DNA from: Lampris incognitus | Lineage: Eukaryota; Chordata; Actinopteri; Lampriformes; Lampridae | Length of the DNA: 64,000 bases | Direction: 5' to 3' | Assembly (NCBI RefSeq): GCF_029633865.1 | Contig: NC_079223.1 | Location: forward strand, 9,123,736 to 9,187,735 | In this document: positions 1 through 64,000 of the stretch, in pieces | How the letters are laid out: every line of letters begins with the position of its first letter | Position numbering within the stretch: the first letter of the stretch is position 1 | The notes under the pieces: generated by a model | Told to the model about the DNA's origin: nothing | What the model saw: only the letters and a program-made list of their open reading frames with translations | The model's database searches: none | Translations under genes and position numbers: made by a program

Positions 1-1806
1 AGAGTTCATCTTATTCACCCTCCTATGTCCCCCTCTGTTCTTCACTATCTAGTTTTAAACTCCCAACTGTTGCAGAAATATCTGGTCTTATTCACAAATC
101 CAAATCATCTACCTGTCAGTTAGACCCCCTTCCTACTCATTTAGTACAAGCCTGTCTACCTTCTCTATCCTCTTTAATAACTGATATCATACATTCCTCC
201 CTTACCTCTGGTCTTGTTCCCTCATCTCTCTAAACAGCTGCAATAACTCCAATACTCAAGAAACGTGGTGCAGATCCCAACAATTTGAATAATTTTCGCC
301 CAATCTCAAATTTACCATTTCTTTCTAAAACACTTGAAAGAACAGTTGCATCTCAGGTACACGTTCACTTGACTAACAACAATCTGTTTGAACAATTCCA
401 GTCTGGTTTTCGCTCCATGCACAGTACGGAGGCAGCATTGGTGAAAATCACTAATGATCTTTTGATGGCAGCTGACTCTGGGCTCTTAACCATACTTGTC
501 CTCCTTGATCTGAGTGCAGCCTTTGATACCATCTTACACAACATCCTCCTAGAAAGATTAGCTTCAATTGGAATAACTGGCACTCCCCTTGACTGGTTTA
601 GATAATATCTCTCTGGCCACACTGTTTTGTCCTACTTAAAAATTTGAGATCTCAGTCCTTTCCTGTTACTACCGGTGTTCCCCATGGCTCTGTATTGGGA
701 CCCCTCCTATCGATTATTTGCCTACTACCTGTTGGCTACATTTTCAGGAAATTTGGCATTCAATTTCACTGCTACGTTGATTACACCCAGCTTTATCTAT
801 CCACCAAACCTACCCCCACTCTTCCGCTCACATCCCTTTCTGACTGTTTACTACTAGAAATTAAATCCTGGTTTTCATACCACTTCCTGATAAACTGAGG
901 TCCCTTTAGTTAGCACTAAATCTACTTTGGCCAAAACTGATAGTTTTTTTTTCTTACTATTGACAATTCTATAGTTCCCCCCCCCCCATCGCCTCAGGTT
1001 AAGAGTCTGGGTGTCATCCTGGACAGCACATTATCTTTTGAAGCCCACATCAACAATGTTACTCGGTCTGCATACTTCCACTTCCACCTACGCAATATTA
1101 ATCATCTTCGGCCGTCACTTACACCTAAAAGCACAGCCATACTCACTCACCCCCTGGTTACATCCCGTATTGACTACTGTAATTCTATCCTCTTTGGTCT
1201 TCCCCTCAAGTGTCGTCATTAGCTTCAATTGGTCCAGAATTCAGCTGCCTGTATCATTACCAGAACTCCTTCCATAGATCATATCACTCCTGTTCTTCAG
1301 CAACTCCATTGGCTGCCTGTTTTATACCATATTGACTTCAAGATCCTGATCCTCACCTTTAAGGCTCTTAATAACTTAGCTCCTTCGTATCTTTCTGAAC
1401 TCCTTCATATTCGCACACCCTCCCACACTCTCAGATCCTCTTCTGCTCTCCAACGCACTACACACTCGGCCCGCTTGACTACCATGGGGACTAGAGCCTT
1501 CAGTCGTTCTGCCCCCCACCTATGAAACTCTCTCCCACAAGAAATTCGCAACATTGACTCTCTTTCAACCTTCAAATCCCATCTCAAAACGTACCTTTTC
1601 AAACTGGCATATTCAGTCTGATCCACGCTTCACCGAGTTTTGTGCAGATGTTGATTTTATACTTATCTGTTGTGTTAACTTTTTATTGTCTACCCTGCTT
1701 TGTTTTGATTTTACGCTGTCTGATACAGTGCTTTTTTTTAACGGTGTTCTGTAAGGTGTCCTTGAGTATTTTGAAAGGCATCCACACATAAAATGCATTA
1801 TTATCA
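1..1806 (+). mobile_element. L2-type LINE, 3' part, degenerate
   Basis: Remnant of the reverse transcriptase (RT) and C-terminal part of an L2-clade LINE. The frame at 285-605 reads RPISNLPFLSKTLERTVASQ, then FQSGFR, HSTEAALV, LLDLSAAFDT and the start of GIxGxxLxWF, the usual L2 RT order. A later frame (1229-1525) carries the L2 C-terminal pattern with LRSSSALQ and GTRAFSRSAP. Stops and frameshifts separate the pieces, so it is dead. The element ends near 1806 in an AATGCATTATTATCATTA-like tail typical of fish L2. Its 5' part lies outside the window. Immediately after the tail the cystatin block begins. Confidence 0.85.
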
Positions 1807-2151
1807 TTAGTTTACGGCAAAGAAACATCAGACTCAAGTTCATACAAGAATTGCTCTTTAATCCTTTTTGCAATGTGCGATATGGTTTAAGGATCAACGA
1901 GAACTCGATTGAAAATGCAAAATTAATTAAGACAAGATGGGATGCATGAGTAATCTTTTTATTATTAGGTTTAATTTCTGCATTGTCTTGCATAGTTAAT
2001 GCGTCTGCGCAAAGCAAAGCTACATAGGACATTTGCAGTTGTTAAAAATTACGAGACATAAGGTTAAAATGTTAGTGACACTTCCGGTCGAACAGACGAG
2101 AGGATGCTGTGTAGTTCTTTCTACTGCCGTATGGTCCTTGTTGTTCTCTCG

Positions 2152-2980
2152 TTACGAGCATATGTCTCCTATCAGAATTTCATGAATTAACCATGGTCTA
2201 GTCAGCACCTCAAATGTGCACTGGTAAGGCTAAGGGAAAAAGAATAGACACAAGTTTTAAGACTGAATGTATTAGGAGGCATGTGGCCACTTGAGAACAA
2301 AATATCAGTATTTAATAAAACTACTGTAACAGACTGTATTGATAAGAAAATGTTCTTGTGACCATTCTACCAGCTAGTGGTTCTCTTTTAGCCAAAGCGA
2401 TCATTTCCAAAGGAAACAAGAAAGCCTAGGAGCAAATCTTTACCTGAGCCTTTTCAGGGTCTTGGTAGACGGTGCATAGCTGGTCAGTACCGTCTTTTCT
2501 GCACGAGGTCATCGCCATTTGAACCGTGAAAAGGTAAAAAATGCCAGCAATCACCTAAAGGGACAATGGTGGATTTAGAATTTACATGTGAGAATCAGAG
2601 CTCCCGAAGTGCCCGTCATTGTCTCCCAGATCCCCGACGTGATTAAAAAGCGAATCGGTGTCTGCAATTAGAATCAATTCACCTAAGAGACTAACGTGAG
2701 ACAGACCTCAAAACAACATTTTAATTAGTTTTTCTACAACAGCAGGATCAGCGCAAGTGTGGGATTCTGTCACACTGACCTGTCGTTGAGCCTTAATCAC
2801 TTTGGCCACTTGACTGAGGAACAAGCTTTTGGTTCCCTTGTTGTGCTCGACCACAGCGAACTGCAGGGCCTCTTGTACTCTTGGATCATTGATGTCTGCG
2901 TGTATCGAAGCTTCCACCAAGTTGGCCGCCCCAACGGCCAAAAACGCTGCTAGCACGGGAAAGACAAGCTTTGGGTTCAT
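2152..2980 (-). CDS. Type-2 cystatin, copy 1 (secreted cysteine-protease inhibitor)
   Basis: Cystatins are secreted tight-binding inhibitors of papain-like cathepsins. Exons on the minus strand: exon 1 2980-2780 (67 codons), exon 2 2554-2444 (37), exon 3 2229-2152 (25 plus stop), with GT-AG edges and every junction between codons; predicted 129 residues. A signal peptide (MNPKLVFPVLAAFLAVGAA) is followed by NDPRVQEALQFAVVEHNK, as in cystatin C/egg-white cystatin. The first hairpin loop, split by intron 1, reads Q-VIAG (family QxVxG), the second loop is RPWL, and four cysteines (SCRK, QLCTV, YQCT, DICS) fit the two disulfides of type-2 cystatins. The N-terminal glycine pair (VGG in copies 2 and 3) is replaced by LVEAS. 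Of the three copies this keeps the most canonical inhibitory loops. Confidence 0.9.
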
Positions 2981-3033
2981 GTTGTCCGAGGAAACGGAGA
3001 AAAATGTTGAGTGTCGGAAGACGAAGTATTATA

Positions 3034-3041
3034 CTTATATA
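3034..3041 (-). promoter_or_regulatory. TATA box of cystatin copy 1
   Basis: TATATAAG on the minus strand about 55 bases upstream of the start codon. The same box stands at the same relative place in all three cystatin copies, supporting transcription from this side. Confidence 0.55.
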
Positions 3042-3239
3042 GTACTTCGTCTTATGCAGCACGTCATCTGTACTTTCGGGTGGGCTGACCTCTCATCTAA
3101 TTCCTGCTCTCCATAGGCAGACTGCTGACGGGGTGGAGGCTCGTCTCTGAAACAACATGATCAATACAAAGACAGCCAAACTACTTTGTTTGTTGGCACG
3201 CTCACTATTTAGATTGCAAACGTTCCAAAATCCACTTTG

Positions 3240-3374
3240 AATAGCACACATGGCCGTTATAACTCTGAATCGGATCATTGTTTTCGGTCGTTACGCCTCT
3301 ATGTTGTTTTTAAGGGTGGGGATACCTGCAGTCAGTTTAGACTGAAGAGGTCACTTAGATGAGTGATGAAACTT
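3240..3374 (+). mobile_element. Penelope-like element terminus (copy in unit 1)
   Basis: Contains the stretch GGTGGGGATACCTGCAGTCAG, then TTTAGACTGAAGAGGTCAC and GATGAGTGATGAAAC, which also forms the termini of the Penelope-like copies at 35515, 47588 and 49372 that carry GIY-YIG or RT sequence. The tip of the same terminus (CTCAATAAACGGTGTATCCAG) follows at 3779-3830, separated by about 400 bp that look inserted. Repeated at 8680-8818, 17280-17428 and 23600-23768. Confidence 0.65.
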
Positions 3375-3380
3375 ATGTTA

Positions 3381-3615
3381 TGGCCGAAGTGGATTCACAC
3401 TCCTCTTCTGCTCCAAACATGTTCAATTCGGGGTCACCAATGTGGCAGGAATGAGGAAAAACACAGGAGACCAAGGCGAGTTTGATGTTTATTCCTCAAC
3501 TCCAAAAACCAACTGCAGCAGGAACAACCCTGCACCGGCAAGCCCGGGAACGTAAACCACGCCCCCAGCTCACAGTCCTGCTGGTTGAGAGGCATAGCCC
3601 CTAGTGTCCGCCACA
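3381..3615 (-). mobile_element. Ty3/gypsy fossil remnant (one LTR plus leader)
   Basis: Partial copy of the gypsy element that stands at the matching site in unit 2 (8824-11717). It keeps one 175-bp LTR (3441-3615, ends TGTGGC...GCCACA) and the adjoining leader with its primer-binding area. Broken and non-coding. Confidence 0.8.
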
Positions 3616-4055
3616 TCGTCACTTTTTTATAATATCTTTATGGAGGGAATATATGCGATTTTACTCTTTGTTAATCCTCTGATGACAAAGTTGTGTTTTT
3701 GCACAAAAAAAAATTATGAAGACATAATCTACATCCGTCAAAAAAAAAATAAACAAACAAAAAACCCAAACATATCTCTCAATAAACTGTGTATCCAGAT
3801 GAGCTGATTTAGCTTTCTTTGACTTTTTAATTGAAAGAATTCAAAGTTATCAAATTGCACACAATGCAATAAAGATTACACCCGATGAAACAGCATAGCT
3901 TCAATAAAAACACAAGTCCAGGGGTTACACGTAGTAAATAAGAGGTAAAATAAAAGTTAACAGAGGTTAATATTTCATTCTTTTTAGGCCATAAGGGTCC
4001 AATACAGCGGCATAGTTTTACAGCCTTCAGGTTTTTCGAATATTGTTTGGTGTCT
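3616..4055. repeat. Duplicated A-rich non-coding flank
   Basis: No gene seen. The stretch matches 11722-12135, 17432-17850 and, less closely, 23776-24245. It includes the Penelope-like tip (TCTCAATAAACGGTGTATCC) and ends at CAGCCTTCAGGTTTTTCGAATATTG, after which the RTE-like LINE starts in units 1-3 but not at 24245. Confidence 0.7.
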
Positions 4056-5095
4056 ATGTGGATGTTTGGATGATGTGGGGTTAGTGAATCAGGAAGTGCT
4101 GTGGATTAGCAAGGAGGAAGTGAGGGTAGCTATGAAGAGGATGAAGAGTGGAAAGGCAGTTGGTCCTGATGACATACCTGTGGAGGTATGGAGATGTTTA
4201 GTTGAAATGGCAGTGGAGTTTTTAACTAGGTTGTTTAACACAATCTTGGAAAGCGAGAGGATGCCTGAGGAGTGGAGAAGAAGCATACTGGTACTGATTT
4301 TCAAGAACAAGGGTGATGTGCAGAACTGTAGCAACTACAGAGGTATAAAGTTGATCAGCCACAGCATGAAGATGTGGGAAAGAGTACGAGAAGCTAGGTT
4401 AAGAGGCGAGGTGATGACTAGCGAGCAGCAGTATGGTTTCATACCACAAAAGAGCACTACAGATGCAATGTTTGCTTTGAGAATGTTGATTGAGAAGTAT
4501 GGAGAAGGCCAGAAAGAGTTAGATTGTGTTTTTGTGGATTTCGAGAAAGCATATGACAGGGTGCCAAGAGAGGAGGTGTGGTATTGTATGAGGAAGTCGG
4601 GAATTGCAGAGAAGTATGTAAGAATGGTGCAGGATATGTATGTGGGATGTGTGACAATGGTGAGGTGTGCAGTTGGAATGACAGATGGGTTCAAGGTGGA
4701 GGTGGGATTACAGCAAGAATCAGCTCTGAGCCCTTTCTTGTTTGCAGTGGTGATGGACACTTTGACGGACATGGTCAGGCAGGAGTCTCTGAGTACTATG
4801 ATATTTGCTGATGACATTGTGATCTGTAGTGAGAGTAGGGTGGAAGTTGAAGACAGCCTGTAGAGGTGGAGGTATGCACTGGAGAGAAGAGGAATTGAAG
4901 TCAGTGGGAACAAGACGGAATACACATGCATTAATGTGAGGGAGGACAGTGGAATGGTGAGGATGCAAGGAGTAGAGGTCATGAAGGCATATGAGTTTAA
5001 ATACTTGGGGTCAACTGTCCAAAGTAACGGGGAGTGAAGAAGAGAGTGTAGGCAGGGTGGAGTGGGTGGAAAAGAGTGTCATGAGTGATTTGCGA
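4056..5095 (+). mobile_element. RTE-like LINE fragment, RT domain (copy 1)
   Basis: Open frame 4066-4863 encodes an RT core: KSGKAVGPDDIPVEVW, RRSILVLIFKNKGDVQNCSN, YRGIKLISHSMKMWE, EQQYGFIPQKSTTDA, FVDFEKAYDRVPREEVW and the catalytic FADDIVI. This matches the very common fish LINE of the RTE/RTE-X type. After a TAG at 4861 the frame continues as the usual ERRGI..NKTEYTCINV tail and YLGSTVQS. The endonuclease and the 3' end are missing, so it is a dead internal fragment. Copies stand at 12140 and 17850 in units 2 and 3. Confidence 0.85.
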
Positions 5096-5104
5096 CAGAA
5101 AACA

Positions 5105-6600
5105 AAGGGTTGGCCTATCTTTTTGGAGTTCCATTCTCAACAGCTACGGAAAGAGCAACATAGGTTAGGGGTGGAATGCCTTCAGCTTTTGAGAGAAGAC
5201 ATCTCCCTCTTCATGATAACTCTCTCTGTAACCTATGTTAAAAAATGTTCCTTGTCGTTTCAATGATTGGCTCAAAATTTAAAGAACATCTTAAAGATTC
5301 ATCTTTTGTAATATTTACACCCAAATATGTAACTTGATTCTTAATTTGAATGCCACATATACATGACATTTCACATGTCTTGATAGACATTAATTCACAT
5401 TTGTTGGTATTTAAACATAAACCAGAAGCATTGGAAAAATTCTTAATAAGGTCCAAGGCACGAGGAATTTGAGCAGCATCTTTTAAGAAGAGGGTTGTAT
5501 CGTCTGCCAGTTGGCTGATGAAGACCTGTCTGTCCGCAACCACTACACCCTGCAAATCACTATTGGAAATAAAAGTAGCAAGAAGTTGGGCAGCGATCAA
5601 AAAGAGATAAGGGGAGATGGGACAACCTTGTCTATCTCTGCGATAAAGGTTAGACCTTGGAGAAGTACCATATTTTAACTTAATTGAGTTACCACCGTTA
5701 TTATAAAGAGTTTTGATAGTTTTACAAAAGAAGTCGCTCAAACCAAGCTTTGATAGGGCTTTATAAAAGAAGTCATGTTCCACAGAATCAAAGGTTTTAT
5801 AAAAGTCAAGAAAGAGAATGAGGCCGTCACTATCAACAAGGTCATTATAATCAAACAAATCTGAAACCAATCCAATGTTATTTGTGATGTGTCGATTTCT
5901 CATGAATCCTGATTTTGTCTCATCTAAAACATCTTTTAACCTTTCAGCAAACAGTGGGTGTACTATTTTATAATCATTATTGAGAAGCAGGATAAGGCTC
6001 CAGTTATCTAACAATAACAGATCTTTGTTAGGTTTTGGAATTAATGTAATGATCCCCTGAGTCATGGTGGGTGGGAGAGCTCCTTTTTGTATACTTTCTA
6101 AAAAACAACCACTAACCAAAAAGGGGCATAATTGTTCAGCAAACATTTTGTAAAGCCATCATTTCCAGGTGATGTGTCATTTTTCAGATTGCCCATCACT
6201 TTTTCAACTCCCTTGACATCAGTTGTAGAATTACATGAATTCCTGTCATCTGTGGATAAGAGTCAAGAAAAGCGGTGGCTGCGTCTTCAGAGTATTGGGC
6301 CTTGTAGAGATTGCTGTAATTGGCACAGAAAGAAGCAATTCCTCTAGGGTCATTAACTACGTTATTATCTATTAGTAATTGATCTAAGAACTAAGAGGAA
6401 TTTTGTTGCCCCTCCATCTTTTCCTAGATCTAATAAATGTTCCTTCTGCTTTAATTTTATACGTATCATCTAATTAATTTTGTAATTGCAAATATTCCTT
6501 ATGCTCATCATCAGATAAATTGTCTTGTTGAGAAAAACATGCCAACTGGTAGATAACTTTTTCTTCCGCAGTTCTTCTGTTCTTAGTCAGATCACTTCCA
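5105..6600 (-). mobile_element. Tx1-type L1 LINE fragment, RT domain (copy 1)
   Basis: Minus-strand frame 6146-5238 encodes an L1/Tx1-clade RT: ITLIPKPNKD, KSGFMRNRHITNNI, LILFLDFYKTFDSVEHDF, RQGCPISPYLFLIAAQLLA, FISQLADDTTLFLKD and LNTNKCELMSI. Further upstream ORF2 sequence can be followed to about 6600. FLDFYKTFDSVEHD and LADDT are the polymerase motifs. Both ends are lost; the 5' side abuts the truncated EPHX1-like exon 4. A near-identical fragment lies at 13705-15200. Confidence 0.85.
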
Positions 6601-6625
6601 AATTTCCTGAGAAGTTTCTCTGTGC

Positions 6626-7280
6626 ACTTCGTCCACGTACAGCCACCACATCGGGAGGGTCAGGAGGTGTTGCCTCTCATGCTTGTCCGTGGCTGGCCAG
6701 GCTCGTACTTTGAATTCTACAAGATCCTTCCCTTGCTCACAGATACCCAAGCTGGCCTTGCATTTGAGGTCATATGTCCATCCATCCCTAGCTATGGTTT
6801 CTCAGAGGCGCCACATAAACAAGGTAAGTAGAGCGTGAACGTATATGTATGGGTTTTAATAGCATTTGTCTATATGAATGCTTCTTGAATCTCTCTCCAG
6901 GATTTGACAGTCTTGCTGCTGCAAGAGTTTTCCTGACACTGTTGGAGCACCTCGGGTTCTGAACGTTCTACTTGCAGGGTGGGGACTGGGGCTCCGTCAT
7001 CACCACCAACATGGCACAGATGAAACCACAGTAAGCTTGTACACACTAACCAGCTTTATATCATAGCACTGGAATCTGCAACACCATGTTGTTTTTCCAA
7101 ATACAACATTGACATAATGACTTAATGATGAATGAAACGCAGCTTGTATTGTGCCAAAGCACAGAATTCACCAAGAACAATTTGCCAAGAACACCAAGTC
7201 ACAACTTAATTGGGTCAAAGTTTCAGAAATATTGATTTGTAAACAGGCAAAACTGAGCACACACGACACGAAATTCACTT
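6626..7280 (+). pseudogene. EPHX1-like pseudogene fragment, exons 4-5 (unit 1)
   Basis: Duplicate of part of the EPHX1 gene at 25745-33426. Bases 6626-6825 correspond to exon 4 without its first codons (PPHREGQEVLPLMLV then RGWPGSYFEFYK), followed by a GTAAGT donor. Bases 6901-7031 correspond to exon 5 ([20 protein letters not shown] then [18 protein letters not shown]), and 7032-7280 matches EPHX1 intron 5. Exon 5 has an in-frame TGA after LEHLGF, the HGWPGS oxyanion motif has become RGWPGS, and the rest of the gene is absent, so it cannot make an enzyme. A LINE fragment replaces the upstream exons. Confidence 0.9.
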
Positions 7281-7635
7281 TGTAGAGACAGTTTAGGGCA
7301 AAGAAACATCAGACTCCAGTTCATACGAGAATCGCTCTTTAATTCTTTTTGCGATATGTGATAGGGTTTAAGGATTAACGAGAACTCATTTGAAAATGCA
7401 AATCGATTAAGACCAGATGGGATGCATGAGTAATCTTTTTATTAATAGGTTTAATATCTGCATTGTCTTGCATAGTTAGTTGATACGTCTGCGCAAAGCA
7501 AAGCTACATAGGACATTTGCAGTTGTTAAAAATTACGAGACATAAGGTTAAAATGTTAGTGAGACTTCCGGTCGAACAGACGAGAGGATGCTGTGTAGTT
7601 CTTTCTACTGCCGTATGGTTCTTGTTGTTCTCGCG

Positions 7636-8452
7636 TTAGTTGCACGTGCTTTCTTTCAGCTCATAAAAATGGTACCACACTCGAGTCAGCACCTCAAATG
7701 TGCACTGGTAAGGCTAAGGGGAAAAGAATAGACACAAGTTTTAAGAGTGAATGTATCCGGAGGCACGTAGCCACTTCAGAACAAAATATCTCAATATTTA
7801 ATAAAACTACTGTAACAGACTGTATTGATAATAAAATCTTCTTGTGACCATTCTACCAACTAGTGGTTCTCTTTTAGACAAAGTGATCATTTCCAAAGGA
7901 AACAAAAAAGCCTAGGAGCAAATCGTTACCGGAGCCTTTTTACGGTCTTGGTAGACGGGGCATCGCTGGTCAGGACCGGCTTTTCTGCACGGGGTCTTCC
8001 TCATTTGCACCGTGAAACGGTACATCATGCCATCATCCACCTAAAGGGAAAAAACCTTTGCAAATCAGAGCTCCTGAAGTGCCCGTCATTGTCTCCCAGA
8101 TTCGCGACGTGATAAAAAGTGAATCGGTCTCTACAGTTAGAATCAATTCACCTAAGAGCCTAAACGTGAGACAGACTTTCAAACATAATTTTAATTAGTG
8201 TTCTACAACAGCAGGATCAGCGCAAGTATGGGATTCTGTCACACTGACCTGTTGTTGTTGAGCCTTCATCACTTTGGTCACTTGACTGAGGAACAAGCTG
8301 TTGCTTCTCCTGTTGTGATTACCTGCAAAGTACAGCAGGGCATCTTGTACTCTTGGATCATTGATGTCTGCATCTGTCAGACCTCCCACCAAGTCGGCCG
8401 CACCAAAGGCCAAACACGCCACCAGCACGGGAAAGACAAGCTTTGGGTTCAT
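7636..8452 (-). CDS. Type-2 cystatin, copy 2 (diverged inhibitory loop)
   Basis: Exons on the minus strand: 8452-8249 (68 codons), 8040-7930 (37), 7713-7636 (25 plus stop); predicted 130 residues, all junctions in frame. Signal peptide MNPKLVFPVLVACLAFGAA, then VGGLTDADINDPRVQDAL. Relative to copy 1 the loop at the exon 1/exon 2 junction reads Q-VDDG in place of QVIAG, so acidic residues sit where cystatins carry the hydrophobic residue that enters the protease cleft. The second loop is RVW rather than RPW. The four cysteines are kept. A run of four Gln codons ends exon 1. The fold looks conserved while classical cathepsin inhibition is doubtful (inference). Confidence 0.87.
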
Positions 8453-8500
8453 GTTGTCTGAGGAAACGGAGCAAAATGTTAAGCGTTGGAAGACGAAGTA

Positions 8501-8508
8501 CTATATAA
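8501..8508 (-). promoter_or_regulatory. TATA box of cystatin copy 2
   Basis: TTATATAG on the minus strand about 50 bases upstream of the ATG, aligned with the boxes of copies 1 and 3. Confidence 0.55.
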
Positions 8509-8679
8509 GCGTCATCTGCCATTTCGGGTAGGCTGACCTCTCATCTAATTCCTGCTCTCCATAGGCAGATTGCTGACGGGGTGGAGGCTCGTCTCTGAAA
8601 CAACGTGATCAATACGAAGACAGCCGAACTACTTTGTTTGTTGGCACGCTCACTATTTAGATTGCAAAATCCACTTTGA

Positions 8680-8818
8680 ATAGCACACATGGCCGTTATA
8701 GCTCTGAATCGGATCACTGTTTTCGGTCGTTACGCCTCTATGTTGTTTTTAAGGGTGGGGATACCTGCAGTCAGTTTAGACTGAAGAGGTCACTTAGATG
8801 AGTGATGAAACTTATGTT
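8680..8818 (+). mobile_element. Penelope-like terminus (unit 2)
   Basis: Same terminus as at 3240-3374 (GGTGGGGATACCTGCAGTCAG and GATGAGTGATGAAAC). The gypsy element is inserted immediately after it. Confidence 0.6.
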
Positions 8819-8823
8819 ATTGT

Positions 8824-11717
8824 TGTGGCAGGAATGAGGAAAAACACAGGAGACCAAGGCGAGTTTGACGTTTATTCCTCAACTCCAAAAACCAACTGCA
8901 GCAGGAACAACCCTGCACCGGCGAGCCCGGGAACATAAACCGCGCCCCCAGCTCACAGTCCTGCTGGGTGAGAGGCATAGCCCCTAGTGTCCGCCACACA
9001 GCCCCCCCCCCCCGAACACCCAGAAGGGACTCCTGGAAAGAAAATTAGTGTCTCACTGGAGGCTTAAGCAGCCTGCCATAACGGCTGCGCCGTCTCTCAG
9101 CCGAAACAGTAGGTGAAACACAGTCCAAAGCCGGCTGAGAAGCAGAACGCTGAACCCGTGAAGACACTGCCGGGGTCCTGGAAGGAGGACGACCCTGACG
9201 GGGAATCTGGGCCGGAAACACAACTTCGCCTGCCACCCTGTGCGCCGGTTTAAGCCTATCAAGCGTGACACGCTCCTTACGCCCACCCATATCTAGCACA
9301 AAACCCTTAGGACCCGTCTCAAGAACCTGAAATGGGCCATCGTATGGGGGTTGGAGGGGCGAGCGGTGAGCATCATGCCGTACAAAAACAAAATGAGCCG
9401 ACATGAGCTCCGCAGGCACGAACGACCGCGGAAAACAGTGGTGAACGGGCCCTTGAACCCGAGTGCTGTCGGACAAAAAAGGATAAACGGCCGGACGGGG
9501 TCGAGGAGCGGAACTCCCAGGCAAAAATTCCCCAGGGACGCGGAGCGGCTGACCGAGCACCAGCTCAGCGGGTGACGCGTCGAGGTCCTCCTTAGGAGCC
9601 GAACGCAACCCGAGCATAACCCAAGGTAAACGATCCACCCAGTTACCATCCGAGAGCGCAGCGCTGCCTTGAGCGACTGGTGAAAACGTTGACACAACCC
9701 GTTAGCCTGAGGGTGATACGCGGTAGTGCGGTGTACCTGCACACCCAAGGATCGCGCAAGTGCCGACCAGAGCTCTGACACGAACTGAGGGCCCCTGTCT
9801 GAGGTGATATCTGATGGAGTGCCGAAACGGGCGACCCAGGAGGAAAGAAAAGCGCGTGCAACATCCGAGCATGTTGTGGAGGATAGAGGGACAGCCTCTG
9901 GCCACCTGGTGGTCCGATCTACCATTGTGAGCAGGTGCGTAAAACCCTGTGAAGAAGGTAGAGGGCCCACCAGGTCCACATGCACGTGGTCGAAACGTCT
10001 GGCCGGGATCGGAAACGGTTCGAGGGGCGATTTAGTGTGCTGGTGGACCTTAGCGCGCTGGCCCGCTACACATGCAGCTGCCCACCCCTTGACGTCCTTG
10101 CGGAGGCCAGGCCAGACGAACTTGGAACCGACCAACTTCACCGACGCCCGAACTCCAGGGTGCGAGAGGGAGTGAATCGAATCGAAAACTCGACGGCGCC
10201 AGGCCACTGGAACAACGGGGCGGGGACGGCCGGTGCAGACATCGCAGAGGAGGGCAGGACTGCCTTCCTGCATCACAGCATCCTCTAGCTTGAGACCGGT
10301 ACGCGTTGACCTTAGGGCAAGGACGTCCGGGTCGCTGGACTGGTCGGCAGCCATAGCGGAGAAATCCACACCGAGGTGCACAGGACACACAAGCACACGC
10401 GACAGACAGTCAGCAACAGGGATGGACTTCCCGGCCACATGCTGAATGTCCGTTGTGAACTCGGAGGTCGCCGCTAGGTGGCGCTGTTGACGAGCAGACC
10501 ACGGCTCAGTCACCTTGGACATGGCAAAAGTCAGCGGCTTATGATCCACATAAGCCGTGAATGGGCGACCCTCCAGCAGGAAGCGGAAATGCCGGGTTGC
10601 AAGGTGCAGTGCCAGCAACTCCCGGTCAAAAACGCTGTACTTGCGCTCGCTATCCCGCAGTTTGCGGCTAAAAAATGCGAGTGGCTGCCACGCATTCGCC
10701 ACACGCTGTTCAACCACAGCCCCCACGGCTATGTCAGACGCATCGGTTGTTAAAGCTATGGACGCCGTGGGTGTGGGATGGGCGAGGAGGGCAGCGTTAG
10801 CCAGGGCGCACTTAGCTCCGTCAAAGGCCTGGACCTGTTCGGGAGTCCAGTCGACAGGGTCGTTAGCCTTCTTAAGCCGCAGGGGCAGTCACTTCAGCCA
10901 CCACTGCCGTGTCCGCGTCCTCCGACGTCGGCTGCAGAGGCTCCGATGCCACACTCTGCACAGAGAACCGTCTGGTAGCCAGCAGGACCCGATCGGCCTC
11001 CTCAGCCAAACCTCGGCAGTCACCAGCGGCCAGACACGGGGAGTTAGCCAAAGCCGCGCGCACAGGAGACGGGAGCTGGCGCAGGAAAACGTGCGGGAAA
11101 AGGAACCCACCTTCGTCTGAGCCTAGCAGCGACAGCATATTGTCCATGAGATCCACAGCCGTCCTGTCGCCCAAACCGGATATGGAAAGGATTCTATCTG
11201 CCCTCTCTGCGGTAGATAGGCTGTACCTCCGGAGCAGAAGATGTTTGAGGGCGACGTATTTATCGTGTTGCGGAGGGGCGCGCAACAGCTGCATGGCCCG
11301 GCGTGTGGACTGCTGGTCCAGCGCAGCGACGACCAGATAGCATCTGGAGTCGTCCGCGGAGATTCCACGCAGGTGGAAAAGCGCCTCGACATGCTGGAAC
11401 CACGAGGCCGGGTCGCTCTGCCAGAACTCTGGGAGCTTCACAGCCGCGGTGAGAACGGCCCGCTGTGAGAGTTGGGGCGGCGTGGCCGAAGTGGATTCAC
11501 ACTCCTCTTCTGCTCCAAACATGTTCAATTCGGGGTCACCAATGTGGAAGGAATGAGGAAAAACACAGGAGACCAATGCGAGTTTGATGTTTATTCCTCA
11601 ACTCCAAAAACCAACTGCAGCAGGAACAACCCTGCACCGGCGAGCCCGGGAACGTAAACCACGCCCCCAGCTCACAGTCCTGCTGAGTGAGAGGCATAGC
11701 CCCTAGTGTCCGCCACA
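8824..11717 (-). mobile_element. Ty3/gypsy LTR retrotransposon fossil
   Basis: Minus-strand element bounded by 175-bp LTRs at 8824-8998 (3' LTR) and 11543-11717 (5' LTR), both with TGTGGM...GCCACA ends, and flanked by a 4-bp TTGT target duplication. A purine tract lies beside the 3' LTR. Parts recognised: gag (frame from about 11576 to 10872), RNase H (SRKLRDSERKYSVFDRELLA, YVDHKPLTF) and integrase (HPGVRASVKL, YHPQANG). Shorter than a full gypsy element and broken, with a few breaks. The LTRs still agree closely, so the insertion is fairly young, but it precedes the duplication that made units 1 and 2. Confidence 0.93.
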
Positions 11718-12139
11718 TTGTCACTTTTTTATAATATCTTTATGGAGGGAATATATACTATTTTACTCTTTGTTAATCCTCTGACGACAAAAGTGTGTTT
11801 TTTGCACAACCCAATAAACAAAACTTAAAAACAAAAAAGATTATGAAGACATAATCTACATCCGTCAAAAAACAAAAAACCCAAACATATCTCTCAATAA
11901 ACGGTGTATCCAGATGAGCTGATTTAACTTTTTTTGACTTTTTAATTGAATGAATTCAAAGTCATCAAATCGCACACAATGCAATAAAGATTACACCCGA
12001 TGAAACAGCATAGCTTCAATAAAAACACAAGTCCAGGGGTTACACGTAGTAAATAAGAGGTAAAATAAAAGTTAACAGAGGTTCATACAGCAAAATAGTT
12101 TTACAGCCTTCAGGTTTTTCGAATATTGTTTGGTGTCTA
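11718..12139. repeat. Duplicated A-rich flank (unit 2)
   Basis: Matches 3616-4055; no gene seen. Starts with the right-hand TTGT target duplication of the gypsy insertion. Confidence 0.65.
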
Positions 12140-13180
12140 TGTGGATGTTTGGATGATGTGGGGTTAGTGAATCAGGAAGTGCTGTGGATTAGCAAGGAGG
12201 AGGTGAGGGCAGCTATGAAGAGGATGAAGAGTGGAAAGGCAGTTGGTCCTGATGACATACCTGTGGAGGTATGGAGATGTTTAGTTGAAATGGCAGTGGA
12301 GTTTTTAACTAAGTTGTTTAACACAATCTTGGAAAGCGAGATGATGCCTGAGGAGTGGCGAAGAAGCATACTGGTACTGATTTTCAAGAACAACGGTGAT
12401 GTGCAGAACTGTAGCAACTACAGAGGTATAAAGTTGATCAGCCACAGCATGAAGATGTGGGAAAGAGTACGAGAAGCTAGGTTAAGAGGCGAGGTGACGA
12501 CTAGCGAGCAGCAGTATGGTTTCATACCACAAAAGAGCACTACAGATGCAATGTTTGCTTTGAGAATGTTGATTGAGAAGTATGGAGAAGGCCAGAAAGA
12601 GTTAGATTGTGTTTTTGTGGATTTCGAGAAAGCATATGACAGGGTGCCAAGAGAGGAGGTGTGGTATTGTACGAGGAAGTCGGGAATTGCAGAGAAGTAT
12701 GTAAGAATGGTGCAGGATATGTATGTGGGATGTGTGACAATGGTGAGGTGTGCAGTTGGAATGACAGATGGGTTCAAGGTAGAGGTGGGATTACAGCAAG
12801 AATCAGCTCTGAGCCCTTTCTTGTTTGCAGTGGTGATGGACACTTTGACGGACATGGTCAGGCAGGAGTCTCTGAGTACTATGATATTTGCTGATGACAT
12901 TGTGATCTGTAGTGAGATTAGGGTGGAGGTTGAAGACAGCCTGGAGAGGTGGAGGTATGCACTGGAGAGAAGAGGAATTAAAGTCAGTGGGAACAAGACG
13001 GAATACACATGCATTAATGTGAGGGAGGACAGTGGAACGGTGAGGATGCAAGGAGTAGAGGTCATGAAGGCATATGAGTTTAAATACTTGGGGTCAACTG
13101 TCCAAAGTAACGGGGAGTGAAGAAGAGAGTGCAGGCAGGGTGGAGTGGGTGGAAAAGAGTGTCATGAGTGATTTGTGACA
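12140..13180 (+). mobile_element. RTE-like LINE fragment, RT domain (copy 2)
   Basis: Frame 12149-13120 is open for 323 codons, longer than in copy 1: KSGKAVGPDDIPVEVW through FVDFEKAYDR, FADDIVICSE and NKTEYTCINV to YLGSTVQSNGE. Sequence is nearly the same as 4056-5095. No endonuclease and no 3' tail, so not mobile. Confidence 0.85.
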
Positions 13181-13184
13181 GAAA

Positions 13185-13510
13185 ACCCCCCACATTTTTT
13201 ACAAACTAAGTGTAGTGTAACCAACAGGAGACCATTGATGTGTGAAGTGATTTTGGGGACATTAATTTGTATAAGAGTGACGTTATTGAATATTATAGTA
13301 GCATCTCTTTTCAGTGCTGCGCCTTTTAGACAGTCCCAGTATACTCGTCTCACAGGCGGCTGTATATAGAGACCAAAGTTAGTTGTCCAGATCAGAGGAC
13401 GGTTCGTTTTGGTGAAAATTAGGTTGTAGCTTGTTGTTTGCCTTACTACGGCAGGAAAGATGCATCGTTTGTGTTTTAAAAACGTTTCCCTTATGGCTTC
13501 CATGTTACGG
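13185..13510 (+). pseudogene. Orphan EPHX1 promoter/5'-flank fragment
   Basis: Aligns by eye with 25195-25530 just upstream of the functional EPHX1 start. Shared landmarks: ACTAAGTGT.GTGTA, GAGTGATTTTGGGG, CACAGGCGGCTG, GAGGACGG, CCTTACTACGG.AGGAAAGA and TGTGTTTTAA. No coding exon follows; a Tx1 LINE fragment lies downstream. It shows that the amplified block once held a whole EPHX1 copy including its promoter. Confidence 0.75.
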
Positions 13511-13704
13511 TTTCACCCTCACAACCCTGCAACCTACCTCTTCCGTTCCCTCAGTGTTTTTCATGAACTGTCTTATCCAATTAATCTTAAATGTATTGTT
13601 TAATGTTGTAAAACCCCAAAAGTTTAATCCTTCACAATCAGTGGTATTCATAATAACAGTTCATTTTACAGAATGTGTCTTGTTCTTCCATAGAAAATTA
13701 AACA
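13511..13704. other. Unassigned spacer
   Basis: Short AT-rich spacer between the orphan promoter fragment and the Tx1 LINE fragment. No gene or repeat recognised. Confidence 0.4.
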
Positions 13705-15200
13705 AAGGGTTGTCAATCTTTTTGGAGTTCCATTCTCAACAGCTACGGAAAGAGCAACATAGGTTAGGGGTGGAATGCCTTCAGCTTTTGAGAGAAGACA
13801 TCTCCCTCTTAATGATAACTCTCTCTGTAACCTATGTTAAAAAATGTTCCTTGTCGTTTCAATGATTGGCTCAAAATTTAAAGAACATCTTAAAGATTCA
13901 TCTTTTTTAATATTTACACCCAAATATGTAACTTGATTCTTAATTTGAATACCACATATACATGACATTTCACATGTCTTGATAGACATTAATTCACATT
14001 TGTTGGTATTTAAACATAAACCAGAAGCATTGGAAAAATTCTTAATAAGGTCCAAGGCACGAGGAATTTGAGCAGCATCTTTTAAGAAGAGGGTTGTATC
14101 GTCTGCCAGTTGGCTGATGAAGACCTGTCTGTCCGCAACCACTACACCCTGCAATTCACTATTGGAAATATAAGTAAGTAGCAAGAAGTTGGGCAGCGAT
14201 CAAAAAGAGATAAGGGGAGATGGGACAACCTTGTCTATCTCTGCGATAAAGGTTAGACCTTGGAGAAGTACCATATTTTAACTTAATTGAGTTACCACCG
14301 TTATTATAAAGAGTTTTGATAGTTTAACAAAAGAAGTCGCTCAAACCAAGCTTTGATAGGGCTTTATAAAAGAAGTCATGTTCCACAGAATCAAAGGTTT
14401 TATAAAAGTCGAGAAAGAGAATGAGGCCATCACTATCAACAAGGTCATTATAATCAAACAAATCTGAAACCAATCCAATGTTATTTGTGATGTGTCGCTT
14501 TCTCATGAATCTTGATTTTGTCTCATCTAAAACATCTTTTAACCTTTCAGCAAACAGTGGGTGTACTATTTTATAATCATTATTGAGAAGCAGGATAAGG
14601 CTCCAGTTATCTAACAATAACAGATCTTTGTTAGGTTTTGGAATTAATGTAATGATCCCCTGAGTCATGGTGGGTGGGAGAGCTCCTTTTTGTATACTTT
14701 CTAAAAAACAACCACTAACCAAAAAGGGGCATAATTGTTCAGCAAACATTTTGTAAAGCCATCATTTCCAGGTGATGTTTTATTTTTCAGATTGCCTATC
14801 ACTTTTTCAACTCCCTTGACATCAGTTGTAGAATTACATGAATTCCTATCATCTGTGGATAAGAGTCAAGAAAAGCGGTGGCTGCGTCTTCAGAGTATTG
14901 GGCCTTGTAGAGATTGCTGTAATTGGCACAGAAAGAAGCAATTCCTCTAGGGTCATTAACTACGTTATTATCTATTAGTAATTGATCTAAGAACTAAGAG
15001 GAATTTTGTTGCCCCTCCATCTTTTCCTAGATCTAATAAATGTTCCTTCTGCTTTAATTTTATACATATCATCTAATTAATTTTGTGATTGCAAATATTC
15101 CTTATGCTCATCATCAGATAAATTGTCTTGTTGAGAAAAACATGCCAACTGGTAGATAACGTTTTCTTCCGCAGTTCTTCTGTTCTTAGTCAGATCACTT
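13705..15200 (-). mobile_element. Tx1-type L1 LINE fragment, RT domain (copy 2)
   Basis: Duplicate of 5105-6600. Minus-strand frames 14749-14324 and 14184-13837 carry FLDFYKTFDSVEHDF and FISQLADDTTLFLKD. One more frameshift/stop than copy 1 splits the frame between them. Confidence 0.85.
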
Positions 15201-15228
15201 CCAAATTTCCTGAGAAGTTTCTCTGTGC

Positions 15229-15890
15229 ACTTCGTCCACGTACAGCCACCACATCGGGAGGGTCAGGAGGTGTTGCCTCTCATGCTTGTCCGTGGCTGGC
15301 CAGGCTCGTACTTTGAATTCTACAAGATCCTTCCCTTGCTCACAGATACCCAAGCTGGCCTTGCATTTGAGGTCATATGTCCATCCATCCCTAGCTATGG
15401 TTTCTCAGAGGCGCCACATAAACAAGGTAAGTAGAGCGTGAACGTATATGTATGGGTTTTAATAGCATTTGTCTATATGAATGCTTCTTGAATCTCTCTC
15501 CAGGATTTGACAGTCTTGCTGCTGCAAGAGTTTTCCTGACACTGTTGGAGCACCTCGGGTTCTGAAAGTTCTACTTGCAGGGTGGGGACTGGGGCTCCGT
15601 CATCACCACCAACATGGCACAGATGAAACCACAGTAAGCTTGTACACACTAACCAGCTTTATCATCATAGCACTGGAATCTGCAACACCATGTTGTTTTT
15701 CCAAATACAACATTGACATAATGACTCAATGATGAATGAAACGCAGCTTGTATTGTGCCAAAGCACAGAATTCACCAAGAACAATTTGCCAAGAACACCA
15801 GGTCACAACTTAATTAGGTCAAAGTTTCAGAAATATTGATTTGTAAACTGGCAAAACTGAGCACACACGACACGAAATTCACTTTGTAGA
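15229..15890 (+). pseudogene. EPHX1-like pseudogene fragment, exons 4-5 (unit 2)
   Basis: Same structure as 6626-7280: truncated exon 4 (15229-15428, RGWPGSYFEFYK), exon 5 (15504-15634, with the same in-frame TGA after LEHLGF) and part of intron 5. The shared stop and shared RGWPGS change show both fragments descend from one already broken copy, and that the tandem duplication came later. Confidence 0.9.
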
Positions 15891-16237
15891 GACAGTTTAG
15901 GGCAAAGAAACATCAGACTCCAGTTCATGCGAGAATCGCTCTTTAATTCTATTTGCGATTTGTGATAGGGTTTAAGGATTAACGAGAACTCATTTGAAAA
16001 TGCAAATCGATTAAGACCAGATGGGATGCATGAGTAATCTTTTTATTAATAGGTTTAATATCTGCATTGTCTTGCATAGTTAGTTGATACGTCTGCGGAA
16101 AGTAAAGCTACATAGGACATGTGCAGTTGTTAAAAGTTACGAGACATAAGTAAAAGGTTAGTGAGACTTCCGGTCGAACAGACGAGAGGATGTTTTGTAG
16201 TTCTTTCTGCTGCCGTATGGTTCTTGTTGTTCTCGCG

Positions 16238-17054
16238 TTAGTTGCATGTGCTTTCTTTCACCTCATAAAAATGGAACCACGCTCGAGTCAGCACCTCAAA
16301 TGTGCACTGGTAAGGCTAAGGGGAAAAGAATAGACACAAGTTTTAAGAGTGAATGTATCCGGAGGCTCGTAGCCACTTAAGAACAAAATATCTCAATATG
16401 TAATAAAACTACTGTAACAGACTGTATTGATAATAAAATCTTCTTGTGACCATTCTACCAACTAGTGGTTCTCTTTTAGCCAAAGCGATCATTTCCAAAG
16501 GAAACAAAAAAGCCTAGGAGCAAATCGTTACCGGAGCCTTTTTACGGTCTTGGTAGACGGGGCATCGCTGGTCAGGACCGGGTTTTCTGCACAGGGTCTT
16601 CATCATTTGCACCGTGAAACGGTACATCATGCCATCATCCACCTAAAGGGAAAAAACCTTTGCAAATCAGAGCTCCTGAAGTGCCCGTCATTGTCTCCCA
16701 GATTCACGACGTGATAAAAAGTGAATCGGTCTCTACAATTAGAATCAATTCACCTAAGAGCCTAAACGTGAGACAGACTTTCAAACATAATTTTAATTAG
16801 TGTTCTACAACAGCAGGATCAGCGCAAGTATGGGATTCTGTCACTCTGACCTGTTGTTGTTGAGCCTTCATCACTTTGGTCACTTGAATGAGGTACAAGG
16901 TGTAGGTTCCCGTGTTGTATTGGAGCACAGCGAACTTCAGGGCATCTTGTACTCTTGGATCATTGATGTCTGCATCTGTCAGACCTCCTACCAAGTCGGC
17001 CGCCCCAAAGGCCAAATACGCCACCAGCACGGGAAAGACAAGCTTTGGGTTCAT
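16238..17054 (-). CDS. Type-2 cystatin, copy 3 (diverged inhibitory loop)
   Basis: Exons on the minus strand: 17054-16851 (68 codons), 16642-16532 (37), 16315-16238 (25 plus stop); predicted 130 residues, GT-AG introns of 208 and 216 bp. Signal peptide MNPKLVFPVLVAYLAFGAA, then VGGLTDADINDPRVQDALKF. Loop 1 is QVDDG as in copy 2 and loop 2 is RAWF. Four cysteines are kept (TLCRK, QRCPV, YQCT, STCN). Exon 1 differs from copy 2 around FAVLQYNTGTYTLYLIQ against YFAGNHNRRSNSLFLSQ, a cluster of amino-acid changes in the helix and following strand, while exons 2-3 and introns stay close. Confidence 0.88.
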
Positions 17055-17102
17055 GTTGTCTGAGGAAATGGAGCAAAATGTTAAGCGTTGGAAGACGAAG
17101 TA

Positions 17103-17110
17103 CTATATAA
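17103..17110 (-). promoter_or_regulatory. TATA box of cystatin copy 3
   Basis: TTATATAG on the minus strand about 50 bases upstream of the ATG, aligned with copies 1 and 2. Confidence 0.55.
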
Positions 17111-17279
17111 GCGTCATCTGCCATTTCGGGTGGGCTGACCTCTCATCTAATTCCTGCTCTCCATAGGCAGACTGCTGACGGGGTGGAGGCTCGTCTCTGA
17201 AACAACATGATCAATACGAAGACAGCCGAACTACTTTGTTTGTTGGCACGCTCACTATTTAGATTGTAAACGTTCCAAA

Positions 17280-17850
17280 ATCCACTTTGAATAGCACACA
17301 TGGCCGTTATAACTCTGAATCGGATCATTGTTTTCGGTCGTTACGCCTCTATGTTGTTTTTAAGGGTGGGGATACCTGCAGTCAGTTTAGACTGAAGAGG
17401 TCACTTAGATGAGTGATGAAACTTATGTTATTGTCACTTTTTTATAATATCTTTATGGAGGGAATATATACTATTTTACTCTTCGTTAATCCTCTGATGA
17501 CAAAAGTGTGTTTTTTGCACAACCCAATAAACAAAACTTAAAAACAAAAAAGATTATGAAGACATAATCTACATCCGTCAAAAAACAAAAAACCCAAACA
17601 TATCTCTCAATAAACGGTGTATCCAGATGAGCTGATTTAACTTTCTTTGACTTTTAAATTGAACGAATTCAAAATCATCAAATCGCACACAATGCCATAA
17701 AGATTACACCCGATGAAACAGTATAGCTTCAATAAAAACACAAGTCCAGGGGTTACACGTAGTAAATAAGGGGTAAAATAAAAGTTAACAGAGGTTCATA
17801 CAGCAAAATAGTTTTACAGCCTTCAGGTTTTTCGAATATTGTTTGGTGTC
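17280..17850. repeat. Penelope-like terminus and A-rich flank, empty gypsy site (unit 3)
   Basis: Same flank as 3240-4055 but with no gypsy insertion: GATGAGTGATGAAACTTATG runs directly into TTATTGTCACTTTTTTATAA. No gene. Confidence 0.65.
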
Positions 17851-18262
17851 TATGTGGATGTTTGGATGATGTGAGGTTAGTGAATCAGGAAGTGCTGTGG
17901 ATTAGCAAGGAGGAAGTGAGGGCAGCTATGAAGAGGATGAAGAGTGGAAAGGCAGTTGGTCCTGATGACATACCTGTGGAGGTATGGAGATGTTTAGGAG
18001 AGATGGCAGTGTGGTTTTTAACCAGATTGTTTAACACAATCTTGGAAAGTGAGAGGATGCCTGAGGAGTGGCGAAGAAGCATACTGGTACCGATTTTCAA
18101 GAACGGGCGATGTGCAGAACTGTAGCAACTACAGAGGTATAAAGTTGATCGGCCACAGTATGAAGATGTGGGAAAGAGTACGAGAAGCTAGGTTAAGAGG
18201 CGAGGTGACGACTAGCGAGCAGCAGTATGGTTTCATACCATGAAAGAGCACTACAGATGCGA
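17850..18262 (+). mobile_element. RTE-like LINE fragment (copy 3, truncated)
   Basis: Frames 17862-18125 and 18049-18243 carry KSGKAVGPDDIPVEVW and EQQYGFIP. A frameshift near 18105 and a stop after EQQYGFIP break it, and it ends before the catalytic motifs. Confidence 0.8.
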
Positions 18263-18356
18263 AATATTTTCACCTACCTATTGTCTATTGTCATCCATGT
18301 ATTTCAGGATTAGATGTGCACTTCATCCACATACAGCCACATCGGGAGGGTCGGGA
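18263..18356 (+). pseudogene. EPHX1 intron 3/exon 4 fragment (unit 3)
   Basis: Matches the end of EPHX1 intron 3 and start of exon 4 near 27400-27490: TTGTCATCC, then CAGGATTAGATGTGCACTTC (GLDVHF) and CACATACAGCCACATCGGGA. Cut off by the hAT end at 18358. It keeps the exon start lost from units 1 and 2. Confidence 0.8.
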
Positions 18357-18718
18357 GCAGGGCCGGATTAAGACGCTGTAAGGCCCAGGGCATCGGCCAG
18401 GTTTAAGCCCCCCCCCCCTTTCACCTGTAGTTGTATAGCACCTATAGATAGGCCTACCTGTCGTAGTGTTTCAGCACCATAGACAGCGCCTTATTTGTAT
18501 CCAGACAAAGGCAGAAAAGTCCATCTGTAACTAGGCCTCTTACCCATCAAGTAAAATTCAGTCGGCTACATTAAATGGCGTCGTATACAAGCTCTCAACA
18601 TACATAGGGCCTACACTTTCAACATAACCGATGCACAGGTAGCGCAGACACTTGCAACAAGTAGCAAGCAGTCATCACAACGCACGCACACCAATGATCA
18701 ACATTGTAAACTCGAGGT

Positions 18719-19680
18719 TTATGTTTGTTTATTTAGATCCCCATTAGCTGTTACCCAAGGCAACAGCTACTCTTCCTGGGGTCAACATTAATAACATCCT
18801 TCAACAAAATCCATGTATGCACATGCTTTCACATGCATGCTTACATAAATGAACACAATTGCATCGCCAAATTCAGTTCATCCCCATCCCATCCCACCCA
18901 CCTCAATTAAACCAGCATTAATAAAGAAGCCAAACACACAACCCCCCCCCACACACACACACACTTACAGTAGCATCTATCACAGACTACTACCACCTGC
19001 TTTGAGCTACATATTTCAGAATAAAAATATAAAAATGTATGTATTAGACAGTGTATGCCCGTCTCCAAAAATAACCTAAGTGGCTTTTTAAAACTTCTTT
19101 ACTTGTTGCTTGAGTAATAACGTATGGCAACCTATTCCACTGTGAAACGGCCCTATACATAGCAGTTCTTTTCATTGCATTTGTTCTGGGTAGAGGAATT
19201 GTAACATGACCCCTGCTAACTTGTCTTGTTCCATGTTCATGTCTGTCCTGGGAAAAAGTTAATTCTTGAGTACAGGCAGTAGGGTAGTTTTGACACAACT
19301 GTATTCCTGAATGACATTAGAGGACTGCTTGTTAATCTGTCTTCTGCTTTCAACCAGGCAAGATCATGGTGCATTTGGTCTATAGCTTTTCTCATTGAAC
19401 ACCTGAGTACAAGACGTGCTGCTCTATTCTGCACTATCTGAAGCTTGTTTAGCTCCTGTTTTGCTGCACTTGACCAGATTGCTGGGCAGTAGTCAAGGTG
19501 TGACAAAACCAAGGTTTGTGTAACCTGTAAGACGGTAGTTGGTGTAAGAAAAGAGGAGTATCTTCTTATCATAGATATTCTTCTCCCCATTTTTCCAATT
19601 ATTTTGTTTATGTAACACCACAGCATCATACTCAAATAACGGACCTCACCATGTTGCATCAGCACTAGACATTCACATTC
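18719..19680 (-). mobile_element. Rex1/CR1-like LINE, 3' end
   Basis: Minus-strand frames 19665-19237 and 19298-19044 encode the C-terminal domain: LVLSHLDYCPAIWSSAAKQE, LQIVQNRAARLVLRC and the end pattern LPRTNAMKRTAMYRAVSQWN. The 3' untranslated tail on the left reads GACCCCAGGAAGAGTAGCTG on the minus strand, a well-known tail of this LINE group in fish. Only the last part is present, as usual for 5'-truncated copies. A frameshift separates the two frames. Confidence 0.8.
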
Positions 19681-20319
19681 AAAGCAGTTGATGGAAAAAA
19701 ATAGCTTAACTTACCCGCTCAGAAGGTCTTCTTTCTTGCTTTTCGAGCTGAGAAGTCCACAATCCTCAAAATCCAGTTCCCTTAACAAGTCACTTTCCAA
19801 AGACATGCGAGTCAGATGACTTAGTCTGTTTTGTCCCATGGTGGATCTCATTTTGTTCTTAATCAACCACAGTTTGGAGAACGACCGCTCCCCAGATGCG
19901 TTGGTCACCGGCTGTTGCAGCTGTCATCAGGACTGTGTAGGTAACATATAGCTAGCAGAAGGCACTATTAACGGGGACAAACTGATACACGGTAGTCATC
20001 GGATCTCTGGTCTCACCGGAATGCCAAGCAAGGGCAACCAAACGTTTATTTATTGAGTAACCACCCGCCCCCCCTTTGCACAGTGACGTCAGCATAAGGG
20101 CATTCAAGGCAGACAGTGTTCATCGGTGTCCAACACCCCCACTTGCTCTTAGGCTGATTACAGTATGCAGTTGTCAGGTACATCTAGCAAAGAAAATAAA
20201 AACATCTTACATACCAAAAACAAAAGAAACAAACTTGTCAAGCAGAGCTTTAGTTACAGGTTTAGTCAAAATATCTGCAACCATGTCTGATGTGGGGCAA
20301 TACTTAATAGTTATCCTTC

Positions 20320-20470
20320 CATCAGGGGAGAACATCAACCATCAGGGCAGAACATCACCATCATCCATCAGGGCAGAACATCATCCATCAGGGTAGAACA
20401 TCATCCATCATCCGTCAGGGCACAACATCATCCATCAGGGCAGTACATTATCCATCATCCATCATCCAAT
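20320..20470. repeat. Short tandem repeat, about 19-20-bp unit
   Basis: Repeats of CATCCATCAGGGCAGAACAT with indels, inside the copia fossil. No coding sense. Confidence 0.7.
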
Positions 20471-21149
20471 TTCAGTTTGTTCTCACATGGGGTCGATCTT
20501 GGTCTGCAGTGAGTCATGTCAAACCTCTCCAGGATTTTTGTGATGTACCTCTTTTGGTTCATCTTTATTTCACCATCTCCCTGTGTAAAGTCAATACCAA
20601 GGAAATGTTTTAGTTTACCAAGATCTTTCATCTTGAATTGGTCTCTCAATAGCTCTTTCACATTCCTGAGGATTTGACTGTCACTCGCTGCAATAAGAAG
20701 ATCATCGACCCAGATAATCAAAATGATTCTCTCACTCTCAGTTTGTTTGCTGTAAACACGGTGATCAGCTGGGTTCTGAACAAAACCATTTTGGCAAAGG
20801 AAATCATGCAGCATTTTATTCCATTTGGTGCAGCTCCAAACCATATTGGGCAGCAACCTGCATTAAACTGCGTACAGAGGTCATATCAGCAGTTGGGGAA
20901 AAGGTCTCACTATAGTCTATCCCTTCAATTTGACTATAGCCTTTAGCTACATATCTTGCTTTATATGTGGTTTCAACTGGGTTTTCCTTAACGCTGTAAA
21001 CCCATCTGCCCCCCACTGCATGTTTACCTTCTGGCAATGTGGTTAGGGTAAAAGTGTCATTTTCCCTCAGGGAACTCAAATCATCCTGCATAGCTTTAGC
21101 CCATAGTGAGGACTCTGGTGAGCCTAGGGCTTGTTTCAGGGTTTGGCGA

Positions 21150-21437
21150 TGCTGGAGCCTATCCCAGCAGTCATTGGTCCCAGCACTCATTGGTCCCAGC
21201 AGTCATTGGTCCCAGCACTCATTGGTCCCAGCACTCATTGGTCCCAGCAGTCATTGGTCCCAGCACTCATTGGTCCCAGCAGTCATTGGTCCCAGCACTC
21301 ATTGGTCCCAGCACTCATTGGTCCCAGCAGTCATTGGTCCCAGCAGTCATTGGTCCCAGCACTCATTGGTCCCAGCAGTCATTGGTCCCAGCACTCATTG
21401 GTCCCAACAGTCATTGGTCCCAGCACTCATTGCCTTA
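21150..21437. repeat. 16-bp minisatellite, about 17 copies, CCAAT-rich
   Basis: Unit CCCAGCACTCATTGGT or CCCAGCAGTCATTGGT, differing at one base that alternates irregularly (G or C) along the array. Each unit contains ATTGG, an inverted CCAAT box. The array starts within GATGCTGGAGCCTATCCCAG, which is the 3' core of the dispersed SINE found at 26300, 56400 and 60130, so the minisatellite probably grew from a SINE fragment. Confidence 0.9.
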
Positions 21438-22226
21438 GTGACACATTGTCGCTTTCACCCGTCAGCCGTTGGTGGCGCGCTTCACGTCATCCCTCCTCCT
21501 CCGTCTGCATGCGGCGTCGCTGTGTGTTGTGCTCCTGCAGAGAGTGCGGCACTGCCTGGGCCGCTGGCCCCCCTGGTCGTTTTGCTGACAGGCCTGGGCA
21601 ATGTGACCCCTCTCCCCGCAGGAAAAACAGCTAACGTTGGCTCTCCTCGTCATAATCCGCGTGAGTTGTGTCGGGCTCGTAAAGGGTGCAGGCCTTCAAG
21701 CATCGAAGGCGCAAATGTCCCAGAAACTTCGTTTCCCACAACTCATATTTCTTTTCGTCCCCGTCAAAAAACAATCTGCTCCGACGCGTTCCCATGTCCC
21801 TCCTGGGCCCATAACCTGTTGCAGCTGCCATCAGGACTGTGTCGGTAACACATAGCCAGCAGAAAGCACTATTAACGGGGACAAACTGATACACGGTAGC
21901 CATCGGATCTCTGGTCTCACCGGAGTGCCAAGCAAGGGCAACCGGCCGTTTATTTATTGAGTAATCACCCAACCCCCTCTGCACAGTGAAGTCAGCATAA
22001 GGGCATTCAAGACAGACAGTGTTTATTGGTGTCCAACACCGGCAAAGTCAAGTATATTCTAAGCGCTATGTCAACGTTGGGAAAGACGTGGCTGATGTTC
22101 CTTTTCTTAGTCACGAGTAAGAGTTCCCTTGCGGGTTGTTTTTTGTTCCTTTTTCATAAGCTCTTTAAAGTGAACCATTTCCTCGACTAAGTCTTGTTGC
22201 AAATCATTTGGATATTTCTTTTGTAG

Positions 22227-22442
22227 TGTGGAGTTAGAAAACAACGAGACAGGAGACGTGAGAGTAGACGTAGTCGAGGTAGTTTACTAGCTCCAACTTT
22301 TTATGTCACACATCTGACAACGACACTGAACTGACTGTGAACCGGAAGCGGAAGTGCATTATCTGACCCCTCGCCTCTTCCCTTAAAGGTACACCGTCCT
22401 CTTAGGTGAATGTCTCTCGATATACAGATGTGGGTCACCACA
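22227..22442. mobile_element. Solo LTR (fossil)
   Basis: 216-bp insert beginning TGTGGAGTTAG and ending GGTCACCACA, flanked on both sides by GTAG (22223-22226 and 22443-22446), the pattern left by LTR-LTR recombination. It interrupts hAT transposase sequence. Confidence 0.75.
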
Positions 22443-22622
22443 GTAGGCTAATTGATGAAGGCCGAATTTTGTTGTGTGGAAGGGATTGTGTATTCTTAAG
22501 AAATCCAAAACACCGATCAATTTCCTGATGTGCTCGGTATCGTCTGTCTAATTCTGCTACAAGTTTGTCGACAATAACGGTGAACACGTTCACGGCACAC
22601 TTTTCTTTTCCAGACATATTTT

Positions 22623-22658
22623 AGTCCCCAACCCTCCAGGAGCAGGGTTGGGGACCAC
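22623..22658. repeat. Short palindrome of hAT-like terminal repeats
   Basis: GTCCCCAACCCT, an 8-base spacer and AGGGTTGGGGAC form a hairpin. The arms resemble common fish hAT ends, so this may be a minimal foldback derivative. Confidence 0.45.
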
Positions 22659-23021
22659 TGCAAGCATCCAAGATAGCGGTTGGGTCTTTCTTTTGATCCT
22701 CGGTCAACGTGAGGTTGTGCATGTAAATATGACGGCACTCGTTACCCATTAGCCGTCTCAGCGAGGCTGCCTGCACTTCATTCGGCTTCTCGTGTAGACC
22801 CGTTGTTAGCCAAATATCCTCGAATTCTGCCCGAAAAGCTTCCCAATTCTTTGCCAAATCCCCGGACATTTCAATGCCCTCGGGCGCCGGAAGGCTATTA
22901 CTTTACTGCTTCTGACACCATGTTTCAGCTCAAGGTTTTTATTACAAAATGCCAGAACCCCCCACATACCAGATATATGACGTCTCTAACCGTGTCCGCG
23001 GGGCGTTATTATGAAACCCAC
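22659..23021 (-). mobile_element. Ty3/gypsy-like fossil fragment (gag start, primer site, part of LTR)
   Basis: Minus-strand frame 22869-22621 reads a gag-like start (AKNWEAFRAEFEDIWLTTGL, QAASLRRLMGNECRHIYMHN). Directly upstream on that strand is TGGTGTCAGAAGC, a primer-site-like sequence, bordered by an LTR-like end (TGTTTCAGC at 22921). A fragment only; the family within gypsy is not certain. Confidence 0.6.
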
Positions 23022-23463
23022 TGCTTTTCTGGGCACTCTGTCTCTGATTGGCCAGTACTCGTACCCGTTTTCCGCGAACTCTGCCTCTGATTGGCTAGTA
23101 CTCGTCGCCTCCGTTGGTTAGGTTGGTTAGGGTTAGGGTGGGGTTAGGGATAGGGTTAGCCAATCAGAGATAGAGTAGGGGCGGGTCTTCCTAGTCTTGC
23201 CCAGAAAAGCGGTAATGGCTATCGGACAGTCACGCTTCGCCGGAAGTGATCTCACCGGGCTGAACCCGACTGCGTTACTATGGAAACTTCAAACGCGTTC
23301 CCTCTCGTTGACAACGTTAAATATCTGCTTAAATTTGGGTGGAAAAAGTTCTATTAGCTAGCAGTTCTATTAGCTAGCCAGCCTACGTTAGTGTGTTGTT
23401 ATCGTTTGCAACGGATATGGGGCATTGCGTCACTTCCTGCAAAGCGTGACTGTCCGATAGCCA
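23022..23463. mobile_element. Two adjoining small inverted-repeat (MITE-like) elements
   Basis: The first spans about 23022-23213 with ends CTGCTTTTCTGGGCA and TTGCCCAGAAAAGCGG; it contains repeated CTCTGATTGGC motifs and a degenerate telomere-like tract (GGTTAGGGTTAGGG, 23115-23157). The second spans 23217-23463 with a near-perfect inverted repeat: GGCTATCGGACAGTCACGCTT on the left and its complement on the right, extending with few mismatches to more than 30 bp. Target duplications are unclear. Confidence 0.65.
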
Positions 23464-23514
23464 TCACCGCCACGACAGATTTCAATCACGTGATTGTTTG
23501 TTTCCGGGGTGGAG

Positions 23515-24245
23515 GCTCGTCCCGGAAACCACGTGATCAATACGAAGACAGCCGAGCAACTTCTTTTGTTTGCGCGCTCACTATTTAGATTGCAAACATT
23601 CCCAAATCGTCAGTGAGTAGTACACAAGACCATTGTATCTCTGATTAATGCTCACGCCAATATGTTCATGTGAAACGGATCATGTTATCGATTGTATCGT
23701 AGTTTATAAAGGTGGGGATACCTGCAGTCAGTGTAGACTGAAGAGGTCACTTTGATGAGTCATGAAACGTATGTCATTGTCACTTTTTTATAATGTCTAT
23801 GGAGGGAATATATTCTTTTTTACTCTTTATAAATGCTCTGATGACACAAGTGTATGTTGTTGTTTTTTTTTGCAAAACCCAATAAACAATTTAAAAAAAA
23901 ACATTATGAAGACATAATCTAATCTACATATGTCAAAAAACAAACATATCTGTCAATAAACGGTGTATCCAGATGAACTGATTCGGCTTACTTTGACTCA
24001 CTATTTAGAGTACTAGTTCACAACGGTTTTTTGTTTTAAATTGAATGAATTCAAAGTCATCGAATCGCACACAATGCAATAAACATGACACCCGATGCAC
24101 CGGCACAGCTTCAATAAAAACACGAGTCCAGGGGTCACACGTAGTAAATAAGAGTTCAAATACAAGTTAACAGAGGTTTATATACATTCTTTTTAGGCCA
24201 TAAGGGTCCAATACAGAAGCACAGTTTTACAGCCTTCAGGTTTTT
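23515..24245. repeat. Fourth copy of the cystatin-block flank
   Basis: Homologous to 3139-4040 and its copies (GGGGTGGAGGCTCGTC, the Penelope-like terminus, CTCAATAAACGGTGTATCC, and CAGCCTTCAGGTTTTTGGAA at the end) but more diverged, with no gypsy and no RTE LINE. No cystatin exon was found before it. It lies upstream of the functional EPHX1 gene. Confidence 0.7.
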
Positions 24246-25139
24246 GGAATATTGTGTGCTGGTGTCCATGTGAGCATTGGTTTCGTTCACCAAAACAGCA
24301 AAGAAGGGTATCCTACCGCTCCGTTTACATTTATGGAGATGGAATTTTGCAAGCAAAAAAAAAACAAAAACATGTATTACTAAATATTTACCTTCGTTCT
24401 CATTCTTATAATCAAACACACACAAAACGGTATTTAAAGCTGCAGGAAAAAGCATGTATAAGACGGGTCTGACTAGGCCCAAGACTGTGTGAGCAGAATG
24501 TAAGTGTGTTGGTGTATCACCAGGACAGACATGTCATCTCTTCAGCTGCACTCCTGCAGGAAGAGCAGTCGGAAAACCTTGGTCAGATGGACTCTATGGA
24601 TTAGTTTAAATGTGACTTATTTCACGTAGTAAGTAAAGGACCAGCTTCCGCAGGTAAGGACCAGACTTGTCCCCAAATAAGTTTCTAATATTTTCATTGT
24701 TAATGTGCTGCTTTGTAGAAAACAACATACCAGTAGTAGAGCGGGCTTATTCGAGTGGCCATGGAAAGTCTGCATCCCTCAGGGGCAGCAGCATTGCTAC
24801 TCCAGGTGGGATTGCATCAAAAACAATCGAGTATTCCTTAACGCATATAGGAATTTGACATGTTTTTTTTAAAGGCGTAATTATTTGCACAACGAATTTG
24901 CATAATTACGGGGAATTTAAATAGTCAATAACTTCACTCTTATACAGTTTATTGTCAACACAGTCACATCACACGCCAGTGGCCTCCTGTTGGTTATACT
25001 ACAACGCGTAGTTTGAGGTGGGGGGGGGGGCTCGTGCATAATTTTGGGGAATTTGCATAGGGAAAAATATTTCATAACTTCAATAACCAATCAAATGAAG
25101 GATGCGTAGGGTCACCCTGTGCTATTAGTTTAAAGGCAG
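24246..25139. other. Intergenic stretch, no clear gene
   Basis: A small open frame (24667-24858) has a plausible acceptor (TTTGTAG) and donor (CCAG/GTGGG) around AACAACATACCAGTAGTAG and could be an exon of an unrecognised gene, but nothing links it to a family. The rest is AT-rich intergenic sequence. Confidence 0.3.
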
Positions 25140-25744
25140 TGGCCACGAGGCAGCCATGACACGATTTAGTAACCGTGGGAAAATTCAGCAAAACGGAAAA
25201 CCCCCAAATTCTACAAAAGCCTCCTTTTTTTCCCCTCAAACTAAGTGTTGCAGTGTAGCCAGCAGGAGGCCGCCGGTGTGTGGAGTGATTTTGGGGGCGC
25301 TACGTTGTATAAGGGGGAAGTTGTTGAATATTAGTGTAGTAGTGCCTCTTTAGGGGGGTACTGCACTTTGTAGACGGTCCCTGCGCGCTCGCGCCACAGG
25401 CGGCTGCACGGGGAGACCGGCGTCAGCTGTCCGGAAGGGAGGACGGCTCGTTGTTTCCCCCTTACTACGGTAGGAAAGAGGCGTCGCTTGTGTTTTAACG
25501 ACGTTCCTCTTGCGAGTTATTGATCCGGGAGGTTGGAATCTGTCAATAGATTTCCAATTTTACCTTAGTGTTCAGACGTCGGCCAGAGTTTATACTATAG
25601 TTTACCTGTATCCGCCCACCCCCCCGCCCCCGCTGGTCACGTGGTTTCCGACTGCGTCCGCGTGTCTTCCGGTTTATAAAGATAAACTTTGACCCCTGAG
25701 GTTTCTACCTGTACGTGCCGCCATTGAGCCAGTCGACACACGCA
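25140..25744 (+). promoter_or_regulatory. EPHX1: EPHX1 5' flank/promoter
   Basis: Region just upstream of the EPHX1 start codon. Its segment 25195-25530 is the part retained as an orphan copy at 13185-13510. GC-rich with no convincing TATA box; CACAGGCGGCTG and TTACTACGGTAGGAAAGAGG are shared between the copies. Promoter role is inferred from position and conservation. Confidence 0.5.
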
Positions 25745-26042
25745 ATGCAGAGACCCCTTGTGAAGTAAGTAGCCTGTTTCCCACAAATGCGGACACTTGC
25801 TCTGAAACGAATCGTTTGATAAAATATTACGGTGGCGCAGTGGTTAGCGCGGTCGCCTCCCAGCAAGAAGGTCGTGGGTTCGAGTCCCGGGGTAGTCCAA
25901 CCTTGGGGGTTGTCCCGGGTCGTCCTCTGTGTGGAGTTTGCATGTTCTCCCCGTGTCTGTGTGGGTTTCCTCCGGGGGCTCCGGTTTCCTCCCACAGTCC
26001 AAAGACATGTAGGTCAGGTGGATCAGCCATACTAAATTGTCC

Positions 26043-26103
<61 letters not shown>

Positions 26104-29100
26104 TGTTATGTCTCCCTAATCTCTCTCTACTATGTGGAGGCCTTGATAAAGTGCTGATGGCGTAACAACACACTTTAACAGATGGCACACATTAGCATGT
26201 GCAGACGAGTGTGTCCATTGGCATAGTAAAAAGATAGTGTGTTAGAGCGAGAGCTTAGATGCCTCAGACTGGGACCTGCCAAGGTCTTGTGTGTGTGTTG
26301 GCCCTGTGATGGCCTGGCGGCCTGTCCAGGGTGTCTCCCCGTCTGCCGCCCAGTGACTGCTGGGATAGGCTCCAGCATCCCCGCCACTCTGAGAGCAGGA
26401 TAAGCGGTTTGGATAATGGATGGATGACATTACGATGTAAACCGGCATCCCCACTTCAACCCTTGGGTTGTTGTGAGTAGGGTGTGTGGACACCCAGCGG
26501 GACTAAAAACAAAACCTGTCAAAGGGCGGACGAGTTCCACTGTAAACCAAAGGCCATCCATACCTGGAGAGGAGATAGGGACCACCAGGTACACCGCCTA
26601 CTGAAACACAATGATCACTCAACCCTGTTGGGGCATCAGCTGTGCTCCTACGACCTCCATAGGTTACGGAACTGATGATGATGATAATGATAATGGATGG
26701 AAATATTACAGGCAAACTTTTTTTTCCCAGTTTGGACCCCTTTCAGCAGCAGCTCCTTGCAGGATCGGCTGTGGCAGTAGGGGGGATATGTGTATATCTT
26801 ATGTACAAAAGGAGGCAAGTCAAAAGTATACCCATTGGTGAAGGATGGTGGGGAGCAGGAGAGAAACCACCGGCAGAGGATGATAAAATCTATTCTTTTG
26901 AGGTTGAAACTTCACAAGAAGAGATTGAGGTAAACTGTACTATTTGATAATAGTAATAATGATAAACTATAGCGCTTTTCTAAAACAATGTTACAAAGTG
27001 ATTTACAAAGAAATAAAACCAGACAAGGCAAAAATAAGAGTAAGACTAAATCAATAATGCATTGAATAAATATAAAGCCATACAATTTTTCATAGCAGAG
27101 GTTTGTGATCTGTATGACATTGTAGTAATCAAAATTACTTTCTTTAGGAGCTTCACAGACGCATTGACAGAACTCGCTATACCGATCCAATAGAGGATGG
27201 CTGTTTCCAGTATGGTTTCAATTCCACCTATCTTAAAATGGTGGCTTCTTACTGGAGGCATCAGTTTGACTGGAAAAAGCAGGTGGCGGTACTTAACAAG
27301 TATCCCCACTTCAAAACCAGAATAGAAGGTAAACCCAGTCTTTTGCTGGTTTGTCATTACACCTGCAGTGTCCGCAGTTCACATGTCTAGTCTGGTCATC
27401 TCACATGATACCCATTGTCTGTTGTCATCCGTGTATGCCAGGATTGGACGTGCACTTCATCCACATACAGCCACCACATCGGGAGGGTCAGCAGGTGTTG
27501 CCTCTCATGCTTGTCCATGGCTGGCCTGGCTCATTCTTTGAATTCTACAAGATGCTTCCCTTGCTCACAGATACCCAAGCTGGTCTTGCATTTGAGGTCA
27601 TATGTCCATCCATCCCTGGCTATGGTTTCTCAGAGGCGCCACATAAGCAAGGTAAGTAGAGTGTGAACGTGTATGTATTAGTTTTAATAGCATTTGTCTA
27701 AATGAATGCTTCTTGAATCGCTCTAGGATTTGACAGTCTTGCTGCTGCAAGAGTTTTCCTGACACTGATGGAGCGCCTCGGGTTCTCACAGTTCTACTTG
27801 CAGGGTGGGGACTGGGGCTCCCTCATCACCACCAACATGGCACAGATGCAACCACAGTAAGCTTGTGCACACAAACAAGATTTATCAACATAGCACTGGA
27901 ATTTGCAACAACATGTTGTTTTTCCAGAGAGAACATTGTGAAATAGTGACTCAATTATGAATGAAACACAGCTTGTATTGTGCCAAAGCGCACAATTCAC
28001 CATGAACAATTCACCAAGAACACCAAGTCACAAGTTCATTGGGTCAATGTTTGAGTGCGGCTGAGTTTCATTATACTTTTGCCATCATAGCACTTTTTAA
28101 GAAACGGGGATTATGCTACATTTTAAAGATAAAATCCTGAGGATTTACATACAAACAACCGCCCCTTTTGATACTTTCCATCCTTGGTGTATTTATGACA
28201 ATAGCTCATCTATGAATAGTTAGTCAGGTAGGACTTTCCCTGGGAAAACGTTACAGTGCAAGGTGTTTTACATTGTCACTTAGAAAGGATATGGCAGATG
28301 GCAATGAGTTTGAAGAAGCATAGTTGACATTGTAAACAAGCAGCTATGGCAGACCATTACCAACATACACAACAACATCAATAGACAAAATTACAAAATT
28401 CAGGTGCAATCATATTTTTTGAATCTGGTGCTGGAGAAGGTGATGACACCACTTAGGTGTCTGTCTTATGTCGAGTGACTCTGTGAGATTTAGTGGCCAA
28501 ACACCGATGCAGTTATCAGTATTACACTAAAGGTGTTCAAAGTTGGCCACAAACACTGACCTCTAGGGGCTGTATTCATAAAACATCTTAAGGCTAAAAG
28601 TAGCTCTCAACTTGCTGATTTAGGAGAAACCCTTAAAAATAATTGGTGTGTCAGTCCTAATTTTAGAACTCCAAAATTTGTGGTCTTAGAGTATTTCACA
28701 AAGTGTTTTAGCGCTAAAACCAGCTCCTAAATCTGTATAACGTTAGGGGGAGTCAAGAGGACTCTTAGGTCACTAAGACCAAATCACAAACAATCATAAA
28801 ATGGCTGCTGCCGCTCAACATTTTAGAAACTTTCAATGATACTGGGCTTTTAAAAAGGTACTGCCTTTATCATGAGGGTATTATGATCATAGAAGCGTTA
28901 CTCAGGAATGCATGAGTCACTTGAATGCTGCAGTCTCTGCCCTTGCCTGAGACTGCAAAGAATACCAGCGCTCGTCAGTGGTTCTGGACAGAAGTGGGGA
29001 AGCCGCATTTACTTGCAAGCATATATTTTCCCACACTTCTTTTTTGGTTTTCGAAGCTATCCCAACTCCAAATTTTCCTTTAATAATGTCATTCCTTTCA

Positions 29101-32100
29101 TGCACAAGATGGGCAAGAAGTAAAAGCTGTTCTTACGTCCAGTTTGGTTTTTGTTTTCACGATGAAGTGTTAGATGTCTTAATGTGAAGAAGAACTGGTC
29201 AACTTGCATCTAAAGAAGGTTCAGGAGACCTGGACCTGGAACTTTTATTGAAGCTTGAGTTGAGGAGAACAGAGATCAGCAGTAAAACTGTAGGCACTGT
29301 GTAATGCCACCCAGTCCTGGAGGTTACTTTCTGACAGGGTATTTAAAACCCTCCCCTGGACCCACGGTTAGCTTATGTTAACAGAAGTCATGTCTGCATT
29401 CAAAGAAGGTTGCTGGTCCACCCCCTCTGCCGATCTGAGCAGGGCTGTAGACTACCACATGCCTCCTCCTATACATGTGGAGTCACTAGCCACTTCTTTT
29501 CACCTGACAGTGAGGAGTTTCACCAGGGGGAAGTAGCGCATGGGAGTATCACGCTATTCCCCCCAGTTCCCCCGAACAGGTGCCCCGACCAAGCAGAGGA
29601 GGTGCTAGTGCAGCGACCAGGACACGTACCCACATCCAGCTTCCCACCCGTAGACACGGCCAATTATAGACAAGCCGGAGGTAACTCGGGGATTCGAACC
29701 GGCAATCCCCATGTTGGTAGGCAACAGAATAGACCGCTACGCTACCCGGACGCCCCACATGCAATACATATCTAAGAGGAGTCATCCTGACCGTCCCCGG
29801 CCGTCTGAAACAGAGCATCGCATCCTCTGCAGCCTTGATTTCCATAGGAGACAGCTCAGTCTTATCAGGACCTCTGCCTTGCCCAGTCAACCCTAGCAGA
29901 CAGAGAGATATGAACCGTTCAGAGATGGGCCTTAACCCCCCACTCCCAGGTCAGAAGTAGAGTTCATGGGGACACTGTCATATAACCTTTCAGCCTAAAG
30001 AGGAAAATTCCACCACACATACTATCAGCCATTGTTATTCTAGTCTGAAAAGGCTGCTTATATGTATATCTGCTAATTGTTTATGAACTGCCAGACACAT
30101 AAGAGGCTGACAATTAGCTGAACATCTGCTTGACTAGTAAGTGTATTTTTCTTGATTTCATGTTTAATCAGTGACACTTGGCATACATCTTCGTTAAAAT
30201 CTTTGAGTACGGCAACATGATACCTCCTTCTACAGTGTTTCTATGATGAAATCACTGACAGACCCTATCAGCCAATCACTGTGGGCATAGTATGTAAGCT
30301 TGTTCATGAAACACGACTTCATCCATAGCAACGAAGTCAACCCCACCCTTTCTCGTAAGATTTCTCCCCATTCCTCGGTAAAAGTTGGTCTGGGCAGCTT
30401 TGTGAATAGGTTTTAAGAGGAAACTCTTAGGTATAAATTACTTTACTGCTATTTGGGAGACCTGTTAATGATAAAATGTTTCATGAATACAGCCCCAGGA
30501 TTGTAGCTTTAAGTGATCACCAGTGTAAAATCTAGAAGGCAGAATATCATTATTGATCGACGATGTCTTTAGAGCTTCAGGCTTGAGCTAAATGAATGCT
30601 ACTGTTCTCACGATCTCTTCTATGATCCCTTCTCTACCATTTTGAGGCATGTGAAAGGTCTCCATCTAAACATGGTTATCGCACGGAGGAGTCTCAAATC
30701 AATGTTGTCGATTCTGATTGGTCGCTACCTACCCTTCCTCGTGGGTTTCACAAGGGAAGATGTTCGCCGGCTGTTCCCTTTCATGGAGAAGAATGTCTAC
30801 GAGACCCTAAGGGAAACGGGGTATCTTCATATACAGGCCACCAAGCCAGATACTGCAGGTCCGAACACACACATGCATGAAGTATCCTTAAAAATTTAGG
30901 TGAATACTTACAAGTCAAAATATATCTTGTATAATAGCTGAATTCTTGGTTATGGCAGTCTACTTGGCTTAATATGCATTTGTACTGGAGGCAAAGATAT
31001 TTGTTCCAACAAATAACAGGGAACCAGTGTGAGATAGGCTAATGGGTTGATTTCGGTGCGTGTTATTTCAATGCCTGACATTGTCTTTCTTCCGTCTACA
31101 GGCTGTGGACTGAATGACTCTCCTGTTGGTTTGGCTGCCTATATTTTGGAAAAGTTCTCCTCCTGGACAGACCTCAAGAACAGAGACTTAGAGGATGGAG
31201 GATTGGAAAGGTACAAGACATTCAATCTTGTTTTTTTTTGTTAGCAGGTTTTGAGTGGATAAAGATGAGTCTGCAGGTATGTTGTGAACTAATGTATAAA
31301 AAAAAGATCTCGTGTGGATGTTGTTTGAACATGGATATTCTTTATTCCATAGTTTTTTCTCAGCTTTTTCATTTACATCTTGACATCATTTGACATGCTG
31401 CAGTTTGTAGAACGCAAAAGCAACTTTAAAGGTAGAACGAGTAGGATTTGTTGGCGGTTTGTAAACGCAACATTAAAAGTTGGCCCCTCCCCCCAGCTCA
31501 ACGTCACCAGAACACATCCCAGAGTACAGGCCAACTCTGCGTCCCTCTTCATTCCCCCCCTGTCCTTCAGTGTTCGCCAGCAGGTGAAAACCAACCCCAG
31601 ATTCACTCTCGTTTTGGAACGAGCTTTGTCCGCTTGGCGTTTCACCTCGCTGTATTTGCGTCTTTTTGGCGCTGTGTCCGCCATTGTCGTAGCTTCCTCT
31701 TGGATGCGAGCTGATGGCTACATTTTTAGTCCCGCTGCCCAAAGGTTAACACCCAGAAATGTCCTGTACACAGCAAAGAAAATACAGGCAGAGGACAGGG
31801 TCTCTACAGATACAGACACCGCCACACACGTCTAGTGGGTCATAAGTGATAATTGAGAGGGATTATTTTTGTATGAGTCTTTACATTTATTTTTATGAAA
31901 TTCCCACTTGCTCTACCTTTAAAGTTTGGGACAATATGGTTTATATATATATATATATATTTTTTGTTTTGTTTGGATTTTCCCCCCTTTTCTCCCCAAT
32001 TGTTTCCAGCCAATTACCCCACTCTTCCGAGCCGTCCCGGTCGCTGCTCCACCCCCTCTGCCGATCCGGGGAGGGCTGCAGACTACCACATGCCTCCTCC

Positions 32101-33426
32101 CATACATGTGGAGTCTCCAGCCGCTTCTTTTCACCTGACAGGAGTTTCACCAGGGGGACGTAGCGCGTGGGAGGATCACATCATTTCCCTCAGTTCCCCC
32201 TCCCCTGAACAGGTGCCCCGACCCACAGAATAGAGATCCTACAGAAGTACCAATGAGCTGTTCTACGTCAGAAAAGACGTAAAGACGCAAGCGCGTCCGC
32301 CATTGTTGTTTACCTGCAGCAGCCGGTGATCGCGCGCTGTCAGTAATTTAATGGCGCCACGACGAAGATTGTCTCGTTTCAATCAATTGATTCAAATCTG
32401 TGTTCATTTATCACAAACACACAGCTGCGGAGAGTTAATCTGACCTAATCGACAAAGAGCATTAAATATCATGCATTATTAGTGGCGAATTAGGCCCCGT
32501 TTGTCCCAAAACATCAGCACAGAAGTGATCTCACCATTTCTTCTTAGCCCCTTTGTTTACAAATAGTATTATGGGCAAACTGTAGAAATATCACTCAGAG
32601 AGAATATTTTGTACTGTGATGCAATATAAAGATGCAAAATTTCCCATCTGAACGCCATCGGACCTCACTCAGAGTGAGACTTGAACTAAACTGTTGACAC
32701 TGGTACTTCTGTACGATCTCTATTCTGTGCCCTGACTGACCAGAGGTGCTAGTGCAGCGACCAGGGCACAAACCCACATCCGGCTTCTCACCCACAGACA
32801 CAGCCAGTTGTGTCTGCAGGGACCAAGCAAGAGGTAACACGGGGATTCGAACCACCGATCCCCGTGTTGGGAGGCAATGGAATAGATCACCATCCCACCC
32901 GGACGCCATGTTTTATATTATTAATGTTTACACAGTCATAGTGAATCAGCATGTTATCACATTTCATTGCAGAAAGTTCAAGCTGGATGAGCTCCTGACC
33001 AATGTCATGATCTACTGGACCACAGGTACAATAGTCTCTTCAATGCGCTTCTACAAAGAAAATCTGCAGACTAACATTGAGAAAAGAGGGGATATGAGGT
33101 ATGTGGCTACTTGCTCATCTTGTTGATATTTTGCTTTTGTACTGGACTGAGTTACCTCAGTGTCCCATTTTGGTCTACATTGGTTCATGTTGTCCAAGCC
33201 TCTGAGATTACATTCTTGTTTTAGGTCCGGAATATTTGTGCCTACAGGAGTGGCAGCCTTCCCCGGTGAGCTGGTGCACTGTCCCCGTTCATGGGCAGAA
33301 ATTAGATACAGGAACATCCTGTCCTACTCTTACATGTCTCAAGGTGGACACTTTGCAGCCTTTGAGGAGCCCCAGCTGCTAGCTAATGATATCATCCAGT
33401 TCGTAAAGAAAGTGGAGAAGTTGTAA
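25745..33426 (+). CDS. EPHX1: Microsomal epoxide hydrolase (EPHX1), nine coding exons
   Basis: Hydrolyses xenobiotic epoxides to diols at the ER membrane. Coding exons: 25745-25764, 26731-26929, 27148-27328, 27442-27651, 27727-27856, 30647-30858, 31102-31210, 32973-33098, 33225-33426; phases agree and give 462 residues (human 455). An N-terminal anchor ([18 protein letters not shown]) is followed by GWWGAG. The alpha/beta-hydrolase core has HGWPGS (oxyanion), GGDWGS (nucleophile Asp, exon 5), the acidic residue in FPGELVHCP and the His in [10 protein letters not shown], so the catalytic triad is complete. Cap-domain landmarks [17 protein letters not shown] and [14 protein letters not shown] match mammals. 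The 20-bp first exon (MQRPLV plus two bases) is the least certain part. Intron 5 holds a Harbinger element. Tail-to-tail with MAD2L1BP. Confidence 0.95.
25826..26430 (+). mobile_element. tRNA-derived SINE (V-SINE/HAmo-like), interrupted, with GT microsatellite
   Basis: Head GGTGGCGCAGTGGTTAGCGC with B box GGTTCGAGTCC, conserved core TGTGGAGTTTGCATGTTCTC and GGTTTCCTCCCACAGTCCAA, then a GT tract (26045-26100). The 3' part (GGCCCTGTGATGGCCTGG to GATAATGGATGGATG) resumes at 26300 after about 195 bp of other sequence (26103-26297). In EPHX1 intron 1. Confidence 0.85.
26950..27060 (-). mobile_element. LINE 3'-tail-like fragment
   Basis: TATAGCGCTTTTCTAAAACA and following bases resemble the 3' ends of fish LINEs; similar at 37495-37520. 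In EPHX1 intron 2. Weak. Confidence 0.3.
28566..30496 (-). mobile_element. PIF/Harbinger-type element retaining a Myb/SANT-like frame
   Basis: Inverted ends GGGGCTGTATTCATAAAACA (left) and the complement of GGGGCTGTATTCATGAAACA (right) bound 1.93 kb inside EPHX1 intron 5. A minus-strand frame (29105-28917) resembles the Myb/SANT-like DNA-binding protein of Harbinger elements ([20 protein letters not shown], then [13 protein letters not shown]). No nuclease transposase seen, so probably non-autonomous. A SINE sits inside at 29415-29757. The target duplication is not clear. Confidence 0.7.
29415..29757 (-). mobile_element. tRNA-derived SINE (GGGCGTCCGGGTAGCG family)
   Basis: Minus strand starts GGGGCGTCCGGGTAGCGTAG with tRNA-like A box and B box (GGTTCGAATCC), body CCGTGTCTACGGGTGGGAAG and CTCCACATGTATAGGAGGAG, ends GATCGGCAGAGGGGGTGG. 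Same family at 31975-32910 and 50699-51115. Confidence 0.85.
31422..31926. mobile_element. MITE with roughly 25-bp terminal inverted repeats
   Basis: Left end AACTTTAAAGGTAGAACGAG, right end complement AACTTTAAAGGTAGAGCAAG. About 505 bp in EPHX1 intron 7; a 151-codon frame inside is unrelated to known proteins and probably chance. Superfamily not assigned. Confidence 0.7.
31975..32910 (-). mobile_element. tRNA-derived SINE split by a MITE
   Basis: The two parts (31975-32223 and 32730-32910) together make one minus-strand copy of the GGGCGTCCGGGT-family SINE, including the B box complement GGATTCGAACC near 32840. The MITE at 32224-32729 lies between them. Confidence 0.85.
32224..32729. mobile_element. 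hAT-like MITE inserted in a SINE
   Basis: Inverted ends CACAGAATAGAGATC and GATCTCTATTCTGTG (about 28 bp in all, one mismatch near the middle) with an imperfect 8-bp target duplication CCCCGACC/CCCTGACT. Length 506 bp, non-coding. Confidence 0.75.
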
Positions 33427-33819
33427 ACTTGTTAGAGCAATGCACCTAAATTACTGTAAATTTTGTATTGCATGTGTCTCGGTACTGAGGCCATCAAGCC
33501 TAAATTCATGTTCACAACTCAGAATCTGTAGAAGCTTGGTTTTCCCTTATTTGACTGATCATTCAAAATGTGTCATACCTGCTACAACTTGTCACCTATT
33601 CTACACACCCCACTTTCAAAAGCACCAAAATTGTTGTGTACAAAATCCTTAATTAAAAAAAAATCATTTAACATGTCAAATCTTTTTGTAATACACATGT
33701 GAATAAGTTAATCGTTGTAAATTCGGTGGCCTTACGCACACGAAATAGGTAGCGATTGTACAGAAAACGGCTTGTGTTCTATTATAACAGGTGTCTGAAA
33801 TTCAGATTTGACCAGAAAT

Positions 33820-34085
33820 TTAAAGCGCTTTGAGTGGCTGTTGCAGCTAGAAAAGCGCTGTATAAAATGCAACTTGATTGATTGATTGATATTCAAATGG
33901 CCTGATGTGGAAAAAAAAACATAAAACAGAAGACCTTTTGTAAAAATACAGACAAATACACACAAGGACTTGGACCTTGTGTTGTTGTCTTCTGACTAGA
34001 TCCTTGTTTGAGTTGTATTAACTCAGATGTACATCGCTTTGGATAAATGTGTCTGCTGAATGAAATTGTAACATTGTAAGGTGTG
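33820..34085 (+). mobile_element. LINE/SINE tail fragments downstream of EPHX1
   Basis: 33825-33890 has an AAGCGCTGTATAAAATGCAA tail with (TTGA)n. 34025-34082 has CGCTTTGGATAAATGTGTCT and TGTAA repeats, the UnaL2-type 3' stem-loop. The rest of 33427-34337 shows no gene. Confidence 0.5.
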
Positions 34086-34337
34086 ACAAAAGCTAAATGC
34101 TGGTTCTGTATGACTACTAAACATATCACAAAAGCATAATACCATATTCATTGTAATAAACTTATCATTTTAAACTGTGGCACATTTAATCTCAAATGTA
34201 AAACTAAACTATTTGTTAAAAATGTTCAGTTCAGAATTCCTCTTAACTACTGTTCAAATAATTGCAAAACATAGTCTGGAGGCTCCAGAGAGGCAGATTC
34301 TCCATTTTCTGAATTACATATTTCTCCTTTTTTGATG

Positions 34338-37300
34338 TCACTTGCTAAAGCCCTTGATGGTCAAAGGTGCCCGATACCATATATAATCCTGCCACTCAGA
34401 TGCTGCCACCTCCAGGGGAACTCTTGAGACACCAGCAGTAGTCGACAGGGCAATAATTTGATTCTTAACACGGGTTGGCACTTTAAAATCCAATTTAGGT
34501 CGGAACCATCCCACACCGCAATCCCTGTGAGCCAGAACCAAGACTGTAGTGGCCATCAGTCGCACAGGTCTGGCATCAGACAAAAGATCGGCCACAAAAA
34601 GGGTACGAAAGAGCTGCCTCAGGCATGACGAGACCTGAAGACTCTGATCTCCGGCAGCTAAAACAAGCGCTTCCATATTGATCTCGTAGAGCTCTTTGGG
34701 GAGGATGAGGGAGCCGCCCAGCAACAATAGTACACGGGGCACCAGGCTGAGGGAGAAGAGCACTTGCAGCTGCTGCAACACCTCCTCCAGCTCGTGGAGG
34801 GTCTGCTGACACTTCCGCCAGTTCATGTCCACTGACTGCACCGGTCTCCAGCTTACCACCTCTTTATCCTGTATAGTAAATAAACTTGAAATGTAGCGAC
34901 AAGCATCATACAGCACTTAATCTGTGACTTAAAAGAAAATAACGGTACTTTTCGACCTTGGTCTTATTTTCATAGTATTTTTCCATCATTCATTGCATTT
35001 ACGAATTAGGCAGATGTTTTTATCCAAAGCGACTTATCCAATGCGAGTTTCTAAGGACAGGATGTTGTACTGCTGTAAAGCCCCTTCAGGCAAAGTTGTA
35101 ATTTGTGATATTGGGCTACACAAACTTGACCTGACTTATTCCTATCAATTGTTATATTTTACCTACCTGCCATATTGTGGATGTCTTTGAAGACCAGCCA
35201 CAACAGGCCCTCTGCTTCACAACGGCGTCAATACGACATACTAACATACAGGTTACCCCAAGCAGGTCCATTTTATCTAAACCTCTTCTTTGGACATGCA
35301 GGCAAAGTTGATATTTTATTTCTTTAGCCAAAATTAAAAGTAGTTATTTAATACTAGAACTACAACTTGCAGAAACAAGCGACCATACTTACATTCCTAT
35401 TATATGATTTGGATTTGCCACCTGAGACTCACCAATGTAGCCTAAACAAATTTTGTTTGCGCACAGAATAGGTTGAGTACGGTAAGTGTCTGCATACTCA
35501 ATAATCCAGGTAAGAAAATCAAAGTAAGTTGAATCAGTTCATCTGGACACAACGTTTAGTGACAAACATTTCATCACTCATCTAAGTGACCTCTAAAGTC
35601 TCAACTGACTGCAGGTATCCCCACCCTTATAAACAGTACAGTTGCATAACAACCGAAACCAACGATCAGTTACTTATGCAAATAGGCATGGCCATTAAAT
35701 AGAGTTTCAGTGGCCATGTGTACTAATCAGTGTACTCAGCCCCCCCCCCCCAGTACTAGTATTAGTACTGTCCATCCATTATCCAAACCACTTATCCTGT
35801 TCTCAGGGTTGCATGGATGCTGGAGCCTGTCTACTATAGTGTAAACCAGTGGCGATTCCATATGTGGTGGGAATGTCGGAAAAGTTGAGATGTTTCTTTT
35901 TTTAATGTTTTTGGTGGTGTCGTTCTTGGAAAATTTTGGATGTGTGTTTTTTGTGTTAACACTACTGTGGGCTGGTGGGAAATGAAATTTCGTTTCTTTG
36001 TGTATGCAAGTACGTCCAAGAAATGACAAATTGTTCCGGATTCCTGATATTTTCCAAATACTGTGTCTCCGTTGCTTTCAAACCCCAAAAATTGGTCCAC
36101 CCCAAGGATCAGGTCCCCCGGCACAAACAGAGCAATATAGTGTACGCTGTTAAGTGCCAGGAGGATTGCCGTGACTTGTACATCGGGGAAACCAAACAGA
36201 CACTGGTCAAGAGGATGTCACAACACAGGAGAACTAACATGTCAGGCCAGGACTCCGCAGTCTACACCCATCTACAGGCAAGTGGCCACTCTTTCAGGGA
36301 TGAGGATGTGCACATCCTTGATGGGGAGGAACACTGGTTTGAACGGGGAGTTAAAGAGGCCATCTACGTAAAAAGGGAATGACCATCCCTGAACTGGGGG
36401 GGGGCGCAATGAGTACATCTGTCACCAATCTTACAATGCTGCGATTGCAACTATTCCCAAATCCTCTGTGAATAGTACACATGGCCATTGAAACGCTACT
36501 TAATAGCTCCGGTATTTAAATATTTTGGTAACACTTTAGTATGGGGAACATAAAAAAACTTAATTACTAGTGAATTAGTAATGATCAAGATGTCACTTTA
36601 GTATGGGGAACATATTCTAAGTAACGAAAACTTAATTTACAGTAATTTAACACTATTAACACTTGTAGTTTTGTGTGTTGTTATGTAAGAACAGACCATA
36701 TTCATTAAGTGCTAGTAAGGGAGAATAACTCTTCTTGTGGTACTACCACCTTATAAAGTCCATACTAAGCAAAGCATATTGAGATGGTACTACTAATAAG
36801 TAATAATTCTGAGGTTATAGAGGGAAAACTCATAGTTAATGGTTGTATAATAAGGCCATGCAGAATAAGGCATTAATGAGTACGTAATAATGACCAATTA
36901 AGAGCCAATATGTTGCTAATTTGCATGCTAATAAGCACCTAATTAACAGTGACTACGTTCCCCATACTAAAGTGTTACCAATATTTTCTGTCAATTTCAG
37001 CTAATCAAGTTTATCTTTCAACTTTTTTCATTTACAAATAAGAGGTTTAGTTAAAATGGAGTTGTTTGAATTAAATCGAACCTGTAGTGGTTATATGGCT
37101 ACATAATTCCCCTTATTGAGCTGGTAGGAACGTTTGTTTACAGCTGCTGTTTTCTCGGTTCGGGTTTACAGCGACACACTTCCGCTGCGCGGGTTTTTGT
37201 CGTTGTTATGGCGGAAGGAATAAACGGCGCACGTTGTGTAGCCGAAAGATTGAGCTCCTCCACAAACCAATATTCTGTACCGACATTGTGAAGCAGTCTA

Positions 37301-40300
37301 TAGCATAATCTTTCTGAATAATGAAAAACACTATGAGAATAAGACCCAGGTTAATCAATCAACTGGTATAATAATGATAATTAAATGTAACCGGTTATTT
37401 TCTTGCCCGGTGCGGGATTCGATACGAGTGTACTGCACCACAAGGCGGCACCACTAACCGCTCGGCTAAAGGGTTATTAGGAGTTTACATAAATTTGTAT
37501 AGCGCTTTTCTATACAAAGGTATATACTTTTTTGGGATGTTCCTTTAATATTAGGTGTGTGTAGATCCCCCCCCCCCCCCGGTGGATCGACTGACCTGAA
37601 GTGAAGCCTGCTGTTTCTTCTGGAAGTGCACCAGTTGGTCGTAGGTCATGGGCAGCTGTTGTCTCTGATACAGGACGCACTTGAGGATCTCGCTGACGAA
37701 GCGGCAGCAGCCGTCCTGAGTGACGGCGCCGGGGAAGACCACGTCCACGCGGCCCTCCTCCCGGGCAGACCGGATCACCTCCTCGTCACTGACCTCAGCC
37801 CTGCCACGCTTGGCGGCAGTTAACGAGGGCATCTGCAAATCCTCCGGACAGTCGCCGTCTTCTTCGGCAGCGTTATCTGGCAAAGTCGAGCGAAAGCGTT
37901 AGCCGACTTAGCGCCGTACCCCCCCGCCCCCTCCGGATGACGCCACGTCAACCTTTTCCGATTTAATCATTTTTAACCGGAAGAAGATGGCGGCGGTCTA
38001 AGGAGGCGGATGTGAACTCCGTCGGACAAATTTGAGGTTTTGCGGTATGACAACCTGAATATTTGGATTTTTAGGTCGTGGAATGAACACATAAGTGAAG
38101 GGTTATCTTTGCAATTGGTACCGGGCATAGCTATCAGGGGAAATAAGACAGTATTTTGAAGGGGGAAAAAAAGCGCGGCGCTAAAAGTTTGAATCCAAAT
38201 TAGCCGTTAGCTAAAATGTCTACCAATCCTAATGCTAACGTGAGTGACACTGAAACGTCCATGGAGTTGAATGTACCAGGTACGGAAAGAATGGTGCTTA
38301 ATAACTCAGAGGGCCCTGTCGGTATCTTGTCTGCCCCACCTGCTGACTCTCCCTTCGAACCCGTCACCAAAAGGAAGAAGCGGGGGGGGGGGGTAACGGT
38401 AATGATCGCAGCAACAACGGCCGGCGCAGACATCTTGGCGGCAATCCGGATGCTCTCTAGCAAACACGACGAGACGGCACGCAAGATCTCAGTGATTGAA
38501 ATGACAACAGGTGCCATTTCTAAACGCGCCGAGAAACTGTCCTCTATAGCGGAACAACTTGTAACCGACATAAAGAAATTCTGGAGCACACGGAGTCAGA
38601 AATTGAAGATTTAAAAAAGAAAACCGTGTAGGGGTTATGGGGCTACATAATTCCCCTTATTGAGCTGGTAGGAACGTTGGTTTACAGCTGCTGTTTCCTC
38701 GGTTCGGGTTTACAGTGACACACTTCCGCTGCGCGGGTTTTTGTTGTCGTGGTAATGGTGGAAGGAATAAACGGTGCACGTTGTGTAGCCGAAAGAGAAA
38801 GTTGTCACGACTCCTGCTTGAGCACCTCTACAACCGCATCTTAAGGGCATCCAAAGGAGCTGAATCAAGTGCAACTGGAGAATGAGAGCATTCACGGACA
38901 TCTTAAGGGCAGGAGTCGCTGAATGTAAACGCCACAGTTGGAGATGGGCTTTGAAACTACGCGGGCTGAAAGGGGAAACCAACGAAAAATGTCAGAAAAA
39001 CGGTGACTGATGTTGTCGGAAACGTTGCTCCCGGGCTTCAAGAATATCCGGAGGAGGGGGTTGACACTGCCCATCGTCTTGGCCCAAGATGAAAGGATGG
39101 ATCCCACAGGTCTATCATCATCTTGTTTGCACTCCGCCGTGCTGCGTGGAAGAGCGCCAAAGGCTGCAAGTGTTTGCCGGATAACAAACTGCGGCTCACA
39201 GAGGCACCGAGTCCTGAAGACAGTCGCAAGAGAGAAGCTCTGCCCCCCCCTGTTAAAAAGCAAGAGAGGAAAGGGGAAAAGCTTCCTTCCGTGGCCCTTT
39301 TGCTCTGATCGATGGAGAGAAAAAAAATTGACCACTTGGACATTTAATGACTTTTGATACACTCCATGGACTTTTAGGCTCGCACGCTTGGTTGGATTGA
39401 GATGCTCACATTTAATAACTCTGTTGAGCAATTCCCCTCACTCTCTCGACCGGAGAATTAACTCAAGTGCACCTACTGAAAACAAAGTTTAAAATCCGAA
39501 CTGTGGACTTTGGTTGGCTGCAGAGCGGGCCGTCCTCCACGTCAAGAAATACCCGGTAAAGAAACCTTATATTATATTGTCTTCATGATACTATATTTCT
39601 ATTCATCTACTATATTTCTATACATGCTGCATTTCTTTACAAGGGTTAGCCAAGTTAAATTGCCATATATTGTATACTGTATTGAGTCATTGTATTTGGT
39701 CACCATATCCTACTGGTTGTCTATTACTCCCTCTTTCAAATGAGACTAAAACACCTTAAAGTTCTAGTTACCTGTTTACGTAAGAGCTTGTATTTTTATT
39801 TATTTATTTAATGGACTTTAAGTTAAATTCTCTATCAGTTATGTCATTGAATGTCAGGGGTATACGTGATGCTGTGAAGAAGGAAGCCACCTTTTTACTT
39901 TGTAAAAGAAGTGAGGCCGACTTAACACTTCTCCAGGAAACACATTCATGTGAGTCAGATGTACAATTTTGGAAGGGGCAGTGGGGAAATTGAATTAACT
40001 GTAGTCATGGTACCAATCACTACTAGAATCTCAATCTTCCTGCATAGATTTAAAGGGGATATTCTTGGGGTGGTTCCTTCAAACAATAGCAGATGGATTG
40101 CAATAACGCTTAAACAAGATAATTCAATTTTCATTGTTTGTAATTTTATGGTCACAACTGTCATTCCTCCAACAAGGTGCTTTTTTGAGATGATTTCTAA
40201 ACTCATTGAACTCTTATATAAATATCCAGACTCTTATTTAATTTTATGTGGGGACTTTAATGAATGTGCTGATGATGCGAGGGATAGGTTTCCTCCAAAA

Positions 40301-43300
40301 ATTTGTCATGGTCTTCAAAGAAGTAGTTTTGTTTTGAAACTGTTCTGATCTCTCTCCGACTGATGCGTGGCGCTTTTTAAATCCTGATATACAGGATTTT
40401 ACTTGGTCTAATAAGAATTTGTTCTCTCGGTCCAGGATTGACCTATTTTTAATCTCATCACCTGTTCTTCATCTTGTAAAAGATGTCTCATTCTTTTACT
40501 CCGTTGTCAGATCATAAGCAAATTATTCTAAAGCTTGGTGGCCTACAGGATACTCCAAAATTAAGAGGTTACTGGAAACTCAACAATGTCCTTCTTAAAG
40601 ACAGCCCCTTTAATGACAGTGTTAAAAAGTTAGTTAATTAAATATTTATTGATAACACAAATTGTGAATATAAACAAAAATGGGAATATTTTAAGTACAT
40701 GATTAGAGGTGTTGTTATAGAGAAGTAAAGAGTTAAACGCCCTTAAAAGTAAAACAGAGTCTAATTAGACAGAATAAAAGTCCTCTTATCTAAGACTAGC
40801 ATATCTACTGAAGGGGAACTGGAATTGAAGGAGATTCAACTAAAAATAGATCAAATTTATCTTGATTTGGCCAAGGGTGCATTTATAAGATCCAGAACCA
40901 AATGGCTAGAGGACGGGGAGACAAACTCTAGCTACTTTTTTTGCTCTTGAAAAAAGAAATGGCACAAGAAAGTCACTAGCTGCTCTTCATATTAATGGAA
41001 CTCAGTGTACAGACCCAAAATTAATTTCCAATTTTGTCTCTTCCTTTTATGGGAACCTGTATATGTCTGAATTCAATGACTGTTCCTGTGGAAGTTTTAT
41101 CAGTAAGATAAGAAAACATATTGATGAGGACTAAATACTCTGTGATTCTGATCTGACAGTAAACGAAATTAAAACAGCTCCTTTCTCATTGAAAAAAGGA
41201 AAATCAGTATTGATGGTCTTTCAGTTGAATTTTATGTTCATTTTTGGGACCTCATTCAAAACCCATTATTTTGTATGTACAAAGAATGTATTGATCTGAG
41301 AGAGATGAGCACAACTATGAAACAAGGTATTATTTCCCTTATCCCAAAACCGGATAAACACACTTTGTTAATAGATAATTGGCTATTGATTATAAAATGT
41401 TGGCCTTGGCTTATGCGAACAGACTAAAGACAGGGCTTAATCATATTGCTGCTGAAACACAGTCCGGTTTTATTAAAAGCTGGCATATTAGCAATAATAG
41501 ACTTATCTTAGATTTATTGGACTATGCAGAGTCAGTACATTCAAAAGCTTTTATTCTTTTTTTTTAGATTTTTACAAAGCCTTTGATACTATTGAACATA
41601 AGTTTCTTTTAGAATGTCTTCAGTTGCTTGGCTTTGGGAAAACTTTTATAGGTACCATTGATAATGTTTTATAAAGATATCAATAGCTCTGTGGTTATCA
41701 ACTTCAACACCTCCCATAGATTTGATATAAAACGTGGTGTCCGTCAAGGTTGCCTGATTTCACCCTTTTTATTTATTTTAGTTGTTGAATCATTATCCCT
41801 AAATATTGTACATCCAGAGTTTAAAGGCATGTCTATATTTAATAGGGAAATAAGAATTTCACAACTAGCTGACGACACAACTATTTTATTAAGAGATAAA
41901 GAGTTGCAGAAACCTATAAACCTAGTTGAACAGTTTTCACTAGCTTCAGGTTTGAAACTCAATGAATCTAAATGTGAGTTATTGCCCATACATGATTGTG
42001 AAGACCCATTAACATTTTTACTGGAACTCACATTTGGAATAAATTAACTGGCAGGAAACATGGCTTTTACCTTATACGTTTTGTATTCCTAACAAAGTCA
42101 AAGAAGTTCACTTTGAAATCTTACACAAAATCTATCCAGTGAAATGTATAATCTCCAGATATGTGGATGTCGACAACTCTTGTTCTTTTTGTGGACATGC
42201 TGACGAAACGTCGATCCATTTATTTTTTCAGTGTAAAATAACAATGAAATTTTGGTCTGATTTAAACTCTCATGTTTTCAATATCACTCATGTTACTCGT
42301 TGTTTTACTCTTAAAGGTGTAATCTGTTACTATGACGATATGAGTAACAAATCTCTGAAACATTTTTTTTTTTATTGGGGAAATTCTTTATTCATGAACA
42401 GAGGTTTTCAGGTTCACGACCTTCACGACCTCACCATCCCACCTCAGCTCGTCCGGACCGTCACAGCCTCACGGTCCTTCACGATCTCAATTCGTGCCCC
42501 CTTCCTTTGCGAAGGACGTCCCCGGCCGGACCGTCACAGCCGGGGCGCGAACTCGTGTCTCCCACACGACGAGCGACAACGTTAACCAGTAGACTAAAGG
42601 TTCCGACCCCTTAGCCATGGGCTACCGAGCCTATTCATCCGTGATCGTTACATTATATTGGCATTTTAGTATTATTATTTTGTGTTGTTATCAGCTCTCC
42701 TGTATCGTTTTTTTTTTGTACCTGACGTATTATATTGTAACGTGCATGGATAAGAAGACACGCTGGCCGCTAGGTGGCGGGTCTGACCCTTTAGTCTAGC
42801 GGTTAGCGATGCCTCCTGCGGTGCGGGCGATACGGGTTCGCTTCCCGGCCGCGGCAGTTCCTGTGGTTGCGTTGCCCCCCGAATTCGCTACATTGGTGTC
42901 AGAAGTGGGATGGAGCCACCGTAAGGCCATCGGAAGCGTATGCGCCCTGAGGCGTGAAGGAGCTGATTCCCGAAGGAGGGGGGGGTAGTGTAACGTGCAT
43001 GGATAAGAAGACACGCTGGCCGCTAGGTGGCGGGTCTGACCCTTTAGTCGAGCGGTTAGCGCCGTCTCCTGCGGTGCGGGCGATACGGGTTCGCTTCCCG
43101 GTCGCGGCAGTTCCTGTGGTTGCGTTGTCCCCCGAATTCGCTACAATATACATTTTGTTATATTAAAAAAAAATCTTTTACCCGTAAACCCCAATCTTGA
43201 CCTAACGTTGAATCCTAATCTAATGTTAACCCCCCGGCTGAAATGATGTACAGAAAGGCAGTCAAAAGAGTGCAGAGATCATTTCTAGGCAGGCAGAAAA

Positions 43301-43771
43301 TCAAGGTAACTCCCGAAATTGGCCCGAGTGACGTAACCCATAAAGCCAAGTAACGCTGGTCCTGCTATTGACCCGGGCCTACTTACCAGCCGCGGGGGGT
43401 GTCGGGGACACGGCGGCGTTTTCCTTGTCCTCCGAGCTCCCCGTGTTACATTGTCTCGACTTGGGCAAATGTTCCGACAAGCCAGCTTCTTCGTCGGGCG
43501 TGTTTGGTGCGTTTAGAGACAAGCTTGTTTCCGGAGTCGAGAGCTGTTCGGCCGAACCGGTGGGCGACCGGTGCGAGTGTGTGCCGGCGTCGCTATTGGA
43601 GCGTGTGTGGCGAAAAGACAGTCTTTCACACCGCGTATCCGCTTCGTTGCGTGAGACGACGTCGTTCTCTGGCGAAGAGGCGATAGGCATTCTCCCCCGG
43701 GGGTCCACTCTGTCGGTACGCGTTGTGTTTTCCGAGACCGCCGACGAACGATTGAAATCCGCTTCCGCCAT
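34338..43771 (-). CDS. MAD2L1BP: MAD2L1-binding protein (p31comet), three coding exons
   Basis: p31comet has a HORMA-like fold, binds closed MAD2 and works with TRIP13 to silence the spindle checkpoint. Exons on the minus strand: 43771-43387 (128 codons plus 1 base), 37876-37596, 34868-34338; acceptor and donor phases join as P-A-A-D-N-A-A-E-E, giving about 398 residues. Exon 2 carries VVFPGAVTQDGCCRFVSEIL and LYQRQQLPMTYDQLVHF. Exon 3 carries LVPRVLLLLGGSLILPKELY, CGVGWFRPKLDFKVPT and the ending WQDYIWYRAPLTIKGFSK, all close to human p31comet. The N-terminal exon is long, Ser/Thr-rich and not recognisable; its assignment rests on splice phase and position. Intron 1 (5.5 kb) holds an antisense Tx1 LINE; intron 2 holds a Penelope-like copy, a MITE and two solo LTRs. 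Confidence 0.92.
34990..35050 (-). mobile_element. UnaL2-type LINE tail fragment
   Basis: GATGTTTTTATCCAAAGCGAC with flanking TTGCATTTACG is the complement of the L2 3' stem-loop and TGTAA-like tail. In MAD2L1BP intron 2; 35051-35514 shows nothing recognisable. Confidence 0.5.
35515..36490 (+). mobile_element. Penelope-like element, GIY-YIG end (copy A)
   Basis: Frame 35975-36382 encodes the C-terminal GIY-YIG endonuclease: [40 protein letters not shown], and [19 protein letters not shown]. The left terminus (GTTGAATCAGTTCATCTGGA) is the inverted form of the terminus seen at the right of copies B and C. A SINE-tail piece (35765-35830) and the 3' tail of the 54035-type element (35840-36050) are inserted. 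The RT part is missing. Confidence 0.8.
36527..36979. mobile_element. MITE with perfect terminal inverted repeats and 8-bp target duplication
   Basis: Ends GGTAACACTTTAGTATGGGG and its exact complement, with an intact AATATTTT duplication (36519-36526, 36980-36987). An internal second CACTTTAGTATGGGGAACAT lies near the left end. 453 bp, non-coding. The 8-bp duplication suggests a hAT-, P- or Merlin-like transposase as mover. Confidence 0.85.
37083..37264. mobile_element. Solo LTR, family A (fossil)
   Basis: 182 bp from TGTAGTGGTTAT to CTCCTCCACA with a 4-bp AACC duplication on both sides. Carries GGAATAAACGG (AATAAA). Same family as 38627-38832. Confidence 0.8.
37386..37489 (-). mobile_element. 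104-bp solo-LTR-like insert with tRNA-like module
   Basis: Minus strand runs from TGTAAACTCC to CCGGTTACA, flanked by TAAA on both sides. Inside, the minus strand reads CCCTTTAGCCGAGCGGTTAG (A-box-like) and TATCGAATCCCG (B-box-like), the same layout as in the LTRs of the TRIM-like element at 42736. Confidence 0.6.
38627..38832. mobile_element. Solo LTR, family A (fossil), inside LINE ORF1
   Basis: 206 bp from TGTAGGGGTTATGGGG to CACCTCTACA with a 4-bp ACCG duplication (38623-38626, 38833-38836). Closely matches 37083-37264. Confidence 0.8.
42396..42631 (-). mobile_element. SINE-like insert with tRNA-like head
   Basis: 236 bp flanked by a 7-bp TATTCAT duplication (42389-42395, 42632-42638), inserted in the LINE ORF2 end. 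The minus strand begins GGCTCGGTAGCCCATGGCTA and contains CCTTTAGTCTACTGGTTAAC (A-box-like) and GAGTTCGCGCCCC (B-box-like), then repeated GCTGTGACGGTCCGG motifs. Most easily a tRNA-derived SINE, but no A-rich tail is seen. Confidence 0.55.
42736..43145 (+). mobile_element. TRIM-like miniature LTR retrotransposon with tRNA-like LTRs
   Basis: LTRs 42736-42892 and 42989-43145 (157 bp each, TGTAACG...CGCTACA, about six differences) flank a 96-bp interior. The primer site TGGTGTCAGAAGTGGGAT (42894-42911) starts one base after LTR1 and is the exact complement of the vertebrate tRNA-Leu(CAA) 3' end plus CCA as I recall it. A purine tract (GAAGGAGGGGGGGG, 42972-42985) lies before LTR2. Target duplication ATAT. 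No coding capacity. Each LTR holds TAGTCTAGCGGTTAGCG or a near copy (A-box-like), GGTTCGCTTCC (B-box-like, 10 of 11) and a T-arm-like CGGG-TTCGCTT-CCCG hairpin. Looks whole as a non-autonomous unit; recent on a LINE time scale. Confidence 0.85.
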
Positions 43772-44693
43772 GGTTTCGAAATTTGTTCGGCCCCCCCCCC
43801 GCGGTGCATCATGGGAAAGCGGGATCAGTCTCAATCCGAGTTACGGCCGCTTTTATAACCCACCCCACTACTTCCCGAGCTCGTTTTTTTTTTAACGTAG
43901 TAATACGGTAAAGACATGACGTGTCATAATTGATTATATTTTTGTACGTTTAGTGTGATTCACTCGGTTTACTAATTTAACAGATTGCTTCTATGAGATT
44001 ATGAAGGGAAGAATTAAGCGCCTATAGCGGGTTTCCCATTGAGACGGCGCCACTGCGGCCGTTCAATTACTGTACGTCGATGGCGCAAGCGGGTGGAGCT
44101 AGTGCAGGTTAAACCACGTAGGGTCACATTAAAAACACATATTTAGGCATTTTAAAATCGCTTTATTTGGCAGTTTTACAGTGGGATCACGCGGAATTTG
44201 ATTTGAACTGCTCAAACACTACACTTACACGCAGGATTAACACACTGTGCAGGAGGAGGCTGCAGGATAAGACGTCATTGAACCACGCAAAGAGGGGTGA
44301 AAACGTTGGAGCCAAACAGCCATTCACTATTAATATCGTGTTCCCAAAACAAGCAAATAAACGCGAGGTTATCCCCCCCCCCGGTTTTCAGTTTTCCACT
44401 CAGGAGACTTGTAGTTAGAGTGTTGGCTGTACCCGCCCGCCCGCCCGCAGCGGGTCAGCGGCGCCTGTCATGCAGCGCACTCAACGACAGCGCGCAGGTG
44501 AGAGAATAAAGTAATTACGCTTAATGGGAAACGCTGGGCGATGACACTTAGTGCTGGAGGACAGGAGCTTTTTTTCTTTTCTTTTTTTTTTCTTGTATGT
44601 TTTAAGACTCACGTCGGTGAATTGACCGTGAAGACAAACAGTTATTGGTGATCTTTTTTTTTAAAAATTATTTTTATTTTAATTTGGCCAACT
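43772..44693. promoter_or_regulatory. Probable shared promoter of MAD2L1BP and the kinesin gene
   Basis: About 920 bp between divergent start codons. GC-rich parts (GCGGTGCATCATGGGAAAGC near 43800 and a CCCGC-rich run near 44430-44460) and no other gene. Bidirectional use is inferred from geometry only. Confidence 0.45.
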
Positions 44694-45285
44694 ATGGCCC
44701 CAGTGCGCGTGGCGGTCCGAGTCCGACCATTGACCAAAAGGTAGGCTACATGTGTTCTCTCTCTCTCTCAATTCAATGATGCTTTATTGGCATGACTGCA
44801 TTAATTACAATATTGCCAAAGCAGGTGACAGCAAAACAGGTCAACAGAGTACCAAACAAACAAACAGACAAAACAGAAAAAGGAATAGATAGACCTGGCA
44901 GAAACATACAACAGCACTTGAACAGGAACTGACAGTGTTGTGGTCACTCACAGACCCTTAGGCTATGGCATTGTGACACATATTGTGCCGTAATGTGTGC
45001 ACTTTGGCCCTCTCCTAAAATAAGTGGCCATTGCTCTTTCTCATTCAGGAGTGGAACATTTGGAATCTGGTTTTCAAATTTCCCCTGGTGTTTTTTGCTT
45101 GTGTTCTGGGGTTTCTCACAATTTAGCAGGAAGTGCATCTCTGTCTCCACCTCCCCTGCCATACAGGGACCACATATTCTTTGCTCTTTTGGTAGCCAAG
45201 ATTTTTTGTGTCTGCCCTTTTCAATGGCTAGGACTGTGATCACTGAGCCTGTACTTGTACCTGTACACACACTCTCTCCCCCTCA

Positions 45286-45335
<50 letters not shown>

Positions 45336-48300
45336 TTGTCTCTCTGTCTCTCTCTCTCTGTGTCTCTCTGTGTCTCTCTGTGTCTCTCTCTCTCTCTGTT
45401 TACACATTCAGTTTTATGAAATTCACATTCACGCTTAATCACGTCGCTCAGATCTCATTGTTTCCACACGCAGAGAAAAACGGTTGTCTTCGAAAGTGAT
45501 AGTACAGCTGAAGGGAAACACCGCCACCATCGTCAAGGTATAGTGCCTGCACAGCATAGTGGGTGATGATGCGTTGCACTTGATGGGCACATACAAAGTG
45601 GAATTAGAATAATTTCTGGTTTCCTTTTTCCTCTCAGCTCTCACCCAGTGTTATCCGTGGGAATGGACAGATGGATAGAGGGAAATCCTTTTCTTATGAC
45701 TTCTCCTATGATTCCACTGACAGAAAAAGCCCCTCTTTTGCAGCCCAGGAGAAGGTGTCCGATCCATTTCAACTGTGTAATATTTGAAGTCTTTGTCTGC
45801 TGTTGGGAAAGTTCCTCACTGTATAACCTTCATTGCAAAGTTGAGGGTCGACTTGTGTCAGATGCCTAAATTTGTGCAGGATGACAAAAAGTGAGATCTA
45901 GTTATTGGCAATTAACCTTATCTGGCAGTCAGATAGTCAAACTTATACATGATCTGTTTCTATCCTCTTAATGTATTTTAGGTGTGCCGTGTGCAACATT
46001 TCTCTCATTTTTAGTAACCTGCCTCTGCCATTTCAGATTTTTCAAGACTTGGGAACTGATGTTCTGAAAGCTGCGTTTGAGGGTTTCAATGCCTGCATCT
46101 TTGCCTATGGCCAGACAGGGACTGGAAAATCCTACACAATGATGGGTGATATTGTAAGGCCTCTTCTTGGTGTCCACATCACATGCTGACACTGGATCGG
46201 ATCCACCCACAGTCCGGCAGATCCGCAAAGAGATCACATCTGGTCCTAGACCGCCCCCGCCTCTGCGCCGATTCCGGCCATGGATGTATTATAGTTCTAC
46301 TATAATACATCCATGATTCCAGCAGATCAGCATAGGGATCACATCCGGTCCTAGATTGCCCTGCACCTCTGGCCAGAGTGTGGTCTCCTTACAGAAGTCA
46401 GAACCCATATATAAATTGGGCCTTGCGGGTCTAAAATGAGTCAAGAGTCAGCACCTGAATTCTCCATTTCTCGCTTCACATTTTTTTAGAAACAGATTTT
46501 AATGGCCTGAAGAACGTTTACGTCACTGAATACGCTGCCGTGCATTTCTGTACCGGCATCATGGTGGGTGCCAGATGCTGTGATCCATTCGGTCCAGATC
46601 CAGCCCAGTTTCATTTTTCTGTCTGCTGCTTGTTTTGACATGTTAATTTGCTCATGATGGAAACCTTCTGAATGTCTCATTTGGATTGTCCGTTCACAAA
46701 GCAGTCTGACTAGCAACTGCACAGCGCCGAGGACGCAGGGGATGTTGTGTAACAATCGCAATGCTATAGAGTTTACACAGTTTGTGTACCTTCACTTCTT
46801 CATGCACCACTTCTTCCCAACTATGAAAGGACTGACTGGCAGCCTCATTAGATGTACCCCTCCTCCTCCCCCATTATGTTTGTCCTCTCTAATCAGAAAA
46901 TACAATGAGGCGAGAGAGGTTCCCATCTTTCCCTCTCCCCACCTTGCACAGTGTTGGAAATTTCATGTGGCTGATGAGATTTATGCCTGTCTACCAGGAG
47001 ACTCGTGCAAGGTCGTCAACTGAGTTGCTGTCAACATCCTAGATAATTATATACAGCTCTCAATGCTCACTATCTGTTACTTTGTAATTAAAACAAGAGG
47101 GCACACAATTCAGACTGGAATTGGTTTTATGCTTCGGTAGCTCCATCAGACGAGCTGTTATTTGTGTTTAGCAAGCTTTGCGCATCCTGAGTTGTGGTCA
47201 AAGAATGGGGAAATATGACTAAATTAAAAGACAGTGTAGGGACAGAATGTCATATTCATTTCACAGGTTTACCTAGTAACATTATGAGATTGTGTGTGTG
47301 TGTACATAATTTTGCATGTTTCCTATATTGTGGCAGGAGGATAAAGGCTTAATTCCACGGATCTGTGAACATTTGTTCTGTGAGATATCCAAGAGAAGCA
47401 AGAGCGATGCGGTGTCCTTTCGCACAGAGGTCAGGTAAGGGGTCATCATCCAGTGAATGAGGTAACGCTTCTGGTCATTCAAAAGAGAAGTTTCAGGACT
47501 AACAGAGGTCTCTCCAGTCACTATTCGAAGTCTCTCCAATTAACGACAAATTCACAACTTTCATTTTGCTACAAAAGATTTCATGATGATCAAAGAAAGT
47601 TGAATCAGTTCATCTGGACACAACGTTTATTTAGAGAAACGTTTCATCACTCAACTGACTGCAGGTATCCCCACCCTTATGAACAACACAGTGGTATAAC
47701 AACTGAGACCAACCATCAGTTTCATTTGCAAATAGGCATGAGCATTAACTAATGTTAAAACGGCCATATTCGCCAGTGGCCACTCTTTCAATGATGAGGA
47801 TGTGCACATCCTTGATAGGGAGGAACACTGGTTTGACCGGGGAGTTAAAGAGGCCGTCTATGTGAAGAGGGAATGACCATCCCTGAATGGGGGGGATGGG
47901 GCTAAGAGTACATCTGTCACCATCTTACAATGCTGTGATTGCAAACATTCCCAAATCCTCTGTGAATAGTACACATGGCCATTGTAACTCTAGCTAATGG
48001 TCACACCTATATTTGCGTATGAAACTGGTCATTGGTTTCAGTTGTTATGCCACTGTATTGTTTATAAGGGTGGGGACACCTGCAGTCAGTTTAGACTGGA
48101 GAGATTAAACATTTCTGTCAATATATGTTGTGTCCAGATGAACTGATTCAACTTTCTTTGATTTTGTTACCTGGATTATTGAGCATGCATAATGTCAGAG
48201 TTTACTCCCATAGGCTGTAGTTGGAGTACGAAATGAAGCTGTTTGAAAGGACTTAATGTTTTTCTACATGACCAGTAGACGGTACCTTATTACCCCTCAG

Positions 48301-51300
48301 GTTTGGCGTAATCATTTAGCCACTTGGCATGACAAGTAACCACGGTACAAAGGGGTAGAGCTGTAGACATTGAACTGTCGTTACTCATCATCGCAGTTGG
48401 GCAGTACTTGAGCCGGTGCATAACAGATTGAACAGGAAGCCCTTAGGGTCATCCCTAATTGCTCATTTACTGTGAGAAAGAATGCTAATGGACAATGAGC
48501 CTTAATATCAAATCAAGTGTAATAGCACTCCCTTAAGATGATGATGGGAGCTCTGTCTGGCTGGCAGATGAGGAGCGTGGGTAAAATAGTGATATAGTAG
48601 TCATTATGCACAGAGAGATGTCATTCTTTGCTCCTTTTTCTCTTTAATAGTGGTGCTATGTCCTTTGCTAGTGTTATTTGATTGCCAAGTGGTGTACTTC
48701 ACCTGGACTATTTTTGCAGACAAAACGGTTATACATCCCCTTATGTTGGAACAGTATTTCTATATCCCAGAGACCTGTTTCCCCCCCCCCCCGTTTTTAA
48801 AAGGACAAAAAAAGTGTAAAAATAAGGGTAGCTGTGACTCGAAGGGTAAAATGGTAAAATGTTTTCCTTTTCAAACTGATTTGAGCTTTAGCTCTAGCAC
48901 CACATTTGATTTAAGTTACTTTTTGAACGAGCTTTCTTGAAATTGAAATGGCTAATAGCTTGTGTAATGTGAAGATTATGTGTCTAGAATGGCACAAAAT
49001 TTACACTGCATCTCAGGAGTTGAGGAAACGCATTGACAGTGCTTAAAGGAAGAATCTCAGGTCAAGAATTAAATTGTCTTCTAAAGCTTTTAGTTGAATG
49101 AAACTGTCCAATGTTTGTAATGCCAGAGTTTTTGTTAGGCTTATCCAAATAATTTAAACTTGGATGAGAATGCTGCAAATATAGATCTGTGTTTTCATTG
49201 AATAATAAGCTTTGCTAAAACTCAGAAGCCTCCACAAGCTGTCATCAAGCACAGGCACAAGTTATATGTTGGTCTCTTCATGCTGTTCCAGTGTTTCTCA
49301 CTAAAGCTTTGAGGCATGTTATTGATCCTGTAAGGGAAATGATGGTGCCATAAGGGAACTGATCACAGAAAGTTGAATCGGTTCATCTGGACACAACGTT
49401 TATTGAGAGAAATGTTTCATCACTCACCGAAGTGACCTCTTCAGTCTCAACTGACTGCAGGTATCCCCACCCTTATAAACAGTACAGTGACATAACGACC
49501 GAAATCAACAATCAGTTTCATATGCAAATAGGCATGACCATTAACTAGAGTTTCAGTGGCCATGTGTAGTATTCACAGAGGATTTGGGAATAGTTGGAAT
49601 CACAGCATTGTAAAATGGTGACAACAGATGTACTCTTAGCAATTCAGGGTTCAGGGATGGTCGTTCCCTCTTCACAGAGATGGCGTCTTTGCTCCCCATT
49701 CAAACCACCGTTCCTCCCTATCAAGGATGTGCACATCCTCATCCCTGAAAGAGTGGCCACTGGCCTGTAGATGGGTGTAGACTGCGGAGTCCTGGCCTGA
49801 CGTGTTAGTTCTCCTGTGTTGTGACATCCTTTTGGCCAATGTCTGTTTGATTTCCTCGATGTACAAGTCACGGCAATCCTCCTGGCACATAACAGCGTAC
49901 ACTATATTGCTCTGTTTGTGCCGGGGAACCTGATCCTTGGGGTGGACCAACTTCTGTCACAGCGTTTTCTGGGGTTTAAAAGCAACTGAGACGCGGTGTT
50001 TGGAAAATACGCGTCTCAGCTTTTCTGACACTCCCGCCAAATATGGAATCACCACTGGTTTACCTTTAGGCAGCTGTTGTCCATCTCCTTTCTTTGATTG
50101 GCTGGTGCACTGTTTGGGCGTCTTCCTGGCTTTGACAAACACTCAGTTAGGATAACCACACTTAACCAGGGCCTGTTTGATATGAGATTTCTCCCCTTTG
50201 CCTGCCACTGTGTCAGTGGGGACTTTGTCAGCTCGGTGGTAGTGTCCTGATGACTCCTAGTTTGTGCTCCAGTGGGGTTGTCCACAAATCTGAACCAATG
50301 GCTAGGTGGTGTCCCTGGATAGGCCATCAGGGCCCTCTTTTCCACTTCCTCCTTAAACAAGTTGGCCACGGCAGGTGAGACTTGGGAATCCATAGCACAC
50401 CCATGCCTCTGCCTATAGTACTGCCCCCTGTATGTGGACTGAAGACACAGCTTCAGGAGCAGACACACTTGGTCTGTGTTAAGGGTGGTCCTATTGCTAA
50501 GGGTGGGGTCATTTTGTAATTGCATAAGGACTACCTCCACTGCTTCATCAACAGGAATGTGAAGAGAGACTTAACATCATCAGAGACCATTGTTTCATCT
50601 CCCTCCATAATGATGTCCCTCACCTTATCCACAAAATCCATAGTGTTCTGAATGTGATGTTCATTACTGCCTACCAACAGGTTAAGAATAGATGCAAGGG
50701 GCATCTGGGTGGCATGGCGGGCTATTTCGTTACCTACCAACATGGGGATTGACGGTTCGAATCCCCGTGTTACCTCCGGCTTGGTCAGGCATCCCTACAG
50801 ATACAATTGGCCGTGTCTGCGGGTGGGAAGCCGGATGTGGGTATGTGTCCTGGTCGCTACACTAACGCCTACTCTGGTCAGTTGGGGCGTCTGTTTGGGG
50901 GGTGATCCTCCCACGCGCTACGTCTCCCTGGCAAAACTGTCACCTGTCAGGTGACAGGAAGCAGCTGGCGACTCCACATGTACCGGAGGAGGCATGTGGT
51001 AGTCTGCTGCAGCCCTCCCCGGATCGGCAGAGGGGGTGGAGCTGTGACCAGGACGTCTTGGAAGAGTGGGGGTAATTAGACGGGTACAATTGGGGTGAAA
51101 AGGGGGGGTAGTTGCAGGAAACTTAGAGATGTTCTAGGTCACTGAGTTAATCATACAAACAATAGGCTGCAATGGCACATCCTGTTTATGTGTCGTAGGT
51201 AAACCATACAGACTAGGTGTAGCTTCCCCTGGATATAATCTTGGGTATAATCTATGGTATAAAATTCTGTCAATAGCATTGTCCTGTTCTAATAGCTTCA

Positions 51301-54300
51301 GACAGTCTATCACCTTTTTCTTGTAACCACTGCCCGGATCTTGTTCCAGGGGCTCATAAGTATTCATGCCGCTGAGTAACAGCATAACTGTCTCATGATA
51401 GTCTGTCTGGTTTGATACAACAGTGCATCTGCCTTTGTCTGCCGGAAGGATGATGATGTTATTGTCCTTACTGAGAGTTGTGAGAGCTGTCCTCTATTGA
51501 TGTTGGATGGCGGCTGTCGCCATCTTACAATGCTGTGATTGCAACTATTCCCAGGAAAGATGCAACACACCCAGGTCTGTTTGTTCCCTTGCCATCGGGG
51601 AAAACATACCGCACCATCAAAACCCAGACTAACAGGCCTAGGAACAGCTTCTTCCCCAGAGCTGTAGCCTCCATCGCCCCCCCCCCCCCACACACACACA
51701 AACATACACCTGCCTACAGCTGCTGAGGACTAACTGGTACTAAAACCCCTGCAATATGGATAACTACATGTTATAATCCCATGCACTATTTTGAAAGTTG
51801 AAAGCCCGCTGCTATATTTTATTGTCTCACTATCATTTTTGCTACCTCTCTTATTTTTACTACCTCACTTGTTTATACTAAATGTTGTTTGTCCTGTTTT
51901 TAATCTTGTTTTTTTTTAATCACTTAGATGAGTGATGAAACATATCTCTCAATAAACGTTGTGTCCAGATGAACTGACTTACCTTTCTGTGATTTCCTTA
52001 CCTGGATTGTTGAGCATGCATAAAGACAAGGGAAATTATGTTTGCTATAAGCAAATATGAGATCACATTACAATAACCTATCTAATTACACATGTTTGAA
52101 ACAAGTTCCGTAAGTGTTAAGAAGAACATGTAGGCGTCATAAGGTAGACTGAAAATACTGATGGTAAACTACACCACGCAGAGGGTGATTCATGTTGTCT
52201 TTAATGGTGCGTGATTACTTTGTCATCTTTATCACATCACCCCAACGGAGTCTAATTCTTATCATTTCCCAAGTGGTGGCTGGCCAGTACAGGGCGCTGG
52301 GGCGCCGCCCCCTTCAAATATCAAGAGATTAAAATCTACTTAAACATGTTAAATATTATTTAGTTGTATAATGCAAATAATTATGAAATGAAATTGTTTT
52401 TCAGTCTGTCAGCAGCATTAAATATTGGTTCATATGGTATTTGGTTGATTTCTGTCTGAATACTTATACTTCCTGGGTGAGGGGCGCCAGCCAAATGATA
52501 CCTTATGTAAGCCCTCAAACTTGTGGCGAGCAGGTGACCTGAGGCTGCTGTCTGATTGGTTTCTTCAGATTTTCCAAGGGGCGCAGTTCTGTGCCGCTCC
52601 AGACACTCCCACTTTTATTGGCAGCGAATTGGTATTGTTTTAATGTTTTTTAATCTAATGTGAGTGGACAATTCTCGTGGCTGTCAATCATGTTCACACC
52701 CACCACCATGCCTCGTCTCAACTGTCAATCATCCACCGTCTGCGAACCCTGATAAAATTTATAGGCTACATTGTCCTTCTTAATAACTCTGACTGTGTTG
52801 ACATTAAAGCAGCTGTCAGGTGTGCTGTGCAAAGGTAAATTGCGCCCCTCCCGCCCCAAATTTTTTTAGCACCAGCCACCACTGCATTTCACTTGCTGTT
52901 TCCAAGAAGGCTGCCTCCCAAACATGCATCTGTTTGGTGAAAACATGCTTTCTTGAGCACCTTTGTAATGTTGACAAGAGATGCTTTTTACAGAGATCGC
53001 GTGGGGGTTTCTTTCCAATTTTGTCTGTATAGATTTCTAATATTTCAGGGAGTCACAGATTCCTAAATGTTGCACTGGGACACAATCTCCACCGCTTGCC
53101 CTTTGACGCTAATAGGGCTTGGCTCTGGCTACTTGTTCCTGAAATCCATGACAAGTTTCTCCCCACATTACGAAGCTGTCAGTTTCTCACAACACTGTGT
53201 TGACATTTGTTTTGCACAATTAAAACATTGTAAATTTATGTGCACCACAAGGAGGTGACAATAGATGGTAACATCTTTGAGTAGTGAAAAGAGCCCATTA
53301 ACATGCAAATTCTATTGCATTAATCTTTTTAGTTGCTTTTAATTGTGTAACATTGTGAAAATGGAGATATGTATGGCTACACCCACAGTGTAAGGTCTCT
53401 GCTGTTTGATTGCCACCATGTTTTTTAGATTAATTTATCCACGACACTGCAAGGACTCCTTTTTTGTGAATTAGGTAATCTGCCAGTTTTTAATTATACA
53501 ATCAGGCTCTCAACAATAGTGATATTGGTGTGTCTGCAAAATTCCAGTTCACATTGGTTTACATTACATTACAGTCATTTAGCCGACGCTTTTATCCAAA
53601 GCGACTTACAATAAGGGCATCATTAAAGTAGGAAATCAGGAGAACTACTAGTCATCAGAGGTCATAAGTGCATCTAAACAAGCTTCTAAGAGCAAAACCA
53701 GTGCTAAAGTAAAAGTGCAAGAAAGAGATTTTTTTTTAATGAGTGAATACAATAAGTGCTAAGAGCAAGTAGCAGGGTAGTAGTTCTTAAAGAGGTGAGT
53801 TCTCAACCTGCGCCGAAAGATGGGCAGCGACTCTGCTGTCCTGACATCAGTGGGGAGTTCATTCCACCACTGTGGGGCCAGGACAGAAAGAGCCGTGACC
53901 GGGTCGATCGGCAGCAGGGGCCTCTGAGCGACGGGGCAACCAGGCGTCCCGAGGCAGCAGAGCGAAGTGTTCGGGCGGGGGTGTAGGGCTTGACAATGGC
54001 CATGGCCCTGACTGGAGTTTACTTGTGATAGTTCCGCTTCCGGTGTGGGAAGATGGCGATGCGAATTCATGTTTGCAGTGGCCTCACTCTGTACCGTCCA
54101 TGCAGTGTCTTTGTCCACATCTGCGTCTAAGTTTGTCTTCGTTTGATGGCTGGGAGAGCTTGTTCTGCTGCGGCCTGTGGGCCCAGGGACCACGGCCCTG
54201 CCTGGAGTTGTGCCCGAAGAGGTAACACTGAGGGCAGTCTGACAGGACGCGGAAGTGGGGCAGGCTAAGCTAACTGCTAGCCCATGCAGACCAGCAGTTC

Positions 54301-57300
54301 TGATAACACTGAGGGCGGTCTGGCGGCGGCCTTGCCTAGCCTTGACTGTGTTTTTAGTGTCATCGTGTGGAGTGCGATGAGGTGTCTGGCTGGGAGAGCT
54401 GGCATTGGATCAGCTGAGGGAGCCTGGTCTACTGCATCCTGTGGGCCCAAGAACCACAACCCGAGGAGGAAACACCGAGGGTGGTCTGACAGGATGCAGA
54501 AGCGTAGCAGGCTAAGCTAACTGCTAGCCCATGCAGACCAGCAGTTCTGACAGTCATCCTGGCCGGTGTTCGTTCTCCTGGACAGTGATTATTTTTTCAT
54601 TTTTTTAGTTTAGCTATATGTGTTAGTTTGGATATATGTGTTCTTGTAGTTTTTTTGATATGTGTTTTTGTTTTTGTGTTGCACTGCTGTGGGCTGGGGG
54701 AAACGATGTTTTGTTTCATTTCACATGCGCAAGTGCGTGAAATGAAATGACAAAGTGTTTGTGATTCTGATCGTGCTTGCTTTTAGGTATACAATCGGGT
54801 TTTAACTTATTTGTACATTCCTCAGTAGATTATTTGTAGTTTGTGAATAAAACACAGTTTGTTTTGCCCCCTATAGTTGAATGTAGTCATAATCATAGTG
54901 ACCCTTCATTATTTTCGTTTTTTTGGTACAGGCTTTTTCCTGTTCAGTGTGGTGTCAAATGTCTGTCCTTTCTTGGCATCAGCTATTTGCAGATCTACAA
55001 TGAACGTGTGCAGGACCTTCTCAAGAGGAGGCCAACAGTCAGCGAAAAAAGAGGATTGAGAGTGAGAGAACACCCCGTGAACGGACCTTATGTAGAGAGT
55101 AAGGCAGCCTCACACTTGTACATCCCATGTCAAGCTCTGTTTGACTTTTAAGGTCTTAAGATTTAGTGTCTGAGAGTCAGGGCCAAAACTCTTCCAACAA
55201 AATGTGTCCAGACCTGTCGCAGCATCTTGTGTGCAGCTACAGCGATGTGGAGGAGCTGATGATGACAGGGAATGCCAACCGCACCACGGCCAGCACGGCC
55301 ATGAATGACATCAGTAGCCGCTCTCACGCCATCTTCACCATCCGCTTCACACAGGTAAGCGACACCACATGCGCCTCCGGTGCTCAGTTATAGGAAGAGT
55401 TCATTCTCTGTGGCATGATCTCAATGTGTTGTGTTTGAACTTCAGAAGGCTTTAAGAAAAGTTTCTCAGAAAACTACATAGCCTTAGGTGTGAGGAAGGT
55501 CAAGCCCCAAGAGCTCTAATTAATTATATCCTATTTATATATTTTGTTTAATGGTATTTATTTTTTTTAGCAATTCTCTTTTGCCATCTTCAAAGCCTTT
55601 TAAGTAGCACTGTTGTGATACTGCCTATACAGCTAAGTATTCCTCTGTGAGACTGCCTTGTTTGAACTAAACGGGTTGCTCGGTAATGTTTCCCACGCCA
55701 CAGGCGTTGTTTAATGCAGAGCTGCCATGTGAGACGCTGAGTAAGATCCACTTGGTAGACCTGGCAGGCAGCGAGAGAGCTGACGCCACGCATGCCACGG
55801 CTGTCCGGCTGAAAGAAGGTGCCAACATCAACAAATCTCTGGTCACCCTGGGCAGTGTGATCTCGGCTCTGGGTAAATGGAGGTCGCATCTTGAATGACT
55901 CATCATCGCACCGCACAGTCTATTACTGAGCAAGCCATTCGTTAATGGCCAAAAACCAAAATTTGTACAAGCACACAGATTTTAGACTGGCATCCTTCCA
56001 CTTCTTACTGCAAAACAATAAATGGCATTTAGGCTGACTTCAAGTAGACTGTGGTAGTGCATTTAAGTTCTCAAAATCCCCCCTAATGAAAACCATGTTT
56101 TTTAATCTCACTGTTTTTTAACGGAGGGTATGTTAATGTAGCGGCATCATGGTGGCGCAGTGGTTAGCGCGGTCACCTCACGGCAAGAAGGTCCTGGGTT
56201 CAACCTTGGGGCTCATCCCGGGGCGTCCTCTGTGTGGAGTTTGCATGTTCTCCCCATGTCTGTGTGGGTTTCTCCGGGTGCTCCGGTTTCCTCCCACAGT
56301 CCAAAGACATGTAGGTCAGGTGAATCGGCTGTACTAAATTGTCCCTAGGTGTGAATGTGTCGGCCCTGTGATGGCCTGTCGGCCTGTCCAGGGTGTCTCC
56401 CCACCTGCTGCCCAGTGACTGCTGGGATAGGCTCCGGCATCGGGCGACCCTGATTAAGATAAGCGGCTTGGATGATGGATGGATGGATGATATGTTAATG
56501 TAAAGTTACCCAAAATATTAGAGCTGTTGTTGGTGTGAAAACATGACGAAAGCACCTTGAAAAGCTATCCTCCTGGTTGTCACCGTAAGTGTACTGTTTC
56601 AGAAAAACCAATCAGCTTCTGGGAATTAATTAAATTATTTATTGCCCTGGTTTGATTGGACGGTCAATGAACTGTCCTCGTCACTCTGTTGGTCTGTTTT
56701 TGAATAGTTGCCTAGCAACATCGTGTAAATTGGCGAGCTAGCTAGCTACCAATAAACTCAACCACCTGAGATTTGGCTGTGTTCGGAGAGGGGGCGCTAG
56801 AACAGTTTTACCAAATCGAATGATACTTCTGAAGCTGAAAATTGCCACTCCTAACACTAATTTCCCATGATAATACTTTACTGACTGAATTCAATTCATT
56901 GAAGACTGACTCTTTAAAGGGAACGTGGACACATGGCGAAAGCACAGTGAGGAAGATAGATTATGATATACACTAACAACTCGTGCAAATGACTGACATG
57001 TACAACTTACCAGGCCGTCTTCGACACTCAGTTTATAAGCAGAACTCCATCATCATCATCATCATCATCGAAGGACGCCACCGTTGGAACTGTTTTAACC
57101 GGATCGCTTGTTGCCGTTGTGATCAGAGGCCATTACATCAGCTGTTTTTTAACGTGCATTTTTTATTTATCAGCCGTTTTTTCCTCCCTCCTGTGCTCAA
57201 GGGCACCGTCAGTCTAATTTGTACTCGCTGGTCGCTGCATTTCGCGTGAATTTCCGCCAACTTTGTCTGTGGAAGTTCTGCCCCGCGGAGCCTATATGAC

Positions 57301-59316
57301 GTCATGCCTCGCTCTTCCAGCAGACTACGTGGCGCCTCCTTCAACAATGCTCACAACTTGTTTTGTAAACAGTCAAATACTGTGCCCGGAACTTTTCTCT
57401 CACTGGCTCTCAATATTTAAAGCTACCCACCCACACACGCGTTAGCTAAAGTTATTACTCCTTCACCGGGATTCCTTGCAGGCTGACATGAGCTTAACTC
57501 CGAACGATGTCGTGTCTGACAAATACTGTGCCAAATGTACAATGGCGTAAAATTCACAGTTGAATAGAGTTTAAAATTGTTCACTGTCTCTACTCTTTTT
57601 TTCTTTTCTTTTTTCAAAAACAGTCTGTTTTTTTTTTCCCTGGTATTTATTTTAATGTAGGCCTACTGGCCAAGAAACGTCAAATAACTTTTTCGCCCAA
57701 ATATATTTTTCGATATACAAGCGGTATAGTCTTCAGTTTGTTAAAGTAAATTATTGTTTTCTTCTGTGACACACCAGCTGACCTGAGTGACGACGGGCAG
57801 ATGGCAAAAAGGAAAAAGCAGCTCTTCATTCCTTACAGAGACTCCGTGCTGACATGGCTCCTAAAAGACAGCCTGGGGGGGAACTCCAAGACTATCATGA
57901 TAGCAAGTAGGTCCATCTGAACTTGGTTAACGCTGCCATTTTAAACCATTGTCAGGTAGCCGTTAGAACAGTGTTTCTCAACCCTGTCCTCAAGGAACCC
58001 CTATCCTGCATATTTTCTTTGCAACCTGTTTGTAGTTATTCAACCAATCAGCAATGGATTTTGTCAGATGTTGCACACCTTGCATAATTAAGTGCTGCGA
58101 GATGATTGGTCGAGTAAGTACAAGCAGGGCTACCTATGCAGGGTTACAATGAAAATCTGCAGGATAGGGGGTCCTTGAGGACTGGGTTGAGAAACACTGC
58201 GTTAGAATGTTCCCAGTTGTTTTTTTCCTCATCAGCAAGTTAAGGTGTACTTAAAGTTGGTGTTGAGCTGTCGCACTGTATCTGACACAGTGAATAGTCC
58301 TTTACAATGTCATACCCCACCACTTTTGCTCAACCCACGGTCATTCCTCTCGGGGTGATGGCAGCTATTTCTCCAGCTGACGTGAACTACGTGGAGACCC
58401 TGAGCACGTTGCGTTACGCCAGCCGAGCCAAGAGCATTGTGAACTCACCCGTGGTGAATGAAGATGGCAGCGTAAGGGTGATTCGAGAACTGCAGGCAGA
58501 GATCGCCAAGCTCAGAGGGATGGTGGAGCAAGCCAGCCAGGTCTGCCGTATTTTTTTTTAAATATATATATATGGGCATTTACAGGTCACACACTTGAAC
58601 CTTGCATAAAAGGTCGTTGTACATTGCGCAGTATTTTTATATTTTTGGGTTTTTTTTGTAGGATTGGTTTAGGGAGGCCATAATGGGGTCTACTTTTCTC
58701 TGTTTTTTCCTCAGGCTCACCATCAGAACCAGTCGGCCAGTTTGAAGGTAGAGGAGAGGCTGGCTGAGAATGAAGCGAAGGTGAGTCTTCATATCCTGAG
58801 CATGGAGCAGTAGTATTAATGTTCCCCAATATTGGGTGGCATGGTGGCCCAGTGGTTAGCGTTGTCACCTCACAGCAAGAAGGTCCTGGGTTTAAACTCC
58901 AAGGTTGGACAACCTTGGAGGTCATTCCAGGTCGTCCTCTGTGTGGAATTCGCATGTTGTCCCTGTGTCTGCGGTGGGTTTTCTCTAGGTGCTCCAGCTT
59001 CCCCCACCATCAAAAAGACATGCATGTATGTTAGGGTAAATACTCCTGTCTGTGCCCCTGACCAAGGCAATGAGGAAAAAAACTGGAGTTGGTCTGCGGG
59101 TGCTGCATGGCGGCTGCCCACTGCTCCCAGCTACACAGTTAGGATGGGTTAAATGCTGAGCAGAATTTCCCCACAGGGATTAAATATAGTATATCAAAAT
59201 CAAAAAAACAAAAAAAAAATCAAAAATATCAACAATGATCCATTCAATTGTGTTAGGTTGAAGAGCTGAGTAAGGAGCGGACCAACAAGTGGTGGGAGAC
59301 TGAGAATATTATGAAG
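44694..59316 (+). CDS. kif16b: KIF16B-like kinesin-3 motor gene, exons 1-12 (continues past window)
   Basis: Plus-end-directed microtubule motor; KIF16B moves early endosomes through a C-terminal PX domain that would lie beyond the window. Exons: 44694-44740, 45474-45537, 45638-45754, 46037-46153, 47337-47434, 54983-55098, 55212-55354, 55704-55872, 57778-57906, 58365-58540, 58715-58780, 59257-59316; all phases fit, giving 434 residues. Start [21 protein letters not shown]-loop [13 protein letters not shown]; switch [12 protein letters not shown]; switch [11 protein letters not shown]; then [30 protein letters not shown] and the neck ([35 protein letters not shown]). The matches to remembered KIF16B (ADLS..., [20 protein letters not shown]) are closer than to STARD9/KIF16A, so KIF16B is preferred. 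Intron 5 is 7.5 kb of mostly repeats. Confidence 0.9.
44770..45262 (-). mobile_element. LINE 3'-end fragment (C-terminal zinc knuckle)
   Basis: Minus-strand frame 45270-44944 reads [20 protein letters not shown] followed by [10 protein letters not shown], a C-terminal knuckle seen in several fish LINEs, then a 3' tail with CCAATAAAGCATC at 44775. Clade not certain. In kinesin intron 1. Confidence 0.6.
45286..45405. repeat. CT-rich microsatellite
   Basis: (CT)n grading into CTGTGTCTCT repeats in kinesin intron 1. Confidence 0.9.
46209..46363. repeat. Perfect hairpin flanked by a 45-bp direct repeat
   Basis: CATGGATGTATTATAG and its exact complement, separated by 5 bases, form a hairpin at 46278-46314. 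On each side lies a copy of CAGATC..CA.AGRGATCACATC.GGTCCTAGA..GCCC. In kinesin intron 4; 46364-47336 shows no other feature. Confidence 0.75.
47588..48185 (+). mobile_element. Penelope-like element, short copy B with inverted termini
   Basis: Left terminus AAAGTTGAATCAGTTCATCT, right terminus CCAGATGAACTGATTCAACT are inverted copies of each other. Between them is the last part of the GIY-YIG frame ([20 protein letters not shown]-like) and GGGTGGGGACACCTGCAGTC. In kinesin intron 5. 48186-49371 shows no feature. Confidence 0.8.
50699..51115 (+). mobile_element. tRNA-derived SINE (GGGCGTCCGGGTAGCG family) inside PLE copy C
   Basis: Starts GGGGCATCTGGGTGGCATGG, B box GGTTCGAATCC near 50754, body CCGTGTCTGCGGGTGGGAAG, ends GGATCGGCAGAGGGGGTGGA and TACAATTGGGGTGAAAAGGG. 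Same family as 29415 and 31975. Confidence 0.85.
51535..51910 (+). mobile_element. LINE 3' end inserted in PLE terminus
   Basis: Frame 51535-51726 ends in [18 protein letters not shown], the C-terminal signature of a jockey/CR1-group LINE, followed by its untranslated tail. It splits the PLE sequence between CAACTATTCCCA and CACTTAGATGAGTG. Confidence 0.6.
52011..52262. other. Intron sequence, nothing recognised
   Basis: Unique-looking AT-rich part of kinesin intron 5. Confidence 0.4.
52271..52884. mobile_element. hAT-like MITE, 614 bp
   Basis: Ends AAGTGGTGGCTGGCCAG and complement CAGTGGTGGCTGG, with a CATTTCCC/CATTTCAC 8-bp target duplication. Non-coding body with GGGGCGCC motifs, a common fish hAT derivative. 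Confidence 0.75.
53555..54005 (-). mobile_element. UnaL2-type L2 LINE 3' end
   Basis: Left tail TTACATTACATTACAGTCAT with TTTTATCCAAAGCGACTTAC is the complement of the UnaL2 3' stem-loop and (TGTAA)n. The minus-strand frame reads [20 protein letters not shown] then [13 protein letters not shown], the L2 C-terminus. 52885-53554 shows no other feature. Confidence 0.75.
54035..54775 (+). mobile_element. Composite non-autonomous retroelement with GGAAGATGGCG head (copy 1)
   Basis: Begins near GTGTGGGAAGATGGCGATGC, contains two related monomers (CTGGCTGGGAGAGCT..., CTAAGCTAACTGCTAGCCCA and GACCAGCAGTTCTGA each occur twice) and ends in a LINE-like tail (CACTGCTGTGGGCTGGGGGA to GACAAAGTGTTTGTGATTCT). 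No long frame with meaning. A minus-strand copy is at 63106-63845 and a tail-only copy at 35840-36050. Confidence 0.65.
56148..56495 (+). mobile_element. tRNA-derived SINE, complete copy without GT expansion
   Basis: ATGGTGGCGCAGTGGTTAGC head through GTTTGCATGTTCTCCCCATG core and CCAGTGACTGCTGGGATAGG to a GGATGGATGG tail. In kinesin intron 8. The rest of 55873-57777 holds an (ATC)n run near 57048 and no recognisable gene. Confidence 0.85.
57969..58199. mobile_element. hAT MITE, 231 bp, perfect 8-bp target duplication
   Basis: Ends CAGTGTTTCTCAACCCTGTC and complement CAGTGTTTCTCAACCCAGTC, CGTTAGAA on both sides (57961-57968, 58200-58207). In kinesin intron 9. Confidence 0.9.
58838..59225 (+). 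mobile_element. tRNA-derived SINE, second subfamily
   Basis: Same head as the other SINEs (GGTGGCCCAGTGGTTAGCGT) but a different 3' part: GTCTGTGCCCCTGACCAAGG, GGTTAAATGCTGAGCAGAAT and an A-rich tail. In kinesin intron 11, 58 bp after exon 11. Confidence 0.8.
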
Positions 59317-60040
59317 GTGTGTTCAGATAAATGTTAGTTATGCGTTGAAATGGTTCCATTTACACCATATTGTCAAGACATTTCCTTGCCCCGCCAACCC
59401 CCTTCTAAGTAGCTGAAGCATTTAAAAGTGTGGGATCAAGAAAAACCAACCAAAGACTGAATTCATACCTCTGTGGCATTTACATAGATTTTTGGTCTTT
59501 TTTTTCCTGTTCGCTCAGTATTTGAGGCTGTGTCTGTCACAGGCACACAGGTGGCTCTGTGTAACCCCTGCTTCGGGACCCGGTCTGGCTAGCTCCAGAG
59601 AGGTTTAGCAGGCGATGCTGGAAATACTAGCGCTGTTCATTGTCAGTTTTTGGCTGTCATTTTACACCATCCTCTTGTGAAATGTATGAATTAAAATGAA
59701 GACAAGCGATGACAGAGCTTTTAAGTAAATATCTTGGGGCCAGTTTAATGTTAATAAGCTTAACTCAGAAAAGCACAGCATTTTCTTTTTCAGCAGTAGT
59801 GGGGAGTATTAAATCTTTTAAGGTGTTTCACTTCAGAGTGGAACGGTGGCGCAGTGGTTAGCACGGTCGCCTGACAGCAAGAAGGTCCTGGGTTCGAGCC
59901 CTGGGGTAGTCCAACCTTGGGGGTCGTCCTCTGTTTCGAGTTTGCATGTTCACCCCATGTCCAGGTGCTCCAGTTTCCTCCCACAGTCCAGACACATGCA
60001 GGTCAGGTGACTTGGCCATACTAAATTGTCCCTAGGGGTG

Positions 60041-60127
<87 letters not shown>

Positions 60128-63105
60128 GGCCCTGTGATGGCCTGGCAGCCTGTCCAGGGTATCTCCCCGCCTGCCGCCCAATGACTGCTGGGATAGGCTC
60201 CAGCATCCCTGCGACCCTGAGAGCAGGATAAGCGGTCTGGATAATGGATGGATGGATGGATGTTCCGCTTCTGTTTCCGTTCTTTCAATCTTATACTGTT
60301 AATCATGATGGGAAACCATGGCTAAAATAAGTGACGGATCTGTCATAAATTTGTTGCAAATTAGATTTTCAAGGTCCATATTTGCACTTTTAATGTACTC
60401 CACATGTAATCTTATCCTTAGCATGTGCAATATAAATGTTCAGTTGTGCTACTGTTGCTTTACTGAGTTCAAGGTCACAAAGGAATAGAAGTGGGATGGT
60501 TACCTCATTCATTTTAACCCCACCGTTCAGTTGCTGAGGTGCTTTGCCACTTTCAGTTCCGGCATCCCACCAGCTGGTGTCACTGCAAGTCTTCTGAACT
60601 GCCTCAGCTACTTCAGAGACCTGGAAAAGGGTAATTTAAGTGGAAGTCAACCAACCTCGTGTTTACATCTAATTTTACAGCAATTTGGATGGGAACGGCG
60701 TCCAACGGCCAACAGTCTTCAGAGCTGGTGTAATGATTCTGAAGTTAACACATGACGGTGTTTAGGAGAGTCGCTCATCCCGTCTGGTTTCTCTGAGGTC
60801 GAGACAGAGCTGAAGCATCCTTGCGGTGTCCGCCGCTAAAGGCCTCTGCGGGCCAGCCCAGAGTTCACACTCGACTTTTTTTTTTCTTTACCTCAGGACA
60901 TCTGTTGAATATGTGCCCAAGTTCTGCAGCATCACCCCCGAATCTCATCGGTCTGACGCCTCTAATATGCCCCCCCCCCCCCAAATAATCTGCCTGCTGC
61001 ATTATTCATTGAGCTACAGAGCATGTCAATCATCGTGCCCTCTGACTGGGCTGACATAATGTCTGTCTCCAGCTGTTGAGGATTTGCCACATCGTTTTTG
61101 CACAGCTTTTGAACTGAGGCTTTGAAACGGTCGTATGTCAGAAGATGTCGCAACATGGATTTAGGATTTCCTTAATTACTGGAGCAATAACTCGGGTTCC
61201 ATTATTGGTGCCCTTTTCTTTTAATGCTTGTGGTTAAATTTAACGGTGTAACAATATCCAAACACCTGACCCTGTTGTGGACTTTTCATGCAGTATCTTA
61301 GGGAATTGAAATTTGTATGTTCGGTAGCAGTTTGACATTTAGGGGCAACAACAGCCTCTGAATTTAATTCGTCATAGCAAAGTCGGGCTCATTAGCAGCT
61401 GTCAGAGCTGATAATTAAGAGCACCTGATATTGACACCCGGGCCTTTCTGCCTGTCGGGCATGTTAAAGAGGCCGTGTTGTAGATCCTCGCTTGCGTGTT
61501 CACGTGGACAGGACGTTGTACTGCGAGACGTTGTCCACCTCTACGGGCCGAGATGAGTCGCCAAAGCAGCGTGGCTTCTCTGGGGCCGTGCCCGTCCATG
61601 GAGAGACGCCTGTTATGATTCACGATGCAGCGTGACACCTAGGCTGAAAGGCCACTGTACTGGTGACTGGCTGGCAAACCGATGTTGTCGTATCTCAAAG
61701 TGTTTGATGAATGGCTTTATAGATTTGACATTTGTCTTCCAGACCTGCCCATTTGCATTCTGCATGGGGGAGAAATGGTAAGTGGGGTTCATGTGTGGAA
61801 TGCTGCAGAGGCATTAGAGGCAGGGTCTGGGTCTGTTCAACACAGCCAAGTGCATCCATCCGCCATTTCGTATTGCCTACTTCTGGAAAAAGAAAAATCA
61901 ACAATTTGACATTGAGTAGTGTACAGGTTGACATAGAAACCTAAAATCCAGTCAAATTTCTCATTTTTTTTGTTGTTGGTTGGTTTGCTTTGAATGATTG
62001 CCCTGATATGACCACCCTGCCATGTTGTCTGACAGATGTGTCGCACAAAACATGTTGTACATCTCGTGTTTATCACACATCGGTTGTGTATTAAGAGCAG
62101 TCTTCACGTTGTCAAGGAGGGTATGTATATTTCACTGGTTGCGTCTTTTGATTCTCTCGCTTAGAGTTAGATTAAATTTCATGGTCGGGCTGCGAGCAGG
62201 CAAGCTGACCAAGAACGGTGTAAGCGGAATTTGAATTCTCCATCCGAGGCAGATTTGGAATGCAAAGTTATTCATCCTCAGCTTCCTAGATTGGTTACCG
62301 GGCATGTGGGAAAGGCGAGGCAATTAATATGAGATGGATTCCAGAGCGGCCTCTTACCAAACCGAGACAGCAACAGATTGAGAGAACAAAAAAGGCAAGA
62401 AAGAGGGTAAAGTGAAATGTTGTTCCACCGCGCGGACACAACGCGCGCACACCCGCATGCATGTGTACACACTCAAGAGCGCATTTACACACACCTACAC
62501 ACCTTGTGTTTGCAGTGCCGCTGCTGCAGGATTGGGTTGCATTCTCCTGCCCTTGGCCTTTATTTGGGCTCCCCTTTATAAAGCGGTGTGGTGGGAGATA
62601 ACCTCTGTTTCAGGGAGAGAATGTGAACCGAAGCGTCGGTTTGATCTCGGCAGGTTTTTGTTTTTGTTTTTTTATTCCCCGGCAGTTAAAACTTGCATTT
62701 CAGCATCGGTGGACCCCATACGCCCTGAGTCGAGCAGCGTTTAATCTCTCATCAGCTGTTATAGATCATATTCCAACATTATTGCATCCTGTGAAGTTTA
62801 ATCATTTGTTCCGGCGTTACCCTTGATGCATCACTGTGAGTTGCCTCTGAATACTCCAGGATCATTTTGTGACTTTATATTAATTGCATTTTCAGTGACA
62901 TCCATAATGATGCTGGTTCACATAATGGCGAATGCTAGTCGCAGGTGTCGCTTCTGCTAACAAAGATTGAAACCCCCTTGTTAAAAGGTTGTTTGCATGC
63001 CAGTATGCTAAACTGTGCTGTTCAATTCCACAGTCTTGAATTTGAAGATGAATGTCGTGTCTACCTGAAGAGTTGGTTCAGTTGCACATTTGCAGCTCTG
63101 CAAAT
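59317..63105. other. Kinesin intron 12 (partial): SINE only, no exon seen
   Basis: No sequence like the next KIF16B exons (the post-motor FHA region) was found in any plus-strand frame. Apart from the SINE at 59836-60265 the stretch looks unique, AT-rich and non-coding. Confidence 0.5.
59836..60265 (+). mobile_element. tRNA-derived SINE with long GT microsatellite
   Basis: Head GGTGGCGCAGTGGTTAGCAC, B box GGTTCGAGCCC, core, then (GT)n from 60041 to 60126 and the usual 3' part to GGATGGATGGATG. Same arrangement as 25826-26430. Confidence 0.85.
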
Positions 63106-63845
63106 CAGGAATCAGGAGCAATTTATTGTCATGTCTGCCATGTACGTGTGTGCAAAAAAGAAACCAAATTTTGTTTTACCCAGCCCATAGCAGTGCAACA
63201 CAAAAGATACAAACACGTGTCCGAAAATGTCCAAAAACGACACCACCAAAAACATACAAAAAACACTAACAGTTAACAACACAGTCCACTCAGTGCAACA
63301 CAGTCCAAAAACTCCACTGTCCAGAGAACGAACGCCAGCCAGGATTACTGTCGGAACTGCCAGTCTGCATGGGCTAGCATTTAGCTTAGCCTGCCCCGCT
63401 TCCACGTCCTGTCAGACCGCCCTTGGTGCTTCCTCTTTGGGTGAAGCTCCAGGCAGGGTCATGGTCCTTGGGCCCATCAGATGCAGCAGACCAGGCTCTC
63501 CCCGCCGATCCAACGCCAGCTCTCCCAGCCAGACGCCTTCGACACACCTCCCCCGCACTCCACACGACGACACAGATGCAGACAAAAACACTGCAAAGTC
63601 GAACCGAGGTGAGGCCACCGCCAGACCGCCTGCGTCCCTGGGCCCACGGGACGCAGCAGACCAAGCTGTTTTAGTCCAACGCCAGCTCTCTCAGCCATTA
63701 GACGAAAAAAAAAAATCAAACGACAAAATAAAAACTTCACACGATGACACAAACTTAGACGTCGACATGGACAAAGACACTGTAGTCGGTACTGGGTGAA
63801 GCCCCTGCAGACTTAGAGTTCACGCCGCCATCTTCCCACACCGCA
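63106..63845 (-). mobile_element. Composite non-autonomous retroelement with GGAAGATGGCGGC head (copy 2)
   Basis: Minus strand starts GGTGTGGGAAGATGGCGGCG near 63840, carries the same duplicated monomers as 54035-54775 (GGCTGGGAGAGCTGGCGTTG; CTAAGCTAAATGCTAGCCCA) and ends in GACAATAAATTGCTCCTGAT at 63106. The last 155 bases of the window show nothing recognisable. Confidence 0.65.
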
Positions 63846-64000
63846 AGCTCAGTTGTCATCCCCACCAAATTTATTGTACATATCTCAGCTATTAAGAATA
63901 GCTGGAGAATTTAAAAAACGGACAATAACATGTGATCTAGGTCGTGGCAAAGAAGCTAAAGGGTTCGGTTATGTGTTTAGAGAAGGAAGACGGCGTTTCT

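Follow-up and report, generated by a model that had tools for sequence, protein, structure and literature searches.

The 64,000-nucleotide stretch of Lampris incognitus DNA analysed here (the window) carries a p31comet (MAD2L1BP) exon at 34341-34916 on the minus strand, with matches to MAD2L1-binding protein chains in the PDB, along with an RNase H/integrase frame adjoining a DUF7041 frame (9296-11597, minus strand), three further reverse-transcriptase frames (3988-4863, plus; 5238-6155, minus; 12053-13117, plus), a UnaL2 LINE 3' element (Rfam RF00436; 53569-53622, minus), and related copies of an interspersed repeat in both orientations (35491-36504, 47587-48189, and 49360-49956). At 42736-43145, on the plus strand, lies a 410-bp LTR element. 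Its two LTRs (5' LTR, 42736-42892; 3' LTR, 42989-43145) are each 157 nt long, with TG..CA ends (TGTAAC..GCTACA), and differ from each other at 6 positions. Between them, a 96-nt non-coding interior (42893-42988) includes an 18-nt primer binding site (PBS, 42894-42911), complementary to the 3' end plus CCA of tRNA-Leu, and a polypurine tract (PPT, 42972-42985), read from the sequence, that abuts the 3' LTR. The whole is flanked by the 4-bp target-site duplication ATAT (42732-42735 and 43146-43149). The element lies exactly where the original prediction had placed it, which had described a terminal-repeat retrotransposon in miniature (TRIM).

The element is repeated across the genome, where the prediction would have been refuted by a single-copy sequence. 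At least 45 genome matches were obtained with the 410-bp query, of which 42 span positions 1-408 or the full 1-410 (best 40 of 2198 candidates scored, 1.48-Gb genome), and the exact PBS was found at 5346 sites, compared to 0 for a reversed-sequence control. Among the first 30 PBS sites, all from one end of one contig, 28 showed LTR or interior similarity to the element; the two exceptions (L031 and L032) have 399 bp in common, reaching just past the PBS. Extrapolating from the PBS counts and these 30 sites, the genome would hold thousands of copies. For comparisons between copies, we used 30 loci chosen by similarity to the window element, which together contain 31 rows with at least two LTRs, one array being counted twice (L008 and L011). 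Such tandem arrays also occur in a sibling family (family B) and in a third branch of related LTRs, both described below. The 27 two-LTR elements displayed a mean LTR-LTR divergence of 6.7%, and purine-rich ends preceded the 3' LTR in most of the copies compared (exception, L027). Exact duplications of at least 4 bp flanked 15 of the 27, one of them within an AT run; once 3 elements with a PPT remnant in the upstream flank were removed, 15 of 24 duplications were exact and the other 9 were one base off, and none of 20000 reshufflings attained 15 exact among 24. The target sequence RTAY was found in 15 of these 24 upstream flanks and 21 of the 24 downstream flanks.

Each LTR also contains the A-box-like and B-box-like stretches that had been predicted. 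With TRGYNNANNGG as the pattern of the A box and GGTTCGANTCC as that of the B box, the A boxes (42792-42802 in the 5' LTR, 43045-43055 in the 3' LTR) have no mismatch and the B boxes (42835-42845 and 43088-43098) have one, all on the plus strand; in either LTR, the A box begins at position 57 and the B box at position 100, a spacing of 43 nt. This box pair exceeds shuffle expectation, as it was not equalled in any of 2000 dinucleotide-shuffled versions of either LTR. Nor is it confined to the window element: when 131 distinct LTRs were split at 18% distance, giving 25 clusters of which the largest two comprise 68 and 32 LTRs, the boxes recurred in most clusters, and the tRNA-like boxes are thus present in other family members. 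Directly upstream of the A box lies a palindrome, GGGTCNGACCC (42779-42789 and 43032-43042), which 11 of the 25 cluster medoids carry unchanged and 10 carry with a single-base difference.

We next considered whether these boxes are in use or whether the element is a TRIM with Pol II-driven LTRs, in which the A and B boxes are an idle relic left by a SINE or tRNA that inserted long ago. Pol II is the polymerase of ordinary Gypsy elements, and the A-box window is not specially conserved, ranking 77 of 147 between the 25 medoids; its seven defined positions each agree in 22-24 of 25 medoids, with more variable N positions, although the best placement near the expected site biases this agreement upwards. 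Against an idle relic, the B-box window ranks first in conservation among the 147 (0.886; mean 0.691), and an A-B spacing of 43 or 44 nt is kept in 116 of the 131 LTRs. In addition, neither AATAAA nor ATTAAA occurs in any of the 131 LTRs (a raw count, with no shuffle comparison), TATAWAW occurs in one, and TTTT, a Pol III terminator, in one (1 of 25 medoids), compared to 25% of dinucleotide and 29% of mononucleotide shuffles. The TTTT and spacing counts are overstated, since the 131 LTRs are related and 100 of them fall in two clusters. Overall, these patterns make Pol III transcription of the element likely, and we regard the Pol II alternative as unlikely, if still the most serious of the alternatives weighed here.

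The tRNA resemblance that is kept lies in the B-box sequence rather than in a structure, a point which also counts in favor of the Pol II alternative. The T-arm-like hairpin of the original prediction holds as far as its letters are concerned (a 4-bp stem and a 7-nt loop), whereas its structure is not supported: folding of the tRNA-like stretches gave z scores of -0.12 for the 3' LTR and +0.83 for the 5' LTR, with the hairpin folding in the 3' LTR only, and across the 25 clusters we counted 96 standard T-arm pairs versus 98.3 after re-pairing arms between clusters. With both folding and re-pairing at chance level, we rejected the T arm as an RNA structure. ARAGORN detected no tRNA, either in the window or in 35 loci, and the proposed covariance-model check of the LTRs returned no tRNA match in Rfam. 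Conservation of the B-box sequence without conservation of the RNA fold is, however, what would be expected of a promoter. In local alignments to 13 human tRNAs, the window LTRs scored best with tRNA-Asp and tRNA-Glu, their scores being attained by none and by one of 300 mononucleotide shuffles; the same test in other groups gave 0/300 (B), 0/300 (D), and 2/300 (C). Because the best matches of the window LTRs are Asp and Glu, in so far as these 13 tRNAs can tell, we do not favor the view that the ordinary family obtained its boxes from its own primer, tRNA-Leu.

The primer itself could be assigned with help from the host genome. No second match to the PBS occurs within the window even when 3 mismatches are allowed (chance expectation, 0.06), and its 18 nt are complementary to the 3' terminus of two host tRNA-Leu genes, L114 and L115, once CCA is added. 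Both genes finish with ..CCCACTTCTGACA; the next genomic bases are TGCT in L114 and TGAT in L115, so that a genomic CCA is lacking. ARAGORN finds no tRNA in L114 and calls L115 a tRNA-Val; read by eye, the anticodon is CAA, before an intron, in L114 and CAG in L115. We take both to be tRNA-Leu genes by their sequence and presume the isoacceptor name Leu(CAA), in agreement with the tRNA-Leu(CAA)-type primer site originally proposed.

Sixteen genome sites extend this match, carrying TGG plus 22 nt of tRNA-Leu complement. A TRIM LTR end lies directly before 8 of the 9 extended sites read (0-3 mismatches of 13; as a yardstick, an LTR end lies within 2 mismatches at 25 of 27 exact PBS sites in L001-L030), and at these 8 sites the exact match to host tRNA plus CCA reaches 28-35 nt. 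The ninth, one of two units in L117, adjoins LTR leader sequence rather than an LTR end. Since several extended sites have a common far junction (GAGACTAC), the 9 sites may represent fewer events. The CCA in the extension indicates a mature tRNA as template, and we interpret the extended sites as probable footprints of tRNA-Leu priming, an interpretation supported by their sequence. In published work, plus-strand strong-stop DNA usually halts after 18 nt owing to tRNA modifications, and additional halts at modified bases elsewhere have been reported for tRNA-Lys3 (PMC13191261). In L119, the order is LTR end, extended PBS, PPT, and LTR start. This readthrough of the PBS into the primer tRNA, along with the two LTRs, TG..CA ends, PBS, PPT, and 4-bp duplications, leaves next to no probability for a LINE-mobilized SINE that happens to resemble an LTR element, even though the short, non-coding element has in common with tRNA-derived SINEs (SINE2) the internal tRNA-type A and B boxes. 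SINE2 elements are mobilized by LINEs and have no LTRs, PBS, or PPT.

A gene-less element would depend on proteins supplied in trans, and we therefore looked at coding elements with the same primer site. At 1082 PBS sites, the next base is other than G; in a sample of 16, TRIM LTRs were matched at 7 sites but not at the other 9. The latter include non-TRIM LTR elements with the identical 18-nt PBS: L098, L102, and L110 with L113, and L104 with L112 (L102 is 99.5% identical to L110). Downstream of the L110 PBS, L113 codes for a zinc knuckle, an aspartyl protease, a reverse transcriptase, and an RNase H, with a Retrotrans_gag match below cut-off, while L104/L112 displays a gag-like start, seen by eye and without a Pfam hit, and a partial integrase. 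The genome thus contains a coding element that has the PBS of the window element, its domain order suggests that it is of Gypsy type, and L113 is the best coding candidate for a partner. These PBS-sharing elements differ from the TRIM by their downstream coding domains, and none of the 9 non-TRIM PBS sites shows a TRIM LTR match. Three gypsy-like stretches (L093-L095), picked by eye as reverse-transcriptase hits from the best 150 scored of 83763 candidates, have only 10-17-nt matches to TRIM LTRs, which is chance level, and no Leu-type PBS of either kind was found upstream of their reverse transcriptase at up to 4 substitutions, although these stretches may not reach the PBS. No Gypsy element with matching LTR ends was found among the elements examined, and no longer relative combining these LTRs with an ordinary gypsy organization was found in the sequences examined. 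A search of viral contigs with one 22-nt pattern also gave 0 matches. The 18-nt PBS common to a coding element could point to an internally deleted ordinary gypsy LTR element with a tRNA resemblance by chance, yet the absence of LTR matches, the box pair that no shuffle equalled, and its recurrence in most clusters make this very improbable.

Taken together, the element is not new in kind and belongs to the Helenus type, defined by Kojima 2024 (PMC10886601) for TRIMs whose LTRs include sequence of tRNA origin and which occur in fishes such as zebrafish and coelacanth. This overtakes one statement of the original prediction, that a tRNA-bearing counterpart in vertebrates was not known. In that paper, Helenus elements are TRIMs of <1000 bp without proteins, as is the 410-bp element with its 96-nt interior; a PBS complementary to a tRNA 3' end (His, Leu, or Lys in vertebrates) is accompanied by a PPT, which in the window element involves tRNA-Leu; and animal members have 4-bp duplications, as observed here. 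LTR-11_DR of zebrafish, with 5575 LTRs and 2618 interiors, is alike in its short TRIM form, tRNA-like LTR boxes, PBS and PPT, 4-bp duplications, tRNA-Leu primer, high copy number, and tandem arrays (PMC10886601), a likeness drawn from the published description and not from sequence identity, and its group is placed in Ostariophysi. Plant Cassandra elements (PMC7215508) are similar in having a Pol III promoter in their LTRs, no coding capacity, and tandem LTR arrays; their promoter is, however, of the 5S rRNA type, for which Rfam searches gave no match in the element LTRs, and they are reported to have conserved Pol III terminators, while the window-element LTRs are without T runs. In the mainly open literature searched, and as far as the sources could be seen, no further papers on tRNA-bearing TRIMs were found apart from Kojima 2024 and a 2026 meeting report, so that the present element supports a class resting there on one 2024 paper. 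Beyond the accessible part of that account, which describes neither two primer types on one leader/A-box block, nor an RTAY preference, nor primer-tRNA footprints, the data presented here add a target-site preference, terminator avoidance, two primer types per promoter block, and the footprints of the priming tRNA.

We thus consider that this is probably a non-autonomous, gene-less Helenus-type TRIM (the "TRIMp3" class of Kojima 2024) that is transcribed by Pol III, primed by tRNA-Leu, and mobilized by a Gypsy-type element. Pol III would be recruited by the A and B boxes within the 5' LTR, start just upstream of the A box (at about LTR position 40-50), and read on through the interior and the 3' LTR, because a TTTT terminator is almost absent from the LTRs. 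Mature tRNA-Leu would then anneal to the PBS and prime minus-strand DNA, a step supported by the genomic footprints, and strand transfer between the LTRs would be followed by PPT-primed plus-strand synthesis and integration at RTAY-like targets with 4-bp duplications. The necessary proteins would come from an autonomous Gypsy-type element, the putative partner. Pol III promoter function of Helenus is also left unproven by Kojima (PMC10886601).

Family B provides a second view of the same architecture. Its LTR is 135 nt long (13 elements measured, L021 and L081-L092; a further copy in L013 is not included) and is 84% identical to the window LTR over positions 16-72, compared to 44% elsewhere, with GTATC where GGTTC would be expected. 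The mean LTR-LTR divergence is 3.1%. The PBS is mostly TGGTGGCAGCGGTGGGAT, which we take to be a tRNA-Leu(AAG)-type primer site and which has 2268 exact sites in the genome. Duplications are exact in 4 and one base off in 6 of the 13 elements, and RTAY was found in 0 of 13 upstream and 1 of 13 downstream flanks (the latter counted by eye). A single leader/A-box block is therefore combined with different primer sites and different target preferences in the two families, suggesting that family B and the family of the window element (A) may use two different partners. The window itself contains a solo LTR of family B (37386-37489, minus strand; 104 nt, with a 21-nt match, its sequence and TTTA/TTTA flanks being read by eye), which has lost internal sequence upstream of its A box.

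A more speculative reading, which we consider doubtful, is that the Pol III module of such TRIMs is renewable from the primer tRNA itself. Reverse transcriptase would pass the 18-nt stop into tRNA-Leu and then switch to an LTR, so that the A-box half of the LTR becomes linked to the B-box half of a genuine tRNA, CCA included. Such a structure is found twice in L117: at bases 82-193, the beginning of an LTR, with leader and A box, leads into a tRNA-Leu 3' half with CCA and then an inverted LTR end, and a second fusion of this kind spans 281-344, its junction ending at base 344. Deriving the transcription start from the L117 foldback was set aside as too complex. If renewal does occur, capture of the primer tRNA would be a testable route to Pol III promoters in LTR elements and an alternative source of tRNA-like LTRs to the SINE insertion into a TRIM LTR that Kojima suggests as the origin of Helenus (PMC10886601). 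A family could then also exchange its primer site without its promoter halves, or the reverse, as the siblings A and B hint. In L105 (1-120), the leader/A-box block occurs about 4 times at roughly 28-nt spacing, followed by an LTR with an extended PBS.

Finally, the third branch is represented in the window by a diverged LTR-like stretch beside the element (42495-42652, minus strand; 68% identity over 113 nt), for which at least 116 genome matches were found, including itself (best 40 of 2880 candidates). Elsewhere in the genome, this branch forms head-to-tail arrays with some units of about 159 bp (L062, L069, and L078), in which the tRNA-like part passes straight into PPT-like sequence.
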